IMG/VR virus record: IMGVR_UViG_3300046463_000520
Coordinates: 1 to 64,000 of that record
Source of the DNA: a virus
Length of the DNA: 64,000 nucleotides
Reading direction: 5' to 3' (one strand)
Of this stretch, positions 1 to 64,000 are shown one piece after another. The translations under genes and the position numbers were made by a program. Position 1 is the first letter of the stretch; every line of letters starts with the position of its first letter. Below the pieces are notes generated by a model. That model did not search any database. It was not told the DNA's origin and saw only the letters and a program-made list of their open reading frames with translations.

Positions 1-2
1 CG

Positions 3-362
3 GGGGCGAAGCTGGAAGGTGGCGAGTGGCGCGCGATCTTCAATTCCGCCCGAAGTCCTGATGCGACGTTCGAACAATTCTGTGGTTGGATGCGCGAAGA
101 AATCGCCGCCACTCCCGCGAGTTCGGTGGCCGATGCGGCGCGCACACCTGACGCCGACGAGTGTTTCGCCGAAGCCAAGGAAGCGATAGACGCCGCGCGC
201 TGGCGCACGGCCCTGCGATTCGTCGGCGGCGAACTGTCGGGCGGATGGCGGCAATGCTTCCACTTCGGCACGCTGCCTATCGCCAAGGGCGTGGATATCA
301 TGCGCGGCAGTGTCGCGGAACACTTCACTGCGGCCATCGACGCCGCGCGCAAGGGGGAATGA
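3..362 (+). CDS. Unidentified phage protein, 5' end outside window
   Basis: The reading frame is open from base 3 and ends at TGA 360-362, so the window shows only the last 119 codons. The visible part ends with a glycine/tryptophan-rich stretch (FVGGELSGGWRQCFHFGTL) followed by an alanine-rich helix. I do not recognise the family. The next gene starts two bases after the stop, so the two are almost certainly co-transcribed. An internal ATG at 90 exists, but the coding pattern is continuous upstream of it. Confidence 0.65.
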   Translation, partial: GAKLEGGEWRAIFNSARSPDATFEQFCGWMREEIAATPASSVADAARTPDADECFAEAKEAIDAARWRTALRFVGGELSGGWRQCFHFGTLPIAKGVDIMRGSVAEHFTAAIDAARKGE

Positions 363-363
363 C

Positions 364-573
364 ATGTCATCACGTTTGACCGTAGAGCATTGGCCGTCTG
401 AGAACAAAGCCCAAATCACGGTGACGGGCGAATACCTGAAGGTTCTCGGATACATCGGTCACGACATACTGAACAATGCGGCACTCTCGGATTTCCCGGA
501 AGAACTGCGCGACGAGATTCGCGACGTGGCGGAAAAGCTGCAAGAGTTGTGTCCGCCCGACGAGAAAGCCTGA
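364..573 (+). CDS. Small hypothetical phage protein (69 aa)
   Basis: The start ATG at 364 follows a purine-rich AAGGGGG ribosome site about seven bases upstream. That decides it over an in-frame ATG at 310, which lies inside the upstream gene. The protein begins MSSRLTVEHWPSENKAQI and ends in an acidic amphipathic helix (EELRDEIRDVAEKLQEL). There is no membrane segment and no family I recognise. It is the last gene before a strong terminator. Confidence 0.6.
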   Translation: MSSRLTVEHWPSENKAQITVTGEYLKVLGYIGHDILNNAALSDFPEELRDEIRDVAEKLQELCPPDEKA

Positions 574-596
574 CGCCCGCCCGCACCAACACACAC

Positions 597-621
597 AAGC
601 CCGCCGCGCGCGGGCTTTTTT
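597..621 (+). terminator. Rho-independent terminator
   Basis: GCCCGC (599-604) pairs with GCGGGC (610-615) and is followed by six T. It closes the operon ending at 573 and insulates the terminase promoter that starts 12 bases later. Confidence 0.85.
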
Positions 622-632
622 ACGTCCGCACT

Positions 633-677
633 TAGGAAAACACAAAGCGTTCTCCGCAGGAACGGCACTTAACGTCG
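633..677 (+). promoter_or_regulatory. Two-box phage promoter, divergent copy, upstream of terminase
   Basis: Box 1 is TAGGAAAACAC (633-643). The 26-base spacer carries the middle block GCAGGAAC (656-663), and the second-box position reads TAACGTCG (670-677). Box 1 and the middle block match the genome-wide element, but box 2 is poor. The element follows a terminator and precedes the terminase genes, whose first ATG (708) lacks a ribosome site. Promoter function is inferred from recurrence and placement. Confidence 0.6.
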
Positions 678-707
678 GCAGTGTAGGCATCACGCACGCA
701 CATAGCC

Positions 708-1619
708 ATGACCGACGATACGAAAGACCCGACCGAACCGAAGAAGCCGCGCAAGCCTGCCGCAAAGAAGGCCGCGCCCGCTCGCAAGCAACCCGCGCGC
801 AAGACGGCGGCGCGCAAGGCTCCCGCACGCAAGCAACCGGCAAAGACGCCTGCACGCAAGGCCTCGGCGAAGAAAGCCGCGCCCGCGAAGAAGACCACGC
901 CGCCCGCAAAGAAGGAGCCCGCGCGCAAGGTCGCATCGGGAACCAAGCTCACGAAGGAACAGGCATCCGAATTCGTCGCCCGCTCAGTCTCGGACATGGT
1001 GGGTGAGGCTACCCGCGCAATGGGACGCCCGACCAAGTACCGCGACGAGTTTGTGCCGCAGATGATTGCCTTCTTCAACATCCGCACACAGAAGGTCATT
1101 GAGACGCCGCTGAAGAACAAGGACGGCAGTGTCGCCACGGATAAGCAGGGCAACGTCCTGTATGAGAAGACCGTCGTCACCAACGAATTCCCGACGCTCG
1201 AACGATTCGCTTCCGAATTGGGCGTCACGCGGCTCACTTTGCACAATTGGGCGCACGACACGGACGACGATGGGAAACCTTTGCGGCCCGAGTTTTTATA
1301 CGCCTACGCGCGCGCACGGGATTTGCAAGCGGCGCTCACCATCGAAGGCAGCTATGCCGGGATTTACGAGTCGCGCGCCTCTACGCTCGGCCTGAAGAAT
1401 CTCGCCGGATGGAAAGACCAACTCGAAGCGCACGTCGAAGGGACCATCGAAACGACGTCGCAGGAAAAGCTGGACGAGATTTACGCGAAGGGTATGGCGA
1501 ACTCCAAGCGCGCGGAAGAAGAAGCGCGCAACCGGGCGCTGCATGGGGTCGTGCCGGGCATCGCCGCGACGCCTGCATTCCGTCCGTCGGAGAACGACGA
1601 CGACGACGCGGACGATTGA
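708..1619 (+). CDS. terS: Small terminase subunit with histone-H1-like N-terminal tail
   Basis: Residues 1-75 are a lysine/alanine/proline/arginine-rich tail of repeated PARK/AAKK units, like histone H1 or AlgP-type C-terminal domains. From about residue 80 the protein resembles phage small terminase subunits: GRPTKYRDEF, then a helix-turn-helix-like segment (FASELGVTRLTLHNWAH), then a helical region (YARARDLQAALTIEGSYAG), and an acidic C-terminus. Small terminases recognise the packaging site and load the large subunit, and terL follows after three bases. The basic tail could add sequence-independent DNA binding; that is inference. No Shine-Dalgarno sequence precedes the ATG. Confidence 0.75.
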   Translation: MTDDTKDPTEPKKPRKPAAKKAAPARKQPARKTAARKAPARKQPAKTPARKASAKKAAPAKKTTPPAKKEPARKVASGTKLTKEQASEFVARSVSDMVGEATRAMGRPTKYRDEFVPQMIAFFNIRTQKVIETPLKNKDGSVATDKQGNVLYEKTVVTNEFPTLERFASELGVTRLTLHNWAHDTDDDGKPLRPEFLYAYARARDLQAALTIEGSYAGIYESRASTLGLKNLAGWKDQLEAHVEGTIETTSQEKLDEIYAKGMANSKRAEEEARNRALHGVVPGIAATPAFRPSENDDDDADD

Positions 1620-1622
1620 CGT

Positions 1623-3182
1623 ATGGCGGCGAAGGTAAAGACGCTGGTCGATGACACGCGCTATTTGGCGTTCGTTGAGCGGTACGCATTCGATATCACG
1701 CGCTTCGCCATCGAAGTGTGCGGGCTGACGTCCCCGACGTGGCAACAGATATTGCTGTTCGATTCGGTCAGTAATCCCGGCTCGCGCACGTCTGTGTCAT
1801 CCGGGCACGGCACCGGCAAGACGTCGGGCTTCGCCATCATCGCCCTGTGGCACTTGCTCGTGTATGCGTTCTCGAACACGTTCCTGACCGCGCCGAAGCT
1901 GAAGACCGTGCATGACGGCGTGTGGAAAGAATTCGCCGACTTGTCGGAAAAGATTCGCAATGGCCCGCAGGCGTGGATACGCCCGTACTTCGAAATCGAG
2001 TCGGAGAAGGTGTTCGTCAAGGGCTTCAAGCTGAACTGGTTCGTGCTCGCGAAGACGGCCCCGCGCGGCTCCCCTGAGAACTTGGCAGGTACTCACCGGG
2101 ACTGGCTTCTGTGGCTCGTTGACGAAGCCTCTGGCGTGCCTGACGCGAACTTCGGTGTGGTGACGGGCGCACTGACTGACGAGCGCAACCGCATGGCGAT
2201 GGCGTCACAGCCAACGCGCTCGACGGGCTTTTTCTTCGACTCGCACCACGGCCTGTCGCGCGACGAAGGCGGCGCGTGGAACAACTTCGTATTCAACTCG
2301 GAAGAATCGCCGATTGTGTCGGCGGCGTTCATCGCGGAAAAGCGCGCGCAGTACACCGCTGAAGAATACGCAATCAAGGTGCAGGGCCGCTTCCCTGAGA
2401 ACAGTTCGAAGTATCTGCTCGGACCGGAAGCGATTCGCAAGTGTCACGGCCTGAACGTCATCCGCCCGGACGACGAATGGGGCTGGATTATGCCGCTCGA
2501 TATCGGCGGCGGCGGCTGGCGTGACGAGACGGTCAAGCTGGCGATGCAAGTCACCGGGCAGGGCGAGTACGGCGAGAACCCGCGCCGCGTGCAACTGAAG
2601 AAGGTTCTGCTGCATTCAGGCGGCATCGACCCCGCGCAGGTACACGGCCATGTCGTCCATCAATGGGGCGAGCACGACAACGCCACGTCGATGATTGACG
2701 CGGGCGGCATGGGCTTGGTCGTGTGCAAGCAACTCGACCTAGACGGCTTCTCGAACTACATCAAGGTGCTTTGGGGTAAGCCCAATTTCGCGAAGGAATA
2801 CCGCGAGCGCTACTTCAATCAGCGCGCGCAGGCGATGTGCGGCATTGCGCGTGCCGTGGAAACGGGGCGCTTTGGCATCGACGCAGACGTGGATATCGGC
2901 TTCGTCAAGCGCATGGTGCTGCAAGGCTCACGCATCCCCTATCACTACGACGAGAAGGCCCGTCGCGTGATTATGAAGAAAGAGGACATGAAGAAAGAAG
3001 GCATCCCGTCGCCTGACATATGGGACGCGTGCTCGTTTCCCTTTCTCGAAGACGCCTATTACTCCGTGTCCGGCGACGCCTACAAGACGCCGACCGGCAA
3101 GACCGAAGACCTTCAATCAACCCGCGAACGAATGCTCGCGAAACTGCGCGAGCAACAAGCCGCTGCGCGCTCTGCAAGTTAG
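1623..3182 (+). CDS. terL: Terminase large subunit (packaging ATPase-nuclease)
   Basis: This 519-residue protein has a Walker A motif GHGTGKT (residues 61-67) and a Walker B motif LWLVDEAS (about 163-170). Downstream acidic clusters (PLDIGGGG, SMIDAGGMG, DIWDACSF) fit the RNase H-like nuclease domain. Length and order are typical of phage large terminases, the motor that pumps DNA into the prohead and cuts concatemers. It follows terS directly. The stop codon TAG is part of a TAGGAAAACGC motif that also acts as, or overlaps, the ribosome site of the next gene. Confidence 0.93.
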   Translation: MAAKVKTLVDDTRYLAFVERYAFDITRFAIEVCGLTSPTWQQILLFDSVSNPGSRTSVSSGHGTGKTSGFAIIALWHLLVYAFSNTFLTAPKLKTVHDGVWKEFADLSEKIRNGPQAWIRPYFEIESEKVFVKGFKLNWFVLAKTAPRGSPENLAGTHRDWLLWLVDEASGVPDANFGVVTGALTDERNRMAMASQPTRSTGFFFDSHHGLSRDEGGAWNNFVFNSEESPIVSAAFIAEKRAQYTAEEYAIKVQGRFPENSSKYLLGPEAIRKCHGLNVIRPDDEWGWIMPLDIGGGGWRDETVKLAMQVTGQGEYGENPRRVQLKKVLLHSGGIDPAQVHGHVVHQWGEHDNATSMIDAGGMGLVVCKQLDLDGFSNYIKVLWGKPNFAKEYRERYFNQRAQAMCGIARAVETGRFGIDADVDIGFVKRMVLQGSRIPYHYDEKARRVIMKKEDMKKEGIPSPDIWDACSFPFLEDAYYSVSGDAYKTPTGKTEDLQSTRERMLAKLREQQAAARSAS

Positions 3183-3224
3183 GAAAACGCATGTCACTCC
3201 CTGAGAAAACGCCTGCAATCATTG
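3180..3224 (+). promoter_or_regulatory. Possible internal copy of the two-box promoter, overlapping a start codon
   Basis: A perfect box 1, TAGGAAAACGC (3180-3190), is followed by a middle block GAGAAAAC (3203-3210) at the position used in other copies. The box 2 position (3217-3224) reads AATCATTG, a poor match. AGGA here is also well placed as the ribosome site for ATG 3191, so box 1 could be coincidence. The identical 11-mer and correctly placed middle block argue against that. Confidence 0.35.
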
Positions 3225-3616
3225 GACGTCGTGAAGCAAAAGAGCGCGGCCTGACGTCGTATTTCACTGGCAAGCCGTGCAAGCGCGGACACGTCGCGAA
3301 GCGCCAACTGAACGGGACGTGTGTGCTGTGCGCGCCGGAATACAAGACGGCTCACACGCAGCGCGCATTGGAACGTGACCCGGAAGGCGAGCGCGCTCGT
3401 GTGCGGGCGGCAGTGAAGCGCCATTACGACACGAACAAGACCGCGATTCTGGATAAGAAGCGCGCCTATTACGTGCAGAACGCGGCGGCGCTCAAGGCGA
3501 AAGCCAAGGCGAACCGCGAAAAGAAGAAGGCAGAGAAGGCCGCGCCCGCCGCCGTCGATGCCGTTGTGACGTCCAACCATCAGGAAACTGTATGCGAGCA
3601 CTCCACGCAATCCTAG
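3191..3616 (+). CDS. Zinc-binding protein with GKPCKRGH motif and lysine-rich tail
   Basis: Residues 25-50 read YFTGKPCKRGHVAKR followed by CVLC, a CxxxH/CxxC arrangement that looks zinc-binding. It is common in small phage proteins and in front of HNH/endonuclease VII-type nuclease domains. No nuclease active site is visible here. The remainder is a basic helix rich in Lys, Ala and Arg. It begins 8 bases after terL and its 3' end overlaps the next gene. A role in packaging or DNA processing is suggested only by position. Confidence 0.6.
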   Translation: MSLPEKTPAIIGRREAKERGLTSYFTGKPCKRGHVAKRQLNGTCVLCAPEYKTAHTQRALERDPEGERARVRAAVKRHYDTNKTAILDKKRAYYVQNAAALKAKAKANREKKKAEKAAPAAVDAVVTSNHQETVCEHSTQS

Positions 3617-3963
3617 CCGCCGCCAAGGGCATTCTCGCCGCCTGCGGCCTGAAGCGATACGCCATTGCCGCCGAAGTCGCCGACGTCGCGCTGACGACCG
3701 TCGAAGGCGTCGTCGCGCAGGTTCAGACACACGCCGCCGACGGCGCGAGCACGGTCTTTCTGTCCGCGCCTGACATGTCGCCCGCGCTGTTCCGCCAATA
3801 CACGAGCGCGCTGCGCGATGCCTTCCAGAAGGAATACGAGCGCACCGGCAACAAGCTCGCGCACGTCGTCATGCTGCCGCCCGGCATGACGCTCGAAGTG
3901 GTGAAAGAAGCCGCCGACCAACTGCTGCACGCCGCCGAATACCTCGCAAAAGAAGGCCGCTAA
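3592..3963 (+). CDS. Hypothetical protein (123 aa)
   Basis: The ATG at 3592 lies inside the end of the previous gene and is preceded by CAGGAAAC, a fair ribosome site. The protein is alanine-rich and probably all helical, apart from a central region (ASTVFLSAPDMSPALFRQY, then KLAHVVMLPPGM) that looks like alternating strand and helix. The N-terminus is hydrophobic but short and lacks a clear signal cleavage site. The family is not recognised. Confidence 0.6.
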   Translation: MRALHAILAAAKGILAACGLKRYAIAAEVADVALTTVEGVVAQVQTHAADGASTVFLSAPDMSPALFRQYTSALRDAFQKEYERTGNKLAHVVMLPPGMTLEVVKEAADQLLHAAEYLAKEGR

Positions 3964-4347
3964 GTGTTCTGGCCTGTCGTCCCTGAATCCATGACCATCG
4001 CTATGACCGAACAACACATGAATAGAGCCGCCGAAGACACGCCGCTCAACGAAGCGGAACTGAAGCAAGCCAAGCGCGCCGCACAACGCGCGATCCCGCT
4101 CGCACGCGCCGCCGCCAAGCCGTCGGACGCGCTCGGCAAGCTGTTCAAGCGCGCCGGACTCACGAAGGGCATCGACACGTCCATCGTGCTCGGAGCGGAC
4201 GCGAATCACCTGTTGGTCATTCAGGCGATTGCTGCCGACGGCTTGATGGTCGAGAGGACGCCCGAAATCCGAATGCTGCTCGAAGGCATCGCACTGGCCT
4301 GCGAGAAGACGCTTGCACTCCAACAACCGAAGGACGCCACGCAATGA
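3964..4347 (+). CDS. Hypothetical helical protein (127 aa), GTG start
   Basis: The frame opens with GTG immediately after the previous TAA, with GAAGG nine bases upstream as ribosome site. In-frame ATGs at 3991 and 4003 are alternatives. The C-terminal 90 residues are helical (SDALGKLFKRAGL; EIRMLLEGIALACEKTL). Function is unknown. It overlaps the next gene by ATGA, as do most genes in this run. Confidence 0.6.
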   Translation: MFWPVVPESMTIAMTEQHMNRAAEDTPLNEAELKQAKRAAQRAIPLARAAAKPSDALGKLFKRAGLTKGIDTSIVLGADANHLLVIQAIAADGLMVERTPEIRMLLEGIALACEKTLALQQPKDATQ

Positions 4348-5087
4348 TGAAAGTTCTGCAACTCACCGCGCTCGATGGCTCGAAGTGGAACATTCCCGCA
4401 ACCGTCATTGCCGACTCGTTCAGGGCGCACTACGGGCCGGACGAAGAACCGGACGACGGCGACCTGATTGAGTGGGCGGGCAACGACATGAACTGGTCGG
4501 ACGTCAAGGCGCACGCCGTACAGGTAAAGGGCGCGGATGCGCTCGACATGCAGGATTCGTGGAACGAAGGCGACTTCGAAATCACGGATGCGCCGGACGT
4601 CGCCGCGCGCGCCGCCGCCGTGGTGGAAGTCTCGAAGCAAGCGTTCGCCTGCACGCGGTGCGGTGCGTCGTGTGTGGCGGGCGAAAAGCTCGATTGTGAC
4701 CGTGGCCCTTGCCCGATGGAACTCGTCGGCGATGACGACGAAATTGCGCTTGTCATGCCGGTTCCGCTCGATGCCGACGAACTGGCCGCGCTGAAGCTGC
4801 GCCTTGCGGCGGCGCGCTGCGCGACTGGCGAACTCGATACCGCCATTGAACCGTTCGCGCATATCAACCTTATGCCGGACCATATCGACGCGCTCGCGCT
4901 CACTGTGAAGGTCGCGGACAAGGTGACGTCGAAAGACTATCTCGACCTGTACTACGCAATGCGCGAAGACGCGGCGACCATCCTCGCGGGCGTGCAAGCG
5001 GGCGACCACGGCGACGCGATCATTGCCGCCTTCGGCGAGCGGGCGGCGCGCATGGCGATTCTGAAGGCCGCAGGGCTGTCCGAATGA
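4344..5087 (+). CDS. Hypothetical protein with central Cys motif (247 aa)
   Basis: The N-terminal 90 residues are acidic and tryptophan-containing. Residues 108-128 hold four cysteines (FACTRCGASC, then CDRGPCP), consistent with a small zinc site. The C-terminal 110 residues are helical. No known catalytic motif is seen. It overlaps its neighbours on both sides by ATGA, which implies translational coupling. Confidence 0.6.
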   Translation: MMKVLQLTALDGSKWNIPATVIADSFRAHYGPDEEPDDGDLIEWAGNDMNWSDVKAHAVQVKGADALDMQDSWNEGDFEITDAPDVAARAAAVVEVSKQAFACTRCGASCVAGEKLDCDRGPCPMELVGDDDEIALVMPVPLDADELAALKLRLAAARCATGELDTAIEPFAHINLMPDHIDALALTVKVADKVTSKDYLDLYYAMREDAATILAGVQAGDHGDAIIAAFGERAARMAILKAAGLSE

Positions 5088-5344
5088 TCCGCCCCGACTG
5101 GCTTTTCGTGAGCGAGTCGGAAGCTGTCGCGGCGGGCGCGACCCATGCCGGATACGTGTTCGGCGTGCCGGTCTGGATTGCGCACGTCGGCGACGACGCG
5201 CCTTTGATGGCCGCGAAGTTCATCCCGGCTGAATCGTGGATTTCCGCCTGCCTTATCGCGGCGCAATTCCTTCTCGATATCAACGTGCTCGAACGCGTGC
5301 CGTACTACTTCGGCGACGCGCTCGGCACAACCGCAGGGGCATGA
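5084..5344 (+). CDS. Hypothetical protein (86 aa)
   Basis: This is a compact protein of mixed hydrophobic segments (WLFVSESEAVAAGATHAGYV; SWISACLIAAQFLLDINVL). The second segment could be membrane-associated but is short. It is coupled to both neighbours by ATGA overlaps. No family is recognised. Confidence 0.55.
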   Translation: MIRPDWLFVSESEAVAAGATHAGYVFGVPVWIAHVGDDAPLMAAKFIPAESWISACLIAAQFLLDINVLERVPYYFGDALGTTAGA

Positions 5345-5451
5345 CCATGATGTTCGGCATTCAGTTCTGGCTTGCGTGGCAACTGTCCATGCGCGCCATG
5401 TTCCACCCTTACCCCGCCCCGAAGAAGGCGAAATCGGAGTCGAAAGAATGA
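5341..5451 (+). CDS. Tiny hypothetical protein (36 aa)
   Basis: The sequence begins MTMMFGIQFWLAWQLSMR and has a basic tail ending KAKSESKE. The first 20 residues could form an amphipathic or membrane-associated helix. It is supported by perfect ATGA overlaps at both ends inside a chain of coupled genes, although it is below usual ORF-calling length. Confidence 0.5.
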   Translation: MTMMFGIQFWLAWQLSMRAMFHPYPAPKKAKSESKE

Positions 5452-5711
5452 AAGTGACCCTCGCGCAGATTGAAGCGCGCATTGCGAAAGTGACCTACGA
5501 GATTCGCGACGACCGCCGCACGACGGTTTGCGAAATCACGCTCGACAACGGATGGACCGAACGCGGCGAATCGAACTGTGTCGATCCCGCCGAATTCATC
5601 AAGCTCGCGGGCGAAAAGGCCGCATACAACAAGGCCATCGACGGCCTGTGGAAGTGCTTCGCGTTCGTTCTGCGCGAAGAAATGTTCGGCTCGAAAGGAG
5701 ACAAGGCATGA
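5448..5711 (+). CDS. Phage Gp49/Sf6 gp66-family protein
   Basis: The 87-residue sequence fits the family named for phage N4 gp49 and Sf6 gene 66 (Gp49_66): VTLAQIEARIAKV, TVCEITLDNGW, GESNCVDPAEF, then AYNKAIDGLWK. This family is widespread in phages and its molecular role is unknown. The start at 5448 overlaps the previous stop by ATGA, and the family match begins right at this methionine. Confidence 0.8.
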   Translation: MKVTLAQIEARIAKVTYEIRDDRRTTVCEITLDNGWTERGESNCVDPAEFIKLAGEKAAYNKAIDGLWKCFAFVLREEMFGSKGDKA

Positions 5712-6550
5712 CCGACCATTACGACCAACGCGAAGACCTGCACAAAGTCGATGCCGACCGCGCTTTCAATGACGCGGCGCGCGAACCGCTTGCACGCGAC
5801 GTTCATGCGGTGCTCACCGCAATTCACGAGCGTGGCTCGATGCGCGGGCGCGACATTCTCGCCATGCGCCTGATATTGAATCTGACGGACATGGAACGCC
5901 GTGGCCTGATTATCATGCGCGGCGTGATTGAGGACTCGACGCCCGCCTACGTCTATCGCCTGACGCAGTATGGGCGGATGCGGCTCGAACAGGACAACGC
6001 GCGCTATCACCGCGAAGCGTCGAAGAAGCTGCCGCCGCTCACCGGCAACCTGTCCGACGTGCTCGTGAAGCCGCACGTTCATTCGGTCGCGGACCAACAA
6101 CACACGCACGGCGTCACCGACGGCGGGCATTCGCAAACGCTGCATACCGGCGAACACTCGCACTTTGCGGGCGTGACCGATGGCGGCTACTTCCCGATTA
6201 GCGATCCGGGTCCGTCGCACGCCGTCCATGCGCACGGCCATCAGTTCGCGCCGGTCGCGCTCGGGCACGCGTATCCCTCCGGCGCACCGAACGCTCACGC
6301 GCCGTTCCCGCGCCCGGAAGACGTCGAGCCGCAGGCCGCGCACGGCTCGGCAGGCGCGATTTCCGGCCCGCTGCGCCTTCGCCTGTTCGCCGACGGCTCG
6401 TTAGTGGTCGATAACCCTGCGCGCCCGCTGGCGGTCTATCCCGTCGCGCATACGGGGCCGCACGAAGCCGACCCGATCACGCTCACGCTCGATGCCGCTG
6501 TCGCAAAGAACCTGCCGCTGTTCCTCCAATCCATCGCCAAGGGGAAGTAA
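5708..6550 (+). CDS. Winged-helix-like protein with HxH repeat tail (280 aa)
   Basis: Residues 1-100 look like a small winged-helix fold (HAVLTAIHERGSMRGRDILA, then MERRGLIIMRG, then YVYRLTQYGRMRLE). Residues 115-200 carry many histidines in HVH, HTH, HSH and HAHGH spacings with repeated GVTDGG. Such HxH repeats bind iron or zinc in phage fibre tips. The C-terminal 70 residues look beta-rich. The combination is unusual and the position, far from fibre genes, is odd. It could be a DNA-binding protein that is metal-stabilised, or a structural protein. Confidence 0.6.
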   Translation: MTDHYDQREDLHKVDADRAFNDAAREPLARDVHAVLTAIHERGSMRGRDILAMRLILNLTDMERRGLIIMRGVIEDSTPAYVYRLTQYGRMRLEQDNARYHREASKKLPPLTGNLSDVLVKPHVHSVADQQHTHGVTDGGHSQTLHTGEHSHFAGVTDGGYFPISDPGPSHAVHAHGHQFAPVALGHAYPSGAPNAHAPFPRPEDVEPQAAHGSAGAISGPLRLRLFADGSLVVDNPARPLAVYPVAHTGPHEADPITLTLDAAVAKNLPLFLQSIAKGK

Positions 6551-6552
6551 CC

Positions 6553-7017
6553 ATGCTCCGACTCGTCAAATTTCTGTTCCGCGCCGTCTTCAATGCGCAC
6601 GTCTTCGCGCTCGTGTTCGTCGCCTACGTTCTGCATGGTCTGTACGCGAAAATCGGCGCGGTGTATCTCGCGCCCGTCTCGTTCGATGACTGGATAGGCG
6701 TGTGCGTGGTGTTCGGCGTGGTGCTCATGATGGGATGGCTCGCGGGCAACGAGTTCCGCTCGCTTCAGGTTCGCACGCTGCGCCGGATTCTCGCCAGCGA
6801 GCGCGAGCACGCCGCCGACATGCGCCGCCTGAATTGCAGCATGATTGACGACGTTCTACTGGCGGCGCGCAATGGCCTGCCGGTCAAGTCGTTCCCGTAC
6901 AGCGGGCGCGGCACTGGCGACGAACTCGATGTAGCGGCGTATCGCATCGACCGGGCGGCGCGCGACGCCGAACGTGCGAAGGAACAAGCCGCGTTCGATC
7001 TGTCGGGGCGGCTGTAA
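6553..7017 (+). CDS. Membrane protein with two transmembrane segments (154 aa)
   Basis: Two hydrophobic helices are clear: FALVFVAYVLHGLYAKIGAV (about residues 17-36) and WIGVCVVFGVVLMMGWLAG (about 48-66). A long basic and acidic helical domain follows, probably cytoplasmic. Two-TM phage proteins can be spanins, holins or inhibitors of superinfection, but there are no diagnostic features here. The gene follows the HxH protein after two bases. Confidence 0.65.
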   Translation: MLRLVKFLFRAVFNAHVFALVFVAYVLHGLYAKIGAVYLAPVSFDDWIGVCVVFGVVLMMGWLAGNEFRSLQVRTLRRILASEREHAADMRRLNCSMIDDVLLAARNGLPVKSFPYSGRGTGDELDVAAYRIDRAARDAERAKEQAAFDLSGRL

Positions 7018-7226
7018 TGGGCGGGTATCACGACCATCAACTGCGCGCGATGGCGATGCTGCTCGGACGCAAGGGCAAAAGCCTCGCCGTGCAGCAATTC
7101 TTGGACGGCTACCTGACCCGCCGCGCCGACGGCTTGCGCCTGCGCGATATCGCTCGCGCCGTGCCGGTCACGCACGCCATGTTCCACGCCCACGCGCGGC
7201 ATATCGAACGGGACCGCTTCAAATGA
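7017..7226 (+). CDS. Small helical protein, possible helix-turn-helix (69 aa)
   Basis: The segment LRLRDIARAVPVTHAMFHAHARHIE resembles a helix-turn-helix that ends in a recognition-like helix. The protein is basic. Its ATG overlaps the last base of the previous stop (TAATG), implying coupling. No named family. Confidence 0.5.
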   Translation: MGGYHDHQLRAMAMLLGRKGKSLAVQQFLDGYLTRRADGLRLRDIARAVPVTHAMFHAHARHIERDRFK

Positions 7227-7414
7227 AACTCTCCTATGTGGTGGAAGAAGTGATCGAAATCGACGACTATTCGCCCGATTCGGTCGAGCCGATTGGCACG
7301 TTCGAGACGGTCGAAGAAGCGGTCGCGGCGGCGCGCGCCTACGAGCCTGCCGAATGGCGCAAGGGAATTTACGTGACCTACGCGCGCATCAAGGTCGAAG
7401 GGTGGAAGCAATGA
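7223..7414 (+). CDS. Small hypothetical protein (63 aa)
   Basis: The sequence MKLSYVVEEVIEIDDYSPD... alternates strand and helix and ends with a strand (IYVTYARIKVEGW), like small ferredoxin-like phage proteins. It overlaps both neighbours by ATGA. Function unknown. Confidence 0.55.
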   Translation: MKLSYVVEEVIEIDDYSPDSVEPIGTFETVEEAVAAARAYEPAEWRKGIYVTYARIKVEGWKQ

Positions 7415-7752
7415 AGCGAGTCGTCATCCTCACGGCGGGCACGGTCGTATCCGCCGAATTCATCCGCACGATGGCGAAAGCCGGGTTCGATGCCGAAGTG
7501 ATAGCGGACGCGGAAATCGTGCGCACGGCGCGCGAAGACCCGGCCATGCTCGACGTCGATACGCTCGTGCGCGAGTCGATGCGTTTCGAGCGCACAAAGC
7601 CTATCCCTGTGGAAGCGTTCAAGGTGCGCGCGGAAGACTATGACGACCGCCGCAACGACCCGCAACGGGACGTCGCCATGCTGCGCCGGGAAATGCTCGC
7701 GCGCGAGCGTTCGAGCCGTCACATGCTGAAGAAAGGGCGGGGCCGTCGATGA
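7411..7752 (+). CDS. Hypothetical protein (113 aa)
   Basis: It starts MKRVVILTAGTVVSAEFI, a hydrophobic strand-turn-helix opening, and ends with a highly basic helix (RREMLARERSSRHMLKKGRG). No catalytic signature is visible. It is translationally coupled to the genes before and after it. Confidence 0.55.
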   Translation: MKRVVILTAGTVVSAEFIRTMAKAGFDAEVIADAEIVRTAREDPAMLDVDTLVRESMRFERTKPIPVEAFKVRAEDYDDRRNDPQRDVAMLRREMLARERSSRHMLKKGRGRR

Positions 7753-7838
7753 CGCGCGTCTATGGTCGATGCGCGCATGGCGTGCCGTATCAATTCCGCT
7801 GCCTTAAATGCGTGCCGATCCGCTTGCTTAGGGCTTGA
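7749..7838 (+). CDS. Mini zinc-ribbon-like peptide (29 aa)
   Basis: ATG at 7749 overlaps the previous stop by ATGA and opens a 29-codon frame with CAHGV and CLKC, a possible CxH/CxxC zinc site in a very short protein. It is the last gene before a terminator. The gene overlap and the motif support it; size makes it uncertain. Confidence 0.45.
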   Translation: MTRVYGRCAHGVPYQFRCLKCVPIRLLRA

Positions 7839-7856
7839 TGTGGTGGTGGATAGAGA

Positions 7857-7884
7857 AAAGGCCCGGTTTTTACGCCGGGCCTTT
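7857..7884 (+). terminator. Terminator, bidirectional in form
   Basis: GGCCCGG (7860-7866) pairs with CCGGGCC (7875-7881), with TTT after it and AAAA before it. It ends the long chain of coupled small genes. Confidence 0.8.
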
Positions 7885-8246
7885 CCAATGGGCTTGCAGG
7901 TGTACAAAGTCTGTTCGCCCGGCAGGGTTTCCGCCTGCTGCCGGGCAACGGCATCGAGAACCCCCGACACTGCCCGTCTGCCCGGCTCATTCCGCAGGGA
8001 CTTCGCTTCAGGCGCGCTATCGCGCGGGACGCTCCCCGACTCGACGGGCGATGGTTGAGGCACTTGGATAGCGGTCCAAGGCTCGCCGCTCACGCGGGCC
8101 GATGCGCATTGCCTAAAGCGTCGCCACTGTAGCAGGACGACGGCGGCGCGGACAAGGGCGACGACTTCGCGTTTTTGACGTCCATCCATATCGAAAATGC
8201 TGATACTCTCCCCGTACCGGCGTACTCATTTTGTGGATCGACAACC
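7885..8246. other. Gap of about 360 bases with three perfect hairpins; no convincing gene
   Basis: Perfect inverted repeats occur at 7917-7925/7938-7946 (GCCCGGCAG), 8012-8016/8021-8025 (GCGCG) and 8063-8068/8075-8080 (CTTGGA). A minus-strand frame is open from 8189 back to 7719. It runs through the terminator and into the previous gene, so it is doubtful as a gene. The segment could encode a structured RNA or be remnant DNA. A TTGACG at 8175-8180 and GATACT at 8202-8207 are 21 bases apart, too far for a good promoter. Confidence 0.4.
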
Positions 8247-8441
8247 ATGCGAATTTCAGACCTGCGCGACGCGCTCGCGGAACTCAATCTCTCACAAGCG
8301 GAATTCGGGCGAGCCATCGGCGTGAATGCGAACACGGTCACGCGCTGGATGAAAGGCACCACGCCGGTCCCGAAGGTGGTTGGGGAATACCTGCGCCTTC
8401 GCCTGTCGATTCATCGCTTCGCTGAAGCCGCAAAGGGATAA
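8247..8441 (+). CDS. Small Cro/CI-type helix-turn-helix regulator (64 aa)
   Basis: The protein MRISDLRDALAELNLSQAEF... has the classic HTH of the Cro/CI-like group: LSQAEFGRAIGVNANTVTRWMKG (residues about 14-36). It stands alone after a non-coding gap and just before the two-box promoter of the tailspike gene. A further in-frame ATG at 8175 would add 24 residues outside the fold, so 8247 is preferred. It may repress a nearby promoter; its target is unknown. Confidence 0.75.
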   Translation: MRISDLRDALAELNLSQAEFGRAIGVNANTVTRWMKGTTPVPKVVGEYLRLRLSIHRFAEAAKG

Positions 8442-8507
8442 GGAAAACCGCGCGCCGCCGCGCTAAAACCCGCCCCGACAATGGGTTCAGACCTTCACAC
8501 TGGACCC
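8440..8507 (+). promoter_or_regulatory. Two-box phage promoter plus leader hairpin (tailspike)
   Basis: Box 1 is AAGGAAAACCG (8440-8450), a slight variant. The middle block is CTAAAACC (8463-8470). Box 2, GACAATGG, lies at 8477-8484 after exactly 26 bases. A hairpin follows, GGGTTCAG (8483-8490) with CTGGACCC (8500-8507, one G-T pair), ending three bases before the ATG at 8511, which has no ribosome site. Confidence 0.7.
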
Positions 8508-8510
8508 GTT

Positions 8511-11500
8511 ATGACCATCGGCCTTCAAGAATTCCGGCGACTGACTGGCGACGAAAGCGCGCCGCCAAGCGTCAAGCTGCTCTCCGTCGAGAAGTGGGGC
8601 GCGAAAGCGACCGCCACGCCCGCCGCCAACACGACCGGCATTGCGAACGCTATCAAGTGGTTGCGCGGCGGCGACGACCGCGCGCTGCTGTTCCCCGATG
8701 CCCGCTACAAGCTCGCGGGCGGCATCGTCGTCGGCGAGACGGCGGCGGACGTCATCAGCGGCCTGCGCCTGTACGGACAGTCGCGCGGCGGCACGGTGTT
8801 CGAACAGACGACCGACGGCGCTCCGATCTGGCAACTGAACGGCGCAACGATTCATTCCTGCCTGTTCGAGCATTTCACCTTCACGTACACGAACATGCAG
8901 TCGGTCGCGGCGGCGTCTGTGTTCTCGCACGTCGGCAGCGCGGGCGCGGCGATGCACAACTGCACGTTCCGCGATATCGCGGCGAGCAACTTCTATCACT
9001 TCACCTACGCGCCGAACGCGGCGCTTTGGGGCAACGCCTTCGAAGACCTGTACTTGGGCGACTTCAAGGGCAGCGTGAATAAGATTTCGGGCGCGGCAGG
9101 CAAGCCGAACAACAAGCTCGACCGCATCTACATCAACGCGCCGTCGGCAACCCTGCCGGTATTCGACCATCAGGGCGTCACCGCGCAGTACGACAATATC
9201 GAAGTCGCCAACGCGAGCGCGGGCGCGACCATGCTCGCGGACGCGGGCGGCGGCTATCACGTCATCGGCCATTGGGCGCTCGACGCCGGTTACTACGCTG
9301 CCGATGCGACGCTGTTCGACGTCACGAACGGCACGCTGCTCGCTGATTTCATCTATACGGAACAACTGAAGGTCGCGAGCACGAAGACGCTCAAGCTGTA
9401 CGCCTGCGGCGGCGCGAACTCGTTCATCGACGTGCGCTATCACGCAATCAAGGCGCTCGACGCGGCCAACGCCGGGACGGTCATCGCCGTGGCGAACGCA
9501 GGCCCGCGCAAGGCGCGCTTTCGCGATATCAACCTGCCGTGGTCGGCGAGCGTGCTGCTTGCGGACGCGAGCACGACGGCGGCGGATTTCGTCACGGTCG
9601 ATGCGTGGAACGACGAAAGCAATGTCGCCTTCAATGGCGATGTTGCCGTGACGCTCTCGCACGACTCGCCGATGACGCAGGTCTTCAATACCGCGCTCAC
9701 GGCGGCGCGCGATTGCACGCTGCCCGATGGCCGCAACCTGAAGGGCACGCAGATTTTCAGCGGGCGGCGCTTCCGGGTCGTGCGCTCGAACGCTGGCGGC
9801 GCGTTTGCGCTCACGCTGAAGGACAAGCAAGGCGCGACCGTGGCGAGCATCCCGGCGAGCACGGCGGGGCAGATTGAAGCCGTATGGCAGCGCGGGACCG
9901 GCTGGATTGTCGCGCCTATCGCCGCTGACACGTCGGCACTCGCACCGAAGGACTCGCCGACCTTTACCGGCGATCCGAAGACGACGACCGCGCCCGCCGT
10001 CGGCGACAACGACACGAGCATTCCGAACACGTCTTGGGTTCAGAGCACGGTCAACGGCATCGCGCCGGACAAGTCGGTTGCGGGCACTGGCACGACCGCG
10101 CTCACGGCGGCGGAAGCGGGCTATGCGACCCTGAAGCTGACCGGCTTACTCACTGGCGCGAAGACGGTCACGGTCCCGGCCACGGCGGGCAAATGGGCGG
10201 TCTGGAACGCGACGACGGGCGCATTCGCGCTCACGCTCAAAACGCCGTCCGGTACGGGCGTGACCATCACGCAGGGCAAGACGCGCGACGTTATCTGTGA
10301 CGGCACGAATATCCTCGCGGCGGATTCGGACGTCGTGGATATCGCGGCAACCGCGACCCCGCTCGCGAACGGCACGGCGGCGGTCGGCACGTCTTCGAAG
10401 TTCGCCCGCGAAGACCACGTTCATCCGGGTAGTGGCGGCGGCGCGGCGGCGACGGTCAAGGGCGCGGCGCTGAACAACTTCAAGAAGTCGAACACGACGA
10501 CCCTGCAAGCGATCCTCGCGCGCGGCGCGGCGTCGCTTCAACGGGGCGCGCGTAGCCGTATCGTGGTCATTGGCGATTCGTACCTCGCCGGTAACTGCGC
10601 GGGCAATACGTCCGACATGACCAACGGACGCGCGAACGGCATCGCTGCGGTGCTAGGCAACATGCTCACCGCGCGCGGCATCAAGGCGGCGGCGAACTGG
10701 ACGGTGGGCGACGCGTATGTAGCGGGCGGCTCCGGGTCCACTGCCGCGCAGATTAACGCCTACGACCCGCGCGTGACGTACAGCGCGGGCGTGACGTCGC
10801 TTGGCGGCGATTCGTTCCACTCCCTTGGCGGCGGCATGATCCAGTTGAACGTCGGCAATACGATGACGTTCATTCCGGGTAAGGACGCATCGGGCGCGGA
10901 CATTAAGTTCGATACCGTCGAAATGATCGTCGCGGCGAGCACGGCCAACGGCGGCACCTTCAGCGTCGCGACTTATGCTGTGGCGTCAGGCGGAACTGCG
11001 CTCACCCCTGCGGCGGCGAACCAGAACAACAACAACGTCAACAACTCGAAGAAAATCACGCTGACCGGGCTGAATGCCACGTCCATTCGGGTCGTGATTA
11101 CCTGCCTGACGGGTTCGATCTTCGTGCAGGGCCTTGGCGTTCGCCTGTCAACCGCCGCGCAGAACATCGAAATCATCAACTGCTCCGCATCGGGTCAACA
11201 GTTGAAGGTGCTCGCGGCAGCGAAGGGCGTCGCGGGCGCAAACGGCGACATGGATACGTGGAACAACTTCGTCGCGTCCGACATTCTCATGGACGCGAGT
11301 GCGCTGAACTGCACGATCATCGACGGCTGGTTCAACGATAACGGCGTGTCCACGCTCGCGCAGACGCAAGGCTATCTCGACACGATGATTAAGCATTACA
11401 AGGCTTTGGGCGACGTCATCTTTTTGGGATACGGCAACCTTATGCCTGCGGCGATGGACCCGACGACGTTCGCGACGTGGCAGAGCGCGATGTACGCGAC

Positions 11501-11666
11501 CTGTCTCGCGAACGACATTCCCTACGTCGATCCGCCTGCGGCTATGCCTGCTGCCGCGACGCTGAATTCGTGGGGTATGTACGGCGATGGCGGCTGGCAC
11601 TTCACGGCGGACGGGCAGGCGCTTATCGCGCGCATGATGCTCGAAGGCTTCGAGTCGGTCATGTAA
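8511..11666 (+). CDS. Tailspike with beta-helix region and SGNH/GDSL esterase domain
   Basis: Of 1051 residues, the first 380 or so look like a pectin-lyase-type beta-helix (VEKWGAKATAT, then many short strand repeats). The middle contains fibre linker motifs (KDSPTFTGDP, TSIPNTSWVQSTV, FAREDHVHPGSG). The C-terminal third is an SGNH hydrolase: VVIGDSYLAG with the catalytic Ser at about residue 685, and DGGWHF with the Asp/His pair near 1025. Such domains deacetylate surface polysaccharide. The start at 8511 is chosen over 8481, which lies within the promoter/hairpin. It is probably a receptor-binding protein. Confidence 0.82.
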   Translation: MTIGLQEFRRLTGDESAPPSVKLLSVEKWGAKATATPAANTTGIANAIKWLRGGDDRALLFPDARYKLAGGIVVGETAADVISGLRLYGQSRGGTVFEQTTDGAPIWQLNGATIHSCLFEHFTFTYTNMQSVAAASVFSHVGSAGAAMHNCTFRDIAASNFYHFTYAPNAALWGNAFEDLYLGDFKGSVNKISGAAGKPNNKLDRIYINAPSATLPVFDHQGVTAQYDNIEVANASAGATMLADAGGGYHVIGHWALDAGYYAADATLFDVTNGTLLADFIYTEQLKVASTKTLKLYACGGANSFIDVRYHAIKALDAANAGTVIAVANAGPRKARFRDINLPWSASVLLADASTTAADFVTVDAWNDESNVAFNGDVAVTLSHDSPMTQVFNTALTAARDCTLPDGRNLKGTQIFSGRRFRVVRSNAGGAFALTLKDKQGATVASIPASTAGQIEAVWQRGTGWIVAPIAADTSALAPKDSPTFTGDPKTTTAPAVGDNDTSIPNTSWVQSTVNGIAPDKSVAGTGTTALTAAEAGYATLKLTGLLTGAKTVTVPATAGKWAVWNATTGAFALTLKTPSGTGVTITQGKTRDVICDGTNILAADSDVVDIAATATPLANGTAAVGTSSKFAREDHVHPGSGGGAAATVKGAALNNFKKSNTTTLQAILARGAASLQRGARSRIVVIGDSYLAGNCAGNTSDMTNGRANGIAAVLGNMLTARGIKAAANWTVGDAYVAGGSGSTAAQINAYDPRVTYSAGVTSLGGDSFHSLGGGMIQLNVGNTMTFIPGKDASGADIKFDTVEMIVAASTANGGTFSVATYAVASGGTALTPAAANQNNNNVNNSKKITLTGLNATSIRVVITCLTGSIFVQGLGVRLSTAAQNIEIINCSASGQQLKVLAAAKGVAGANGDMDTWNNFVASDILMDASALNCTIIDGWFNDNGVSTLAQTQGYLDTMIKHYKALGDVIFLGYGNLMPAAMDPTTFATWQSAMYATCLANDIPYVDPPAAMPAAATLNSWGMYGDGGWHFTADGQALIARMMLEGFESVM

Positions 11667-11675
11667 GGGAAGGGC

Positions 11676-11723
11676 GGCGCGGCCCTGTTCGCGCTGTCCG
11701 TGTCACGGATAGCGGGCCGCGCC
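11676..11723. terminator. Long hairpin between convergent transcripts
   Basis: GGCGCGGCCC (11676-11685) pairs with GGGCCGCGCC (11714-11723), and an inner TCCG/CGGA stem extends it. It lies between the tailspike stop (11666) and the end of the minus-strand block (11733). There is no T-run on either side, so it may be a transcript-end stabiliser rather than an intrinsic terminator. Confidence 0.55.
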
Positions 11724-11732
11724 GGTTGCTGC

Positions 11733-12152
11733 TCAGTAGGCGGCGCTGTAGGCGCGCGGCCCGTTCAGTTCAGGGTCGTAGTCGGTCGGTTCGTCGTCCG
11801 TGTCCAACTGCGGGTCTTTGCCGAAGTGCGAATGCACGACCGCGCGGCATACGGCAATCGCCGCCGTCTCGCCTACGCCCGTCATCGCAATGCCGTCGAT
11901 GCGGCAATCCGACTCCCATAGCTGCGCCTTGCGGTCGAATTGCAGGGACGTCTTGAACCGGGTAATGACGTTCATCGTGTCGCGCGGCGAGAACGTGAAG
12001 CGCGGGCAGGCGAACACGCTCGCGCCGATTCCCATGCGCAACCAGTAGTGGTCGAGCGGGTCCGGCTCCGGGCTTGTGTGCGAGCGGCGCAGGCCCATTG
12101 CGAGCGCGACCCATAGGTCGAGCAAACCGCCTTCCATGCGCTCGACTCTCAT
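11733..12152 (-). CDS. DUF2591-type phage protein
   Basis: The 139-residue protein has the family pattern: LLDLWVALAMG near the start, a poorly conserved middle (DHYWLRMGIGASVF...), and the C-terminal signature GETAAIAVCRAVVHSHFGKD. Members of this group are common in phage accessory regions, and their function is unknown. The start at 12152 overlaps the upstream gene's stop by ATGA, which fixes it. This is the last gene of the first minus-strand block. Confidence 0.65.
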   Translation of the reverse strand: MRVERMEGGLLDLWVALAMGLRRSHTSPEPDPLDHYWLRMGIGASVFACPRFTFSPRDTMNVITRFKTSLQFDRKAQLWESDCRIDGIAMTGVGETAAIAVCRAVVHSHFGKDPQLDTDDEPTDYDPELNGPRAYSAAY

Positions 12153-12376
12153 GCTGGCACCGGCTTGCAATGGTCGATGGCGACGCATCCGCTTTTGCCT
12201 TCGAGCCATACGACCGCCGTGTGACCGCTCAGAATGGACGCTTCCGTGCGCGTCGTGTAGCGCGCCGCGCCCGTCACGCCGATGACGGACTCATAGAGCA
12301 CTTCGCTGCCGACCGGGAACGCCCGGTTGAATATGGCGCAATCGCGCTGCAACTGCTCTAGGGTCTTCTTCTTCAT
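12149..12376 (-). CDS. Small conserved phage protein (75 aa)
   Basis: It contains FPVGSEVLYES, then TRTEASILSGHTAVVWLEGKSGCVAIDHCKPV. This matches a small phage family I know only as uncharacterised, with a conserved GHTAVV.LEG..GC core. It is ATGA-coupled on both sides. Confidence 0.65.
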   Translation of the reverse strand: MKKKTLEQLQRDCAIFNRAFPVGSEVLYESVIGVTGAARYTTRTEASILSGHTAVVWLEGKSGCVAIDHCKPVPA

Positions 12377-12543
12377 TCGATCAGGCTCCGTTGTCGCGCC
12401 GCTGGCTCGAAGACGGTCGTCGGCCAGTGCAGCAAGTGGATGGACTCATACCCGCGCATGTCGCGCGAGCGAGTATAGACGGGCGGCGTGGTCACGTTAT
12501 GGCCGATGACCTTGCCGTTCTCGATGACAGGCTCGCGGGTCAA
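12373..12543 (-). CDS. Small protein with TTG start (56 aa)
   Basis: The frame begins at TTG 12541-12543, overlaps the previous stop as TTGA, and is preceded by AAGGAG five bases upstream, the best ribosome site of this block. The product reads (M)TREPVIENGKVIGHN, then VYTRSRDMRGYESIHLLHW, and ends SLIE. The sequence looks genuinely protein-like and its stop overlaps the next ATG (ATGA). It would be missed by ATG-only callers. Function unknown. Confidence 0.7.
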   Translation of the reverse strand: MTREPVIENGKVIGHNVTTPPVYTRSRDMRGYESIHLLHWPTTVFEPAARQRSLIE

Positions 12544-12986
12544 GCGTGCTCCTTCGCGTGCTCGTGAGCGGCTTCAATCGCATTGCGGATGCGCTGCGTC
12601 ATGCTGCCGTCCGTGTCTTCGTTGAACTCGATTTTCTCGCCGGTTTCGTCGGTCAGGTCAACCCAACCCGCGCCGCGCTCGATGCCGACTTCCAGTAAAT
12701 AGCCTTCCGGCAGGTCGCGCGCGACCGCCTGCATTGCCGCTTCGCCCGCATTGCTGCGCGCGATCAACTCGCGCGCCGCCGCATAAACGTAGTCTTTCAG
12801 GTCCGTCTCGCCGGGCTTGATGGTGAATCCGTGGCGCATGAAAATCGCGCGGATATTCCACTTCTCGACGGCTTCCGGCGTCGTGGCGGCGCGCACTTCG
12901 TCTTTGCAACGGTAGCAATGCACGATGCCGCTCGCGCCGCCGACGTCGCCCGACCCGCACGACGGACACATTTCCAATTCACGCAT
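12540..12986 (-). CDS. Protein with Lar-like restriction-alleviation zinc ribbon (148 aa)
   Basis: The N-terminus reads ELEMCPSCGSGD, then IVHCYRCKDEV, then TPEAVEKWN. This is the CPxCG...CxxC...T..EA..WN layout of the Lar restriction-alleviation family. Lar of the Rac prophage modulates host restriction-modification. The remaining 100 residues are acidic, unrelated and of unknown role. The internal start at 12986 places the zinc ribbon at the N-terminus as in the family; upstream codons are not supported. Confidence 0.65.
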   Translation of the reverse strand: MRELEMCPSCGSGDVGGASGIVHCYRCKDEVRAATTPEAVEKWNIRAIFMRHGFTIKPGETDLKDYVYAAARELIARSNAGEAAMQAVARDLPEGYLLEVGIERGAGWVDLTDETGEKIEFNEDTDGSMTQRIRNAIEAAHEHAKEHA

Positions 12987-13230
12987 TCTTTTTCTCCGGG
13001 GTGGTAATGCCGAAATCGCGAAGCAAATCCGCAAACTGCTCGGACGGACCAAGGTCGCGCAGGCGTTCAAGCTCGCGCTCAGTGTCGGCGGGCTGCATTA
13101 CTTGCAGCGCGCGCAACTGGACATGCGGGTTATGCACTTGATTTCGCGCGAAGTCTTCGTCGCAGTTTATCCATCGCTCGTCTAGCCGAAGGTCTTGTCT
13201 TTGCCACTGCACAACTGGCGTCTTGCTCAT
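12979..13230 (-). CDS. Hypothetical protein (83 aa)
   Basis: It starts MSKTPVVQWQRQDLRLDERW and ends with a helical ERELERLRDLGPSEQFADLL segment. The start at 13230 overlaps the upstream stop by ATGA, and MSKT is also how the upstream protein begins. Function unknown. Confidence 0.6.
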   Translation of the reverse strand: MSKTPVVQWQRQDLRLDERWINCDEDFARNQVHNPHVQLRALQVMQPADTERELERLRDLGPSEQFADLLRDFGITTPEKKNA

Positions 13231-13718
13231 GCTTTCTCCTTCAATGCTCGAATGCGCGCCGCCGACTCGCGCGTCAGATTGCCCCATAGACTGTCTGCGA
13301 CCCATTCGCGTCCGGCGCGGTTGTGCTGCGCGACGGCTTTCGCGGCGTCTTCCAATGCGGCGGCGCGCGCCGTCTCGACAAGGGCGCTCAGGCGTTCGTT
13401 TTCCGCCGTCAGGATGGCATTCGCCGCACGCTCGGATGCGAGCGCTTCAGGACTCGATTCAGCGCGCAGGCGGGCCGCTTCTTCGAGTCGGACGCTGCTC
13501 GCGCTCGTCGCGGCATCCATGCCCGCGAGCGCGGCGCGCTTCGTCGCTTCGAGAGTCGCTTCAAGCGTGCGAATCTGCGCCTGCAAGACGGCTTCCCGGT
13601 CGATGGCGTCTTGTGCCTTTACCCAATATCCATCGCTGCACGGCCATCGCTCTATGTCTTCGTCGTCCAAGCGGTTCGAGCCGACGTCGAAGCGGTCGAA
13701 TACGTGTGTCTTGCTCAT
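13227..13718 (-). CDS. Coiled-coil protein (163 aa)
   Basis: After MSKTHVFDRFDVGSNRLDDE the protein is a long alanine/glutamate-rich coiled coil (residues 45-130, heptad-like AVLQAQIRTLEATLEATKRAAL). It ends with a tryptophan-containing helix. No enzyme motif is seen. ATGA coupling to both neighbours fixes the start at 13718. Confidence 0.6.
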   Translation of the reverse strand: MSKTHVFDRFDVGSNRLDDEDIERWPCSDGYWVKAQDAIDREAVLQAQIRTLEATLEATKRAALAGMDAATSASSVRLEEAARLRAESSPEALASERAANAILTAENERLSALVETARAAALEDAAKAVAQHNRAGREWVADSLWGNLTRESAARIRALKEKA

Positions 13719-14488
13719 GCTTTCCTTACTCCGTCGTCTATGTCGCAAGAGTCTGCCGGGCACACGACGCCATCGCGCTGCCCGGCGAGACACGCTTCGT
13801 TGCCGTTCTGACAATTCCGCTGCTCGATAGGGATGGCGCGCGGTCCTGCGGTCGGATGATGGCAAGCGCCTTCTTCGCGGCACTGTCCGGGCAAGTCGCA
13901 CTCGCGGAACTGGCAATTCTCGAACGGTCTGACGTGCTCCCATGACGAGCCTTTCTGTCCGACTTCGTTCGAGCCGGTACAGGCGTTCTCGTGCGACGTC
14001 GCGCGCGGGCAGCGCTTATTCCCGCAATCCGGGCACAGAACCATCCGCATGTCCGTAAGCGTGATAGGGCGGCACGTCTCGCACCAACACGCCTTGCGGC
14101 GCGCGGCGGCGGCGCGCATGACCTGCCAAGCGTCGTCGCATCCGTCATCGGCGTATTCGGCGGCGCGTTCCGCCGACAGCGGCCACGTCGAGCCGTTCGG
14201 CAGGATCACGTCATAGCGTTCGACGCCCGGAACCGGCGCGGGCACGATAGCCGGACGATGGTATTTCCCGCCCGGCTCGAACGGATTCGGGCCGATAGGC
14301 GGCTTCCATAGGTCGCCGCCGTGATACGTGTATCCCAAGTGTTCGAGTGTGCTGAAGGCGGCTGTAATTTTCGCGCTCAGGCTCATGACGAAGTGTTCGA
14401 GCGGCTTGAGTTCCATCATGGATTCGTCAAACGCTTCGCACTCGCGCGAATGGCCTAAGCCTTTCCCGTTACAGGTGCATTCGCTCAC
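13715..14488 (-). CDS. Cysteine-rich phage protein, GTG start (257 aa)
   Basis: The start is GTG 14486-14488, overlapping the upstream stop as GTGA with GGGAG about ten bases away. The N-terminus has CTCNGKGLGHSRECEAFDE. The middle has CWCETCRP and CPDCGNKRCPR. The C-terminus holds at least eight more cysteines in pairs, so several zinc sites are likely. No catalytic motif is visible. It could be a multi-zinc scaffold or regulator. Confidence 0.6.
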   Translation of the reverse strand: MSECTCNGKGLGHSRECEAFDESMMELKPLEHFVMSLSAKITAAFSTLEHLGYTYHGGDLWKPPIGPNPFEPGGKYHRPAIVPAPVPGVERYDVILPNGSTWPLSAERAAEYADDGCDDAWQVMRAAAARRKACWCETCRPITLTDMRMVLCPDCGNKRCPRATSHENACTGSNEVGQKGSSWEHVRPFENCQFRECDLPGQCREEGACHHPTAGPRAIPIEQRNCQNGNEACLAGQRDGVVCPADSCDIDDGVRKA

Positions 14489-15153
14489 TTCGAGACTCCC
14501 GGCATCGGCATCCAGTGCGACGGTCCGCCAAGCGCATCGACGGCACGATTGATAATCCAGCGGTCTTCGCCTTGCGAGTCGATGAATACCCACGGATATC
14601 CCGGATTCGTCGGGACGTGCGAATAGCGGCCCTGCGAAACACCGTCTTCGCCGAAGCGCAGCATGATGGTCGAGCCGTCGCGCGGCGCGCTCGCAATCGG
14701 TTGCCATGCGTCTGTCGCGGGCACGATCTGCGATTCATGGCTCCACAGCATCATCGCCACAATCGCGACGTCGCGCGGGTCGCCCTTCGCGACGCAGCGG
14801 TGCAACAGGTTCGACAACACCTGATAGCCGCAACCGGTCCAGCCGTCGTATCCCTTCGCGCGCTGTTCGGCCATCTTGGTTTTCATCACGCGGGCGAACA
14901 CGTCGATAGCGATATCGTCGGCGTGGTCCGGTGCATCGCCTTCGGCAACCGGTGCGGCAAGGTGCGGCAGGATGATGCGCTCAATCAGGTCGTCAATGTT
15001 GCGCGAGTCGCAGTAGTCGAAAATCGACAGAAGGCCGCGCGTGCGGTTCATCAACTGTCCTTCCTCGTTCTCGTCTTCCGCGAAGTCGATATCGCCGAAC
15101 CACTTCGACAGGGCTTCCCCAAGGGGCTGTTTCTGTTCTTCGGTCAAGGTCAT
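14485..15153 (-). CDS. Phage protein with C-terminal DUF551 domain (222 aa)
   Basis: The N-terminal 140 residues include an acidic helical region and GYDGWTGCGYQVLSNLLHR, seen in phage accessory proteins. The C-terminus has the DUF551 signature: WQPIASAPRDGSTIMLRF, then HWMPMP at the end. DUF551 is frequent in phages with no known activity. The fusion of the two parts is clear from the continuous frame. The gene is coupled to its neighbours by short overlaps. Confidence 0.65.
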   Translation of the reverse strand: MTLTEEQKQPLGEALSKWFGDIDFAEDENEEGQLMNRTRGLLSIFDYCDSRNIDDLIERIILPHLAAPVAEGDAPDHADDIAIDVFARVMKTKMAEQRAKGYDGWTGCGYQVLSNLLHRCVAKGDPRDVAIVAMMLWSHESQIVPATDAWQPIASAPRDGSTIMLRFGEDGVSQGRYSHVPTNPGYPWVFIDSQGEDRWIINRAVDALGGPSHWMPMPGVSK

Positions 15154-15239
15154 TCATCCTCCCAAGTGTTACCGCAGACGGCGCACACGAGCCAACCGTC
15201 ATAGGTGAAGTAGATAAGGCTCCCGCACCGCGCGCACAT
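15150..15239 (-). CDS. Mini zinc-ribbon protein (29 aa)
   Basis: The product reads MCARCGSLIYFTYDG followed by WLVCAVCGNTWEDE, a complete two-knuckle CxxC...CxxC zinc ribbon in 29 residues. Its ATG overlaps the stop of a newly noted small gene upstream (TGATG), and its own stop overlaps the next gene (ATGA). It may bridge protein or nucleic-acid partners; function unknown. Confidence 0.6.
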   Translation of the reverse strand: MCARCGSLIYFTYDGWLVCAVCGNTWEDE

Positions 15240-15364
15240 CAGGCGGCGCGCGTGGCGCGGTCGTATTCGCCGTTCGAGCGGGCAAAACCACGCAGGCAAG
15301 CCGCGATGACGCAACCGAACGAAGCGCCTGCGGTAAAAATAGCCAACCCGATAATGATGGTCAT
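15239..15364 (-). CDS. Small single-span membrane protein (41 aa)
   Basis: ATG at 15364 follows GGAG eight bases upstream. The product begins MTIIIGLAIFTAGASFGCVI and has a charged tail (ARSNGEYDRATRAA), that is, one transmembrane helix with a cytoplasmic or periplasmic tail. The stop overlaps the next start (TGATG). Too short for standard callers, but ribosome site, membrane helix and overlap agree. Confidence 0.65.
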   Translation of the reverse strand: MTIIIGLAIFTAGASFGCVIAACLRGFARSNGEYDRATRAA

Positions 15365-15396
15365 TTAATATTCTCCTAACGATATTGGATATTACT

Positions 15397-15705
15397 TTAC
15401 CTATCACCGCTTGTGGTGGTGGAAATGCCGAAATGCGCCATCGCTTCGGCGGTCGTCAGGCGGTTTTTCAGGCGATACGTGACGAAGCGAATCCGGGCTT
15501 CCTCGGCTTCGTGCGCGGCGACGTCGGGCAGGGCGAGAAGGGCGGCGATTTCGCGCTCGATTTCGGCGATGCGCGTCTCGCGCTGCGCAATCCCGGCGTG
15601 GTCGTCCGGGTCGCTTTCTGCCGACGCGATGAACCATTCAAGGTCGCAACCGGCGTTAAACAGGGCGTCGCGCAGGACGATAAGGCGCTTGATGTTTTCG
15701 GTCAT
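15397..15705 (-). CDS. Helical hypothetical protein (102 aa)
   Basis: It is a mostly helical, acidic protein (ENIKRLIVLRDALFNAGCDLEWF; TRIAEIEREIAALLALPD). Its tail RLTTAEAMAHFGIS resembles the start of an HTH. No family is recognised. A 32-base gap containing an A/T-rich segment separates it from the membrane protein downstream. Confidence 0.6.
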   Translation of the reverse strand: MTENIKRLIVLRDALFNAGCDLEWFIASAESDPDDHAGIAQRETRIAEIEREIAALLALPDVAAHEAEEARIRFVTYRLKNRLTTAEAMAHFGISTTTSGDR

Positions 15706-15716
15706 GGTCGTGTCTC

Positions 15717-15938
15717 TCAGAAAGGGCTGTAGCGCGCGACCGTCAACACTTCGCGGGCCATGTCTTGCGCGGCTTTGAACTGCTCGCCTTCTTGCGAAAG
15801 GATCAGCATTAAGATGCGCGACTCGATGTATTCATTGCGCTGCGCATCAGAAAGACGGTTCCAACCGTTACCGTAGTCCGCTTTCGCGTCTTTCTTGATC
15901 TGCGCAAAACGTTCTTGCGCCCACGTCAACTTAGCCAT
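15717..15938 (-). CDS. Small helical protein (73 aa)
   Basis: MAKLTWAQERFAQIKKDAKADYGNGW is followed by RLSDAQRNEYIESRI. It is charged and helical. The start at 15938 is preceded by a purine-rich AAGGAAAG site; longer in-frame starts lie inside the next gene and are arginine/proline-rich, not credible. Function unknown. Confidence 0.6.
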   Translation of the reverse strand: MAKLTWAQERFAQIKKDAKADYGNGWNRLSDAQRNEYIESRILMLILSQEGEQFKAAQDMAREVLTVARYSPF

Positions 15939-15948
15939 TTTTCTTTCC

Positions 15949-16419
15949 TTACCAACGGTATCCAGCGGCTTCGAAGAACGCGCGCACGTCGGCGTCTTCC
16001 TGAAAGTGCGTCGTCCAGCAAAGCGAGCCGAATGCGATTTCGGCCTTCTCGTCGGCGCAGTGCGGGTCATTGACGGCATCGGCGCGGCCTTGCTCAACGA
16101 GCGTATCGGCGGCATTACATTCGGCATCCATCGTCGCGTAGAACGCCTTGCTGCTCGTGCCAAGGGCTTCGGCCTTCGCGACGAGCGCGGCCCACTTCAC
16201 CGACGGCTTGTTGCGTCCCGCGAGCGTCGCATCCACGCACATGCGAATCACATTGGCGCGCGAACCGCGCTTCTCGACGTCACCAATGCAGACCGACCAA
16301 AGGCGCGTGTTCGACACGCTGTACAGGCGGAACGAGCCGACGTCGAACGCCGCCGAATTGCCCGTCGTTACATCGACGTTGTGTTCTGCGGCGAGTGCAA
16401 GGGCTTGGGTGACGTTCAT
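15949..16419 (-). CDS. First gene of minus-strand block 1, hypothetical (156 aa)
   Basis: It begins MNVTQALALAAEHNVDVTTG. It contains KWAALVAKAEALG and a C-terminal CWTTHFQEDADVRAFFEAAGY. No motif identifies it. It is the promoter-proximal gene of the block, about 40 bases downstream of a TTGCGC-N17-TACTAT promoter, so it may be strongly expressed early. Early phage genes at this position often target host functions; that is speculation here. Confidence 0.6.
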   Translation of the reverse strand: MNVTQALALAAEHNVDVTTGNSAAFDVGSFRLYSVSNTRLWSVCIGDVEKRGSRANVIRMCVDATLAGRNKPSVKWAALVAKAEALGTSSKAFYATMDAECNAADTLVEQGRADAVNDPHCADEKAEIAFGSLCWTTHFQEDADVRAFFEAAGYRW

Positions 16420-16458
16420 GGTCGGCTCCGGTTCGTGTTGTTCTGCTACTGAGCCTCA

Positions 16459-16487
16459 ATAGTATGCGCTCACGAATGGGAGCGCAA
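16459..16487 (-). promoter_or_regulatory. Sigma-70-like early promoter for minus-strand block 1
   Basis: Read on the minus strand, TTGCGC (16482-16487) and TACTAT (16459-16464) are 17 bases apart. The spacer ends in CATTCGTGAGCGCA, almost identical to the copies at 40.2, 41.2 and 55.5 kb. It drives the block running down to 11733. Confidence 0.75.
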
Positions 16488-16509
16488 TAGGTTTCCTGAT
16501 ATTTCCATG

Positions 16510-16554
16510 TAGGAAAACGCACACAAGCCGCGCGCGATTCGGCCCTGACAATCG
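16510..16554 (+). promoter_or_regulatory. Two-box phage promoter (collagen-fibre operon)
   Basis: Perfect box 1 TAGGAAAACGC (16510-16520) and GACAATCG (16547-16554) are separated by 26 bases. It sits back to back with the minus-strand promoter, 22 bases from its -35 hexamer. Confidence 0.75.
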
Positions 16555-16564
16555 AATCATCGAC

Positions 16565-16645
16565 ATGGATGGATACCGCAGCGCGAAGTCGTGGCGCAGG
16601 CTTTTTACCCGCGTGCCTGTGTGCCGAATGGCTTTACCGCGATAG
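16565..16645 (+). CDS. Possible leader peptide (26 aa)
   Basis: The first ATG after the promoter, 11 bases beyond box 2, opens a 26-codon frame starting MDGYRSAKSWRRLF and ending CRMALPR. It is basic and has no clear ribosome site. Position mirrors the start codons directly after the promoter in other copies, but composition alone does not prove coding. An overlapping 74-codon frame from 16569 ends as ATGA on the next gene and is an alternative. Confidence 0.25.
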   Translation: MDGYRSAKSWRRLFTRVPVCRMALPR

Positions 16646-16789
16646 GTGGCCCGCTTTGGAAACGGGCCGCGCCGGGAGTGCTCCCCGGTCGGATTCGCGC
16701 GCCCTACCCGGTTTTTTCAAACGGTTGATAACTCGAATTATGTTAAGTCCGTTAGGAGAACTAACGGAAAACGGAACCGCGCCGCCCCT
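16646..16789 (+). other. Structured untranslated leader
   Basis: The segment contains several strong stems: GGCCCG/CGGGCC around CTTTGGAAA (16648-16668), a GC-rich CCGGG/CCCGG stem just after it, and a perfect TCCGTTAG/CTAACGGA hairpin (16748-16755/16761-16768). The loop and stem edge of the last carry AGGAGA. The next gene starts 21 bases later without its own ribosome site. The anticodon-arm-like first stem is not part of a complete tRNA. Confidence 0.45.
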
Positions 16790-17230
16790 ATGAGTGCTGA
16801 AAACCAGACCCCGATTTTCGACCTGAATCTGACGCAGGGCTTGCCGCGCGATTTCGTCGTGAGCGATTGGAAGAACTCGCGCGGCGGGTACGTCGATCTG
16901 ACCGACTACACCGCGCACCTGACCATGCGCACGACCGCAGGCGAAACCACGGCGCTTCTGCTCGACATGAAAGGGCCGGACGGCGCGACCGATTACGCGG
17001 GCATTCAGGTGTACCCGCGTCAAATCCTCGTCCATTTCACCGCCGATCAAACCGAAGCCATGCAACCGCTGCCGGGCGTGCGCCCTGTGCGCGGCTCCCC
17101 TGCTTCGGCTCCGATCTACAAGGCGGGCGTCTATGAACTGCGCGTCATGTCGCCCGCGCCCGCGAAGGTTCCCTACGCCGTCATCCGTGGCGACGTCTAT
17201 ATCACCCTTGGAGTAGTTGACGATGAGTGA
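16790..17230 (+). CDS. Fibre- or baseplate-associated protein (146 aa)
   Basis: It begins [19 protein letters not shown]. It includes [25 protein letters not shown] and a later YDLRV-like strand region ([25 protein letters not shown]). This resembles the short beta-sandwich proteins and domains next to tail fibres and upper baseplate proteins. The upstream frame from 16646 is arginine-rich and not credible. Its end overlaps the fibre gene by eight bases, so the two are translationally linked. Confidence 0.6.
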
Positions 17231-20200
17231 AGTGACCGGCAACCCGGCCATTGACGACGGCTCGACCGTCACGAGCGCGAGCGGCGCGGAAGTCGTTGTC
17301 GTGACCCGCCCGCCCGGTGGCGCGTATGGCAAAGACGGACGCGACGGCGCGGAAGGCCCGCAGGGTCCGCAAGGCATCCAAGGTATCCCCGGCGTCCAAG
17401 GTCCGGTCGGCAACAAAGGCCCGACCGGTGACAAGGGCGTGCAGGGCGACAAGGGCGTGCAAGGCGATGCAGGCCCGCAAGGTCCGGTCGGCGACAAAGG
17501 TCCGACCGGCGATCAGGGTGCGCCCGGTCCCGCTGGCACTGTGCCGGGTCCGACCGGCAACAAGGGTCCGACGGGCGACGCAGGCATTCAAGGCCCGCAG
17601 GGTATCCAAGGTCTTCGCGGCGATCAGGGTCCGGCAGGCGCGCAAGGGCCGGACGGCTATCGCGGTCCGACGGGCGACAAGGGCCCGGTCGGCGATCAGG
17701 GTATTCAAGGCGTGCAAGGCCCCGTCGGTCCGACCGGCGACAAGGGTCCGCAGGGCGACGCGGGTCCGAAGGGCGTGCAAGGCGACGCAGGCTTGCAAGG
17801 CTCGAAGGGCTTGACCGGCGACACTGGCGCGAAGGGTCCGACGGGCGATCAGGGTGCGCAAGGTCCGCAGGGCACCAAGGGCTTGACTGGCGATCAGGGT
17901 CCGGTGGGCTATCGCGGTCCGACCGGCGACGCGGGGCCGCAAGGCGCGCAGGGCGACAAGGGTGTAACCGGCGATCAAGGCCCGGTCGGTCCGCAAGGCC
18001 CGGTCGGTCTTCAGGGTCCGGCAGGCAATCAAGGGCCGGTCGGCGACAAGGGTCCGGTCGGCAATCGCGGGCCGGACGGCTATCAGGGCTTGCAAGGCCC
18101 TGCCGGTCTTCAGGGTCCGACGGGCGACAAGGGTCCGACGGGCGACGTCGGCCCGCAAGGTCCGGCAGGCGCACAAGGCACGCAGGGTATCCCCGGCGTG
18201 CAAGGGCCTGCGGGCGACAAGGGCGCGCAAGGTGCGACCGGCGACAAGGGTCCGCAAGGTGACGTCGGCTTGAAGGGCGCGCAGGGCGACGCGGGTCCGC
18301 GTGGTCCGCAGGGCTATATCGGCGAAACCGGCGCGAAGGGTCCGACCGGCGATCAGGGCGCGCAAGGCATTCAGGGTGCGCCCGGCGCGGACGGCGCGAA
18401 CGGCGCGACCGGTCCGCAAGGTCCGGCAGGCCCGCAAGGTCCGCAGGGCACGCAAGGCATTCCCGGCGTAAAGGGTCCGACGGGCGACCAAGGCGCGACC
18501 GGCAATCAAGGCCCGGCAGGTCCGCAAGGCACGCAAGGCTTGCCCGGCGTGGACGGCCACAACGGAACGGACGGTGCGCCCGGTGCGCCCGGCGCGCAAG
18601 GTGCGACCGGCGACAAAGGTCCGACGGGCGACCAAGGCGCGCAGGGCTTGCCCGGCGACAAGGGTCCGGCAGGCGACAAGGGCGTGACCGGCGACCAAGG
18701 CCCGCAAGGTATCCAAGGCTTGCCCGGCGCGCAGGGTCCGCAGGGCATTCAGGGCATTCCCGGCGTGCAGGGTCCGGTCGGCGACAAGGGGCCGCTTGGC
18801 GATCAGGGTCCGGTCGGCACCAAGGGCGCGACCGGCGACAAGGGCGCAACGGGCAATACCGGGCAGGCGGGCGACCCCGGCGCGAGCGGCGTCGGCAATG
18901 GCTTCGTCGTGACGAAAATGTTCCGCAACCGCCGCCGCGTCATCCTGCTTGGCGATTCGATCACGCAGGGCAATAGCTACTTCGATGCGACCAACGGCGA
19001 CGCGCAGTATTCCTCGACGGGCTACGGCGAACAGTCGATTTTCAAGTCGAACGGGCGCTTCACGCTGCTCGGCAACAAGGGCGTCGCGGGCGAGAACACG
19101 GCGCAGATTCGCGCGCGCCTGAAGACGGACGTCTTCGACCTTGCGCCCGATATCGTGTTTTTGATGGCGGGTACGAACGACTTCAACGAGACGTCCACGG
19201 CGGCGACGATTGCGACCGCCATGAACAACATCGAATACATGGTCGTGTCGATGATGATGGCGGGCATTCAGGTCGTGCTCGTGACGCCTCCGGTCAAAAG
19301 CACGTCGGTGCTCGGATGGGATATCACGCGGCAGGCTATCCCCTACTACTACCGGCTCGCAGAGTATTACGACATTCCGCTGGTGGACATGTTCAAGGTG
19401 ACGGCGGACCCGGCGACCGGCAGCTATATCGCGGGCTATTCCGCTGACGGCGTGCATCCGCAGGGTCCGGGCCTGACCGCCATGTCCGATTACATGGGCC
19501 ATGTGCTGCGCAACTTGGAGAACTGGAACGCGGGGCCGTACCTTGCCGCCGTGTCCGAGACGGGTCCGAACAACGCGCCGAACCTGCTCGCCAATGGCTC
19601 GTTCGCGCTTGGCGGCGCGGCGGCATCGAGCCTGTCGGCGTGGACGCCGAACGCGACGAACTCGACGCTTTCCGTTGCTGCCGCGCCAAGCCAGCAAGTG
19701 CAGAACCCGTTTGCGACGTCGTTCAGTGTGAGCGCGATTCAAGGCCCCTACTCGGGCCGCACGTACTCGCACAAGCTCAATACGGCGGTCGGCATGTACG
19801 CGCTGTACGGCTCGGACATGACGAAGAACGTCGCGTTCAAAGACGGCGACCGGCTCGTGTTCTCGGGCCGCGTGAATGCGTCAGGCATGGGCGCGAGCGC
19901 GGCGGGCTTCACCCTGTCCGCGTCTTTCGCGAGCAAGGGCGACGTGCGCCCGCTCAACACGGTTCCGCTCAACGGCGATTATCTGTTCTCCGCTGAATTC
20001 GCGGTCCCGGTCGGCGCGGGCAACCTGAATGTCACTTGCTACGTGCAGGACACGGGCACGTACACCTTCAACAACTTCACGATCCTCAATCGCACGGCGA
20101 TGGATGCGATCTGGAAGCCGGGCGTACAGGTGGTCGGCACGCCGTATGACACGACGGGCACGTATGCGACGGACTCGGCTCTGCTCGCGTGGGCTTACTC

Positions 20201-20450
20201 GCAATCGTGGGGCGTCACGAGCGCGACGCGCGACGCCAACGGTGCGACGACGACCGCCAGCATCGTATGGCCGGACGGCACGCCGGGCGTTTTCACGACC
20301 GACGCGGCGAGCACGGCATTCCCCGGCGAAATCGACGCTTGGCATGTGACCTACGTCAACACGTACATCACGAAGACGCTCTCGCAACCCGCAGTCACGC
20401 GCGACGCGAACGGCGGCATCGCCGCGCAACCTGCACTTATCGTAGTCTGA
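17223..20450 (+). CDS. Collagen-like tail fibre with SGNH/GDSL esterase domain
   Basis: The ATG at 17223 has GGAG nine bases upstream. After a 40-residue head, about 170 consecutive Gly-X-Y triplets (residues about 43-560) form a collagen-like rod rich in GPQGPQG, GPTGDKG and GDQGPVG, which should trimerise. Then follows a full SGNH hydrolase: [10 protein letters not shown] (near 577), [16 protein letters not shown] (near 649), and DGVHPQGPG (near 742). The C-terminal 300 residues are beta-rich with carbohydrate-module character. It is likely a trimeric receptor-binding fibre that deacetylates host glycans. Confidence 0.9.
17350..18890 (+). repeat. Gly-X-Y coding repeat
   Basis: About 170 nine-base units encode the collagen-like rod. 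The DNA is imperfectly repetitive (GGT/GGC alternating with CCG, CAG, GAC, AAG codons), so slippage or recombination could change rod length. It creates long spurious open frames on the opposite strand. Confidence 0.9.
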
Positions 20451-20457
20451 GGAACAT

Positions 20458-22215
20458 ATGGGATTTTTGAATCACGGCGCAATGGCGACGGTCGCGAAGT
20501 GGGCGATTCAGTCGTTCAAGGGTTTCATCCAGACGGGCGCGGGCGCGGTTGGGCGCGCTATAGCTGCGAAGCTGCTTGAATTGCCTGTTACGCCGCAAGA
20601 CTTCGGCGCGAAAGGCGATGGAGTCACGAATGACCAAGCGGCGATGGACGCGGCGAAGACGGCAGCGGGTAGCGCTCCTGTCGCTATGCCTGCCGGGGGG
20701 GTCTTCGCCATCGGGACGGCGGCTCCCGACTATGACGTGAGGGGGCAGGGACAATTATTGGCGGGCGGTGTATCGACGGGCGGGGCGGAACTCTCCTACA
20801 ACCCCGCTCGCGAGTCGGTGTTCTACGCCCCCGCGACCTATCAGCGGGAAGTACAGGGCATCACCTACCCGCTTCCGCGTGGAACCGACTACATCACGTC
20901 TTCGTACAACATGGTATTTTCGCCGGGCAGCAAGCTGAAGGACTACGGCAAGACCATTCGATACGTGGTTGCCTTCGGCAACATCATCGGAAGCTCCCCG
21001 CTCACTTGGGGGTACGTCGATGCCTTCGGCGGTAATGCGCTCGCTTATGCCGGGAACGTCAATCGCACGGTTGCTATCGGTTCCGAATCGCTCGCATGGT
21101 TCGGCGCTCCCAATCAAGCATGGCTTGTCACCTACAAGCATGACTTTTGGCGCAGGCCGCCCGATAACCCCTACATTCCGGGTGAGGCCGGGTGGGATAG
21201 CAGCGGCTTGGAGACGTTGTTCCCCGGCATCGGCGCGCGCCTTGCAGCATTCGCCGGATACTCTGCCGACGAGACGACGAGCGCGTACACGACCACGCTC
21301 GGGCGCGATGCGGGCAACCATCAAGTCACCGGTATTCGAAACGTGTACGCTGGCTATCAGGCCGCTGCGATGACTTTTTCAGGCTCGTATAACGTCGGCA
21401 TCGGGGCACTCGCGCTCTGCAATATGGTGTTCGGCGACTACAACACGGCAGTAGGCGATCACGCGGGGCGCAACTGTCTCGATTCGACCAACGCAACGTT
21501 CGTCGGCTACGGCGCGGGGCGAACGGTCAAGACTGCGACTGGCGCGACGATCCTTGGCGACCGGGCAGCGGACAATGTGACGGACGCGCCCGGCTCGGTC
21601 ATTATCGGTACTCAGGCGGGCGCATCGCATCCGGTATCGCTCGCAAATACGCTCGTCATCGCCAACGACAAAAGCACGGTGAAGCCGCCTTTGGTTAGCG
21701 GCGATTTCAGCAAGCAATACGTCGGCTACAGCATTAACCCTGAAAAAATCAGGGCGCGGATGCACGTCCGGCACGCGGACAGTGGTTCCGTGATTGTCCC
21801 GGCCAATCCGGGTATTTTGGTTGAGGCTCTCGCTATCGCGGCGGTCACTGTCGAGACTGGCCCGGCAGGATTCGGCAAACTCTGTTTCGCTGACGATGCC
21901 AGTCAACAGGCGGGCGGGCTGGAATACAGTCATGCGTCCGACTCGATGGATTTCTTCGCGGGCGGCGCAAGCCGAATGCGGCTCGAAAACAGCGCAACGC
22001 TACGCCCGGCGACGGATGGCGTGGGGCTTCTCGGGCGGATTGCTTACCGCTGGCAAAACGTTTACTCGCAAAACGTCGTCCTGTCGCCGCCCGCATCGGT
22101 GACGCCTGCGAATAATGGCGACGTGACATTTCAGTTAACGAGCAATACTCAACTGACGATCAAGGTAAAAGGAAGTGATGGCACGGTGCGCAGCGTCAAT
22201 CTGACGCTTGCCTGA
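20458..22215 (+). CDS. Tail fibre/tailspike with trimeric-adhesin-like repeats (585 aa)
   Basis: A GAGGAA ribosome site precedes the ATG. Residues 1-60 have a hydrophobic helix, then VTPQDFGAKGDGVTNDQAAM, the entry motif of many pectate-lyase-like tailspikes. Residues about 280-400 carry short strand repeats of the type TLGRDAGNHQVT, NVGIGALALCN, NTAVGDHAGRN and ATILGDRAADN, like trimeric YadA-type head repeats. The C-terminus (GRIAYRWQNVYSQNVVLSPPA, TNTQLTIKVKG-like) is typical of fibre ends. No SGNH motif is visible here. Confidence 0.78.
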   Translation: MGFLNHGAMATVAKWAIQSFKGFIQTGAGAVGRAIAAKLLELPVTPQDFGAKGDGVTNDQAAMDAAKTAAGSAPVAMPAGGVFAIGTAAPDYDVRGQGQLLAGGVSTGGAELSYNPARESVFYAPATYQREVQGITYPLPRGTDYITSSYNMVFSPGSKLKDYGKTIRYVVAFGNIIGSSPLTWGYVDAFGGNALAYAGNVNRTVAIGSESLAWFGAPNQAWLVTYKHDFWRRPPDNPYIPGEAGWDSSGLETLFPGIGARLAAFAGYSADETTSAYTTTLGRDAGNHQVTGIRNVYAGYQAAAMTFSGSYNVGIGALALCNMVFGDYNTAVGDHAGRNCLDSTNATFVGYGAGRTVKTATGATILGDRAADNVTDAPGSVIIGTQAGASHPVSLANTLVIANDKSTVKPPLVSGDFSKQYVGYSINPEKIRARMHVRHADSGSVIVPANPGILVEALAIAAVTVETGPAGFGKLCFADDASQQAGGLEYSHASDSMDFFAGGASRMRLENSATLRPATDGVGLLGRIAYRWQNVYSQNVVLSPPASVTPANNGDVTFQLTSNTQLTIKVKGSDGTVRSVNLTLA

Positions 22216-22229
22216 CCGCGTGCTAATTG

Positions 22230-22253
22230 AAAAACCCCGCTTCGGCGGGGTTT
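22230..22253. terminator. Bidirectional terminator between convergent blocks
   Basis: AAAA-CCCCGC-TTCG-GCGGGG-TTT. The stem with a UUCG tetraloop is flanked by A on the left and T on the right, so it can stop transcripts from both sides, the fibre operon (+) and block 2 (-). Confidence 0.9.
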
Positions 22254-22256
22254 GTC

Positions 22257-22550
22257 TCATTCGACCGGCTGAAGCGCGATCCAGTCTGTCGCCCAATCGA
22301 CGGCGGCGCGGTTTGCCGCGCCTTCCGTGTCGAAGCTGCCCGGCACGTCGAGCGTGTATTCGCGGATGCCGGGCATTTTCATGACCAATGCACGCGCGCG
22401 CCAGTGGCCGTCTTCCGTGTGCTCGACTTCCGGCGCGATATCCCACTTCACGCAACCGCCGTAGCGGGCCTTCCACGGCCCTTCTTCCTGCTCGCGCAGG
22501 GTCCGAAAGTACGCGGTGTCGTCTATCTCGTTTTCGTCGCGCGGTTCCAT
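22257..22550 (-). CDS. Hypothetical protein (97 aa)
   Basis: It begins MEPRDENEIDDTAYFRTLREQ. It has a tryptophan-rich middle (PWKARYGGCVKWDIAPEVE, HWRARALVMK) that suggests a small beta-fold. The start at 22550 is preferred over 22604 because GGAGGGA precedes it. It is the last gene of block 2. Confidence 0.6.
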   Translation of the reverse strand: MEPRDENEIDDTAYFRTLREQEEGPWKARYGGCVKWDIAPEVEHTEDGHWRARALVMKMPGIREYTLDVPGSFDTEGAANRAAVDWATDWIALQPVE

Positions 22551-22575
22551 AATCCCTCCCCCGGAAAACGCCAGT

Positions 22576-23292
22576 TTAGAACAAGGCGGCTTGCGCTGTA
22601 TCAATCGGCGCGGTCTTCGGGCGAATCGCCCGCTCGACCGCTGCTTGCTGCGTGCTCGTGAGCGGCACGGTCGTGACTTCGGGCGCGGGCGGCGCGGCGA
22701 AGACGTCGCCTTCGCACACGAAATTCCCGGTCACGATGATGCCCGCCGCCCTGCCCGGTTTTCCGGGCCTGTAGACGGTCGCATCGGGCGCGGTATAGAT
22801 GCGCTCGAACAGGGCTTCGATAGCCTCGCCTGCGCTCGCGTAGGCGTTCGGAATGCCCGGCACGAAGAACCCGGTGTTATGCGGGATCAGCGAATTGAAC
22901 GGGATGCCAAGGCGGTTTGCCATGACCTGTAGCGCGCGCTCGCCGTCGTCCACGTCGTCAGGCGGCGCGGCATCGACCCATTCGGGCGGCGCGTCTTGCT
23001 TCGGGCGCTTCCATTGCAGCAACTTCTTCGCTTCGTCGGCGGGCAACCACGCCGCGCCGCGCCCGTCGATGACGCACTTCGAGCCGCGCGTCGGTTCCGT
23101 GAGCACATAGCCGGTCACGGTGTAGCGGGCGCGCTCGTTCGCGCGGTGCGCCAAGTCGCGCGCGTAGTCGCTCATTGAATCGAACGGGACGGGCGGCAGG
23201 GTCGGCAGCGGCGGCGCGTCTTCGACCGGCGCGGGCGCGGGGCCGCTCAACAGAAGCGGGCCGTAGAAGGCTCGATGGACAATCAGGTTCAT
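22576..23292 (-). CDS. Hypothetical protein (238 aa)
   Basis: It starts MNLIVHRAFYGPLLLSGPAPAP, followed by a proline-rich linker and an alpha/beta body with conserved-looking GAAWLPADEAKKLLQW and ALQVMANRLGIPFNS. The start overlaps the upstream stop by ATGA. No recognised family or active site. Confidence 0.6.
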   Translation of the reverse strand: MNLIVHRAFYGPLLLSGPAPAPVEDAPPLPTLPPVPFDSMSDYARDLAHRANERARYTVTGYVLTEPTRGSKCVIDGRGAAWLPADEAKKLLQWKRPKQDAPPEWVDAAPPDDVDDGERALQVMANRLGIPFNSLIPHNTGFFVPGIPNAYASAGEAIEALFERIYTAPDATVYRPGKPGRAAGIIVTGNFVCEGDVFAAPPAPEVTTVPLTSTQQAAVERAIRPKTAPIDTAQAALF

Positions 23293-23612
23293 GCGACTCT
23301 CTGCATCAGGGACGCGCGCGCCGCCGCCTGCATCGCGGCAAGCGTGGCGCTCGCGCCGAAGGTGAAGCGGCGCGTCACGCGCGCATCGCCCGGTAAGGCC
23401 CATGCCAGTGTCGGCAGGCCGCGCCACGTTCCGGCAGGCACTTGCTCCACTTCGCCGCGCTCGCGCATCGCTTCGAGCACGCGGATGCTGCGCTCGTAGG
23501 GCGTGCCCGCGCGATTGGTGAGCGACTTCGAGCGCGTCGGTCCGTGCTCGCGCAGGTAGTCGGTGAGAATGCGGCGCACGTCGTCATCGCTCAACGGGGT
23601 TTCGACTTTCAC
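23289..23612 (-). CDS. Winged-helix-like small protein, GTG start (107 aa)
   Basis: The start is GTG 23610-23612, overlapping the stop of the small upstream gene as GTGA. Residues 9-62 (DDDVRRILTDYLREHGPTRSK, then RSIRVLEAMRERGEVEQVP) fit a winged-helix DNA-binding fold with a recognition helix and wing. The rest is an alanine-rich helix. It may be a transcription regulator of the accessory genes. Confidence 0.55.
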   Translation of the reverse strand: MKVETPLSDDDVRRILTDYLREHGPTRSKSLTNRAGTPYERSIRVLEAMRERGEVEQVPAGTWRGLPTLAWALPGDARVTRRFTFGASATLAAMQAAARASLMQRVA

Positions 23613-23782
23613 GGCAACGGCTCCATAGGTTCAGGGTCATCGAGAAAGAAAAGCGACTCCACGCACACGGCGTCGGGGCCTGACGCACAGTTTTCTTCGG
23701 CAACGATCACGCGGTCATACACGACGGCCCCGCAGCATTCGAGCGCGGCGGCGACAATCAAAACGGGGATGATGATTTTCAT
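23609..23782 (-). CDS. Small secreted or membrane-anchored protein (57 aa)
   Basis: ATG at 23782 overlaps the upstream stop (ATGA), and the stop overlaps the next GTG (GTGA). The product starts MKIIIPVLIVAAALECCGAVV, a basic-hydrophobic signal or anchor, followed by a short acidic domain with two cysteines. The two adjacent Cys after the hydrophobic core could suit a lipobox, but the pattern is not canonical. The frame is shorter than the usual 60-codon cutoff. Confidence 0.65.
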   Translation of the reverse strand: MKIIIPVLIVAAALECCGAVVYDRVIVAEENCASGPDAVCVESLFFLDDPEPMEPLP

Positions 23783-24147
23783 TCGCGGTTCAACTTCCGG
23801 TAGTGCGCGATCATCGCGGCGGGACTCTCGAAGACGGGCGAATCCATGCGCAACTTGCGGCGGTCGTAATAGCCGATGCGCTCGGCAATGCGCATCATCT
23901 GGTTAGGCAGACCGCCTTCACCTTGCTTCTCAAGCATGACGAGCGCGCCCGCGCAGTGCTGCTCACCCTTGTGCGGGATGCACGCGCCGGTATCGTCGTC
24001 GTGGCGAGTCGTTTTGTGACAGGCGAAGGTTTGCTGCTTGCGCGTGATAGCGTCGCAGATTTCGACCACGCGCGATGTGTCGAGATAGAACGTGATATCG
24101 GTTCTAAACGGGCAATTGGCGCACGGCGCGCGCAGGTCGAAATTCAT
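23779..24147 (-). CDS. DUF6283-type cysteine-histidine phage protein (122 aa)
   Basis: The sequence FDLRAPCANCPFRTD, then TFACHKTTRHDDDTG, then QHCAGALVMLEKQGEGG and QMMRIAERIGYYD matches a phage/bacterial family with conserved Cys and His residues that probably bind metal. Function is not known. The start overlaps the dut stop as TGATG. Confidence 0.7.
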   Translation of the reverse strand: MNFDLRAPCANCPFRTDITFYLDTSRVVEICDAITRKQQTFACHKTTRHDDDTGACIPHKGEQHCAGALVMLEKQGEGGLPNQMMRIAERIGYYDRRKLRMDSPVFESPAAMIAHYRKLNRE

Positions 24148-24797
24148 CAGAGTGCTCCGGTTCCGGTCGAGCCGAAGCCGTTCGCGCCGCGCTCGGTCGT
24201 GCTCAGTTCATCAACCTCGACAAACTCCCACTGCGGTGCGGGCACGAGTTTGCCCTGTGCGATGCGGTCCCCTTCGCGGACCTTCGTGGGCGGCTCGCCG
24301 TCGGCGCGCAGGGCAACATGGATTTCGCCACGGTAGTCCGAGTCAATTATTCCGACTGCATTGCTGAGTCGCATGGCTTCTTTGAAGCCGTGGCCGCTGC
24401 GCGAGTAGATTTCAAGGCACCAACCGGGCGGCACTTCGACGGCCAAGCCAGTGCGGAAAATGACCGCGTGCAGGTCTTTCGGGTGCGGCTTAAAGTGGTC
24501 CGCCTCAATCGCGTGCAGGTCAAAGCACGCCGCGCCAAGGCTCGCGTACTGCGGGATAACCGCATTCGGGTGCAGGCGCTTGAATTTGAGCGGGCCGGGC
24601 GCGTGGGCGCTCGGCAGGCCCATGTATTCGAGCATCGCATCCGCTTCGGTGTAGGCGATTTTCGCGCGGTACGCGACCATATCGGCGACCGTCGGCGTGT
24701 GGTTCCCCAATAGCTTGAGGGTTTCCATGACGGCGTTCCACGGTACGTCGGCGTGCGTGGCGAAGTAGTCGCGAAGGCTGATATTTTCGAGTTTCAT
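24147..24797 (-). CDS. dut: dUTPase with extra N-terminal domain
   Basis: Residues 70-216 carry the five trimeric dUTPase motifs: ACFDLHA, PPGWCLEIYSRSG, NAVGIIDSDYRGE, EGDRIAQ, and RGANGFGSTG at the C-terminus. dUTPase hydrolyses dUTP to dUMP and pyrophosphate, keeping uracil out of phage DNA and supplying dTMP. Residues 1-65 (ISLRDYFATHADVPW, TEADAMLEYM) form a short helical domain otherwise found as a separate phage protein, so this is a fusion. Translationally coupled with its neighbours. Confidence 0.92.
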   Translation of the reverse strand: MKLENISLRDYFATHADVPWNAVMETLKLLGNHTPTVADMVAYRAKIAYTEADAMLEYMGLPSAHAPGPLKFKRLHPNAVIPQYASLGAACFDLHAIEADHFKPHPKDLHAVIFRTGLAVEVPPGWCLEIYSRSGHGFKEAMRLSNAVGIIDSDYRGEIHVALRADGEPPTKVREGDRIAQGKLVPAPQWEFVEVDELSTTERGANGFGSTGTGAL

Positions 24798-25051
24798 GCG
24801 CTCGCTCCCTGTACCTTCTCGTTGCCGTCGTCGTCGCCGATGACCATTTCGCCGAATGCGCCGACTTCGCGCTTCAGTTCCATATGCAGGCGGTGCGTCT
24901 TGATTTCGGCGTACAGGTTTTCATTGACCTGCGCGGCGAGTTTCGCGACGGTCTGCGCTTGTTCGGGCTTCATTTCGCCCGATACGACTTTGACCATTGC
25001 GTCAGACAGGAACGCGCGCAGATTGCCGGTCTTGCGAATTTTTTGAGTCAC
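24794..25051 (-). CDS. Small helical phage protein (85 aa)
   Basis: The conserved-looking part is TGNLRAFLSDAMVKVVSGEM, then QTVAKLAAQVNENLYAEIK, then FGEMVIGD. A GTG at 25051 with AAGG seven bases upstream gives this start. An ATG at 25093 would add 14 basic residues and a 92-base overlap with the upstream gene. The pattern is familiar from uncharacterised phage proteins. Position next to dut suggests nucleotide or replication context, but no function is assigned. Confidence 0.6.
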   Translation of the reverse strand: MTQKIRKTGNLRAFLSDAMVKVVSGEMKPEQAQTVAKLAAQVNENLYAEIKTHRLHMELKREVGAFGEMVIGDDDGNEKVQGASA

Positions 25052-25604
25052 GGATTGCCTTTTTGAATTGGTTGAGTGCTTGCTTTGTTTCATCGGCCTC
25101 GCGCATGGCTTTGAAGTAAGTCTTCGTCGTCGTTGCGCAAGGTCGGCACATAAAATCGAAAATCTCTACGTGGTGCTGAAATTCCCTGTATCGCGAATAG
25201 TAATAATGCTTGCCGGGCTTGCCTGCCTTTTGCGATTCGCCTATCCACTTACCGCATCGTTCGCATGGCTTCAGTGGCGAGAATTCGCCAGCGGAAGGCG
25301 ACCGATACGCGGCTTCGTCAACAGGGCGCGAGAACTGGCCTTTGTAGAAATAAATCGCCTCTCTCGCGTATATCGCCCCTAGCTTGCGGCCCGGAAAGGA
25401 CGAGTATTTCAGGCAAACTTTTTTTACCGTCTCCGCAACATCATCAATGCTCAGAATCCGCTCTCGGCTCATGCGCTGCAGAACGCGATCAGCGTACTTG
25501 TGCGGGTTATAGCGCCCCGAAAAGCACGCCGTCTCATATCGAATCCGCCAGAAATAGCCCGGTGGCATATTGGGAAGGCCGGGCCGCTGTAGGACGCTTC
25601 GCAT
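25002..25604 (-). CDS. Zinc-binding hypothetical protein of lower GC (200 aa)
   Basis: The protein has PCERCGKWIG and, 33 residues on, MCRPC, a likely CxxC/CxxC zinc site. It also has many aromatic residues (GKHYYYSRYREFQ). Its DNA is visibly more A/T-rich than its neighbours (for example around 25400-25460), which hints at recent acquisition. Its end overlaps the following gene by at least 50 bases. It could be a mobile nuclease-like insertion, but no HNH or GIY-YIG motif is seen. Confidence 0.6.
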   Translation of the reverse strand: MRSVLQRPGLPNMPPGYFWRIRYETACFSGRYNPHKYADRVLQRMSRERILSIDDVAETVKKVCLKYSSFPGRKLGAIYAREAIYFYKGQFSRPVDEAAYRSPSAGEFSPLKPCERCGKWIGESQKAGKPGKHYYYSRYREFQHHVEIFDFMCRPCATTTKTYFKAMREADETKQALNQFKKAIRDSKNSQDRQSARVPV

Positions 25605-26429
25605 TTAGGCCGTCGCTTCGGCTTTCATCTGGTCTTGAACCAGTGCATACGGGTTCGGATAGACTTCCTCGTTGACCGGGCGAATGATCTTTACCGGCTT
25701 GCCGCGCAGGAAAAGAGAAATCGAATGCTGCACGCGCATGAACGTGTCGCGGAACAGGTTCGAGCGCGACAGGGCGACGCCCTTTTCGAGCAAGTAATTG
25801 CGCATCGCGACCGCCGACGATTCGGCGGCTCCCTCGGAAAAGCCGCTATCGAGCACTTCGCAATAGCGCTTCAGCTTTTCCTCGTCGCACTCATGCGAGT
25901 AAGCGCGGGCGATGGCCGCGAGAACCATCGCATTGCGCAGGCCGCGCCCGGTCGGACCGTGTTTGATGGCCCATTCGCAGGCGATGCGATGCTGCTCGAT
26001 GATTGCCATACGCAGCGCGTTCGACAGGTTGCCGTCGCCGCGCGTGCCGTACTCATAGGCGCGCGCCGTGGAAATCAGCGTGTAGCTCAGGCTCGGGTCA
26101 CTGCCCGAAATCTGCGCGGCATCAACGAGCGTGCGGCCCTTGCCGGTGTCGATGTTCAAGCCCGCCTCTTTCGGCAGGCCGCGCAACACGAAGAAGCTCT
26201 GCGACTTGCCCGACTCGACCACGGCCATAAGCCGGTGCTGGCCGTCGGCAACGGACCCGTCTTCGTAGAAGCAAATCGGCATCGCGCAAACCGTCCACTT
26301 GCCCGTCACCATGTCTTGCGCGTATTTGCTCACGGTCCCGTTCGTCGCCTTGCGGTTATTGACGTTCAGGTTCAGATACTTCGCCGCCATCGCGGGCGTA
26401 ATCAGTTCGGTGGTTTGCTTGATAGCCAT
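25605..26429 (-). CDS. ParB-like phage protein with DGQHRL motif (274 aa)
   Basis: The N-terminal half has ITPAMAAKYLNLNVNNR, MVTGKWTVCAMPICF and DGSVADGQHRLMAVVESG. The DGQHRL box is that of the ParB/sulfiredoxin-like fold found in many phage proteins. The C-terminal half is helical. Proteins of this type are common in phages, and whether they bind DNA or CTP is not known. The start MAIKQTTELI at 26429 is chosen because upstream codons are histidine-rich and overlap the next gene. Confidence 0.7.
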   Translation of the reverse strand: MAIKQTTELITPAMAAKYLNLNVNNRKATNGTVSKYAQDMVTGKWTVCAMPICFYEDGSVADGQHRLMAVVESGKSQSFFVLRGLPKEAGLNIDTGKGRTLVDAAQISGSDPSLSYTLISTARAYEYGTRGDGNLSNALRMAIIEQHRIACEWAIKHGPTGRGLRNAMVLAAIARAYSHECDEEKLKRYCEVLDSGFSEGAAESSAVAMRNYLLEKGVALSRSNLFRDTFMRVQHSISLFLRGKPVKIIRPVNEEVYPNPYALVQDQMKAEATA

Positions 26430-26434
26430 AGTCG

Positions 26435-26605
26435 TTACGTGGTGGTGTGGTGCTTCTGTTTTTCGGCCCATTCGCGATATGCCGGGTCGCGGTAAATAGA
26501 TGACGGGGCGACTTCCAAGCGCGCCGCCGCCGTCTTCAGGTCACACACGCCACGGATGACGAGCGCGACTGCTTCTTCAACTGCGCGGGATTTACGTGCT
26601 CCCAA
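26435..26605 (-). CDS. Small helix-turn-helix protein with TTG start (56 aa)
   Basis: TTG at 26603-26605 has GGAGAG five bases upstream. The product (M)GARKSRAVEEAVALVIRG, then CDLKTAAARLEVAPSSIYRD, then YREWAEKQK has a clear helix-turn-helix (LKTAAARLEVAPSSIYR). It is likely to bind DNA and, being near the promoter end of block 2, may regulate it. ATG-based callers miss it. Confidence 0.7.
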   Translation of the reverse strand: MGARKSRAVEEAVALVIRGVCDLKTAAARLEVAPSSIYRDPAYREWAEKQKHHTTT

Positions 26606-26622
26606 TGGAACTCTCCTTCGTG

Positions 26623-26826
26623 TCAGAACAACCGGCTTTGTCCGGTCTGGTCGGATTCCGGCAGCAAGCCCGCCGCGCCGCCTTCGTCAAACAAGCGCCC
26701 TTGCCCCGCCGCTTCTAGCTCGGCGGGCGTCAGTTCTTCGCCTGCCGCGCAACACTGCACCGCCTTGTAGCGGGCGGCGTGCTTTCCCTTGCACGTCGGG
26801 CATAGGTACATCGGCTTGCCGTTCAT
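26623..26826 (-). CDS. Small zinc-finger-like protein, first gene of block 2 (67 aa)
   Basis: It starts MNGKPMYLCPTCKGKHAAR with a second cysteine pair QCCAAGEE, followed by an acidic tail ending GQSRLF. The QxRLF ending resembles a sliding-clamp-binding peptide (QxxLF type), and an internal GQGRLFDE is similar; that is inference. AAGG precedes the ATG at 26826. It is directly downstream of the block 2 promoter. Confidence 0.6.
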   Translation of the reverse strand: MNGKPMYLCPTCKGKHAARYKAVQCCAAGEELTPAELEAAGQGRLFDEGGAAGLLPESDQTGQSRLF

Positions 26827-26857
26827 CGGGCCTTCTCTGCGTTTTCCGAATAGCAGG

Positions 26858-26886
26858 ATAGTAATTGCATTACGCGAATTCCACAA
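26858..26886 (-). promoter_or_regulatory. Sigma-70-like early promoter for minus-strand block 2
   Basis: On the minus strand TTGTGG (26881-26886) and TACTAT (26858-26863) are separated by 17 bases. The hexamers match the other early promoters, but the spacer sequence does not, so this is a diverged member. It starts the block running to 22257. Confidence 0.65.
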
Positions 26887-26908
26887 TAGGGATTCTGATA
26901 TTCATGCG

Positions 26909-26953
26909 TAGGAAAACGCGCGCCTGATTGCGCAGGCCGCGCCCCTACCATGA
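26909..26953 (+). promoter_or_regulatory. Two-box phage promoter, box 2 overlapping start codon (baseplate operon)
   Basis: Box 1 TAGGAAAACGC (26909-26919) is perfect and the middle region has GCAGG. The box 2 position (26946-26953) reads TACCATGA and includes the candidate ATG 26950. It lies 22 bases from the -35 of the divergent early promoter, the same distance as at 16.5 kb. Confidence 0.6.
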
Positions 26954-27249
26954 AACCTATGGACAAAATCACCCCTGCCGACATTCAGGACATGGTTTCG
27001 CGATGGCTCGCGACGCCGCTGAACGGCTATCTCGGCTCAGGCTTCGGGCAGACCGTCACGGACCTGCTACAGACGCCGCTGCGCACTGGTTTGGCCGATG
27101 CCGTCATCGCCAAGCTGCGCCGCGACGTGCCGATTCTTGGGGCCTTGCCGCGCGGCACGATCAACATGTTTTCCGTTCCTGAAGGACCGGACAAGCTGCG
27201 CATTTTCATCAATGTCAACGGCACGGAAGTGGACGTAGGAACGACCTAA
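26950..27249 (+). CDS. Probable baseplate protein, gp25-like position (99 aa)
   Basis: It starts MKPMDKITPADIQDMVSRWL (or at the second Met, 26959). It has a strand-rich C-terminus (GTINMFSVPEGPDKLRIFIN). Size and position, immediately before the J/gp6-like wedge gene with a one-base overlap, fit the gp25-like slot of contractile-tail baseplates, but sequence similarity is weak. There is no ribosome site, as with other genes directly after this promoter type. Confidence 0.5.
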   Translation: MKPMDKITPADIQDMVSRWLATPLNGYLGSGFGQTVTDLLQTPLRTGLADAVIAKLRRDVPILGALPRGTINMFSVPEGPDKLRIFINVNGTEVDVGTT

Positions 27250-28676
27250 TGGCATTCACTCGCGACGAACTCATGGCGGCGCTGGAAGCGGAAGTTCAAA
27301 GCCGCCCGATGGCCGCGCTCTACTATCAGGCGGGCGACCCGCGCACGCTCGCGCAAATGGGCGCAATGGCGACCATGCTGTCGATGATTTCCGCGCAAGT
27401 GGACGTCGCGAGCACGGAACCCTTTCAGAAGACGCGCGACACGACCGTGCTCGCGGACGCGACCATGAAAGGCATCCTGCCCTTCGGACGCCCGCCGCGC
27501 ATGACGCTATCGGTCAAAAACGATGCAACGTCGTCCGTGTCCATCGCATCCGGGCGGCGACTGCTTGACGCCTTCGGGCGCGTGTACGTGGTGGAAGTGG
27601 GCGCGACCATCGCCGCAGGCGCGACAGGCGCGCTCACGGTCAAGCAAATGACCACGCGCACCTTCTCGCACACGGTAAGCGGCTCCGCGCCCTTCTACGC
27701 CGTGCAGATTCCGCCCAATGACGATACCGACCTTGTAATCAGCGGCGTGTATGTGTCCATCGGCGCGACGTCGTTCGTCTATGCGCCGGAATTCGGCAAC
27801 CTCGCCGCCGACCAACCGGGCTTCACCATCGAGACGGACGAACTGCGCCGCCTGTGGGTCAAGTTCGGATGGGACGCGACCTTCGGCGTGCAACCGGATA
27901 ACGGGCAGGTCATCAACTTCACGATTGAAGAAACGTTCGGCGCGAGCACGCTTCAGGCCGATGCGCCTTTCACGTTCGAGTCGATTGTCTCGACCACGGA
28001 CCGCAGTCTGACGATGAAGCTGTCCGCCATGATCTACCCCGGCGCGGACCCGATTGACATTGAAACGCTGCGCGAGTGGGCGCGCTATCCGTCGGGCTAT
28101 GACTCGTCGGCGGTGTATCTCGGCAACTTCGACTTCCTGATTCGTCGCAACATTTTCCCGTTCCGGTTCCTGTCCGTGTGGAACGAGCAACTTGAGGAAA
28201 GCGTGCGCGGGCCGAACATCGCGAACATCAACAAGCTGTTCGTCGCCGCTTTGATGGATGGCGTCGATACGACGTGGATGCAGAACGAAATCAAGGCCGT
28301 TGTCGCCGATGCGGACGACTCCTACGGCGTGAAGTTCGTCGCCGCCGTGGAAACGCCGCTCGCGGTCACGATCAGCGCGGAAGTGTCGGTTGTGCATGAT
28401 ACGGGCGACGTGCAGGCCAAAATTCAGGACGCCATTCTCGCGCTCTACGGGCGCGATTCCATCGCCGCGCAGCGCGGCATGTTGCGCCTGAATTCGAAGC
28501 GCCTTGCCGACACGCTCAAGTCGATTACCGCGCTTCAGGACGACGGCTCGGACGTGCGCATCACCATCGCGGACCTGTCGGCCCCGAAGCCGGAACAGTT
28601 CCGCTACGTGTCGGCGGCAAGCCTCACGGTGACGGTGACGCAGGCAACCTACAACGACGGCCAGTGGAGCCATTGA
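27249..28676 (+). CDS. Baseplate wedge protein, J/gp6-like (475 aa)
   Basis: Length, position and features fit a baseplate J-like protein: an N-terminal helical region with repeated PMAALYYQAGDPRTLAQMG, central beta-rich domains, and a C-terminal part with AVTISAEVSVVHDTGDVQ and IQDAILALYG, which resembles the C-terminal domain of J-like proteins. These form the ring that opens on contraction. The gene overlaps the preceding one by one base (TAATG) and is followed by a gpI-like gene, the usual order. Confidence 0.68.
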   Translation: MAFTRDELMAALEAEVQSRPMAALYYQAGDPRTLAQMGAMATMLSMISAQVDVASTEPFQKTRDTTVLADATMKGILPFGRPPRMTLSVKNDATSSVSIASGRRLLDAFGRVYVVEVGATIAAGATGALTVKQMTTRTFSHTVSGSAPFYAVQIPPNDDTDLVISGVYVSIGATSFVYAPEFGNLAADQPGFTIETDELRRLWVKFGWDATFGVQPDNGQVINFTIEETFGASTLQADAPFTFESIVSTTDRSLTMKLSAMIYPGADPIDIETLREWARYPSGYDSSAVYLGNFDFLIRRNIFPFRFLSVWNEQLEESVRGPNIANINKLFVAALMDGVDTTWMQNEIKAVVADADDSYGVKFVAAVETPLAVTISAEVSVVHDTGDVQAKIQDAILALYGRDSIAAQRGMLRLNSKRLADTLKSITALQDDGSDVRITIADLSAPKPEQFRYVSAASLTVTVTQATYNDGQWSH

Positions 28677-28677
28677 C

Positions 28678-30063
28678 GTGAGCACGGATATCCGCCCCGT
28701 CGATGCGCCCGACCTGCAACCGCTGCGCAACTCGTTCGAGTACGATCAATTGGAAGACGACATGAAAGACGTCTTCCTGACCGTATTCGATCAGTACATT
28801 CGCCCGTTCGAGCGACAGGTGAATCTTTCGGGTATGCCGCACTTGGGCGACACGGAACTGATTGAGCGCACGCTGAAGGACTACGGCTTGGCTATCGTGC
28901 GGCGCGATGCGACGCGCACGGCCTTTTTGCTGAAGGCCGCGCGCGCCCGCAATCCCCGGCGCGGGATGCTGTTTCTCAAGCAATACCTGCAATCGGTATG
29001 GCCGGGCGTGTGGAAGGTCGAGTCGCTATGGCATCCGGTGGCGACCGCCGTCAACTACCCGGAAGAATGCACGCCGCTCACGACGGTGCAACTCGACCCG
29101 ACGACCGTTGCGGTGTTCAAGACCGATACCGGCGAAGACCTGCCCGACGTGTACCGCACGGACTGGCGCGGCAAGCATCAACTGTTCAGCACGCCGCGCA
29201 CGAACCGCTGCCTTAGCTCCGAAGACTTCACTTCGACCAATTGGACGAAGGCAAGTGTTGGCGTCACGGCGGCGGCAATCACCGCGCCCGACGGCACGAT
29301 GACCGGCACGCGCCTTGTGCCGACCGCAGGCAACGCGCAACACGCCGTTACATGCAAGTCGATTGCCTATGAAGCGGGCAAGACCTATACCGTGGGCGTG
29401 TTCGCGCGCCCTGACACGCTCAACGGCCTGTATCTGAACCTCGCCGACGCGCAGTTCGGCACGAACAATTCGCACGCAGCGTTCGATCTGGTCAACAAGA
29501 CCGCAATCACGCTGCTGCCGGGCGCGAGCGCGTCGATTGTCGATGCCGGGAACGGATGGCTGTGCTGCCTCTTTACGGCGACCTGCCTCACAAGCGGCTC
29601 GACCGGCACGACCATCTATCTCGCGCAGAAATTCGACGGCGCGTTCGGCAACACGACGTATAACGCCGATGGCACGAGCGGGCTGTATGTATGGGGCGGC
29701 ATGAGTATCGAAGGCCCGGCATCGGGCTACATCAAGACGACGACCGTCGCCGCGTCATTCACCGATTTCACGGTCGATGCAAACGGCATCGCGACCTTCG
29801 CCGAAGGCGGCACGCCGCCCGCGCCGCTCGTGTACTTCCGAACCGGCCGTATCCGTATCACCCTGCCTGTCTCCGTCGATAACGGCTTGGGGCTGGTAGA
29901 AATCGCCAAGGCATTTCGCTCGACGCTTGCCGCGCGACTCATGCTCGAACTGCAACTCTCGACCGTCTTCGAATCGCTCGGACAGGCAAGCGGCGGGCTG
30001 TCCCTCGCGGGCGGCGCGCTTGGCTGTATGCCGATTCTCGTCGGCGGCACTCTCACGAAGTAA
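28678..30063 (+). CDS. gpI-like tail protein with inserted carbohydrate-binding-like domain
   Basis: GTG 28678 has GGAG eight bases upstream. The first 175 residues (DMKDVFLTVFDQYIRPFE, then TLKDYGLAIVRRDATR, FLKQYLQSVWPG) and the last 70 residues look like a tail/baseplate protein. Between them, residues about 180-370 (CLSSEDFTSTNWTKAS, APDGTMTGTRLVPTAGN, GLYVWGGMSIEGPASGYIKT) form the beta-sandwich type often seen at fibre termini. This suggests a glycan-binding module inserted into a baseplate protein. Confidence 0.65.
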   Translation: MSTDIRPVDAPDLQPLRNSFEYDQLEDDMKDVFLTVFDQYIRPFERQVNLSGMPHLGDTELIERTLKDYGLAIVRRDATRTAFLLKAARARNPRRGMLFLKQYLQSVWPGVWKVESLWHPVATAVNYPEECTPLTTVQLDPTTVAVFKTDTGEDLPDVYRTDWRGKHQLFSTPRTNRCLSSEDFTSTNWTKASVGVTAAAITAPDGTMTGTRLVPTAGNAQHAVTCKSIAYEAGKTYTVGVFARPDTLNGLYLNLADAQFGTNNSHAAFDLVNKTAITLLPGASASIVDAGNGWLCCLFTATCLTSGSTGTTIYLAQKFDGAFGNTTYNADGTSGLYVWGGMSIEGPASGYIKTTTVAASFTDFTVDANGIATFAEGGTPPAPLVYFRTGRIRITLPVSVDNGLGLVEIAKAFRSTLAARLMLELQLSTVFESLGQASGGLSLAGGALGCMPILVGGTLTK

Positions 30064-30073
30064 AGGGATCATC

Positions 30074-30940
30074 ATGGGAAAGAAGACCGGCAAAATCGTC
30101 TATAACGTGCGCGAGCGCGGGCGTAAATTCATCGGGCAGGACCGCAATATCGACTGCCGCGCGCTCGCGGCGCTCGTGAATGGCAACGAGATTCAGGAGC
30201 GGGTCAAGAATCGCGACCTGCGCGGCTTCTACGGCCATATCCTGCGCATGAAATTCGGGTTCAACCCGCCCGAAACCGTCATCGACAAGGAAAGCGGCAA
30301 GGTCGTGAATATCGAACCCGCCATCGTCACGACGCACCTTTCGGCGGACGACGACGGCAACGTGACGCACGAAGCGGAATTTCTCGACACTGAATCCGGC
30401 GAACTCGCGCAACGCCTGTTCGAATCGAAGCAGGGCGGCTTCTCGTCGGCGATTTTCGCGAAGCCCCACGCGGGCATCGACGTGCCGATCATGTTCGGCG
30501 GCTTTGATTACGTTGCGGAACCGAACTACACGACCAATCGCGGCTATATGTTCGATGCGGTCGAAGGCGGCGGCATGGACGGCTTGATGCTCGATGCCGT
30601 GCTCGCGGACTGGACGATGGCGCAAGGCGCGCACCGCGCGCTGTATGACTCGCTCGTGCGCGACCACGAACTGGCGATGCAATCCATTCAGGCGCTTCGC
30701 GAAGAAAACGAAGAACTCATGTCGATCCTCTCGCGCAAGCCCGATGCGGGCGGCGTGGTCGTGCTCGATGGCGTCGATGCCACGCGCCCGCTGATTGTCT
30801 CGAAGACCGCAAGCGATGCCCTGTCGCGCCGCGTGCGCTCGTTCGAGCGTGGCACGGTCGTGGACTTCGAAGCGGAACCGAAGGACGACCCGAAAGAAGA
30901 CGCCGCCCTGCGCGCCGCCAAGCAACAGTACGGGGTCTAA
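30074..30940 (+). CDS. Probable head-maturation (prohead) protease
   Basis: ATG 30074 has AAGGGA upstream. The sequence contains DLRGFYGHILRMKFGFNPPE, VTTHLSADDDGNVTHEAEF, GGFSSAIFAKP and GGFDYVAEPNYTTNRGYM. These resemble the large-phage proteins annotated as head processing or prohead proteases. I cannot point to an unambiguous catalytic triad. Residues 200-240 form a helix, and the C-terminus (VDFEAEPKDDPKEDAAL) is acidic and scaffold-like. An alternative is a baseplate-associated structural protein, since neighbours are baseplate genes. Confidence 0.5.
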   Translation: MGKKTGKIVYNVRERGRKFIGQDRNIDCRALAALVNGNEIQERVKNRDLRGFYGHILRMKFGFNPPETVIDKESGKVVNIEPAIVTTHLSADDDGNVTHEAEFLDTESGELAQRLFESKQGGFSSAIFAKPHAGIDVPIMFGGFDYVAEPNYTTNRGYMFDAVEGGGMDGLMLDAVLADWTMAQGAHRALYDSLVRDHELAMQSIQALREENEELMSILSRKPDAGGVVVLDGVDATRPLIVSKTASDALSRRVRSFERGTVVDFEAEPKDDPKEDAALRAAKQQYGV

Positions 30941-31729
30941 ATGTCGCTGCTCACGCCCATTCAACTCGGCCTGTCGGCGTACATGATTGGCTATCACCAA
31001 TCGCTCATTGCCGACACGCAGTTCGTGCAGGAATTCGCCGCGCGCCCCGTCGCCAAGTCGATTGTGTGGGCGGCGGGCCGCATGATTGACAGCGTGGAAG
31101 ACATGCTGAAGTCGTGGCGGCAGAACGAGAACAACCCCGGTCCCGGCATGTCGTCCATGCTGCCGGTCATCTTTCTGGCGCTCGACCGCAATTACATGCC
31201 GGTGCTGCCGGAATATTCGGTTGCCGTGCCGGAAACGCCCTTCGTGTTCCCTGACGACGAGCTAGGCCGCGTCTATCACTGCTCGACGGTCACGAACGAA
31301 TACAAGGTGCAGGTCGTCTTCGTCGCGCCGGAAATGCAGACGGCACACTCGCTGCTCGTGCAGTGGCATACGTGGTTGACGCAAGGCCCGGCAGGTCGGC
31401 GCTTCTACAGCGAATACGAATTCGCCGGGTTCAAGACGAAGTGGCCCTGCGTGCTCGAAGCCATCGATCCGCCCGGCGTGGTCAACGCCATCGAGCAACC
31501 GAACATCACGATTCTCGTGTCGGACATGACCGTGCGCGCGACCGTGCCGCGCTTTCGTGCGCCGGGCGCGGGGCAACAGAACGACGGCAAGGCCGCGCCC
31601 GCTGGCTACCCGGTCGTCATCGACATTGAATCGCTCGGCACGCTCGAAGGCGCGCTCGGCACGCATACCGGCTCCCGTATCAGCACGCGGCTCGATGACG
31701 CGGGCGAAATCATTCAGGAATGGTCGTGA
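30941..31729 (+). CDS. Virion structural protein, unassigned (262 aa)
   Basis: It starts one base after the previous stop. The N-terminal helical part (IQLGLSAYMIGYHQSLIADTQ, AAGRMIDSVEDMLKSWRQ) is followed by beta-rich sequence (YKVQVVFVAPEMQTAHSLLVQW; NITILVSDMTVRATVPRF). Context points to a baseplate, neck or tail-completion protein. No diagnostic motif. Confidence 0.6.
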   Translation: MSLLTPIQLGLSAYMIGYHQSLIADTQFVQEFAARPVAKSIVWAAGRMIDSVEDMLKSWRQNENNPGPGMSSMLPVIFLALDRNYMPVLPEYSVAVPETPFVFPDDELGRVYHCSTVTNEYKVQVVFVAPEMQTAHSLLVQWHTWLTQGPAGRRFYSEYEFAGFKTKWPCVLEAIDPPGVVNAIEQPNITILVSDMTVRATVPRFRAPGAGQQNDGKAAPAGYPVVIDIESLGTLEGALGTHTGSRISTRLDDAGEIIQEWS

Positions 31730-32187
31730 GCGAAATCGTCACCATGCAGGCCGAAATCGTCGGCTACTTCGGGCAGGCCGTGAACCTGCGCGCGATGCTC
31801 GACCCGTCGAGCGGGTTCATCATCATTTCGGATGAACTCGCGCAAGGTGAGCGGGTTCCCGGCGCGCTCATGGTCACGAACGACCCGCGCGGGGAACGCG
31901 ACCGCCTGTTCGTGGAAGAAGCCTTCCAAGACGCGATACGCCAGTTCTACAGCGCAAAGCATACGGGCCTGCTCGAAATCATGTCCGCTGTCGCCAAGCA
32001 CGACCCGCAAGCGCGCATCCAGACGGCGGGCTTCAACGAGTCGGGCACGCGCTACGAACTGTCGCCCGATACGACCAACGGCAACGTCGCGATTCTCGCG
32101 CTCGTGAATGCCGCGACGATCACGCTCAAAGCCAATGACGCGATGGACATGGGCGAAGAAATGGCGGCGATGTTCCTGTCGATCTGA
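31726..32187 (+). CDS. Virion-associated hypothetical protein, GTG start (153 aa)
   Basis: GTG 31726 overlaps the previous stop as GTGA with CAGGAA nearby. An ATG at 31720 is possible. The sequence contains RAMLDPSSGFIIISDELAQGERVPGALMVTN, LFVEEAFQDAIRQFY and a hydrophobic C-terminus (VAILALVNAATITLKANDAMD). Family unknown. It is the last gene before the promoter of the collar-fibre operon. Confidence 0.55.
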   Translation: MSEIVTMQAEIVGYFGQAVNLRAMLDPSSGFIIISDELAQGERVPGALMVTNDPRGERDRLFVEEAFQDAIRQFYSAKHTGLLEIMSAVAKHDPQARIQTAGFNESGTRYELSPDTTNGNVAILALVNAATITLKANDAMDMGEEMAAMFLSI

Positions 32188-32201
32188 CGGGTGACGTGAC
32201 A

Positions 32202-32270
32202 TAGGAAAACGCAAGGCGGCGCGCGCAGGAACGCCGCTGAGAATGGTTCCAGTGCTTTCATTGGAACCAT
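32202..32270 (+). promoter_or_regulatory. Two-box phage promoter plus perfect leader hairpin (collar fibre)
   Basis: Box 1 TAGGAAAACGC (32202-32212), middle block GCAGGAAC (32225-32232), box 2 GAGAATGG (32239-32246), with 26 bases between boxes. A perfect nine-base stem, ATGGTTCCA (32243-32251) with TGGAACCAT (32262-32270), begins inside box 2 and ends one base before the GTG start at 32272, which has no ribosome site. Confidence 0.78.
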
Positions 32271-32271
32271 C

Positions 32272-34524
32272 GTGCCGATTGCTCTTAACCCCAAAATCAC
32301 GAAAGCGGCGCTCGCGCTCGCGCCTAACGGCGGCGGGACGGGCTTCGCAATCACGCTCACGCACATCGCCATCGGGACGAGCCTGTACGACCCGACCGGC
32401 AATGAAATCGCGCTGAAAAACGAAGTCGCCCGCTACCCTATCGGCGGCGGCTCGAAGCCTACGCCGACGTCGGTTCAGACCGGCGTCACGATCACGGACA
32501 CGGACCCGAACGGCAAGTCGCCCAATGGCCTGTCCATCGGCGAAATCGGCTGGTTCGGCGTGCCGTCGGCGAATCCGGGCGCAACCCCTACCCTGTGCGC
32601 GGTATGGTCGCGCGCGACGGGCGGCGCGCTGTTCGTGAAGTCGGCGAACTTCGACGTGCCGTTCGCGTACACGATGGACATTTCCGCGTTCCCTGACGGG
32701 AATGTGAGCGTGACCGTCGGCGTCGATCCGCAAGGCATGGCGACGCTTATCCTTCAGCACGCCGCGCAAGCGGACCCGCACACGCAATATGTGCTCAAGG
32801 CGCGCGGGCTTGGCGAATACGCCGCAGGCACGACCTACGGCATCGGCGCGAAGGTGACGGGGCCGGACAACAAGACGTACCGCTCTATCGTCGCGAACAA
32901 TACCGGCAACACGCCGTCTGCGTCGCCGACGAAATGGGAGCGATGGGGTCATTCGGTCGCGGAAATGGACGCGGAATTCGTGCCCAAGCGCACCGCCGTG
33001 CAGATGGGTTCCGCGAACGCGCTTGGCGTGCTGCGCGTGACGAACCCCGACGGCGGTATCTATGCGGGTTCCGGCACGGCAAACAAGGGCGCGGTGCGCG
33101 TGGTGTTCCCGACCGGCACGCAGGTGAAGGACACGTATATCCGCCTGCGCGTGGAATTCTTCGAAAGCACGGACCGCAAGGCATTCACCGCCGAAATCGC
33201 GGGCCATGTCGGGACCACGCTCGCGTGGGATAGCTGCCAAGCGGCGATCCTCGGACAGACCGCTGCGAACGACCTGACGGTGCGCTTCGGCAACGACGGC
33301 ACGAAGCCCTGCATTCTGATTGGCGATACGACGACCACTTGGGCGACCCCGCGCGTCGCGGTCACGGAAGTCTTCGTTTCGCAGAACGCCGACGGCGGCG
33401 ACTCCGTTCTGTGGGCGTCGGGATGGTCTGTCGGCCTTGTGACGGCGCTTGGCGCTATCTCGCAGACGCTCAACGTCGTCGCGGGCAGCGGCTCCAATCT
33501 CGTGTTCGGTCAGACTGACGTCAACCACGTCGCGGGCCTCGCCGACATTCTCGCAACCAAACAGGGCGGGCTTGGCTTCACGCCCGTTCAACAGGGTAGC
33601 GGCGTCGGGCAAGGCAACAACAAGGTCTATATCGGATGGGCGTCGGATGGTTCCGGCCTGAAAGCGACCGTCGATGCGACCGACTTGGGCGGCATTGCCC
33701 TGCTCAATAGCCCGGCCTTCAACGGCTCGCCGACGGCTCCGACGGCCCCGGCAGGCGCGGAAGACCTGCGCCTTGCAAACACGGCCTTTGTGACGGCGGC
33801 GATTCGCGCCGCGCAACTCGGCATCATCGTGTTCGAGCCGCGCCTGACGCCCCGCGCGGGCTACCTGCTGTGCAACGGCGTGGAACTCTCGCGCACGACC
33901 TACGCGGCGCTGTGGGCGGCGGTGCAGGCGGGCGGCTTGGTGTTCCAAGACTCTGACTGGAAAGCGGCCTATTGGGGCGGCTTCTCCTACGGGACGGGCG
34001 GCGTCAATGGCACGACCTTCCGTATCCCTGAACTGCGCGGCGAATTCCTGCGCTGCCATGACTTCGGGCGCGGTCGCGATTCGGGCCGTCCGTATCCGGG
34101 TCACTTCCAAGGCGGACAGAACGCCAGTCACGCGCACGGCGGCGCGGTCGCGGCGGTGGGCGACCACGTACACGGCGCATGGACCGACGCGCAGGGCTAT
34201 CACGCGCACTCAGGCTCGACCTACGGCGCGGGCTATCACGACCACGGACAACCGAACGCGGGTTCCGCGCAGGCCGGTAGCGATAACGGCGGTGTCGGTG
34301 TGGCGGTCGCGACCGGCTACGGCACGTCGCGCACGCAGGGCAACGTCTATGCCGTGGGCGATCACGCGCACTCGCTTGCCATCGACGCCAACGGCTCGCA
34401 CGGCCATAACGTCGGCATCGGCGGCGCGGGCACGCACGCGCACGGTTTGACCATCTACGCGGATGGTGGCAACGAGCCGCGCCCGCACAACGTTTCCATC
34501 GGCGCGTTCCTGCGCGTCATCTAA
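32272..34524 (+). CDS. Tail fibre with phage tail-collar domain and HxH tip (750 aa)
   Basis: The N-terminus (KITKAALALAPNGGGTGFAITLTHIAIG, then SIGEIGWFGV) is of the DUF3751/fibre-N type that anchors fibres to the baseplate. Residues 500-515 have SPTAPTAPAGAEDLRLANTAFV. Residues 530-620 hold a tail-collar domain (TPRAGYLLCNGVELSRTTYAALW, TFRIPELRGEFLR). The last 120 residues carry HAHG, HVHG, HAHS, HDHG and HGHN repeats, as in iron-binding fibre tips, ending RPHNVSIGAFLRVI. It is followed by a tail-fibre-assembly-like gene. Confidence 0.88.
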   Translation: MPIALNPKITKAALALAPNGGGTGFAITLTHIAIGTSLYDPTGNEIALKNEVARYPIGGGSKPTPTSVQTGVTITDTDPNGKSPNGLSIGEIGWFGVPSANPGATPTLCAVWSRATGGALFVKSANFDVPFAYTMDISAFPDGNVSVTVGVDPQGMATLILQHAAQADPHTQYVLKARGLGEYAAGTTYGIGAKVTGPDNKTYRSIVANNTGNTPSASPTKWERWGHSVAEMDAEFVPKRTAVQMGSANALGVLRVTNPDGGIYAGSGTANKGAVRVVFPTGTQVKDTYIRLRVEFFESTDRKAFTAEIAGHVGTTLAWDSCQAAILGQTAANDLTVRFGNDGTKPCILIGDTTTTWATPRVAVTEVFVSQNADGGDSVLWASGWSVGLVTALGAISQTLNVVAGSGSNLVFGQTDVNHVAGLADILATKQGGLGFTPVQQGSGVGQGNNKVYIGWASDGSGLKATVDATDLGGIALLNSPAFNGSPTAPTAPAGAEDLRLANTAFVTAAIRAAQLGIIVFEPRLTPRAGYLLCNGVELSRTTYAALWAAVQAGGLVFQDSDWKAAYWGGFSYGTGGVNGTTFRIPELRGEFLRCHDFGRGRDSGRPYPGHFQGGQNASHAHGGAVAAVGDHVHGAWTDAQGYHAHSGSTYGAGYHDHGQPNAGSAQAGSDNGGVGVAVATGYGTSRTQGNVYAVGDHAHSLAIDANGSHGHNVGIGGAGTHAHGLTIYADGGNEPRPHNVSIGAFLRVI

Positions 34525-34535
34525 GGACTTCCACC

Positions 34536-35291
34536 ATGTACGTTCATAACTACGACGCTCGCACTGGCGAATACACGACGAGCCAACTCGCCTCGCCCGA
34601 CCCGCTCGACGCGAACAACTGGCTGATTCCCGCCTTCGCGACGAACGTCACGCCGCCCGAACGCCCGCGCGGTCAGTGGCCCTTCTTCGACCCCGCCATC
34701 GGTGCGTGGACGCTGCGTGCCGACTGGCGTTCCATCGTGCTCTATCGCACGGACAACGGCGAACTGACGGAAATTTTCGCGGTCGGCGTGACGCCTGAAG
34801 AAGTCGGACTGACGACGGACCCGCGCCCGACGGAAGACCACGTATTCAAAGACGGCGCATGGCAACTGGACGATGCCAAGGTGCTCGCGCGCCGCCGCGC
34901 CGGTTTCATGGAACAGGTCGATATCCGCATGAAACGCGCGCAGCAAGAGAACTACGGCAAGGGCGACGCGCTCACGCTCGGACTGCTCACGCCGCTCGAA
35001 GCCGCCATGTACCGCGCGTGGAGCGAGTATCAGATGGCGCTCGTGCGCCTGACGCAAAACGCCGACTTCACGCGCGAGATTCAATGGCCTGACCTGCCGG
35101 ACGCGGACGCCGTGCGCGCCGCCGTGGACGCCGAAGAAGCCGACAAGCAACGCCTGAAGGACGAGGAAGCCGCGCGCGCCGCCGCGCTCGCCGCGCAGGA
35201 AGAAGAACGCGCCGCTGCCATCGCGCGCAATGACGCGCTTGTGGCCGAACAGGAAGCGGCGAAGGCCGCAGAACAGGCCGCGAAGGAATAA
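34536..35291 (+). CDS. Tail fibre assembly-like protein with coiled-coil tail (251 aa)
   Basis: AAGGA precedes the ATG. Residues 1-60 (MYVHNYDARTGEYTTSQLA, ATNVTPPERPRGQWPFFDP, WTLRADWR) match the start of phage fibre-assembly and fibre-accessory proteins. The middle is helical, and the last 60 residues are an Ala/Glu coiled coil (EEAARAAALAAQEEERAAA). It probably chaperones or decorates the fibre encoded just upstream. Confidence 0.65.
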   Translation: MYVHNYDARTGEYTTSQLASPDPLDANNWLIPAFATNVTPPERPRGQWPFFDPAIGAWTLRADWRSIVLYRTDNGELTEIFAVGVTPEEVGLTTDPRPTEDHVFKDGAWQLDDAKVLARRRAGFMEQVDIRMKRAQQENYGKGDALTLGLLTPLEAAMYRAWSEYQMALVRLTQNADFTREIQWPDLPDADAVRAAVDAEEADKQRLKDEEAARAAALAAQEEERAAAIARNDALVAEQEAAKAAEQAAKE

Positions 35292-35294
35292 GCG

Positions 35295-35612
35295 ATGCCC
35301 GCCGAAACCGCAACCGCCGCATTCGTGCGGGCTATCCGCAAGTTCGCCGTTCAGACGCCCGTATGGGCGGATGCGATTCGCTATTACACGAAGCCCGACG
35401 AGCTACTTGATTTAACGCTCGTCGCGTTCCGGGTCTATGGCGACCGCACGCTGTCTATCGTGCCGTTCGCGGCGGCGGGACTCGACACGTTCGAACAGGC
35501 GCTTCCGGCGCAACTGCTCGTCATGCCGACGACCGCGCAACTGGCGGACCTGAAGAAGCAAACCGGCTATCTCACTGACGCGGAAAAAGCCGCGTATGGG
35601 TCACTCGACTAA
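35295..35612 (+). CDS. Hypothetical protein (105 aa)
   Basis: It starts three bases after the previous stop. Alternating beta/alpha sequence (DLTLVAFRVYGDRTLSIVPF; LPAQLLVMPTTAQLADLKK) suggests a small compact fold. The stop overlaps the next ATG (TAATG). It sits among virion genes, so it may be a minor structural protein. Confidence 0.55.
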   Translation: MPAETATAAFVRAIRKFAVQTPVWADAIRYYTKPDELLDLTLVAFRVYGDRTLSIVPFAAAGLDTFEQALPAQLLVMPTTAQLADLKKQTGYLTDAEKAAYGSLD

Positions 35613-36724
35613 TGGCAACGTCACACGAGCGGGTCAAGCTCGCGCAGGATATCGTCAAGCGCACGACGCAGCGCTTGAGCGGCGCGCGCAAGGAAGCGGA
35701 ACACCGCGCGCAGGCGGACCTAGACCGCCGCAAGGCCGCGACCACGATCCTCAACCCCGACGAAGTATCGGGGCTGTATGACGCGGGGCGACTGCTTACG
35801 ACGTCGCTGCGTGGCGACGTGCGCGCGATCACGCAGGCGGACCTGCGCGCGTTCCAGCAAAACGTCTCGAACTTCAAAAAGCTGCATCAGACGAAAAAGC
35901 GCGGCAAGCCCGCGCAGTTCGTCGGCGGCATCACCGCGCAGCATGTCATCGACTTGGCGCTGTGGATTGATAAGAAGCGCGCCAACGAGGAAATCCGCAC
36001 GTCGGTCCCGGTCGGCGTGAAGGCGAACGTGCTTCACTTCGTCACCAATGCCGGGCCGGACTCGGACAAGATGCGTCACCATGTCCACGTCGAATTCATC
36101 GACTTCGAACAGGCGGTCGGCGCGTCATCGCTCGATGCGCGCAAGACGGGCAAGCAAATCGCCAATGGGCGGCTGAAGTTCGATTGCGACTGCGGGCGGC
36201 ATACCTTCTGGTATCGCTACATGGCGACCATCGGCGAATACAACTACGGGCGGTCTGAAACCGGCTTTCCGAAGCTGAAAAATCCGAAGCTCGTCGGCGT
36301 CGCGTGCAAGCATGTTCTGCGCACGATGCACAACATTCAGAAGGACGCCGCGATCCACAAGCGGCTCTATCAGCAAGTTCTGAAGCAACGCGAAACGCTC
36401 GACCGCAACGCCGCGAAGTATGAGAAGGTCAAGGTCGCGGAAGTGCGCGCGCACGGCGAGAAGCAAGCCGCTCGCGGGCGCTCGGCAAACCTTCGCATGG
36501 GTCAGTCGAAAGAGTACGCGGCGGCGCAACTGAAGAAGGCCGCGCAGACGATGGCGCGGCGCGCGGCAGACAAGGCCCGGCGCGACCTGTCGCCCGACCA
36601 ACGCCGCGCGCAGGCGGACGCGCGCAAGGCGCTCGCGGGCTTGCAACAGGCTTTGAAATTCGGCGGTATCACGCAGGCGCAATATGACGCGCTCGCCGCC
36701 AACCTTGGAGTAAAGACGAAATGA
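35612..36724 (+). CDS. Phage protein with SWIM-like zinc motif (370 aa)
   Basis: The central region reads FDCDCGRHTFWYRYMATIGEY and, about 25 residues later, VACKHVLRTM. This CxC...CxH spacing is like the SWIM zinc finger. Both ends are long basic helical regions (RLSGARKEAEHRAQADLDRR; ARRAADKARRDLSPDQRR). SWIM-like motifs bind DNA or proteins. In a virion gene block the protein may be packaged or act in head-tail joining. The next gene overlaps by ATGA. Confidence 0.6.
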   Translation: MATSHERVKLAQDIVKRTTQRLSGARKEAEHRAQADLDRRKAATTILNPDEVSGLYDAGRLLTTSLRGDVRAITQADLRAFQQNVSNFKKLHQTKKRGKPAQFVGGITAQHVIDLALWIDKKRANEEIRTSVPVGVKANVLHFVTNAGPDSDKMRHHVHVEFIDFEQAVGASSLDARKTGKQIANGRLKFDCDCGRHTFWYRYMATIGEYNYGRSETGFPKLKNPKLVGVACKHVLRTMHNIQKDAAIHKRLYQQVLKQRETLDRNAAKYEKVKVAEVRAHGEKQAARGRSANLRMGQSKEYAAAQLKKAAQTMARRAADKARRDLSPDQRRAQADARKALAGLQQALKFGGITQAQYDALAANLGVKTK

Positions 36725-37206
36725 CGGTTCCCGATATCGCCCGGCGCATCAACGAAGCGGCGAACGCTGTGACGCTCAAGCATCCGTTCGCGCTCGATTG
36801 CACGATCTATCGCAAGGTCGTGAAGCGCGCCGCCGACGGCACAATGGGCGGTGCGCCCACGCTTGGCGGCTTGGGCGTGCTTTCGCCTGACGACGAAGAC
36901 CAATTCGAGTATGAGGAAGTCGGGGAAGCGAAGCTGCTGATTACGGACCGCTTCGAAGGCGACATTGATACGACGGACCGGGAAGACGGCTATGTGCCGC
37001 CCGCGATGCAACAGGCCAATATCGTCGCGACGTCGCTCCCGGCCTTCGTGATTGAGAAATACGACGTCGCGGCGGCGATGCCGGGCGGCGGGGTCGTCAT
37101 CGCATTTGAAATCCTGCGCCTGCCGACGACGACGAGCATCTATCCCTACACGACGAAGTTTGTCATCGCACCGCGCGACGACCTGCACACGCTCATTCCG
37201 GCGTGA
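36721..37206 (+). CDS. Virion-block hypothetical protein (161 aa)
   Basis: It begins MTVPDIARRINEAANAVTLK, with a beta-rich second half (VVIAFEILRLPTTTSIYPY; KFVIAPRDDLHTLIPA). No family. Its last 14 bases overlap, tail to tail, the end of minus-strand block 3, with no terminator between them. Confidence 0.55.
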   Translation: MTVPDIARRINEAANAVTLKHPFALDCTIYRKVVKRAADGTMGGAPTLGGLGVLSPDDEDQFEYEEVGEAKLLITDRFEGDIDTTDREDGYVPPAMQQANIVATSLPAFVIEKYDVAAAMPGGGVVIAFEILRLPTTTSIYPYTTKFVIAPRDDLHTLIPA

Positions 37207-37507
37207 CTGCCGCGCTGCCTGTCGGGTTCCGCAGCAAGCCGAAGTCGGCACCCTTGCGAATGACCTGCGGGCGAAAGCGCGGCGGCACGTCGCGCAGGTC
37301 GAAGGCTTCCGGCACGACGAGCACGCTGCCCGCCTCCAAGTCGCAACCGTGGGCGACGGCGAACGCCTGAAACTGCGCCTCCCAATCGACCATCATCTTA
37401 TTGACCTGCGCGATGGACTTCTGAAACTGTTCGATGGTCGGCGTCTTCACGTTCTCGTGTGCGCCGACGGTCGCGGTTGCGCCCGCGAAGGTGTTATGCC
37501 GCAGCAT
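37193..37507 (-). CDS. Hypothetical protein, last gene of minus-strand block 3 (104 aa)
   Basis: It starts MLRHNTFAGATATVGAHENVK, has a central helix (FQKSIAQVNKMMVDWEAQFQAF) and an extended tail. Its 3' end overlaps the convergent virion gene by 14 bases. No recognised family. The start overlaps the upstream gene by 14 bases. Confidence 0.55.
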   Translation of the reverse strand: MLRHNTFAGATATVGAHENVKTPTIEQFQKSIAQVNKMMVDWEAQFQAFAVAHGCDLEAGSVLVVPEAFDLRDVPPRFRPQVIRKGADFGLLRNPTGSAAVTPE

Positions 37508-37787
37508 TCTGTTCCTCCAAAATCGCTTTCTTCAACATGCCGTGTTTGCGCTCGCTCATGCCCTGCGCCTGCGCGACCCATACGAGTGCCTCGCTCACAA
37601 TCGCGGCGACGTCGGCGCGCTCGCCTGCTTTTTCCTGCTGTTCGAGCATGAACCGCAGGGCCGCGTTCGCCTCGGGCGAAAGCCATGCGGTCAGGCGCGA
37701 TTCGCCGCGCGCCTTGCGGTCGGCATCGCTTTTCTGCCGCCGCTGTAGCGGCGTCATCGCTTCGTCGTAAATTCTCTGTCGCGACAT
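37494..37787 (-). CDS. Ribbon-helix-helix-like small DNA-binding protein (97 aa)
   Basis: Residues 30-70 read GESRLTAWLSPEANAALRFM followed by AAIVSEALVWVAQ. A strand then two helices in this arrangement is typical of ribbon-helix-helix repressors. The flanks are basic (YDEAMTPLQRRQKSDADRKAR). It may repress early phage or host promoters. Confidence 0.55.
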   Translation of the reverse strand: MSRQRIYDEAMTPLQRRQKSDADRKARGESRLTAWLSPEANAALRFMLEQQEKAGERADVAAIVSEALVWVAQAQGMSERKHGMLKKAILEEQNAAA

Positions 37788-37796
37788 GATCGTTCC

Positions 37797-38150
37797 TTAG
37801 AGCGGGGACGGCGAAAGGTCCGTCTCCCGATATTCTGCCGCCTGAAATACGACATTCACCACGGCGTTATTCTGCGCGTCGTAATAACCGAAGTACGCGA
37901 GATAACCCTCCTTCGTGCGCACCTTGTCGCCGTTCTCGAAGCGGCGCGCAACCGGCTCGACGCCATCGGGCGCGGGCGCTTCCTCGCTCGGCTTGAACTG
38001 CCCGCCGAACTGCGCGAACTTGGTGGCGAAGTGCGCCTGCTCGACCTTCTGAAGCAGGCGTTCCAGCTTGTATTCGAGCGCGGCGAAATCCGTCGCGCCG
38101 TCGCACGCCGCCTGTAGTTCGCGCTCGATGGTGTCGAAATGTTGCTGCAT
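37797..38150 (-). CDS. Hypothetical protein (117 aa)
   Basis: It starts MQQHFDTIERELQAACDG. The first half is helical; the second half (FENGDKVRTKEGYLAYFGYYD, NNAVVNVVFQAAEYRETDL) looks like a small SH3-type barrel. The ATG at 38150 lies one base after the upstream stop; earlier Met codons fall inside that gene. Confidence 0.6.
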   Translation of the reverse strand: MQQHFDTIERELQAACDGATDFAALEYKLERLLQKVEQAHFATKFAQFGGQFKPSEEAPAPDGVEPVARRFENGDKVRTKEGYLAYFGYYDAQNNAVVNVVFQAAEYRETDLSPSPL

Positions 38151-38151
38151 G

Positions 38152-38496
38152 TCAGTTCGGTCCGTCGTCGTAGTCATCGGGATACATGCCGCCACGCGCG
38201 GGCGTATTCTCGTCCGGCAGGTGCGACACGCTGTTATGCGCGCTGCGATGGTTCGTGTCGCCGCCGATTTCCGGCCATATCTCGCGCGCTTCTTCTTCCG
38301 AGTCGAAGCCGTCGATGTACTGTTTCATCGTCTGCCCGGCGAGCACGCTCGATTCCGGGTATTCGCCCCAACCGTACACGGCATAGTGGCGCTCGCCCTT
38401 GCACTCGATGGTGAAGCCGCCCGTATAGCGCGTCGCGGCTTGTGCGCGGTGACGGGCGGCGCGTTCGCGGGCTTCCAGCTTTTGCTGTTCGTTCAT
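38152..38496 (-). CDS. Hypothetical protein (114 aa)
   Basis: A basic N-terminal helix (QQKLEARERAARHRAQAAT) is followed by a beta-rich part (GGFTIECKGERHYAVYGWGEY) and an acidic tail. No family. The start overlaps the stop of the newly noted small gene upstream (ATGA). Confidence 0.55.
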   Translation of the reverse strand: MNEQQKLEARERAARHRAQAATRYTGGFTIECKGERHYAVYGWGEYPESSVLAGQTMKQYIDGFDSEEEAREIWPEIGGDTNHRSAHNSVSHLPDENTPARGGMYPDDYDDGPN

Positions 38497-38666
38497 TTCG
38501 TCTCTCCCTTCGGCCAGTTTGCATTGGGCGCGAGCACGGTGCGGAATTTCGGCTCGAATGCTGCGCGCGGGGTTACGGTCACGGTACTTTTGGCGGAAGT
38601 CTTCGCTGCCGCGAGCATTGTCTTGTGGCGCTTCACAATCGAAAGCGATTCAGTCTTACGGGGCAA
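38493..38666 (-). CDS. Small basic protein with TTG start (57 aa)
   Basis: TTG at 38664-38666 has GGAG seven bases upstream, and the stop overlaps the next ATG (ATGA). The product (M)PRKTESLSIVKRHKTMLAA, then KTSAKSTVTVTPRAAFEP is basic and plausible as a small nucleic-acid-binding or inhibitor protein. It is the third TTG-started small gene in the minus-strand blocks. No homologue is known to me. Confidence 0.6.
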   Translation of the reverse strand: MPRKTESLSIVKRHKTMLAAAKTSAKSTVTVTPRAAFEPKFRTVLAPNANWPKGETK

Positions 38667-38669
38667 TGC

Positions 38670-39050
38670 TTATCTCCAAGCTATGAGGGTGTCAGGGGCG
38701 AACAGACCAAGCCCGCGATGCAGGTCAAGCCCGACGTGCCGCTGCTCGTCGTTCCACTTCCCGGCCTTGTTCAACGCCCGCCGGTCAATCATCACGTCAT
38801 GCACGGCGACGAACGGTTCCATACCCATTTCGAGCGCGTCGAGCGCGATCAGGTGCGGCTCGCGCCCGGCGTCGATATGTGCGCCCGCTTCGGTGTCGCC
38901 GCCCACGCCCGCGCCGACGGCGTGATACTGCACGGCGCTCGTCAGGCGAATGTTCGGATACGTGGCGAGAACCTTCGCTCGGTCCGCTTCGCGCGCGGCG
39001 CGCACCTTCGCGGCGAGACTGCGCGCGGCATTGATCTGTTCGAAATTCAT
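38670..39050 (-). CDS. Paralogous small protein, copy A (126 aa)
   Basis: It shares with its neighbour (39060-39326) the pattern AAREADRAKVLATYPNIRLT..., then AGREPHLIALDALEMGMEPF, and the terminal DTLIAWR. It is longer by about 40 residues in the middle. The two are tandem duplicates. Function unknown; the shared core looks like a small alpha/beta domain. Confidence 0.65.
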   Translation of the reverse strand: MNFEQINAARSLAAKVRAAREADRAKVLATYPNIRLTSAVQYHAVGAGVGGDTEAGAHIDAGREPHLIALDALEMGMEPFVAVHDVMIDRRALNKAGKWNDEQRHVGLDLHRGLGLFAPDTLIAWR

Positions 39051-39059
39051 GTCGGCTCC

Positions 39060-39326
39060 TTAGCGCCAAGCAACGAGGGTATCAGCGGCGAGTGTGTCGA
39101 TGGACTCGGGCAACGAATGGAACGGCCATACGCCTTCGCGAATCGATTCGAGCGACACGAGATACGGCGCGCGACCGGCGACCACGTAGGCGCGCACCGT
39201 CGGGCCGTTCTTACGCAGGTCGGCGACCGTCGTCAGGTGCAGATTGCCGTACACCGACAGGACTTCGGCGCGGCCTGCTTCGCGTGCGACTTCGACGTTC
39301 AGTTCGTTGTTCGTTTGCAGTTCCAT
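39060..39326 (-). CDS. Paralogous small protein, copy B (88 aa)
   Basis: The core VAREAGRAEVLSVYGNLHLT, then AGRAPYLVSLESIREGVWPF, and the ending DTLVAWR align with copy A. The gap between the two genes is nine bases. The duplication and divergence suggest selection on sequence variants, as in small phage inhibitors, but no target is known. Confidence 0.65.
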   Translation of the reverse strand: MELQTNNELNVEVAREAGRAEVLSVYGNLHLTTVADLRKNGPTVRAYVVAGRAPYLVSLESIREGVWPFHSLPESIDTLAADTLVAWR

Positions 39327-39347
39327 GATTGACCCCGGATGGTTGAG

Positions 39348-39569
39348 TTATTTGCGTTTTGCGGCGTGCTGGTCGCGCCTGTCTTGCCATTCTTGAATCC
39401 AGCGTTCGAGCGTCAATTCGTTGAGCGTGTACACATACACGCTGTCGAAATCCCATTCGTCCGCTTCACCTTCGGCGAAGTAGAAATACCCTTCGCCTTT
39501 GATAAGCTGCGCGGAACCGCCCCGCGCCGCTATCTCTTTGTTGACCCGCTTGAGCGTCAGGCGCGTCAT
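39348..39569 (-). CDS. Small conserved phage protein (73 aa)
   Basis: The sequence MTRLTLKRVNKEIAARGGSA, then KGEGYFYFAEGEADEW and VYVYTLNELTLERWIQEW matches a phage family that begins LTL..VN..LAARG, has GYYYF, and ends with a LTLEQW helix. Function uncharacterised. The start at 39569 fits that family start. Confidence 0.7.
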   Translation of the reverse strand: MTRLTLKRVNKEIAARGGSAQLIKGEGYFYFAEGEADEWDFDSVYVYTLNELTLERWIQEWQDRRDQHAAKRK

Positions 39570-39571
39570 GG

Positions 39572-40135
39572 TCAGAATCCGAAGCGTTCGGCGCAAATCG
39601 GGCCGATGTTGTTCGCGATGCTCACCGGGTCCGTCAACTCGCGACCGCAGCAAGAGCAACGGCCCGTTTCCTGACCGTAGGCTTCAGCGGCCTTCTTCGG
39701 GTCTGTGCAGACTTCGATAATCGCGGCCTTCTGTTCGTCCGTGCATTCGCGCGTCGCGATGAACTTGCCGTCGGCGATTTTGCCAAGGTACTCGCCTTCT
39801 TCGGTCACGTAGATTGCGCCTGCGTTACGACCGCCTTCCGGCGCGAGTTTGAACACGAAATCGCCAAGGTACATTTTCGGGCGCTTCAGGCCGCTCGCCA
39901 CGGCGCGCGAGAAGGCTTCAACGACGTGCGACACGCCCGACACATCCGCCGCCGCGACCGTGCGCGCCACGCGCTCCGCGTCGCGTGCAATCGCCTTCTG
40001 AACGCCCGCAAACATGTTCTCCGTGAGCACGCCCGACTTCAGAAGCATCCGGTCGCACGACAGGGCGAAATCGTTGCCCTTCGCCACGTTCGCGAGAATC
40101 CACTTGACTTCAGGTGCGTTCGAACGAAGTTTCAT
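39572..40135 (-). CDS. Phage protein with C-terminal DUF6011-type zinc motif (187 aa)
   Basis: The C-terminus reads GRCSCCGRELTDPVSIANNIGPICAERFGF, a common phage zinc module (CxxCGR.LTDP.S...GIGPICA). The middle contains an EGEYLGKIADGKF beta segment that matches similar phage proteins. The N-terminal 80 residues are helical. It is the first gene after an early promoter at 40.2 kb. Confidence 0.75.
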   Translation of the reverse strand: MKLRSNAPEVKWILANVAKGNDFALSCDRMLLKSGVLTENMFAGVQKAIARDAERVARTVAAADVSGVSHVVEAFSRAVASGLKRPKMYLGDFVFKLAPEGGRNAGAIYVTEEGEYLGKIADGKFIATRECTDEQKAAIIEVCTDPKKAAEAYGQETGRCSCCGRELTDPVSIANNIGPICAERFGF

Positions 40136-40171
40136 GTCGTGCTCCGTGGTGGTTCGTGTGTGTGAGCCTCA

Positions 40172-40200
40172 ATAGTATGCGCTCACGAATGAAACCGCAA
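40172..40200 (-). promoter_or_regulatory. Sigma-70-like early promoter inside block 3
   Basis: TTGCGG (40195-40200) and TACTAT (40172-40177) on the minus strand, 17 bases apart, with the conserved TTTCATTCGTGAGCGCA spacer. It re-initiates transcription within block 3, upstream of 40135. Confidence 0.75.
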
Positions 40201-40220
40201 GCATTCGTTTGTGCGGTTGA

Positions 40221-40502
40221 TTACGCTCCCGGCAGCGTGGCCCGGATACCCCATGCGGCGGGCGTGTTGTCGCCGGTCGTCCAACCCTGTTCGGCCAAGT
40301 GGCGCGCGGTGAGCCGGTTCGCGTAGCAGGCGTACCAGAAGTACGACAGGCCGCACGTCGGGAAGTACAGAAGGACGAACAGAAGGACATGCTTCCAAAG
40401 GCCGCGAGCGATCAGCGGCAAACCGCCGAAAAAGAACATCGTCCACGAAAACCCGATTTTGACTTCGCGCGTAATGCTGTTCTTCTGAAAACGTACATTC
40501 AT
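40221..40502 (-). CDS. Small membrane protein (93 aa)
   Basis: After a short soluble start (MNVRFQKNSITREVKIGF) come two hydrophobic segments, WTMFFFGGLPLIARG and HVLLFVLLYFPTCGLSYFWY. The layout (K.GFSWT..FFG..P...RG....) is like small DUF2628-type inner-membrane proteins found in phages and bacteria. Role unknown. Confidence 0.65.
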   Translation of the reverse strand: MNVRFQKNSITREVKIGFSWTMFFFGGLPLIARGLWKHVLLFVLLYFPTCGLSYFWYACYANRLTARHLAEQGWTTGDNTPAAWGIRATLPGA

Positions 40503-40564
40503 GGTCAACCCCGTTAGGTAGTGGTGATACTGCTGATAGTGCCCGGCTCCCGCCGTGCGGATTC

Positions 40565-40801
40565 TTATTCCCAATCTTTCATCATTTGTTCGGCGTGCTC
40601 GATGGCATCCGCCCACGTCCGAATGACGGTGAGCGGCCATGTCGCCCGCTGAAAGTCGCCGCTCGTCTGCCCGTTGTAGCCTTGCGCGAAAAAGAACGTG
40701 CGCTTCTTCGAGTCGCGGATGATCTTTACCCAAAAGCGACGACCGCGAACGTAGTCCGTCGTCTGGTATCCCTGCGTGGTCCGTTCCGGTCGCTTCGCCA
40801 T
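40565..40801 (-). CDS. Small hypothetical protein (78 aa)
   Basis: It starts MAKRPERTTQGYQTTDYVRG. Beta-rich middle (RRFWVKIIRDSKKRTFFFAQG) and a C-terminal helix (RTWADAIEHAEQMMKDW) suggest a small DNA- or RNA-binding-like fold, without a family match. The longer frame from 40888 overlaps the next small gene and is not preferred. Confidence 0.55.
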   Translation of the reverse strand: MAKRPERTTQGYQTTDYVRGRRFWVKIIRDSKKRTFFFAQGYNGQTSGDFQRATWPLTVIRTWADAIEHAEQMMKDWE

Positions 40802-40821
40802 GCTTCGCCCCTGCGCGCTGG

Positions 40822-40914
40822 TTAAAACAGGTTGAACCACTCCGCGACGAAGTACCCGATGCCCGCCGCGATGGAAACAGAAAGCCACGCCAAGCCGATC
40901 ATTTTGTTGCTCAT
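40822..40914 (-). CDS. Single-span membrane peptide (30 aa)
   Basis: ATG at 40914 follows GGAG by six bases. The product MSNKMIGLAWLSVSIAAGIG continues YFVAEWFNLF, essentially one transmembrane helix. Below the size limit of most callers, but the ribosome site, hydrophobicity and spacing between neighbours support it. Confidence 0.6.
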   Translation of the reverse strand: MSNKMIGLAWLSVSIAAGIGYFVAEWFNLF

Positions 40915-40957
40915 TTTTGACTCCGGTAGTTGGCCCGGCTTGCGCCGGGCGGGTTCC

Positions 40958-41164
40958 TTACTGCTTTTTGATGAAATCGAGCACTTCGGCGAACGTCATG
41001 CGCTGACGCGACGCCAGAATTTGATCCGAGCCGGGATTGTGCTTCGTCACGTTGAACGAGTCACCGCGCAGGCGGCGCACGCAGAACACGAACGCGCCGT
41101 GCTTGACCGACGTTTCGTTGCCAGTGATTTCCTTCGCGTTCAGGGTTTCGAGCGTTTTGTACAT
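40958..41164 (-). CDS. First gene of block 3, hypothetical (68 aa)
   Basis: MYKTLETLNAKEITGNETSV is followed by KHGAFVFCVRRLRGDSFNVT and a helical end. A TTGGAGAAAC site precedes the ATG. It lies about 35 bases downstream of an early promoter, a position typical of strongly expressed early genes. A GCCCGGC/GCCGGGC hairpin (40933-40950) follows it. Confidence 0.6.
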   Translation of the reverse strand: MYKTLETLNAKEITGNETSVKHGAFVFCVRRLRGDSFNVTKHNPGSDQILASRQRMTFAEVLDFIKKQ

Positions 41165-41198
41165 CGCGTTTCTCCTTGGAAGTGATTCGTTACCGTGA

Positions 41199-41227
41199 AT
41201 AGTATGCGCTCACGAATGAAAGCGCAA
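41199..41227 (-). promoter_or_regulatory. Sigma-70-like early promoter for minus-strand block 3
   Basis: TTGCGC (41222-41227) and TACTAT (41199-41204) on the minus strand, 17 bases apart, with the conserved spacer. It is back to back with a plus-strand two-box promoter 12 bases away. Confidence 0.78.
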
Positions 41228-41239
41228 GCACGGATTGCA

Positions 41240-41284
41240 TAGGAAAACGCACGCCGCCGCACACAAGGCCGGGCCTGACAATCG
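41240..41284 (+). promoter_or_regulatory. Two-box phage promoter (polyvalent-protein operon)
   Basis: TAGGAAAACGC (41240-41250), 26 bases, GACAATCG (41277-41284). ATG 41290 follows six bases later. A CGAAG/CTTCG inverted repeat flanks the start codon, placing ATG in the loop. Confidence 0.78.
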
Positions 41285-41289
41285 AAGGC

Positions 41290-44007
41290 ATGGACTACTT
41301 CGCCTCCCTCTTTCGCGCCGCGCACGCGGGCGCTTACGGCATGAACGCGCTGCCGGAACCGACGCGCGCGCAGAAAGACGCGGGCGACTACGCGAAGGGC
41401 CGCATTGACTGGCGCGGCCTGACCATCGCCATCGAGAACCCGCGCGGCTCGCTGCGCCGCTGGCACGCCGACGACGGCACGAGCGGCGAGAACCTTCAAT
41501 TGGCGCACTACGGCTATTTCGAAGGCATCGACGGCGCGGACGGCGACGAAATGGATTGCTACGTCGGACCCTACCCGGAAGGCGACCGGGTTTTCGTCGT
41601 GAATCAGTTCGTGCGCGGCGCGTTTGACGAACACAAGGTCATGGTCGGATTCGTGGACGAGCGCACCGCGCGCGCCGCGTATCTCTCGAACTTCAAACCG
41701 GGCTGGCCCGGCCTGCAAAGCATCGTGGCCTGCACTGCCGGGCAATTTATCGAATGGGCGCGCAACGGCGATCACACTGCGCCGCTCACGCCGGAACAAC
41801 TCTCCAACGGGAAAGACATGGAAAAGGTACTTTGGGATAGCGCGGAACTGCCGCAACCGCGCGGCGCGAGCCTCGCGCAAGTGCTGTATGCGATTCGCGC
41901 GCACGACGGCGCGGACGGGCTGTGTTTCGACCCGCTGACCGCCGCCGACATTCTCGAAGACTCCGACGGCGTTTTGGCGATGGACGCGCTTGTCACGGTC
42001 TATCGCAAGCTCGAATTTCAAATGAACGTGCTGCGCAAGCTGCTCGACCGTGTGGGCGGCGCGCTCACCGTGTCGGCGCTTCAGATTACCGACCCGTTCA
42101 AGCGGTCCGGCACGACGAACGTCGCGGCGATTTTCGAATTGAGCGACGGTCAAACCGTGTCGATTTTCTTCCACAATCCCGACGTCACGCCGCAGAAAAT
42201 CATGCCGGGCGACGAACTCGTGTCGTGGAAATGGGTGCTCAACAAGAAAGACATTACGCTCGTCGTCGCACCGGAACGCGGTCGCGATCTGAACGTGCGC
42301 AATGTCGCCGCGCGCGTCATGCAACTGGCATCGAAGAATTCCGCCCGTTTCCAGACGGCGAACGGCAAGCGCGCCGCAACGATGGAAGCGATTGCCTCGC
42401 TGAAGACCGAATTCGAGACGAAGACCGAAACACTCAATGGCCTTCTGACCGAAATCACGGAACTGGAAGCGAAGGTCGCGGCCCTGCCGCCGAAGGTCGA
42501 GCCGGTCATCGAGCCTGTCATCGACCCCGCGCCTGTCGAGCCGGTTGAGCCGGTCGTGGAACCCGTTGTCGAGCCGGTCATCGAGCCGCTTCCGACCGCC
42601 GAAGACCCGGATACCTTCGACCCGACCACGGCGGACAACTACGCCAAAATCGCGGGCGACATGGCGAAGCTGGAGTTTTATCAGGACACGCTCGACGCGA
42701 TGTTCCAAAGCCGCGTCATCGACATTCGCAACGCCCTGCGCGAACTCGGATGGGAAGGCGAGAAGTATCAAGCGCTGTCGAAAAACGGCTACACGGCCTT
42801 CTTCAAGTTCGAGCGTGTCGGCGCGGGCGCGAACGTCATCGGCCTCGCCATCGGTCTGGAAGGCTTGCGCATGACCCCGATTCAAGACGACCTGACGCGC
42901 ACGCCGCTCGAACTCGCTGCCGCCGTCGATGCGCTCGCGCCCGCGCCGGTCGTGGAACCTGTTGTCGAGCCGGTCATCGAGCCGGTTGCGCCGCACAAGT
43001 CAACGCTGATTCTCGCCGCGCTCGTCGCTCAATTCGGCTGGCGCGAAACGGAAAGCCCGCTGTTTCTGCAAAAGGACGTCGGCGGCGGCGAGCAAGGCGA
43101 AACGAACCCGGAAGGCGCGCGGATTGTGAATGCGCGCTTTGATGACACGTCGCGCTACATCGAACTGCAATCGGGCTTTGCAACCGTGTTCGATATGGAC
43201 ACGCGCGACGGCGGCGATGCGCAAGCTGTTGCGGCGACGTTCAATGCGCGCGTCGCGGCATGGGCCGATAGCACGGCCATTGCGCCGACGCCGATCCCGG
43301 AACCGACCCCGGAACCGGTCGCGCCGCAAGTGCCGGACAACGTTCGCAAGCGCGTACAGATTGCGCTCGATACGCTGAAGGACATTCGCGAGTCGCTCGA
43401 CAACGCCGTGACGCTCGAAGCGAAGGTCGGCGAGTCGGGCCGCTATCAGGCGGATACGCTCAACAATCGCCGGGCGGAAATCGACCGCTCGCAGGCGACG
43501 CTGGCGACGTTCCGCGAGACGGCGGCAAAGCTCGGCATCGACGCCGATGCGTTCATTGCATCGCTTGGCGGTGAGCCGGACCTGACGCCTAGCGCGCAAG
43601 CCGCCGACTGGCTTGCGGGCGAAGCTGAACGCACGCGCATCGCCGCCGAAGCGGAAGCCGCACGCCTCGAAGCGGAACGTGTCGCCGCCGAACAAGCCGC
43701 GAACGAAGCCGCCGCGCGCATCGCCGAAGCGGAAGAAGCCGCCCGCCGCGAAGCCGAAGAAAAGACCGCGCGCGAAGCTGCCGAAGCGGAAGCTGCCGCC
43801 GCTGCGTCGCGCGTCGCCGACGAACTCGCCTTCGTTGCGCGCGCCGCTGCCGGGCAGGAAGACTTTATGGTTAAGGACGTGACCGACCGCCTCGCAGAAA
43901 TCGCGAAGACCGCTGAAGCCGGTACGGAACTCGCTGGCCTGCTCGCGCAAGCGAAGACCGCCGCGAAGAACGCATTCATTGCGGCATTCAAGGCGAAGGT
44001 GGGCTAA
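41290..44007 (+). CDS. Polyvalent protein: pyrophosphatase-like plus DarA-like antirestriction domains (905 aa)
   Basis: Residues 70-165 (YGYFEGIDGADGDEMDCYVG, RVFVVNQ, DEHKVMVGFVDERTARAAYL, and an IEWAR end) match the inorganic-pyrophosphatase-like domain of phage polyvalent proteins. Residues 225-365 (YRKLEFQMNVLRKLLDRVGG, NVAAIFELSDGQTVSIFFHN, PGDELVSWKWVLNKKDI) match the DarA N-terminal defence-against-restriction domain. PVEPVxEPV linkers separate further modules, one long Ala/Glu coiled coil follows, and the last 60 residues recur in the 45884 gene. Such proteins are injected with phage DNA to block host restriction. Confidence 0.75.
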   Translation: MDYFASLFRAAHAGAYGMNALPEPTRAQKDAGDYAKGRIDWRGLTIAIENPRGSLRRWHADDGTSGENLQLAHYGYFEGIDGADGDEMDCYVGPYPEGDRVFVVNQFVRGAFDEHKVMVGFVDERTARAAYLSNFKPGWPGLQSIVACTAGQFIEWARNGDHTAPLTPEQLSNGKDMEKVLWDSAELPQPRGASLAQVLYAIRAHDGADGLCFDPLTAADILEDSDGVLAMDALVTVYRKLEFQMNVLRKLLDRVGGALTVSALQITDPFKRSGTTNVAAIFELSDGQTVSIFFHNPDVTPQKIMPGDELVSWKWVLNKKDITLVVAPERGRDLNVRNVAARVMQLASKNSARFQTANGKRAATMEAIASLKTEFETKTETLNGLLTEITELEAKVAALPPKVEPVIEPVIDPAPVEPVEPVVEPVVEPVIEPLPTAEDPDTFDPTTADNYAKIAGDMAKLEFYQDTLDAMFQSRVIDIRNALRELGWEGEKYQALSKNGYTAFFKFERVGAGANVIGLAIGLEGLRMTPIQDDLTRTPLELAAAVDALAPAPVVEPVVEPVIEPVAPHKSTLILAALVAQFGWRETESPLFLQKDVGGGEQGETNPEGARIVNARFDDTSRYIELQSGFATVFDMDTRDGGDAQAVAATFNARVAAWADSTAIAPTPIPEPTPEPVAPQVPDNVRKRVQIALDTLKDIRESLDNAVTLEAKVGESGRYQADTLNNRRAEIDRSQATLATFRETAAKLGIDADAFIASLGGEPDLTPSAQAADWLAGEAERTRIAAEAEAARLEAERVAAEQAANEAAARIAEAEEAARREAEEKTAREAAEAEAAAAASRVADELAFVARAAAGQEDFMVKDVTDRLAEIAKTAEAGTELAGLLAQAKTAAKNAFIAAFKAKVG

Positions 44008-45887
44008 TGCAACTCGCCGACGATGTATTTGCGATCATCGGCGAAGGCGCGGCGCTTCTGGCCGCGCTGGACGAAAACTCCGAATCGTTCTTCGATAGCC
44101 TCACGCGCCTGCGTGAAATCCTCGCGATGCTTGGCGAAAGTGCGCCCGCCGCCGCGCCCGCTGCGCCCGCGCTGACCTTCTCGCTCGCGGACAAGGCCGG
44201 TTCCGCGAAGTCGCTCGCCGCCTACTTCGATGCCGGGTTCGATATGCCCGAAATCGAACAGGTATATGAGGCACAAACGGTCGCGGACTTGGCGCGACTC
44301 GCGGACGACGAAGCCCTGCGCATCAAGGCGCGCAATTGGGATGAAATCTCGCGCTCGAAGTACCGCGCCAACGACGACGGGACGAAGCAAGCCGCCTATG
44401 AACACCTGAAGGCGCGCGGCATTTCCGGCAAGCTCGATATCCCGGTCATGCGCTCGAAGGTGAGCGACGGCGAAAAGATTCTCGCCGAAAGCATCGCGCA
44501 GAACCCGGAATACCTCGCGGTCAAAGCGCAGATTCAGAAGGAATACGACGAGCGCGGCACGCGCCTGCGCGAACTCCTTCACATTGCTGACGGCAGGACT
44601 GGCGCGAGCGAAGCCGAAATGCAAGCCGCCGCCGCCGAATATCACGCGCTTCAGAAGGACGGTCTGGTTGACCGCATGAACAAGCTGAACACGGATACGT
44701 GGAACAAGGTCATCGCCGACCGCGCCGAACGCCACGCCGCCCTGTTCCGCGCCGACGGCGAACAGATTGTCTCGACGCTGCTCGATTCATCGAGCGTGAG
44801 CAACGAAAGCGCGCTCGCGTGGGCGAAATCGCAGGTCGTGGACGATGACGCCAAGGCGAAGCTCAAGCGGCAGAAATACCCGCTCGACAAGTTCTATCAG
44901 GACATGGCGGACTTCTACCGGCTGACGGGCGGCAAGGCTTCGGCAATCCGCTTTATGGCGGGCGGCAAGCGCGCGAACGCGGGCGGCATCGAAACCGTGA
45001 CCGGCGAGAAGTACATCAATCTCGACACGAGTTTCACGAAAGAAACGCTGTGGCATGAACTTGCGCACCATCTGGAAAACGACCCGCTCGCGAAAGCGGC
45101 GGCGAACGGGTTCCTGCTCAAGCGGCGCGAAAGCGACAAGGCGTATTCGCTGCGTTCGCTCACCGGCAGCAAGTTCTACGGTCCGACGGAAATCGCGTGG
45201 AAGGACTCTTTCACGAACCCTTACGTCGGGCGCATCTATCGGGACGGCGCGACCGAAGTCTTCTCGATGGGCCTGCAATACCTGTCGGACCCGGCGAAGG
45301 CCGCATGGTTTGCCGGGAAAGACCCGGAAATGTTCGACCTTGTAACGGGCTATGTCGGCAATCCGCTGTCGCCCGCCATGCGCGCGAAGCTCACCATGCA
45401 CTCAGGCGTCGTTGACGAGAAGGTGGGCGCGCAGCAAGCCGCCGCGAACGAGTACCCGACCGCGCTCGCTTGGTTCGCGAACCGCGCCGAACTCACCGCC
45501 GACGACTGGTTCGATACGCTCGACCGCGAAAGCGAGCTATACGACAAGCTGCGGCGGCTTTTCTCCTATGAAGCAAAGGGGCAGACGCTTACCTATGTCG
45601 GCGCGGCAAATCCGTACCGCGTCTTCACCGGCACGATGGCAAAGACCGGCAGCAAGCGACTCGTCAAAAATGGCTATCTGATTGTCGATATCACGGACGA
45701 CAGGCGCTTCTACAACCTGACGCACGCGCAAACGCACGCGGGACTTGAAACGGCCCGCGCCATCGTCGGACTCGCGCGCCTGACGAGCGAGACGCCATCG
45801 AAGGTCATCGCGCACTTCTTCACCGACTCGCGCAGTCAGACCGCAGAACAGAAAGTCGTTAGCTACTGGAAGGCACTCAACGAATGA
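44007..45887 (+). CDS. Polyvalent-type protein with zincin metallopeptidase domain (626 aa)
   Basis: Near residue 348 is TLWHELAHHLEN, the HExxH zinc-metallopeptidase motif, with a later ATEVFSMGLQYLSD (about 415) offering a third ligand Glu. This fits the zincin domains in phage polyvalent proteins. The N-terminus (DDVFAIIGEGAALLAALDEN, ESFFDSLTRLREILAMLG) is a module repeated in the next protein. It may cleave host or virion proteins at entry; that is inference. The start overlaps the previous stop (TAATG). Confidence 0.7.
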   Translation: MQLADDVFAIIGEGAALLAALDENSESFFDSLTRLREILAMLGESAPAAAPAAPALTFSLADKAGSAKSLAAYFDAGFDMPEIEQVYEAQTVADLARLADDEALRIKARNWDEISRSKYRANDDGTKQAAYEHLKARGISGKLDIPVMRSKVSDGEKILAESIAQNPEYLAVKAQIQKEYDERGTRLRELLHIADGRTGASEAEMQAAAAEYHALQKDGLVDRMNKLNTDTWNKVIADRAERHAALFRADGEQIVSTLLDSSSVSNESALAWAKSQVVDDDAKAKLKRQKYPLDKFYQDMADFYRLTGGKASAIRFMAGGKRANAGGIETVTGEKYINLDTSFTKETLWHELAHHLENDPLAKAAANGFLLKRRESDKAYSLRSLTGSKFYGPTEIAWKDSFTNPYVGRIYRDGATEVFSMGLQYLSDPAKAAWFAGKDPEMFDLVTGYVGNPLSPAMRAKLTMHSGVVDEKVGAQQAAANEYPTALAWFANRAELTADDWFDTLDRESELYDKLRRLFSYEAKGQTLTYVGAANPYRVFTGTMAKTGSKRLVKNGYLIVDITDDRRFYNLTHAQTHAGLETARAIVGLARLTSETPSKVIAHFFTDSRSQTAEQKVVSYWKALNE

Positions 45888-47407
45888 TTGCAACGACCTA
45901 CACCATCGGCACGCCTGCGGGCGTGTTTCAAGCCAATTGGGACGACGACGAAGATATCGCCGTCACCTATACCGGCGACGAAGCCGCCATCCGGTTTTTC
46001 CGGGCGTATCTCGACCTTGCCGCGCCGACCGCGCGCGGCGGCGCGCTCGTTCGTTTCGATGCGCTCGAACCGGAAGACTTGGGATTCATCGCAGTGGAAA
46101 ACGCGCCCGTCTTCGTGGTCGATCCGCTGGAACAATTGGAACCCGACGAAGACCCCGAAGACACTGAGGAACCCATGTCGCTACTGCTCGATTCCGCCGA
46201 CGCCGACACGTTCGCCCTGATTGGCGAAGGTGCTCAACTGCTCGCGGGCCTGAATGAAGACGCCGAATCGTTCTTCGATGACCTGTCGCGCCTGCGCGAA
46301 ATCATCGCGGCGCTTGGCGCGGACGCCGCGCCGGTCGCGCCCGCCGTGGACGTCGGCGGCAAGGTGTTCGCCAACGAGCCGCAGCATTACGCCGACAACG
46401 AAATGGGCACGCGCCGCTATCGCGTCATGGGCGGCAAGCTCACGCCGAACACGCCCGCCGCGCGCCGCTATCTCGAATATCCGGTCGTCGGCTCGAACGC
46501 TGACTATGTGGCGCAGAATGCCCGGCTCGAACGCAAGGGCGACACGTTCCAACTCACTTACGACCTAGACAGGCCGTTCCCGACGACCGTCGAAGTCGAA
46601 GGCGACCCGACGCCCGAATCGCTCGACTATCAAGCTGGTTTCAATGCGGGCATGTCCGCAGCAAAGCCGAAGCTCACGGACGCGCTGATTCGAAAGAACA
46701 CGGACCAATGGGTCGAAGGCTACCGCGCCGCCGTGCGCGACCTGAGCGAATTCCCCGAAATGGCCGCGCGCGACCGCGAAGAAATCCTGTCGTATCTCGC
46801 ATCGCTCGCGCATGTCATCGAGCCGGAACCCGTCATCGAACCCGCGCCGGTCGAGCCTGTCATTGAACCCGCGCCGCCCGCCCCTACCCCGGAACCTACC
46901 CCTGTGAAAGTGGCCTTCGCTGAATACCTGTTGCCGTCGCAACGGACCATCAAGACCCTGCGCGAAATCGACATTTACCGCGTGCTCGTCGCCGCGCCCG
47001 AAGAACACCGCGCCGCCTTCGCGCAGTGGATCATCGAAGCCCGCCCCGACTTGGCGGACGAAGTGCAGCATGTCATGCGCGCGGAATGGCCCGACGACGC
47101 GCCGGGCGACCCCGCCCTGCCGACGGAAGACCGCACCGCGACCGTCACTGACCCGCTGCCGGAAGACGGCGCAGCGGTCCCGCCTGCGCTTGGCGAAGTG
47201 ACCGAATCGACGCCGGAACGCGACGCGGATATGGCTTTCCTGCGCGCGGTGACGGCGGGCGAAATCGACATGTGGGAGAACGACCCCGCCGACCGCATCG
47301 AAGCGATTGTCGGCGCGTATGAGACGGACGAAGCGGTGCTCGCGCTCTCGCGCGAAGCCATCGACGCCTATACGAATTTCATGTCGAAAGCGCTGCAAAA
47401 CGCCTAA
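45884..47407 (+). CDS. Polyvalent-type linker protein with shared modules (507 aa)
   Basis: Residues 105-145 (ADTFALIGEGAQLLAGLNED, ESFFDDLSRLREIIAALG) repeat the N-terminal module of the metallopeptidase gene. Residues 310-345 are EPVIEPAP-type linkers like those of the DarA-like protein. The last 60 residues (DMAFLRAVTAGEIDMWENDP... EAIDAYTNFMSKALQ) resemble the C-terminus of the DarA-like protein. No enzyme motif is found. The shared modules suggest a common packaging or targeting signal for internal virion proteins. Confidence 0.6.
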   Translation: MIATTYTIGTPAGVFQANWDDDEDIAVTYTGDEAAIRFFRAYLDLAAPTARGGALVRFDALEPEDLGFIAVENAPVFVVDPLEQLEPDEDPEDTEEPMSLLLDSADADTFALIGEGAQLLAGLNEDAESFFDDLSRLREIIAALGADAAPVAPAVDVGGKVFANEPQHYADNEMGTRRYRVMGGKLTPNTPAARRYLEYPVVGSNADYVAQNARLERKGDTFQLTYDLDRPFPTTVEVEGDPTPESLDYQAGFNAGMSAAKPKLTDALIRKNTDQWVEGYRAAVRDLSEFPEMAARDREEILSYLASLAHVIEPEPVIEPAPVEPVIEPAPPAPTPEPTPVKVAFAEYLLPSQRTIKTLREIDIYRVLVAAPEEHRAAFAQWIIEARPDLADEVQHVMRAEWPDDAPGDPALPTEDRTATVTDPLPEDGAAVPPALGEVTESTPERDADMAFLRAVTAGEIDMWENDPADRIEAIVGAYETDEAVLALSREAIDAYTNFMSKALQNA

Positions 47408-47436
47408 GCGGACGGGGCAAAAGGCCCCGCCAAGCA

Positions 47437-47508
47437 TAGGAAAACGCCGGGCGGATTGAGCAAAACCGCACTCGACAATCAGAGTGCGGCTAACTCAACC
47501 TCCCGGCG
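47437..47508 (+). promoter_or_regulatory. Two-box phage promoter inside a 64-base nested dyad (darB)
   Basis: TAGGAAAACGC (47437-47447), 26 bases, GACAATCA (47474-47481). Three nested stems pair across box 2: CGCCGGG/CCCGGCG (47445-47451/47502-47508), TTGAG/CTCAA (47456-47460/47494-47498) and CCGCACTC/GAGTGCGG (47466-47473/47482-47489). Box 2 forms the apical loop and the outer stem ends four bases before the ATG at 47513. Confidence 0.8.
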
Positions 47509-47512
47509 ATAA

Positions 47513-50500
47513 ATGACCACTCTTATTCTCGATGACGCCTCCAATGGAATGGCGTCAGACCTTGCGCGGCTGAAGCTCGCACGCGAAGGCAAGACGCTCC
47601 TTCAAGAGCGCGAATCCCTCACCGCGAGCGCGGCGGACACGATCCGCAAGCTGAAAATCGGCAAGCGCATTCGCGAGATTGTCGAAGCCTTGGGCCTGCG
47701 CCCTGCCGCGAAGAAGCCGGACGCCGCGCCTGTCGCGGTGCGCACGGAACCGACCGGCGAGTTTTACCCCGACGAGGGTAAGCGCACGACCGGACAACGC
47801 CAGAAGGCGAACGACGCCGCTATCGCGCTCATGCGCGAGATTCAGGCATCGGGCCGCGCCGTGACCGACGAAGACCGCGCGATCCTCGCGAAGTATTCCG
47901 GCAACGGCGGCGGGCTTGTGGGCGCGGACGGCAAGACCGGAAGCCCGCACGAATACTACACGCCGAAGGAAGTCGCGGGCGCGATGTGGAACCTGCTGGC
48001 CGAACTCGGCTTCAATGGCGGCTCCGTGCTCGATCCGTCGTCGGGCACCGGTATTTTCACTTCGATGCGCCCGAAATCGGCAGTCATGTCGCAAGTGGAA
48101 CTCGATCAGACGTCGGGCACCATCAACGGACTCGTCAACAACGGCCCGACGGTCACGACCGCCGTATCGCCCTTCGAAGCGTTCGCCAACGACACGCCCG
48201 ACGAGATTTATGACGCGGTTATCACCAACGTTCCGTTCGGCGACCGCACCAAGCGCGGCGGCAATGAAAAGCTCGACTCGCGCTTTCAGGATGAATCGCT
48301 CGAAGGCTACTTCGTGCAGCGCGCGCTTCAGAAGGTCAAGCCGAACGGCTTGGCGGCGTTCATCGTGCCGAAGGCGGTCGTGTCCGGCTTGGGTTCCCGC
48401 GACGTCAAGCTGCGCACGAACTGTTCGCTCATGGCCGAATTCGTCGGCGCGTACCGCCTGCCGAATTCCATCTTTACGACCGCCGCCGCCGACGTGACGA
48501 CGGACCTGATTGTGTTCCGCAAGTTCTCGCGCGAGACGCGCCGCAAGGTCGAAGAACTCGAAGCGCAAAGCCCGGCCACGCTGAAGGACGCCAACATTCT
48601 GTGGGAGCCGTTCGTGTCCGGCGCGTTCTTCAAGACCGTGGGCCGCAAGTACATTCTCGGCGAAGAAGGCACGACCAAGGGCAAATACGGCGAAGTCGCC
48701 GCCGTCATCAATACCGATTCGATCAGCAACATCGTCAAGCTGATTAAGCGCTTCCCTGACTCCCATATCAATTGGGAACTGCTCGACATGGTTCCGACCG
48801 CGCCGATCACGTACACGGACGGCGACACGATCAATAAGGACGGCGCGACGCTCGAAATGCGCGACGGCGAATGGGTCGTGCTCGACTCCGCGCAGGCCGC
48901 AAGCAAGACGGTGCTCGACTTGGCAGACAAGCTCTCGCGCCCGCTCGCGGCGGTCAATTCGCGCGTCACGTTCGCGCAGGCAGGCGAATACGTCGATGCG
49001 ATGCAGAACGCCGGGCGCTTTTGGGACGTCGGCGCATGGCTGACGGGCACGGTTAAGACCGTGGCGACGCTCGCAGAGTCGGAGCGTGAAACGTGGTGGC
49101 AAGCGATCACCGCAGGCATGGCCGTGCAGGAATTGCTGTCGGAAGCCGATTCCGTCGAGCCGCAGAACTACGTCACCGCATACCCGGAACTGGCCGCGCA
49201 ACTCGCGAAGGTCGAGCGCTACGCCACGCGCACCGTCGGCAAGGCCGCAAAGCTCGTGAAGGACGGCCTGCTGTCGATTCAGAACGCACGGCGCAAGGGC
49301 GAATTCACCGCGCTCTGGAAGGGCGAAATCCTCGCCAACGTGCAGGACCGGATTCTGTCGCCGACGCAGATTTATGAGAAGGCGCGCTATGAGAACGAAG
49401 ACGAAACCGGCTTCGTGTCTGTCTCGAAGCTGCGCGAAGCCATGTCGGACTTCGACCCGCTCGAAGACGACGACTGGTGTATGGGCGCGGACGGCGAAAC
49501 CGTCATGCACGCGAACGACTATTACACCGGCTCGTATGGCCGCTTCCTGAAGCAAGCGGAAGCCGACCTTGCCGCCGCGACGGACCCGCGCGTGCGCGCG
49601 AAAATCGCCCGGCAAATGGACCGTGCGAAGGAACGTATCAGCGTGGTGGACGTCGCCGACATGACGTTCAATCTGTTCACGCCGCACGTCACGATGGCGC
49701 AAAAGCTCGAATTCCTGAAGACCTATGTGTCGGTTGATATTTTCATCAACGACAAGGGCGAATTCGATATCAAGCAGTCGAATCCGGGTAAGTACGCCAG
49801 TGCCGAAGAAATGGCCGCGTACAAAGCCATGCAGCGCTTCGTGAAGTCGTATCTGAAGAACCAGACGATTACGACGATGACGAAGCAAGCGGACGCCGAA
49901 GCGAACCCCGCTGCGGAAGCCGCTTTGATGCGCCGGATTAAGGACATTACGGACCGCGCGAAGGCACAGTTCGATTCGTGGGCGCGCGCCAACGACGAGA
50001 TTCAGGCGTCGCTGCATCAAAAGCTGAACGACCCGGAAAACCTGAAGTTCATCGAAGTGCCGGACGGCACGCCCTTGGACATTCCGAATCTGAACGTCGA
50101 AGACTTCGAGCCGCACGCCTACCAGTACGCCGCCTGCCGCCGCTACGCCCGTCATTTCGGCGGCGTGCTCGGCTTCGATGTGGGCCTCGGCAAGACGTTG
50201 ACGGCGCTCGCCGCGACGCAGTACGCGCAGTCTATCGGCGTGAAGAAGAAGACCATTTTCGTGGTCCCGAATGCCACGCTCACGAACTGGCAGAAGGAAG
50301 CGGGCAAGGCGTATCTGAACACGGACGACTGTCTGTTCGTCGGCGTCATCACGGACAAAAAGGGCAAAAAGAAGGTCGATAACAACCAAGTCAAAATCGA
50401 CTTGAACACGATCCGCGAAAACCGTCATGCGAAGATTTTCATGACGATTGAAGCATTCAAGCAGATTCCCCTGCGCGAAGAAACGCTCGACGCCTATGTC

Positions 50501-53500
50501 GAATACCTCGCGCACCATGACGACGCCTATTCGGTCGAGAACGACAAGAGCAAGACGGAAAGCATCAAGCAGGACTCCCTGCTCGCGGAAGCGAAAGACT
50601 TGGGTTCGAAATCGGGCGCGCTGCCCTACTTCGAAGACTTGGGCGTGGATTCGCTCGTGCTGGACGAAGCGCACAACTACAAAAACTCGAAAGTCACGAG
50701 CGCGGAATTTACCGGCGCGAAATACCTGTCGGACCCGCAGAAGTCGCAACGCGGCATGGACATGCAGGCGAAGGCGTGGTTTGTCCGTGGTCTGTCGGAC
50801 CGTGGCGATGGCGTGGTTTCGCTGACCGCGACGCCCGTCACGAACTCGCCGCTCGAAGTCTATTCGATGCTCACGCTCGCGCTTGGCGAAGAAGAAGTCA
50901 ACAACATGTACGGCGTGACCGGCGCGGACACGTTCATGGCGGCGGCGTGCGATATCGAAGAACGCGAAGAAGAAAACATCGTCGGCAAATTCACCGCGAC
51001 GCGCACCTTTACCGGCTTGCAGAACGCGGGCCTGCTGCGCCGCCTGCTCCAGACGTCGTGCCTGATTAAGACGGCGGAAGACGTGAAGGCGGACGGCGTG
51101 GATATCCGCGTGCCGCAGGCCGAAGAAATCTCGACGGCGGTCGATATCGGGCCGGACAACTTCGCGACGCTCATCGCCTACAAAAACGAGTACATGGAAG
51201 CGGTCAAGCTCGTGAAGGCGGGCGGCGGCGGACCGGACGACAAGCTCACGGCGTCACCGTTCAACCTGATTCGAAAGATGACGAAGGTCATCAACGACCC
51301 GGAAATGGACAAGGGCGTGTTCGTCTTCAAGTTCTCGGACGACGAGAAAGAAGGCGCGCTCAAGGCCCTGCTCGCGTTCAACAAGAAGAAGGTCAAGGAA
51401 ATCCGCGACACGCTCGACCCGATGCTCGGCAAGGAATTCGTCACGGAAAAGAGTGTGCGTGACACGGTAACGGGCGATTTCGTCGTCCAATACAACACGA
51501 CCATTCAGGCGTTCGCCGCGACCGATGCGAACGGCGACAACGAAATCCGCCTGCCGTCCACGGAATACGAGACGCAGGAAGCGCTTATCAAGCTGCTCGA
51601 AGCCGAAGGCGTGAAGCCGCGCGTGAAAATCTCGCCGAAGCTCGCCGCCGTCATCGCGAACGTGAAGAAAGAAGCCGCGTACCCGCGTCATATGGGCCAC
51701 GCCAAGCAAATCATTTTCTGCGACGAACTCGGCCTGCATCCGAAAATCCGGCTCGCGCTCGCGCAGGAAGTGGGCGTTCCGCTGTCGAAAATCAAGATCG
51801 TCAATGCGGTCGCGGTTGACGTCGCGGGTATGCAGGACGTGCAGGACGGTTTCAACGCCGACGGCGAAGAAAACCGCTACGAATACGTCATCGCCAACAA
51901 AAAGGCCGAAGTCGGTATCAACCTGCAAAAAGGCTGTCAGGCTATCCACCATATGACGATTGGCTGGACGCCGGACTCGACGCACCAACGCAACGGGCGC
52001 GGCGTGCGGCAGGGCAACACGGTCGAGAAGGTCATGGTGTATCACTACGATGCGAACGGCACGTTCGACGCCTACAAGCGCAAAATCGTGGATATCAAAG
52101 CCGACTGGATTGGCGCGCTCATGTCGGGCGACTCGCAGAAAATCAAGATCGAAGGCGACATGTCCGCCGCCGATTACGAACTGCTCGCGAACGCCGTGGG
52201 CGACGCTGAAGCGATGGAAACGGCAAACAGGGCCATCGCCGACCGCGCCAAGCGCGAAAAGATTCAGGCCGCGCGCGTGCAGCAAATCCAGTATGTGCGC
52301 ACCATCGAAGGCGCGAACGTATGGCTCAACAAGTTCGGCGTGACCGGCGAAGACGAGACGAGCGGCTTCAATGCTTGGGTCAACTCGAAAATCGCGAGCA
52401 TCCGCGCGCAGGTTTCCATCATCGCCGATATCAAGACGCGGCAGGATGAAACCGAAAGCGACTTGATGCGCGCGCGGCTGGCGAAGAAGTACGCCGAAGA
52501 ACGCCCGAAGCTCGACGCGGCCCTGCTCGTCATCGGCGGACTCGCAACGCCGGGCAAAATCCCCGCCGAACGCACGTATCGCTCCACGCTCACGGACGAA
52601 GACCGCGCATCCGCCGCCTATGCGAACTGGAAGAAGGAACTGACGTTGCGCACGAACATGCGCGACGACTCGCGCCGCGCCTTCCTTCAGCGCTCGGAAG
52701 ACGGCTATACGGTCGATTCGCTCGACGCGCACGCGCGCGGCGAAGCGGCGGTCGTCATGGGTACGCTGGTTCGTATCGGCTCGTTTGTCGAGAACGGCGA
52801 CGCGCTGCTGGTTGTGCGCAGCGGCAAGAATCGTCAGGCGGGCAACCTGTACGGTTACAACCCGGCTGACCAAAGCGAAATCGAACTGCTGAAAATCGCC
52901 AAGCCGGTATTCACGGACAAGGGTTCCGCGCGCTGGCGCTCGCTGGTTGAACAGGCCGTGCGCATGGACGAAGCGACCATTGCCGATAGCGATTTCGGCG
53001 GCGCGTATGGTGCGAGCGATCCGCGCCTGTACATGTCGATGGTCGAAGACGTGCGCGACGCGATCAGCGTGCCGGTTCCGTCGGCCCCGCTCTCGAAGTC
53101 GTCGTTCTCGTTCAAGCGCCCGTACTTCCCTATCGTGCTCGATGACTTGACCGGCGAAAGCGGCGGCGCGCTGGCGAAGCGCATCCGTGCGGAACAAATC
53201 GACCTGCTCGACTTGGCGAAGGGCAACAAGTGGAACGTCGTGCCGCGCGACACGCGCACCATCGGGCCGTCGCTCGATATCAACGTGCGCACGCAATCCG
53301 AAGCGATCCGCGAGTATGCGGTGGCGCACAATCTGCGCGCGACCGAAGACGACCTGTACGCGATCAATAGCGGGCTTGGCACGCGCAACGTGGTCGATCA
53401 GCTTGGACTGCGCGCGCTGTTCTTCAAGTCGCTGCCCGAAGGCGTCGCGGCAAGCAAGACGCCGGACGAACTCGACGTGTGGGCGCTCGCGTGGTTCCGC

Positions 53501-54349
53501 GCGCAACTCGACTGGCTCGAAGTGTCGGACCTTTCGACGGTGCTTGGCGGGTACATGTCGCAATACCTGCGCACGCAGGCAAAGATTGACGACGGCACGG
53601 AACGATGGGTCAAGCTGATTGAACCGCCGACCTACACTGTGAAGGACGCGGCGCTGGCGGCGCTCGAAACGGCGATCAAGGGCGGTTTTCTGGTCGATGA
53701 AATCATCGGCGAGAACGGCGGCAACGCCTACCCGATGCCGTATCTGCCGGGCGGTTTCCTGTCGAGCGGCGCGGGCCGGAAAGTCGCCGAACTGCTGTGC
53801 GAACAGGTCGGCGAATATATCGAACTGAAGGTCGGCGCGGACAAGGTGCGCTCGCTCAACGGGTACGGCTCGAACATTCGCCTGTATTACGACAATTGGG
53901 GCGATGCCGTGACGCTGGTTGCAAGCGTGTTCTCGGACCGCTGGAAATCGCTGGTTCAGTGGGCGCAGTCGGTTGAGAAGGTGCGCGCAGCGGACAAGGC
54001 AGGCACGGACGTGCCGGGCATTCTCGCCGCCCTGCGCCGGATGCCGGGCGTGCTGTCGGCGGACGTCGGCACGGTCGAAGCGCGCGAGAAGCGTTACGGC
54101 TCGAAGGGGTTCTATACCTACGTGCCGGGCACGTATATCCTGCTCGGCATTTCGCGCGGCTCGTCGCTGCACGATAAGGTCGCGACGAAGGGCGACGCGG
54201 GCTTGCATGGCCGCACGTTCGACCGCGAAACGAACTGCTTCCGCATCACCATCGCCGACGGCGAGAAGTGGAGCGACGGCGTAGCGGTCGCATCGGTCGA
54301 TAGTCTGTTCGCGCACATCGGGCAAAACATCGCCGACTATAAGCTGTAA
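47513..54349 (+). CDS. darB: DarB-like antirestriction protein: DNA methylase plus SF2 helicase (2278 aa)
   Basis: Length and domain order match P1 DarB. Residues 150-330 form an N6-adenine methylase: SPHEYYTPKEVAGAMW, VLDPSSGTGIF (near 172), and NVPFGD (near 238) in the place of NPPF. Residues 870-1520 form a Snf2-type helicase: YQYAACRRYARHFGG, DVGLGKT (near 890), VLDEAHNYKNS (near 1050), SLTATPVTNSP (near 1102) and QRNGRGVRQG (near 1492). The C-terminal 700 residues are undefined. P1 DarB is injected from the capsid and protects DNA in cis from type I restriction. Confidence 0.9.
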   Translation: MTTLILDDASNGMASDLARLKLAREGKTLLQERESLTASAADTIRKLKIGKRIREIVEALGLRPAAKKPDAAPVAVRTEPTGEFYPDEGKRTTGQRQKANDAAIALMREIQASGRAVTDEDRAILAKYSGNGGGLVGADGKTGSPHEYYTPKEVAGAMWNLLAELGFNGGSVLDPSSGTGIFTSMRPKSAVMSQVELDQTSGTINGLVNNGPTVTTAVSPFEAFANDTPDEIYDAVITNVPFGDRTKRGGNEKLDSRFQDESLEGYFVQRALQKVKPNGLAAFIVPKAVVSGLGSRDVKLRTNCSLMAEFVGAYRLPNSIFTTAAADVTTDLIVFRKFSRETRRKVEELEAQSPATLKDANILWEPFVSGAFFKTVGRKYILGEEGTTKGKYGEVAAVINTDSISNIVKLIKRFPDSHINWELLDMVPTAPITYTDGDTINKDGATLEMRDGEWVVLDSAQAASKTVLDLADKLSRPLAAVNSRVTFAQAGEYVDAMQNAGRFWDVGAWLTGTVKTVATLAESERETWWQAITAGMAVQELLSEADSVEPQNYVTAYPELAAQLAKVERYATRTVGKAAKLVKDGLLSIQNARRKGEFTALWKGEILANVQDRILSPTQIYEKARYENEDETGFVSVSKLREAMSDFDPLEDDDWCMGADGETVMHANDYYTGSYGRFLKQAEADLAAATDPRVRAKIARQMDRAKERISVVDVADMTFNLFTPHVTMAQKLEFLKTYVSVDIFINDKGEFDIKQSNPGKYASAEEMAAYKAMQRFVKSYLKNQTITTMTKQADAEANPAAEAALMRRIKDITDRAKAQFDSWARANDEIQASLHQKLNDPENLKFIEVPDGTPLDIPNLNVEDFEPHAYQYAACRRYARHFGGVLGFDVGLGKTLTALAATQYAQSIGVKKKTIFVVPNATLTNWQKEAGKAYLNTDDCLFVGVITDKKGKKKVDNNQVKIDLNTIRENRHAKIFMTIEAFKQIPLREETLDAYVEYLAHHDDAYSVENDKSKTESIKQDSLLAEAKDLGSKSGALPYFEDLGVDSLVLDEAHNYKNSKVTSAEFTGAKYLSDPQKSQRGMDMQAKAWFVRGLSDRGDGVVSLTATPVTNSPLEVYSMLTLALGEEEVNNMYGVTGADTFMAAACDIEEREEENIVGKFTATRTFTGLQNAGLLRRLLQTSCLIKTAEDVKADGVDIRVPQAEEISTAVDIGPDNFATLIAYKNEYMEAVKLVKAGGGGPDDKLTASPFNLIRKMTKVINDPEMDKGVFVFKFSDDEKEGALKALLAFNKKKVKEIRDTLDPMLGKEFVTEKSVRDTVTGDFVVQYNTTIQAFAATDANGDNEIRLPSTEYETQEALIKLLEAEGVKPRVKISPKLAAVIANVKKEAAYPRHMGHAKQIIFCDELGLHPKIRLALAQEVGVPLSKIKIVNAVAVDVAGMQDVQDGFNADGEENRYEYVIANKKAEVGINLQKGCQAIHHMTIGWTPDSTHQRNGRGVRQGNTVEKVMVYHYDANGTFDAYKRKIVDIKADWIGALMSGDSQKIKIEGDMSAADYELLANAVGDAEAMETANRAIADRAKREKIQAARVQQIQYVRTIEGANVWLNKFGVTGEDETSGFNAWVNSKIASIRAQVSIIADIKTRQDETESDLMRARLAKKYAEERPKLDAALLVIGGLATPGKIPAERTYRSTLTDEDRASAAYANWKKELTLRTNMRDDSRRAFLQRSEDGYTVDSLDAHARGEAAVVMGTLVRIGSFVENGDALLVVRSGKNRQAGNLYGYNPADQSEIELLKIAKPVFTDKGSARWRSLVEQAVRMDEATIADSDFGGAYGASDPRLYMSMVEDVRDAISVPVPSAPLSKSSFSFKRPYFPIVLDDLTGESGGALAKRIRAEQIDLLDLAKGNKWNVVPRDTRTIGPSLDINVRTQSEAIREYAVAHNLRATEDDLYAINSGLGTRNVVDQLGLRALFFKSLPEGVAASKTPDELDVWALAWFRAQLDWLEVSDLSTVLGGYMSQYLRTQAKIDDGTERWVKLIEPPTYTVKDAALAALETAIKGGFLVDEIIGENGGNAYPMPYLPGGFLSSGAGRKVAELLCEQVGEYIELKVGADKVRSLNGYGSNIRLYYDNWGDAVTLVASVFSDRWKSLVQWAQSVEKVRAADKAGTDVPGILAALRRMPGVLSADVGTVEAREKRYGSKGFYTYVPGTYILLGISRGSSLHDKVATKGDAGLHGRTFDRETNCFRITIADGEKWSDGVAVASVDSLFAHIGQNIADYKL

Positions 54350-54356
54350 GACACAC

Positions 54357-54381
54357 GCCGCCGCCCACGCCGGGCGGCGGC
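54357..54381 (+). terminator. Ten-base perfect hairpin after darB
   Basis: GCCGCCGCCC (54357-54366) and GGGCGGCGGC (54372-54381) flank ACGCC. No T-run follows, so it more likely stabilises the 3' end or attenuates transcription than terminates it fully. Confidence 0.45.
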
Positions 54382-54397
54382 ATAACCAGAACCAACC

Positions 54398-54805
54398 ATG
54401 ACCCTACTCGCTTTCAAAATGGACCCGGCTTGGCTCGCGCAGAAGCGCGACGAGTACGCCGGGCAAATCAAGGCCGAACGCGGCGCGGACGCGGACGTGC
54501 GCGCGGTATTCATCGAGCAAACCCGCAAGGTCATCAGCGGCGCGAATCGCACGAGCTATCTGCGCTTCGGGCCGTATTGGTGGGCTGTGAAGCGCATCCT
54601 GATTGCCGCCGATATCGGCGTCGGGACGCACGTCGAAACCATGTGGGCGGATGAATACGCCTGCGCGGATGACGAACTGACGCTCGTCGCGTCGTGGGCG
54701 TTTGCCGAAGACGCAACGGGGCGCTTTGGCGTGCTCACGCGGGAATACGATTTGGACGGCATCACGTTCGTGCTCTACGACGAAGAAATGGAAGCTCCGC
54801 GCTGA
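54398..54805 (+). CDS. Hypothetical protein (135 aa)
   Basis: MTLLAFKMDPAWLAQKRDEY opens a helical N-terminus. The middle is YLRFGPYWWAVKRILIAADIGV and the end is acidic (LVLYDEEMEAPR-like). Conserved-looking PYWWAVK suggests a family but I cannot name it. It is the last gene of the polyvalent operon and precedes a terminator. Confidence 0.6.
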   Translation: MTLLAFKMDPAWLAQKRDEYAGQIKAERGADADVRAVFIEQTRKVISGANRTSYLRFGPYWWAVKRILIAADIGVGTHVETMWADEYACADDELTLVASWAFAEDATGRFGVLTREYDLDGITFVLYDEEMEAPR

Positions 54806-54878
54806 ATTGCAACACGAAAGGGGGTGGTCCCTATCTCGAACCCCTGAAGGGGTGGATATAAAGAACGCCTCAACCTTT

Positions 54879-54902
54879 GCCCGGCCTTGCGCCGGGCTTT
54901 TT
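54879..54902 (+). terminator. Rho-independent terminator
   Basis: GCCCGGC (54879-54885), loop, GCCGGGC (54891-54897), TTTTT. A smaller ACCCCT/AGGGGT hairpin lies upstream at 54840-54853. Together they end the darB operon in front of the convergent toxin gene. Confidence 0.85.
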
Positions 54903-54907
54903 ATTGC

Positions 54908-55243
54908 TCACGAGACGATTCCATAAAAGACGGCCATCGCGCGATTGACCGCAAGCATGGTTTCGTCATCGAGACGCCCGACGACCTGCCCGATGTTCTC
55001 GCGCGGCACGGCCTGAATCTTATCGACCATGACTTGCGAAGGCTTGTCCAATCCATTCCCCGCGCTCGGCTCGACCGTGATTCGATACAGCGGCATATCG
55101 CGAAGCTCGCTCGTGATAAGCACGATGACGATAGAGGCATGTTCGGCGAACAGGTCCGACTGCACGACAAGCGCGGGGCGCGGCTTGCCGGTATAGGCCC
55201 CTTTCGCGGCGACCGTCACCACGTCACCGCGCATCATTCCCAA
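54908..55243 (-). CDS. mazF: MazF/PemK-type endoribonuclease toxin
   Basis: The 111-residue protein has the family layout: RGDVVTVAAKGAYTGKPRPA, LVVQSDLF, VLITSELRDMPLYRITVEP, GLDKPSQVMVDKIQAVPRE, then RLDDETMLAVNRAMAVFYGI. MazF toxins cut mRNA at short motifs. It follows the antitoxin gene with a ten-base overlap. On a phage it may stabilise a carrier state or act against competing phages; that is inference. Confidence 0.9.
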   Translation of the reverse strand: MGMMRGDVVTVAAKGAYTGKPRPALVVQSDLFAEHASIVIVLITSELRDMPLYRITVEPSAGNGLDKPSQVMVDKIQAVPRENIGQVVGRLDDETMLAVNRAMAVFYGIVS

Positions 55244-55446
55244 CCCTCCCGGTCCGCGACGGACTCGATGAAATCCATGATTTCCCGCTCGTGCGGGTCA
55301 TCGCGCGTGAGAAGCGACTGACGGCGGCATTCCTCCGCGAAGCCCGGCGCGCTCGTGTCGGGAACCCATATCTGCACCGGGCGCAGACCCGCGCGGCGCA
55401 TGGCGTCGCGGCGCTTCGCGACCCGCTCTGAAACTGTCATTCCCAT
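55234..55446 (-). CDS. mazE: MazE-like antitoxin (DUF3018 type)
   Basis: The sequence TVSERVAKRRDAMRRAGLRPVQIWVPD, APGFAEECRRQ, then EREIMDFIESVADREGWE matches the DUF3018 antitoxin family found upstream of MazF toxins. The N-terminal half is the DNA-binding side, the acidic C-terminus the toxin-neutralising side. A second ATG six bases downstream is an alternative start. Order antitoxin-toxin and overlap are canonical. Confidence 0.87.
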   Translation of the reverse strand: MGMTVSERVAKRRDAMRRAGLRPVQIWVPDTSAPGFAEECRRQSLLTRDDPHEREIMDFIESVADREGWE

Positions 55447-55459
55447 ATATCCCCCGTCG

Positions 55460-55481
55460 GTTACATGTAACGGATAGTATA
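55460..55481 (-). promoter_or_regulatory. Toxin-antitoxin promoter -10 and palindromic operator
   Basis: GTTACATGTAAC (55460-55471) is a perfect 12-base palindrome between a TATACT -10 (55476-55481, minus strand) and the antitoxin start. This is where a MazE/MazF complex would autoregulate. No good -35 is seen. Confidence 0.65.
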
Positions 55482-55531
55482 GGGCAGATTTCCGACCGTC
55501 GTATAGGAGAATCTTTTGTGCGTTAGACCGC

Positions 55532-55560
55532 TTGCGCTTTCATTCGTGAGCGCATACTAT
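55532..55560 (+). promoter_or_regulatory. Sigma-70-like early promoter, the only plus-strand copy
   Basis: TTGCGC (55532-55537) and TACTAT (55555-55560), 17 bases apart, with the same spacer as the minus-strand copies. It drives the small genes at 55.6-57.5 kb. Confidence 0.78.
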
Positions 55561-55592
55561 TGAGTCTAGTCCACCACGAAGGGAGCACGAAC

Positions 55593-55832
55593 ATGGCCGT
55601 CAACTGGAAGCACGTCGCTGATACGCTCGCCCTGCAAGGCATCGACCTCAATACGCAATTCGATTCGCTGACCGGCGATCAAGTCAAGATGGTCGAAGAC
55701 CAAGCGAAGAAAAGCGGCTACCGTGCTCCGAAGAATTCGAGCGCGTCGCCCGCTGACATGTTCTTCTCGGCGGTGCAGCGCAAGGCGGGGACGCGCCGCC
55801 ATGCTTCGATCAACTCCCGCAAGGCCATCTAA
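55593..55832 (+). CDS. Small protein, first gene of early plus-strand operon (79 aa)
   Basis: AAGGGAGCAC precedes ATG 55593. MAVNWKHVADTLALQGIDLN... is helical and the tail is basic (RKAGTRRHASINSRKAI). Likely a DNA- or RNA-associated early protein. It lies about 33 bases after the promoter. Confidence 0.6.
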   Translation: MAVNWKHVADTLALQGIDLNTQFDSLTGDQVKMVEDQAKKSGYRAPKNSSASPADMFFSAVQRKAGTRRHASINSRKAI

Positions 55833-55880
55833 CGCCCTGCCCGGCTCACACCGGGCGAAATCCACCACAAGGGAGCACAC

Positions 55881-56150
55881 ATGGAAGTCACTAAGATGCA
55901 GTGGGAAGCGATGGAAGCCTCGCTCGCGAACGACGAGTCGAGCACGGACGAAGAACTGGAAGACCACTTCGTTAAGGAAGTGGGCGTCACCATCGAAATC
56001 GCGCAGTTTGCGATCATCTACCGCGACGACTTCCTGACGGCGGACCCGAATGCGCCGGTTCAGCCGTCGCTCGCGGACCTGTGGGGCAGCGGCAGCATCG
56101 CGGGAGAAGCGCGCGCCGAACGCTGCCTCTCGCCCGGCTACGGTTCCTGA
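55881..56150 (+). CDS. Acidic small protein (89 aa)
   Basis: AAGGGAGCAC again precedes the ATG. MEVTKMQWEAMEASLANDES and TDEELEDHFVKEVGVTIEIAQFA are acidic and helical. No family. A GCCCGG/CCGGGC hairpin lies between it and the previous gene. Confidence 0.55.
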   Translation: MEVTKMQWEAMEASLANDESSTDEELEDHFVKEVGVTIEIAQFAIIYRDDFLTADPNAPVQPSLADLWGSGSIAGEARAERCLSPGYGS

Positions 56151-56160
56151 AGGGGCGCAC

Positions 56161-56457
56161 ATGGCAACGAACAAACCCGTCGTGAAATACTGCAAGCCCG
56201 CTCCCGCCACGCTGCGACGCTGGATCGACGCTCACCCTGAGAAAGTCGCGGAATTCGACTGCGGCGGCGGCTATTGCTTCGGCGATGGTCGCGGATTCGG
56301 GTACGACATTCTGTTGGCTCCCGGCTGGCGCATGTCCGATGACTGCGTGCATACGTTGATCGAGCCGACCGTTAAAGAAATGCTCGCGCAACTGCGAAGC
56401 GTCGTCCCGTGCGACTGCGACGAGTGCAAGGAAATGCTCGAACAGAGCGCGAAATAA
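56161..56457 (+). CDS. Cysteine-containing small protein (98 aa)
   Basis: GAAGGGGCGCAC precedes ATG 56161. The product has DCGGGYCFGDGRGFGYDILL and a C-terminal PCDCDECKEMLEQ, possible metal ligands. It contains APATLRRWIDAHPEKV near the start. Function unknown; followed by a GCCCGG/CCGGGC hairpin. Confidence 0.6.
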   Translation: MATNKPVVKYCKPAPATLRRWIDAHPEKVAEFDCGGGYCFGDGRGFGYDILLAPGWRMSDDCVHTLIEPTVKEMLAQLRSVVPCDCDECKEMLEQSAK

Positions 56458-56501
56458 CAACCACGCCCGGCCTGCGCGCCGGGCATCACGAGCACACAAC
56501 A

Positions 56502-56696
56502 ATGGCACTCGACCTATCAAAAATCCCGGCTCACGTTCTCTCTGACGTGCGCGAGCGCGGTCACTCTGACGAAGCGATGGCCGCGATGACGCCGCGCGAA
56601 TTCTTCTCGGAATACTGCAACTGGAACGGCCTCATTCGGTGGGGTGACACGCTGTTTTCCGCTGTCGAAGCCTGTCAGAAAGCGGGCAAGCCATGA
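56502..56696 (+). CDS. Small conserved phage protein (64 aa)
   Basis: MALDLSKIPAHVLSDVRERG, then AAMTPREFFSEYCNWNGLIRWG is a pattern I know from many phages: D..KIP..VL.DVRERGHTDE, MTP...F.EYCNWNGL. It has no assigned function. The next gene overlaps by ATGA. Confidence 0.7.
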   Translation: MALDLSKIPAHVLSDVRERGHSDEAMAAMTPREFFSEYCNWNGLIRWGDTLFSAVEACQKAGKP

Positions 56697-56938
56697 AAAT
56701 TGACGAGAAATTCAACAAGCGCGGCGCGAACCTGATTGAAGTGCAAACGCCGTCGGTTCGCGGCGGGCCGCAATACGCGCTCGGCTTGGTCGCGGAATTT
56801 TTCAGGCTTCCGGGCGACGCCGATCACAGCACGATCAAGCTGCACATGACGCCGGGCGAAGCCCTGCACTTCGCCGAAGAACTGATAAAGGCGGCGCGCT
56901 TTGAACTGCGGGACGTTCTCAAGGGAGACAAAGCATGA
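56693..56938 (+). CDS. Small hypothetical protein (81 aa)
   Basis: MKIDEKFNKRGANLIEVQTP is followed by a strand-helix fold (YALGLVAEFFRLPGD; EALHFAEELIKAARFEL). Coupled on both sides by ATGA. Unknown function. Confidence 0.55.
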   Translation: MKIDEKFNKRGANLIEVQTPSVRGGPQYALGLVAEFFRLPGDADHSTIKLHMTPGEALHFAEELIKAARFELRDVLKGDKA

Positions 56939-57447
56939 CGAAAATTGACCTTCACGTTTTTGCGCCCGGCGATCCTGCCGTCGGCATTGCGCACACGCAC
57001 TGGACTATCGAGAACGTCGGGCCGCTCGACGCCTATCCGAATCAGCGGGACATGGTGCGTCGTCAGTTCGAACTCGCGTTTCAGTCGCTTGCCGACGGCA
57101 AGCTGCGCCTGTTTTTCAGTGACGAGCCGGGCGCGGCGGACCCGGAACCGCAAACGCCGCAGGAACCGGGCGAATGGGACGTGCCGGGCGTCGAAGGCGG
57201 CATTGCCATCGTAAAGCGGACCCGATGGGGCAGCGCGTCGATGGAACTCTACGGCGAAGACGGCGAGCCGTTCTATGGGAGTCTGCCGGTCGATACGCCG
57301 CTGCCGGTCATCAATCAGGCGATGCACCTGATTCAGCGTGCAGAGAAGCGCGGCGAAGAATGGGGTAAGCGCAGCAAGCAATTCGAAGTTCTCAAGGTGC
57401 TCGGCATCGAGAAGCCCTTCGAACTCATGCCGAAGGTGGAAGACTGA
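56935..57447 (+). CDS. Hypothetical protein (170 aa)
   Basis: A beta-rich N-terminus (KIDLHVFAPGDPAVGIAHTH) leads to an acidic proline-rich linker (DPEPQTPQEPGEWDVPG). The C-terminal half is helical (INQAMHLIQRAEKRGEEWGK). No motif. It is the last confident gene before the portal operon. Confidence 0.55.
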   Translation: MTKIDLHVFAPGDPAVGIAHTHWTIENVGPLDAYPNQRDMVRRQFELAFQSLADGKLRLFFSDEPGAADPEPQTPQEPGEWDVPGVEGGIAIVKRTRWGSASMELYGEDGEPFYGSLPVDTPLPVINQAMHLIQRAEKRGEEWGKRSKQFEVLKVLGIEKPFELMPKVED

Positions 57448-57448
57448 C

Positions 57449-57529
57449 ATGACACGCCGACCGTCATCCTGCTATCGTATGACCGTCGATTCTGCGCGGT
57501 TTCTGTGGTGGTGCTGCCCGACTCGATGA
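57449..57529 (+). CDS. Possible tiny protein (26 aa)
   Basis: ATG 57449 lies one base after the previous stop and opens 26 codons (MTRRPSSCYRMTVDSARFLW...). No ribosome site other than the upstream gene and unusual tryptophan/cysteine content; weakly supported. Confidence 0.25.
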   Translation: MTRRPSSCYRMTVDSARFLWWCCPTR

Positions 57530-57546
57530 CGTCCTAGGCCCTGATT

Positions 57547-57572
57547 GCCCCGCTCGCGCGGGGCTTTTTTTT
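57547..57572 (+). terminator. Strong rho-independent terminator
   Basis: GCCCCGC (57547-57553), TCGC region, GCGGGGC (57558-57564), then eight T. It separates the early small-gene operon from the portal operon. Confidence 0.93.
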
Positions 57573-57584
57573 GGCCGCACGGCA

Positions 57585-57650
57585 TAGGAAAACGCGCGGG
57601 CGTCTTGCGGCGCGCGGCGGCGACACTGGACGCTGTTCTCATATCGTCCA
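57585..57650 (+). promoter_or_regulatory. Two-box phage promoter plus perfect leader hairpin (portal)
   Basis: TAGGAAAACGC (57585-57595), 26 bases, GACACTGG (57622-57629). The hairpin TGGACG/CGTCCA (57627-57632/57645-57650) ends five bases before ATG 57656, which has no ribosome site. Confidence 0.78.
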
Positions 57651-57655
57651 ACGCC

Positions 57656-59329
57656 ATGCCGACTCCGACCGATAGCAAGCCATCGGGCTTCGCCAAAATC
57701 AAAGCCCTGTTCGCCTCCAAGGGCGTCAACGCCGCTGAGATTGGCGACGCCGAACAACAAGACGCGCTCACCGACGGCCTGACTATCTCGATGCTGCTTG
57801 GCGCGGGCCGCTCGACCGCGCGCAACCGGCTTCAGATTTATCAGAAGCGCATCGAAATGATTGGCGACCCGATTATCTCGACCGCGCTGCGCCTGCACGT
57901 CACCGCTGCCTTGGGCGGGCACGAGACGAGCGGCGACACGGTATTCATCGAAGCGACCGGCGACGCGAAGAAGGACAAAAACAAAAAGCGCATCGCCGAA
58001 GAAATCTCGAAAGACTTGGCTCCGATTTTCAACCGCATCGCCTACACCGTGGCCTTCAACGGCGCGGGCTTCGGCGACGCCTACGGGCGCGTCTATACGG
58101 CGGGCAAGCTCGGGGTCGTGGACGTCTACTGTGACGAGCTAGTGCATCCGTCGATGATTACCGCCTACGAGCGCGGCAACACGACGATGGGCTTCGTCGC
58201 GGCGAGCGGCCCGAAATCGACGGTCAAGCTGAATCTGTTCCAGATGGCGCGTTTGAAAATGCCGCGCATGATTTACGTGCCGCAGGTCCGCGCAATGGAG
58301 AAGGCCATTCGGACCGCGCTCGATACCGACGATATCAACGAACTGCCGTTCATGCCGTCCCTTGTCGGCGGCTCGTTTCTCGATGCCGCAGAAGGCCCGT
58401 ATGACGCCCTTCAAGCGGCGATGGTCGGTCTAGTCGGGCAGCGCGTGCTTGATTCGATTGACGAGTCGATGATGACGGTCAACATGGACGGCATGACCAA
58501 AGAGCAACGCGGCTCGTTCATGGCGAACATGAAGTCGATTCTGTCGGCGTCCAAGCAACGCGCGGAACAGGCGATCAAGCAGGGCCGTCCGGTACTCGAA
58601 CGCATCTATCACCTGATTCCGACTTGGGGCGACAAGCAAATGACCGCCCTGAATGGCTCGCTCGCGACGGGCGGCGGGCGCGGGCAGTCGGGCACTTTGT
58701 CTATCGAAGACGTCTTGTTCTACGCGAAGCTGCTCTCTGGCGCGCTTGGCGTGGACTTGTCGATGCTCGGCTTCTCCGAACTGCTGTCGGGCGGCTTGGG
58801 GGATGGCGGGTTCTTCCGCACGAGCGCGCAGGCGGCGGAACGCTCGCGCCTGATTCGCGTGGGCCTGTCGGAGTTTTTCAATCACATCATCGACGTCCAT
58901 ACGCAATTCAAGTATGGGCTTGTGTTCCCGCCTGACGAACGTCCGTGGGAAGTCAACTTCTACGGCACGATTTCCGCGCTCGAAAGCGAGAAGCAGAAGA
59001 CCCGCACGGAAGCGCAGAACACGGGCGCGCTGCTGCTGCAATCGCTCGAAAGCATCAAAAACTTGGGAATGAAAGACCCGAAGGCCATCGAAGAAATCCT
59101 CGCGAAAATCATGCTGCTGGACGAAGACCAAGCCGCGCTGATTACGAAGGCGATCATCGAAGCGATCAAGTCGGGCGAAGAACAGGACGCGGAAGGCGGC
59201 GGCGGGTTTGGCGGCGGCGGTGACATGGGCGGCGGGCCGGTCGGCAACGCGGGCGGCACGCCTGCGCCTGCCCTGCCGAAAGCCAAGCCTAAGAAGAAGG
59301 AAGCCGCCGCAGACGAGGAAACCGCCTAA
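57656..59329 (+). CDS. Portal protein (557 aa)
   Basis: The sequence fits portal proteins of large tailed phages: RNRLQIYQKRIEMIGDPIIS, ALRLHVTAALGG, FNRIAYTVAFNGAGFGDAYG, QRVLDSIDESMMTVNMDGMT, YHLIPTWGDKQ and LSGALGVDLSMLGFSELLSG are typical of the clip, stem and wing regions. The C-terminus is glycine-rich then lysine-rich and flexible. The portal forms the dodecameric DNA entry ring. The start at 57656 follows the promoter hairpin; an upstream frame crosses the terminator. Confidence 0.82.
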   Translation: MPTPTDSKPSGFAKIKALFASKGVNAAEIGDAEQQDALTDGLTISMLLGAGRSTARNRLQIYQKRIEMIGDPIISTALRLHVTAALGGHETSGDTVFIEATGDAKKDKNKKRIAEEISKDLAPIFNRIAYTVAFNGAGFGDAYGRVYTAGKLGVVDVYCDELVHPSMITAYERGNTTMGFVAASGPKSTVKLNLFQMARLKMPRMIYVPQVRAMEKAIRTALDTDDINELPFMPSLVGGSFLDAAEGPYDALQAAMVGLVGQRVLDSIDESMMTVNMDGMTKEQRGSFMANMKSILSASKQRAEQAIKQGRPVLERIYHLIPTWGDKQMTALNGSLATGGGRGQSGTLSIEDVLFYAKLLSGALGVDLSMLGFSELLSGGLGDGGFFRTSAQAAERSRLIRVGLSEFFNHIIDVHTQFKYGLVFPPDERPWEVNFYGTISALESEKQKTRTEAQNTGALLLQSLESIKNLGMKDPKAIEEILAKIMLLDEDQAALITKAIIEAIKSGEEQDAEGGGGFGGGGDMGGGPVGNAGGTPAPALPKAKPKKKEAAADEETA

Positions 59330-60174
59330 TGTCCATCTTTGACGAAGTGGAAAACCGGGTCGTCCAATCGACCACTTCGAGCCTGTCGCAACTGAAGGGC
59401 ACGATTGCGGGCTTCTCGCCCTTGGGCGCGGGCACGGCGGTGCTCAAGCAAGCCGTCGGCAAGCTCGCGCCGTCGGCATCGGGCGTGCTCGACAAGGCCC
59501 TGCGCGGCGACTTTACGGGCGCGGCATTCGATGCCGTCAACAAGGTCGCGGGCAACGCCATCACGAAGCTGCTCGCGGGCGGCACGAGCGGCGACATTCT
59601 GTTCAACGGCCTGCCGAATCCGCTGCTTGGCGGCATCACGCCGTTTCAGGCCGCGCAAATGGTGACGGAAATCGCGAGCACGAACTACGCGAAGAAGAAC
59701 CTGTATTTCATCGAAATCACCGACTACGCAAGCCCGCTTGACGACCAAAACGCATCGGGCCTGTTCAACATGTTCTGCACGAGCGTGTCCATTGGCGGCG
59801 GCAACATCATGGGCGAAGCGCACGGCATCGGCTCGGCACAGATGGACATTGTGAATGGCGGCGAGCGCGACGAAATCCGTGTGACGACGTATGACGACGC
59901 CTACGGGCAAATCAAGCGCTGGTTCAACAAGCGGCGAAGCCTCGCGATCCACGCCGACGGCACGTTCGGTTTGCCTGCGGACTACCTGTTGCGCCTGCGC
60001 ATCCTGCACGCCGCCGTGAATGACGAAGTTATGGCGCTGTTCGGCGGGTACGAAGAATCGTACATCGTGCGCCCGGTCGGTCTGGAAACCGAACTCTCGC
60101 GCACGGAAGACGGCCTGCAAGAAATCCAACTGTCGTTCTCGCAGTTCGATACGTTCATGTTCAATCAAGGGTAG
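59329..60174 (+). CDS. Tail structural protein, tube/baseplate-hub-like (281 aa)
   Basis: One-base overlap with the portal gene (TAATG). The first 110 residues are helical and hydrophobic-rich. The rest (KKNLYFIEITDYASPLD, LFNMFCTSVSIGGGNIM, EIRVTTYDDAYGQIKRWFNK, LRLRILHAAVNDEVMALFGG, LSFSQFDTFMF) has the beta-sheet-with-helix character of tube-like baseplate/tail completion proteins. Its position just before the tape measure supports this. The precise role is uncertain. Confidence 0.6.
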   Translation: MSIFDEVENRVVQSTTSSLSQLKGTIAGFSPLGAGTAVLKQAVGKLAPSASGVLDKALRGDFTGAAFDAVNKVAGNAITKLLAGGTSGDILFNGLPNPLLGGITPFQAAQMVTEIASTNYAKKNLYFIEITDYASPLDDQNASGLFNMFCTSVSIGGGNIMGEAHGIGSAQMDIVNGGERDEIRVTTYDDAYGQIKRWFNKRRSLAIHADGTFGLPADYLLRLRILHAAVNDEVMALFGGYEESYIVRPVGLETELSRTEDGLQEIQLSFSQFDTFMFNQG

Positions 60175-60177
60175 TAA

Positions 60178-62799
60178 ATGAAGGCTGACGCTAACGGGTT
60201 CCTGATTGCCGACCGCGCGATTTCGGTCGAGTCGCTTGCGGGCGCAATGAAGGGCGTGAAGGGCGACACGGCGGCGATTCTCGCGCTGCTGAAGGTCGGC
60301 GCACGCGCAACGATCACGCAACGCGCGCGCGTGCTCAATTCGGGCGCGAGTCGCGGCCCGTCGGCGGGCTTGATGGGCGAACGCCTGCCGCCGCCGTCGG
60401 TCGCGCGCGATGAAACCGGCAAGTCGCTGGCGCGCGTCGCGGCGGCAATGGCGCGCGAGCGCGACGAGCGCGGGCGCTTCAAGCCCTACCCGACCGCCGA
60501 ACTGACCGAAGTCGCGAAGGCGGTGAAGGACATGACGCGCCGCCAAGCTGCCGAACACGCGGAAGAAAAGCGCGAGCGCGCGAAACGGTCGAGCAAGGGC
60601 GCGGATAGCGCGCAGGGCGGGCCGGATAGCTCCGCGCAGTCGTCGGGCGCGGGCAACGGCGGCAAGCCGCCACGCGGCCCGCAAAGCGGCAGCGCTACGC
60701 CCCTGCAAGCGGGCGCGAACAATGGCAACGCGGATGCGACGCGCGACGCGCGCGGGCGCTTCGTCGGCAAGGGCGGCGGCGCGGGCAGTGACGGCGAAGG
60801 GTCGAGCAACGCGGGCGGGGGGCGCGCGAAGCGTGAGCGCGACGGCGACGGCGTGTTCTCGAAAATGAAGGACTGGTTCAAGGGCTTCGGCGGCATGAAA
60901 GGGCCGCAAATGCCCGGCATGGAAGGTTATGAGAAGGTCGATCCGACCGTCGAAGCGAGCAAGGAACTCGGCAGCATGATTAAGGCCCCGCTCGCGGCGG
61001 TCGGCACCGTCGGCAAGGCGGTCGTCGGGCGCGGCTTCAGCGCGGCATCCAAGCTGCCTGCCGCGCCGTGGTATCGGCGCATCCTGCGCGAACTGCACCT
61101 GTTCCGTGACGAGTCGAGCGCATTCGGCAACGCGGAAACGCGCGTGCTGAAGGAAATCGAGCGCAAGACGGGCGGCGGGCCGGGCGCGCAGGGCGGCGGC
61201 GGCATCATGGGCGCGCTTGGCGGGATGCTCGGCAAGGGCGGCGGCGGGCTTATGTCGCTGCTTGGCGGCGGGCTGAAGCTCGGCAAGGGAATGCTCAAGC
61301 GCCTGCCGCTTTTGGGCGCGCTGTTCGCGGGCGGCTCCGCGCTCGCGTCGATTTTCGGCGGCGACGACCCGAATAAGTCGCCGGAAGAAAACCGTAAATC
61401 GCGCTTCGAAGGCGCGGGGTCCGGCATCGGCGCGATCATCGGCGGCGGGCTTGGCATGTTCCTCGGACCTGTGGGCGCGATGATTGGCGGCGTCATCGGC
61501 GATAAGGTCGGCGAACTCGTCGGCGCATGGCTTGCGACCGTCGATTGGAGCAAGGTCGGCGACACGATCACGAGCGCATGGGATGGCGCGGTTGCGACCG
61601 TCAAAGATACGTGGAAGACCGTCACCGACGAACTCGGCAAGGTCACGAAGACCGTTTCTGACGCGTGGAATGGCGTCATCGACGGCGCGAAGGCATGGCT
61701 GAAAGACAAGCTCGGCATCGACGTCGATGCAGGCGTCGCTAAAGCCAAGGAAATGGCGGGCGCAGCGGCGGACTACGTGAAAGAGAAGGCCGCGCCGGTC
61801 GTGGATGCCGTCACAACCGCCGCGAAGCCGGTTGTCGAAGCCGTGAAGGGCGGCGCGCAGGCGGCGGTCGATTACGGCAAGGAACGCGTCGAAAAGATGG
61901 CCGCGCCGATTGCGACCGCAACGGCGAACGCGCTCGACTACGGCAAGGGGCTATTCGGCGGCGGCTCGAAGGGCAACAAGGCCGCAGTCATGGCCGAAGC
62001 GCAAAAGATCACGGACCCGAATGAACGCGCGATGTTTCTCGCGCAGGTCGATCACGAATCGGGCGGGTTCCGCTCGACCGTCGAGAACACGAACTACAAG
62101 GCGAAGGGCTTTCTCGCCAACTTCGGCGCGCGCAATCACATCACGACCGAAGCGCAGGCGCAGGCGATTCTGGACAAGGGCGACGATGCCAAGCTCGAAG
62201 CCATGTACGGCGGCGCATGGGGCAAGAAGAACCTCGGCAACACGGAAGCGGGCGACGCGGCGAAGTTCAAGGGGCGCGGGGTCATGCAGCTTACCGGTCG
62301 CTCGAACTACACGGCGGCAGGTAAGGCGCTCGGCCTCGACTTGGTGAATCACCCTGAACTGCTCGAAGACCCGGCAGTGTCGGCAAAGGCCGCGCTCTGG
62401 TATTGGAACTCTCGCAAGGGTCTGTCTGCCGCAGGCAAGGCGGGCGACGTGAGCGCGGCGACCGCCGCCATCAACGGCGGGCACATCGGGGAAGCGGACC
62501 GAAAGGCGAAGTACGGCACCTATCTCGCCGCGATCAAGGCGGGCGACGCGTCGGTTGCGGCTCCCTCGATGCCCGCGCCGACGGCGACGGTTGCCGCCGC
62601 CGCGCCGCCGCCCGCGCCGCCTGTGCCGCCCTCACCGGTCGCGCCCGCTACCGCGCCGCCGACGGTTTCCGCCGACATTCCGCAACCGCTCAACTCGCCC
62701 GGCCCTATCGACGTCCGAGTATCGCAAGACTCGACTGTGGGACAAGACCTATCAGACCGCCGATTGGCGCAAATCGCAACGGGCGGGATTTCCGCGTAA
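60178..62799 (+). CDS. Tape-measure-like protein with GH19 (chitinase/lysozyme-type) domain (873 aa)
   Basis: Residues 1-600 are glycine/alanine/lysine-rich with helical and hydrophobic segments (GSGIGAIIGGGLGMFLGP, AMIGGVIGDKVGELVGAWL), as in tape measures. Residues about 605-790 are a glycoside hydrolase family 19 domain: FLAQVDHESGGF with the catalytic Glu, FANFGARN-like, GRGVMQLTGRSNYTAAGKAL, VSAKAALWYWNSR and AINGGHIGEADR. The tail is proline-rich. It probably spans the tail lumen and cuts peptidoglycan at entry. AGGG precedes the ATG. Confidence 0.82.
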   Translation: MKADANGFLIADRAISVESLAGAMKGVKGDTAAILALLKVGARATITQRARVLNSGASRGPSAGLMGERLPPPSVARDETGKSLARVAAAMARERDERGRFKPYPTAELTEVAKAVKDMTRRQAAEHAEEKRERAKRSSKGADSAQGGPDSSAQSSGAGNGGKPPRGPQSGSATPLQAGANNGNADATRDARGRFVGKGGGAGSDGEGSSNAGGGRAKRERDGDGVFSKMKDWFKGFGGMKGPQMPGMEGYEKVDPTVEASKELGSMIKAPLAAVGTVGKAVVGRGFSAASKLPAAPWYRRILRELHLFRDESSAFGNAETRVLKEIERKTGGGPGAQGGGGIMGALGGMLGKGGGGLMSLLGGGLKLGKGMLKRLPLLGALFAGGSALASIFGGDDPNKSPEENRKSRFEGAGSGIGAIIGGGLGMFLGPVGAMIGGVIGDKVGELVGAWLATVDWSKVGDTITSAWDGAVATVKDTWKTVTDELGKVTKTVSDAWNGVIDGAKAWLKDKLGIDVDAGVAKAKEMAGAAADYVKEKAAPVVDAVTTAAKPVVEAVKGGAQAAVDYGKERVEKMAAPIATATANALDYGKGLFGGGSKGNKAAVMAEAQKITDPNERAMFLAQVDHESGGFRSTVENTNYKAKGFLANFGARNHITTEAQAQAILDKGDDAKLEAMYGGAWGKKNLGNTEAGDAAKFKGRGVMQLTGRSNYTAAGKALGLDLVNHPELLEDPAVSAKAALWYWNSRKGLSAAGKAGDVSAATAAINGGHIGEADRKAKYGTYLAAIKAGDASVAAPSMPAPTATVAAAAPPPAPPVPPSPVAPATAPPTVSADIPQPLNSPGPIDVRVSQDSTVGQDLSDRRLAQIATGGISA

Positions 62800-62922
62800 A
62801 AACAATGACCTGCGGGGCCTGTGTGTGGCGGCGCACATAGGCCCTAAAAAATCCGTTAGGAAATATCGCATCGTCTTGTCAATATTCTGCTCACACTTCG
62901 TTACATAGGGTCTGACGCCGTT

Positions 62923-63363
62923 ATGAAGCCGCCTAAGAGCATTCTCGCCGCCGTCGTCATCAGTTCGCTCGCGTGTTTGGGGGCCGTGCAAACGGCGCGT
63001 GCGGACCAAAACAACATCGACGCGGCGATGAAACAGGCTGTGACGGATTACAAGGCGGGCGGGGCAAACGCCATGTCGGACCGCGCGAAGTTTTGCTATG
63101 ACGCTGTGGACTATCGTCGTGGCAACGAGGGAGCGGCAAAGGCTGTCGAATACTGCATGTCGTATGAGTTTGCCGCTGTGTCTATCCTGTCCACGCTCAA
63201 AAAATACGACCCCTACGCCGGGTATTTCAACGGCTTGGACGTGATTTTTCGGGCGGCGCGGTACACAGAAAAGGCTCGCGTAGTTGTGCTGCCGGAACAG
63301 TTTGATCCGTTCTGGAAGCCGCGTAGCGAGTACATACACAAGGCCATACCGGGGATGCTGTAA
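62923..63363 (+). CDS. Secreted small protein with signal peptide (146 aa)
   Basis: The N-terminus KPPKSILAAVVISSLACLGA then VQTARADQ is a clear Sec signal with cleavage after ARA. The mature part has two or three cysteines (AKFCYDA, VEYCMSY) and a helical fold. The upstream DNA (62840-62920) is less GC-rich and contains TTGTCA, so the gene may have its own promoter. It looks like a lysogenic-conversion or superinfection-type accessory gene inserted in the tail operon; function unknown. Confidence 0.65.
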   Translation: MKPPKSILAAVVISSLACLGAVQTARADQNNIDAAMKQAVTDYKAGGANAMSDRAKFCYDAVDYRRGNEGAAKAVEYCMSYEFAAVSILSTLKKYDPYAGYFNGLDVIFRAARYTEKARVVVLPEQFDPFWKPRSEYIHKAIPGML

Positions 63364-63395
63364 CAGACCGCGCGAGACGGTCCACCGCCACTTTG

Positions 63396-63421
63396 AAGCC
63401 CGCCTAGCAAGCGGGCTTTTT
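63396..63421 (+). terminator. Rho-independent terminator
   Basis: AA-GCCCGC (63398-63403), loop, GCGGGC (63411-63416), TTTTT. It isolates the secreted-protein gene from the next promoter. Confidence 0.88.
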
Positions 63422-63445
63422 CCATTGGCGCGCGCTTTTTTGAGC

Positions 63446-63507
63446 TAGGAAAACGCAAAGGGGTCATCGCAAAAACGCCTTCGAGAATGGGTTTGCAAAC
63501 TTCCATT
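63446..63507 (+). promoter_or_regulatory. Two-box phage promoter plus hairpin (tail tube)
   Basis: TAGGAAAACGC (63446-63456), middle GCAAAAAC (63469-63476), GAGAATGG (63483-63490) after 26 bases. AATGG/CCATT (63486-63490/63503-63507) with an inner GTTTG/CAAAC palindrome forms the leader structure, 15 bases before ATG 63523. Confidence 0.8.
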
Positions 63508-63522
63508 CATTCGGGCGAAAAG

Positions 63523-64000
63523 ATGACTCTCAATACCGATACCTACCTCGGTCAAGCTCTGAACCAATTGCAGACCTTCGGCGACAAGTCGATTTCGTCC
63601 GACGCGACGATGGTCATTGACGGGTTCGAGCAATACCGCTTCCTGTTCAAGCAGTTCCCGCAACCGACCCTTTCGAGCGCAGGCGAAATCGAAATCGCCG
63701 GTCCGATGGGCATTGCGACCTTCCAACCGCAGCAAGCGAAGATCAATCAGCAAGGTCAAGTCTCGATGTATGAGACGGTGGACGGCGACGCTGAAAAGCT
63801 CCAACGCGCAATCATGGCGAAGGGCGGACGCTTCGACGCGACGATTTACGAAGGCACGCTCGAAAAGCACACGCGCGGCTGGCGCATCTACAAGTGCTTC
63901 GTGCAACTCGACAACCCGGACCGCGATTGGGAAAACCGTGGTCAGGTCACGATGCTGTCGGGCACGATGTTCTTCCACTACACCGGCGAAACGCTGCCCG
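63523..64000 (+). CDS. Tail tube protein, 3' end outside window
   Basis: The open frame starts at ATG 63523 and runs off the window after 159 codons. It reads MTLNTDTYLGQALNQLQTFG, then ATMVIDGFEQYRFLFKQFPQ, GEIEIAGPMGIATFQPQQAK, QGQVSMYETVDGD, and LSGTMFFHYTG. A small all-beta protein of this kind next to portal and tape-measure genes is most likely the tail tube subunit. GCGAAAAG before ATG is only a weak ribosome site. Confidence 0.65.
   Translation, partial: MTLNTDTYLGQALNQLQTFGDKSISSDATMVIDGFEQYRFLFKQFPQPTLSSAGEIEIAGPMGIATFQPQQAKINQQGQVSMYETVDGDAEKLQRAIMAKGGRFDATIYEGTLEKHTRGWRIYKCFVQLDNPDRDWENRGQVTMLSGTMFFHYTGETLP

Follow-up and report, generated by a model that had tools for sequence, protein, structure and literature searches.

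There is debate over how small terminases (TerS) locate DNA and keep hold of it (PMC9611059, PMC11331095). In HK97 the disordered N- and C-terminal arms of TerS become ordered on DNA and make specific contacts, and in Sf6 a mutant of Lys6, within the unstructured N-terminus, abolishes DNA binding (PMC11331095). P22 TerS requires its C-terminal tail for DNA binding (PMC9611059). AlgP consists of an N-terminal helical domain and a C-terminal domain of KPAA repeats, peptides of which bind DNA, and the tail of PhaF presumably anchors granules to the nucleoid (PMC9239181). In both Chlamydia and Burkholderia, Hc2 contains 5-aa units in varying number (PMC2848022). Among papers accessible without subscription, a literature search returned no report of a small terminase joined to a histone-like or lysine-rich tail.

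The protein described here is a P22-gp3-type small terminase with an unusual N-terminal extension. Its gene lies near the beginning of a virus record of 98,469 bases, and the DNA analysed (hereafter, the window) covers the initial 64,000 of these. The record encodes a PacB-like large terminase (TerL), whose gene begins 4 nt past the terS stop codon, as well as a replication initiator, ParA, ParB and a CI-like repressor; judged by this gene content, the source is a phage-plasmid, best read as a P1-like one of Burkholderiales. The features of the locus are given in Table 1. Elsewhere in the window, the N-terminal part of a 905-aa ORF (41290-44007) hits three kinds of family together: minor head, endolysin and DarB-like antirestriction.

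Table 1. Features of the terS locus and of related loci (window coordinates unless a locus is named)
Feature	Position	Strand	Basis or remark
Terminator-like hairpin 5' of terS	597..617	+	
terS (small terminase, 303 aa, N-terminal basic tail)	708..1619	+	ORF list, profiles, model, Foldseek
Histone-H1-like tail, residues 10-76	735..935	+	Composition scan, structure prediction
15-nt (5-aa, ARK-type) unit register within the tail	775..848	+	Repeat analysis, comparison with L002
Linker, residues 77-104	936..1019	+	Zero amino-acid changes between window and L002
TerS core, residues 105-303 (GRPTKY motif, beta-hairpin 128-158, HTH, long helices)	1020..1616	+	
Predicted helix-turn-helix (HTH), residues 164-183	1197..1256	+	Profile and model
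Acidic C-terminus SENDDDDADD	1587..1616	+	In window and L002 only
terL (large terminase)	1623..3182	+	34-40% identical to P1 PacB, D6, Rb1 and ABMM1 TerL; 70% to the TerL adjoining TerS on pBVIE05
terS tail and core differing independently, core into terL	L020:3156-4001, L021:2939-3868, L022:1845-2690		

The terS gene and its product

The 67 residues of the tail include 18 K and 7 R (25 K/R in total), 20 A and 12 P, and only 2 D/E. When all ORFs of at least 60 aa in the whole record were scanned, this region gave the top 60-aa segment for K/R/A/P content (0.87, net charge +22). The runner-up segments belonged to alternative-frame ORFs, and the best non-overlapping ORF after TerS reached 0.67 with a net charge of -7. 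The core of the protein carries a net charge of -9. ORFs overlapping the tail region on both strands were rejected and taken as by-products of GC-rich sequence, because the core changes that separate the window from its near relative L002 (TerS 94% identical) are mostly synonymous in the TerS frame. An Rfam search of positions 1-5000 matched zero RNA elements.

Pfam, PHROGs and Foldseek all point to a small terminase of the P22 gp3 type. Two PHROGs terminase families match the protein (phrog_3064, 1.2e-16; a second family, 2.6e-10). The Pfam profile GP3_package (PF16677) scores 19.3 bits (E 0.0013), below its cut-off of 29.4, and passes the cut-off in the relatives L036, L019 and L016. A sequence search against solved structures gave no match. 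The AlphaFold2 model of the window TerS was built from 29 sequences (mean pLDDT 63.7, pTM 0.38), and the top four PDB matches in Foldseek were P22 gp3 chains (3P9A; probability 0.96-0.98, E 0.07-0.1, TMt about 0.5). In the model, residues 1 to about 110 are unstructured save for one short helix turn, and the core comprises a helix (residues 115-123), the beta-hairpin, the HTH and long helices. The predicted HTH helices span residues 164-171 and 175-183; the tail stops about 85 residues upstream, the intervening stretch being taken up by the linker of 28 aa, the GRPTKY motif and the beta-hairpin.

An earlier note on this DNA had described the gene as a small terminase with a histone-H1-like basic tail, and this description is borne out by the composition of the tail, the core profiles and the adjoining PacB-like TerL. 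The kinship of the C-terminal part to small terminases, on which that description depended, holds by the phrog_3064 match, the GP3_package matches in relatives and the adjacent terL, and the structure prediction proposed there as a check places a predicted disordered tail ahead of a folded core.

Tailed relatives and the possible origin of the tail

Using TerL as the query, we recovered 28 viral and two genome loci. Fourteen complete TerS (window, L002, L036, L009, L015, L017, L019, L020, L021, L022, L041, L034, L016 and L073) carry basic extensions of 69-126 aa with net charges of +10 to +22. The database search suggested in the earlier note thus revealed 13 further tailed proteins, with identities down to about 32%, and the tail is not unique. 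The hosts known are Burkholderia vietnamiensis G4 (plasmid pBVIE05), Paraburkholderia sp. C35 and Undibacterium crateris. The cores of the 14 proteins mostly have net charges of -4 to -10, two being at +1, and F/W/Y/I/L/M/V make up 5-12% of their tails. Tail and core charge are related with a rho of -0.49 (n 36), a statistic that ignores shared descent.

In a sister group (L023, L026, L027 and L032) an N-terminal HTH and a linker occupy the place of the tail, so that by sequence comparison the H1-like segment sits where the sister phages have that module. The model of the L027 protein has N-terminal helices (pLDDT 77-85), a disordered linker (36-104) and then the common core, and its N-terminus matches DNA-binding families. 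Marine-type relatives, a label guessed from their neighbours because no habitat is recorded for the contigs, have extensions of only 0-32 aa, which in some cases form a short basic arm. The view in the earlier note that a small terminase usually starts close to its DNA-binding domain is therefore apt for the marine relatives of the core, but it fails within the protein's own group, where the complete terS recovered beside a PacB-like TerL have a basic extension of 69-126 aa or an HTH with linker. One TerS core is thus found with N-termini of four sorts (no extension, short basic arm, HTH plus linker, long H1-like tail), a set that allows the role of the terminal arms to be tested directly. In the unrooted core tree long extensions cluster, with 4 changes against 13.3 for shuffled labels, 'long' being defined by length only and including the non-H1-like L014 and L077.

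Among 399 Burkholderiaceae genomes searched, a match was present in five only, and a genome scan with a single sequence as query gave no matches. Isolate-phage matches to the TerS of the window and of pBVIE05 cover the core only, with no tailed isolate among them, and in Pseudomonas, Ideonella and Vibrio plasmids with a related TerL the gene upstream has no H1-like tail. In Pseudomonas phage-like plasmids (L083:997-1719 and L084:896-1684) the ORF just 5' of terL resembles, by eye, a truncated and diverged terL. A distant TerS (L067:2133-2714) has its own short lysine-rich N-terminus (KAKAKAKKKPVKKPAKKK), perhaps gained independently. In four loci (L009:5683-5850, L019:3056-3220, L021:2939-3110 and L073:1480-1640) TerS starts with a P-loop-like segment, GRRAGKTT...G(K/E)TV, before the basic part; it gave only a weak AAA_14 match (E 0.083). 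A viral ORF at L069:3780-4170 has a long D/E run followed directly by KAPARKAPARK repeats.

Upstream of terS, three of the tailed loci (L020, L021 and L022) share 94-100% identity. At its tail start L022 agrees with L020, L021 being 62-65% identical there, and in the core it agrees with L021, L020 being 77-88% identical there. Tail and core thus appear to have been swapped by recombination as separate pieces, with assembly chimerism a possible source of the pattern, each of the three being a contig from a metagenome.

Host genomes encode HC2 proteins (L078, L079). Two further host proteins, named from their sequences, bear comparable segments: an H-NS-like protein of Paraburkholderia with an H1-like lysine/alanine tail (L080) and an exonuclease-III-like protein whose K-rich tail contains KKTAVKK repeats (L081); H1-like tails thus occur on several host proteins that act on DNA. 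In blastn, the tail DNA aligned with the host H1-like loci in short pieces only, the longest of 147 nt at 69%. Direct capture of a host gene is unsupported by such short alignments, which would make convergence by unit expansion a likelier origin of the tail than recent capture.

Selection on the tail and its proposed role

Between the window and L002, residues 1-104 show a pS of 0.149 and a pN of 0.032 (ratio 0.21), and the core a pS of 0.218 and a pN of 0.036 (ratio 0.17). None of the seven amino-acid differences gains or loses K/R, and one five-codon repeat unit of the window tail is absent from L002. The L015-L017 pair gives a tail pN/pS of 0.22, and across three close pairs K/R is altered in 2 of 21 amino-acid changes. 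These values argue that the tail is translated and kept under purifying selection. In distant pairs the tail ratio is 0.51-0.83 (0.68-0.83 for L009-L021 and L009-L020), and in several of them the tail outpaces the core in evolution; it follows that over long distances composition rather than sequence is kept, the constraint on sequence being weak.

We consider it probable that the tail is a flexible polycationic arm with which TerS holds DNA, standing in place of an N-terminal HTH module. The first 76 or so residues would form a disordered arm, several of which would be carried by each assembled TerS ring, their number following from known TerS rings. Their hold on concatemeric DNA would be electrostatic and indifferent to sequence, and would increase the local affinity of the mostly acidic core for DNA, while the HTH of the core and the ring would take on recognition and the recruitment of TerL. 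We infer that the tail binds DNA, that the protein oligomerises and that the arm takes over the function of the HTH. Non-specific holding of DNA, one of the roles suggested in the earlier note, is accordingly the best-supported function, to which composition, disorder, charge and published relatives point.

That the tail is a tolerated low-complexity expansion, produced by slippage of GC-rich codon units and of little function, we regard as unlikely. The number of five-codon units does differ between the window and L002, a 15-nt repeat register is present, and the tail diverges quickly in both sequence and length; however, the low pN/pS of the two close pairs, the sparing of K/R and the high net charge retained in all 14 TerS argue against this explanation, and the phage carries nothing comparable in its other genes.

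It seems slightly more doubtful that the tail acts elsewhere than on phage DNA, whether by nucleoid tethering, by docking to TerL or the portal, or by bending back to the acidic C-terminus of an adjoining subunit (charge-block autoinhibition). The tethering attributed to PhaF/AlgP-type tails (PMC9239181), the SENDDDDADD terminus and the acidic core are consistent with such roles, but most tailed relatives do not share the acidic C-terminus, and TerS itself handles DNA.

A role for the DNA of the region instead of the protein, with its direct repeats (750-929) forming a pac site, is very improbable. P1 provides a precedent, its pac lying in the 5' part of pacA and the cleavage sites being annotated inside that gene; in the present gene, however, the repeats track the 5-aa units of the protein and the gene's own codon preference, and tail base changes between the window and L002 are mostly synonymous, the DNA varying while the protein is kept.

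The start codon bears on whether the tail is part of the protein at all. An SD-like GGTGAGG lies shortly 5' of an internal ATG (1020, M105) in the window and L002, and the ribosome-binding site ahead of the window's ATG 708 is weak. This internal start is not kept in L036 or most other relatives, many of which have GTC, GTA, TTC, CCA or CGC, none able to start, in its place, and several carry a GGAAAC/GAGGA-type ribosome-binding-like sequence right before the ATG of the tail. It is hardly credible, given these relatives and the purifying selection on the tail, that the working TerS begins at M105 and that the tailed form is minor or absent. A separate gene or start for the tail, the circumstance which the earlier note had named as damaging to its reading, was likewise rejected as the main reading, as the tail is in frame and constrained and relatives have sites before it; the M105 alternative in the window and L002 makes this rejection less than complete.

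Returning to the polycationic arm, its wider consequence may be a change in selectivity. The lineage might have swapped a sequence-reading N-terminal HTH for a sequence-blind histone-like arm, exchanged and resized among close relatives, which tunes selectivity for its own DNA and hence the packaging of host DNA. We hold this to be improbable; if true, the arm would tune the amount of host DNA packaged (generalized transduction).

Comparison with described systems

HK97 TerS also engages DNA with disordered N- and C-terminal arms (PMC11331095), but these are short, fold on a specific cos site and contain no H1-like repeat tail. PacA of P1 and D6 (phrog_1711) likewise precedes PacB and ends in an acidic stretch, as does the window TerS. 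PacA begins with an N-terminal HTH followed by a lysine-containing linker, whereas the window protein has a disordered N-terminus lacking that HTH, does not match phrog_1711 and possesses the core of another TerS family. P22 gp3, the top Foldseek hit for the core model, depends on a terminal tail for DNA binding at its C-terminus, while the basic tail described here is N-terminal and much longer.

A further close counterpart is the TerS of pBVIE05 (CP000621), an 88-kb plasmid of B. vietnamiensis G4, which is annotated as a hypothetical protein only. Its core is 51% identical and it has a basic N-extension of about 110 aa, of different sequence and opening with the GRRAGKTT segment that is missing from the window.

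Regarding the tail itself, HC2 (PF07382), AlgP and PhaF have in common with it a disordered K/A/P composition, but they are separate chromatin or granule proteins. The HC2 profile scores 23.4 bits on the window TerS, short of its cut-off of 40. Mimicry of host regulators such as AlgP, as had been suggested, is not upheld: the tail sits N-terminal to a TerS core and is built of ARK-type 5-aa units, with neither the KPAA repeat nor the helical domain of AlgP, and only composition is in common. As in Hc2, the number of its 5-aa units varies. The arm is best read as built like the tails of host HC2, H-NS and AlgP/PhaF-type proteins, lysine-rich tails such as some host DNA-acting proteins bear being used here in a viral packaging machine.
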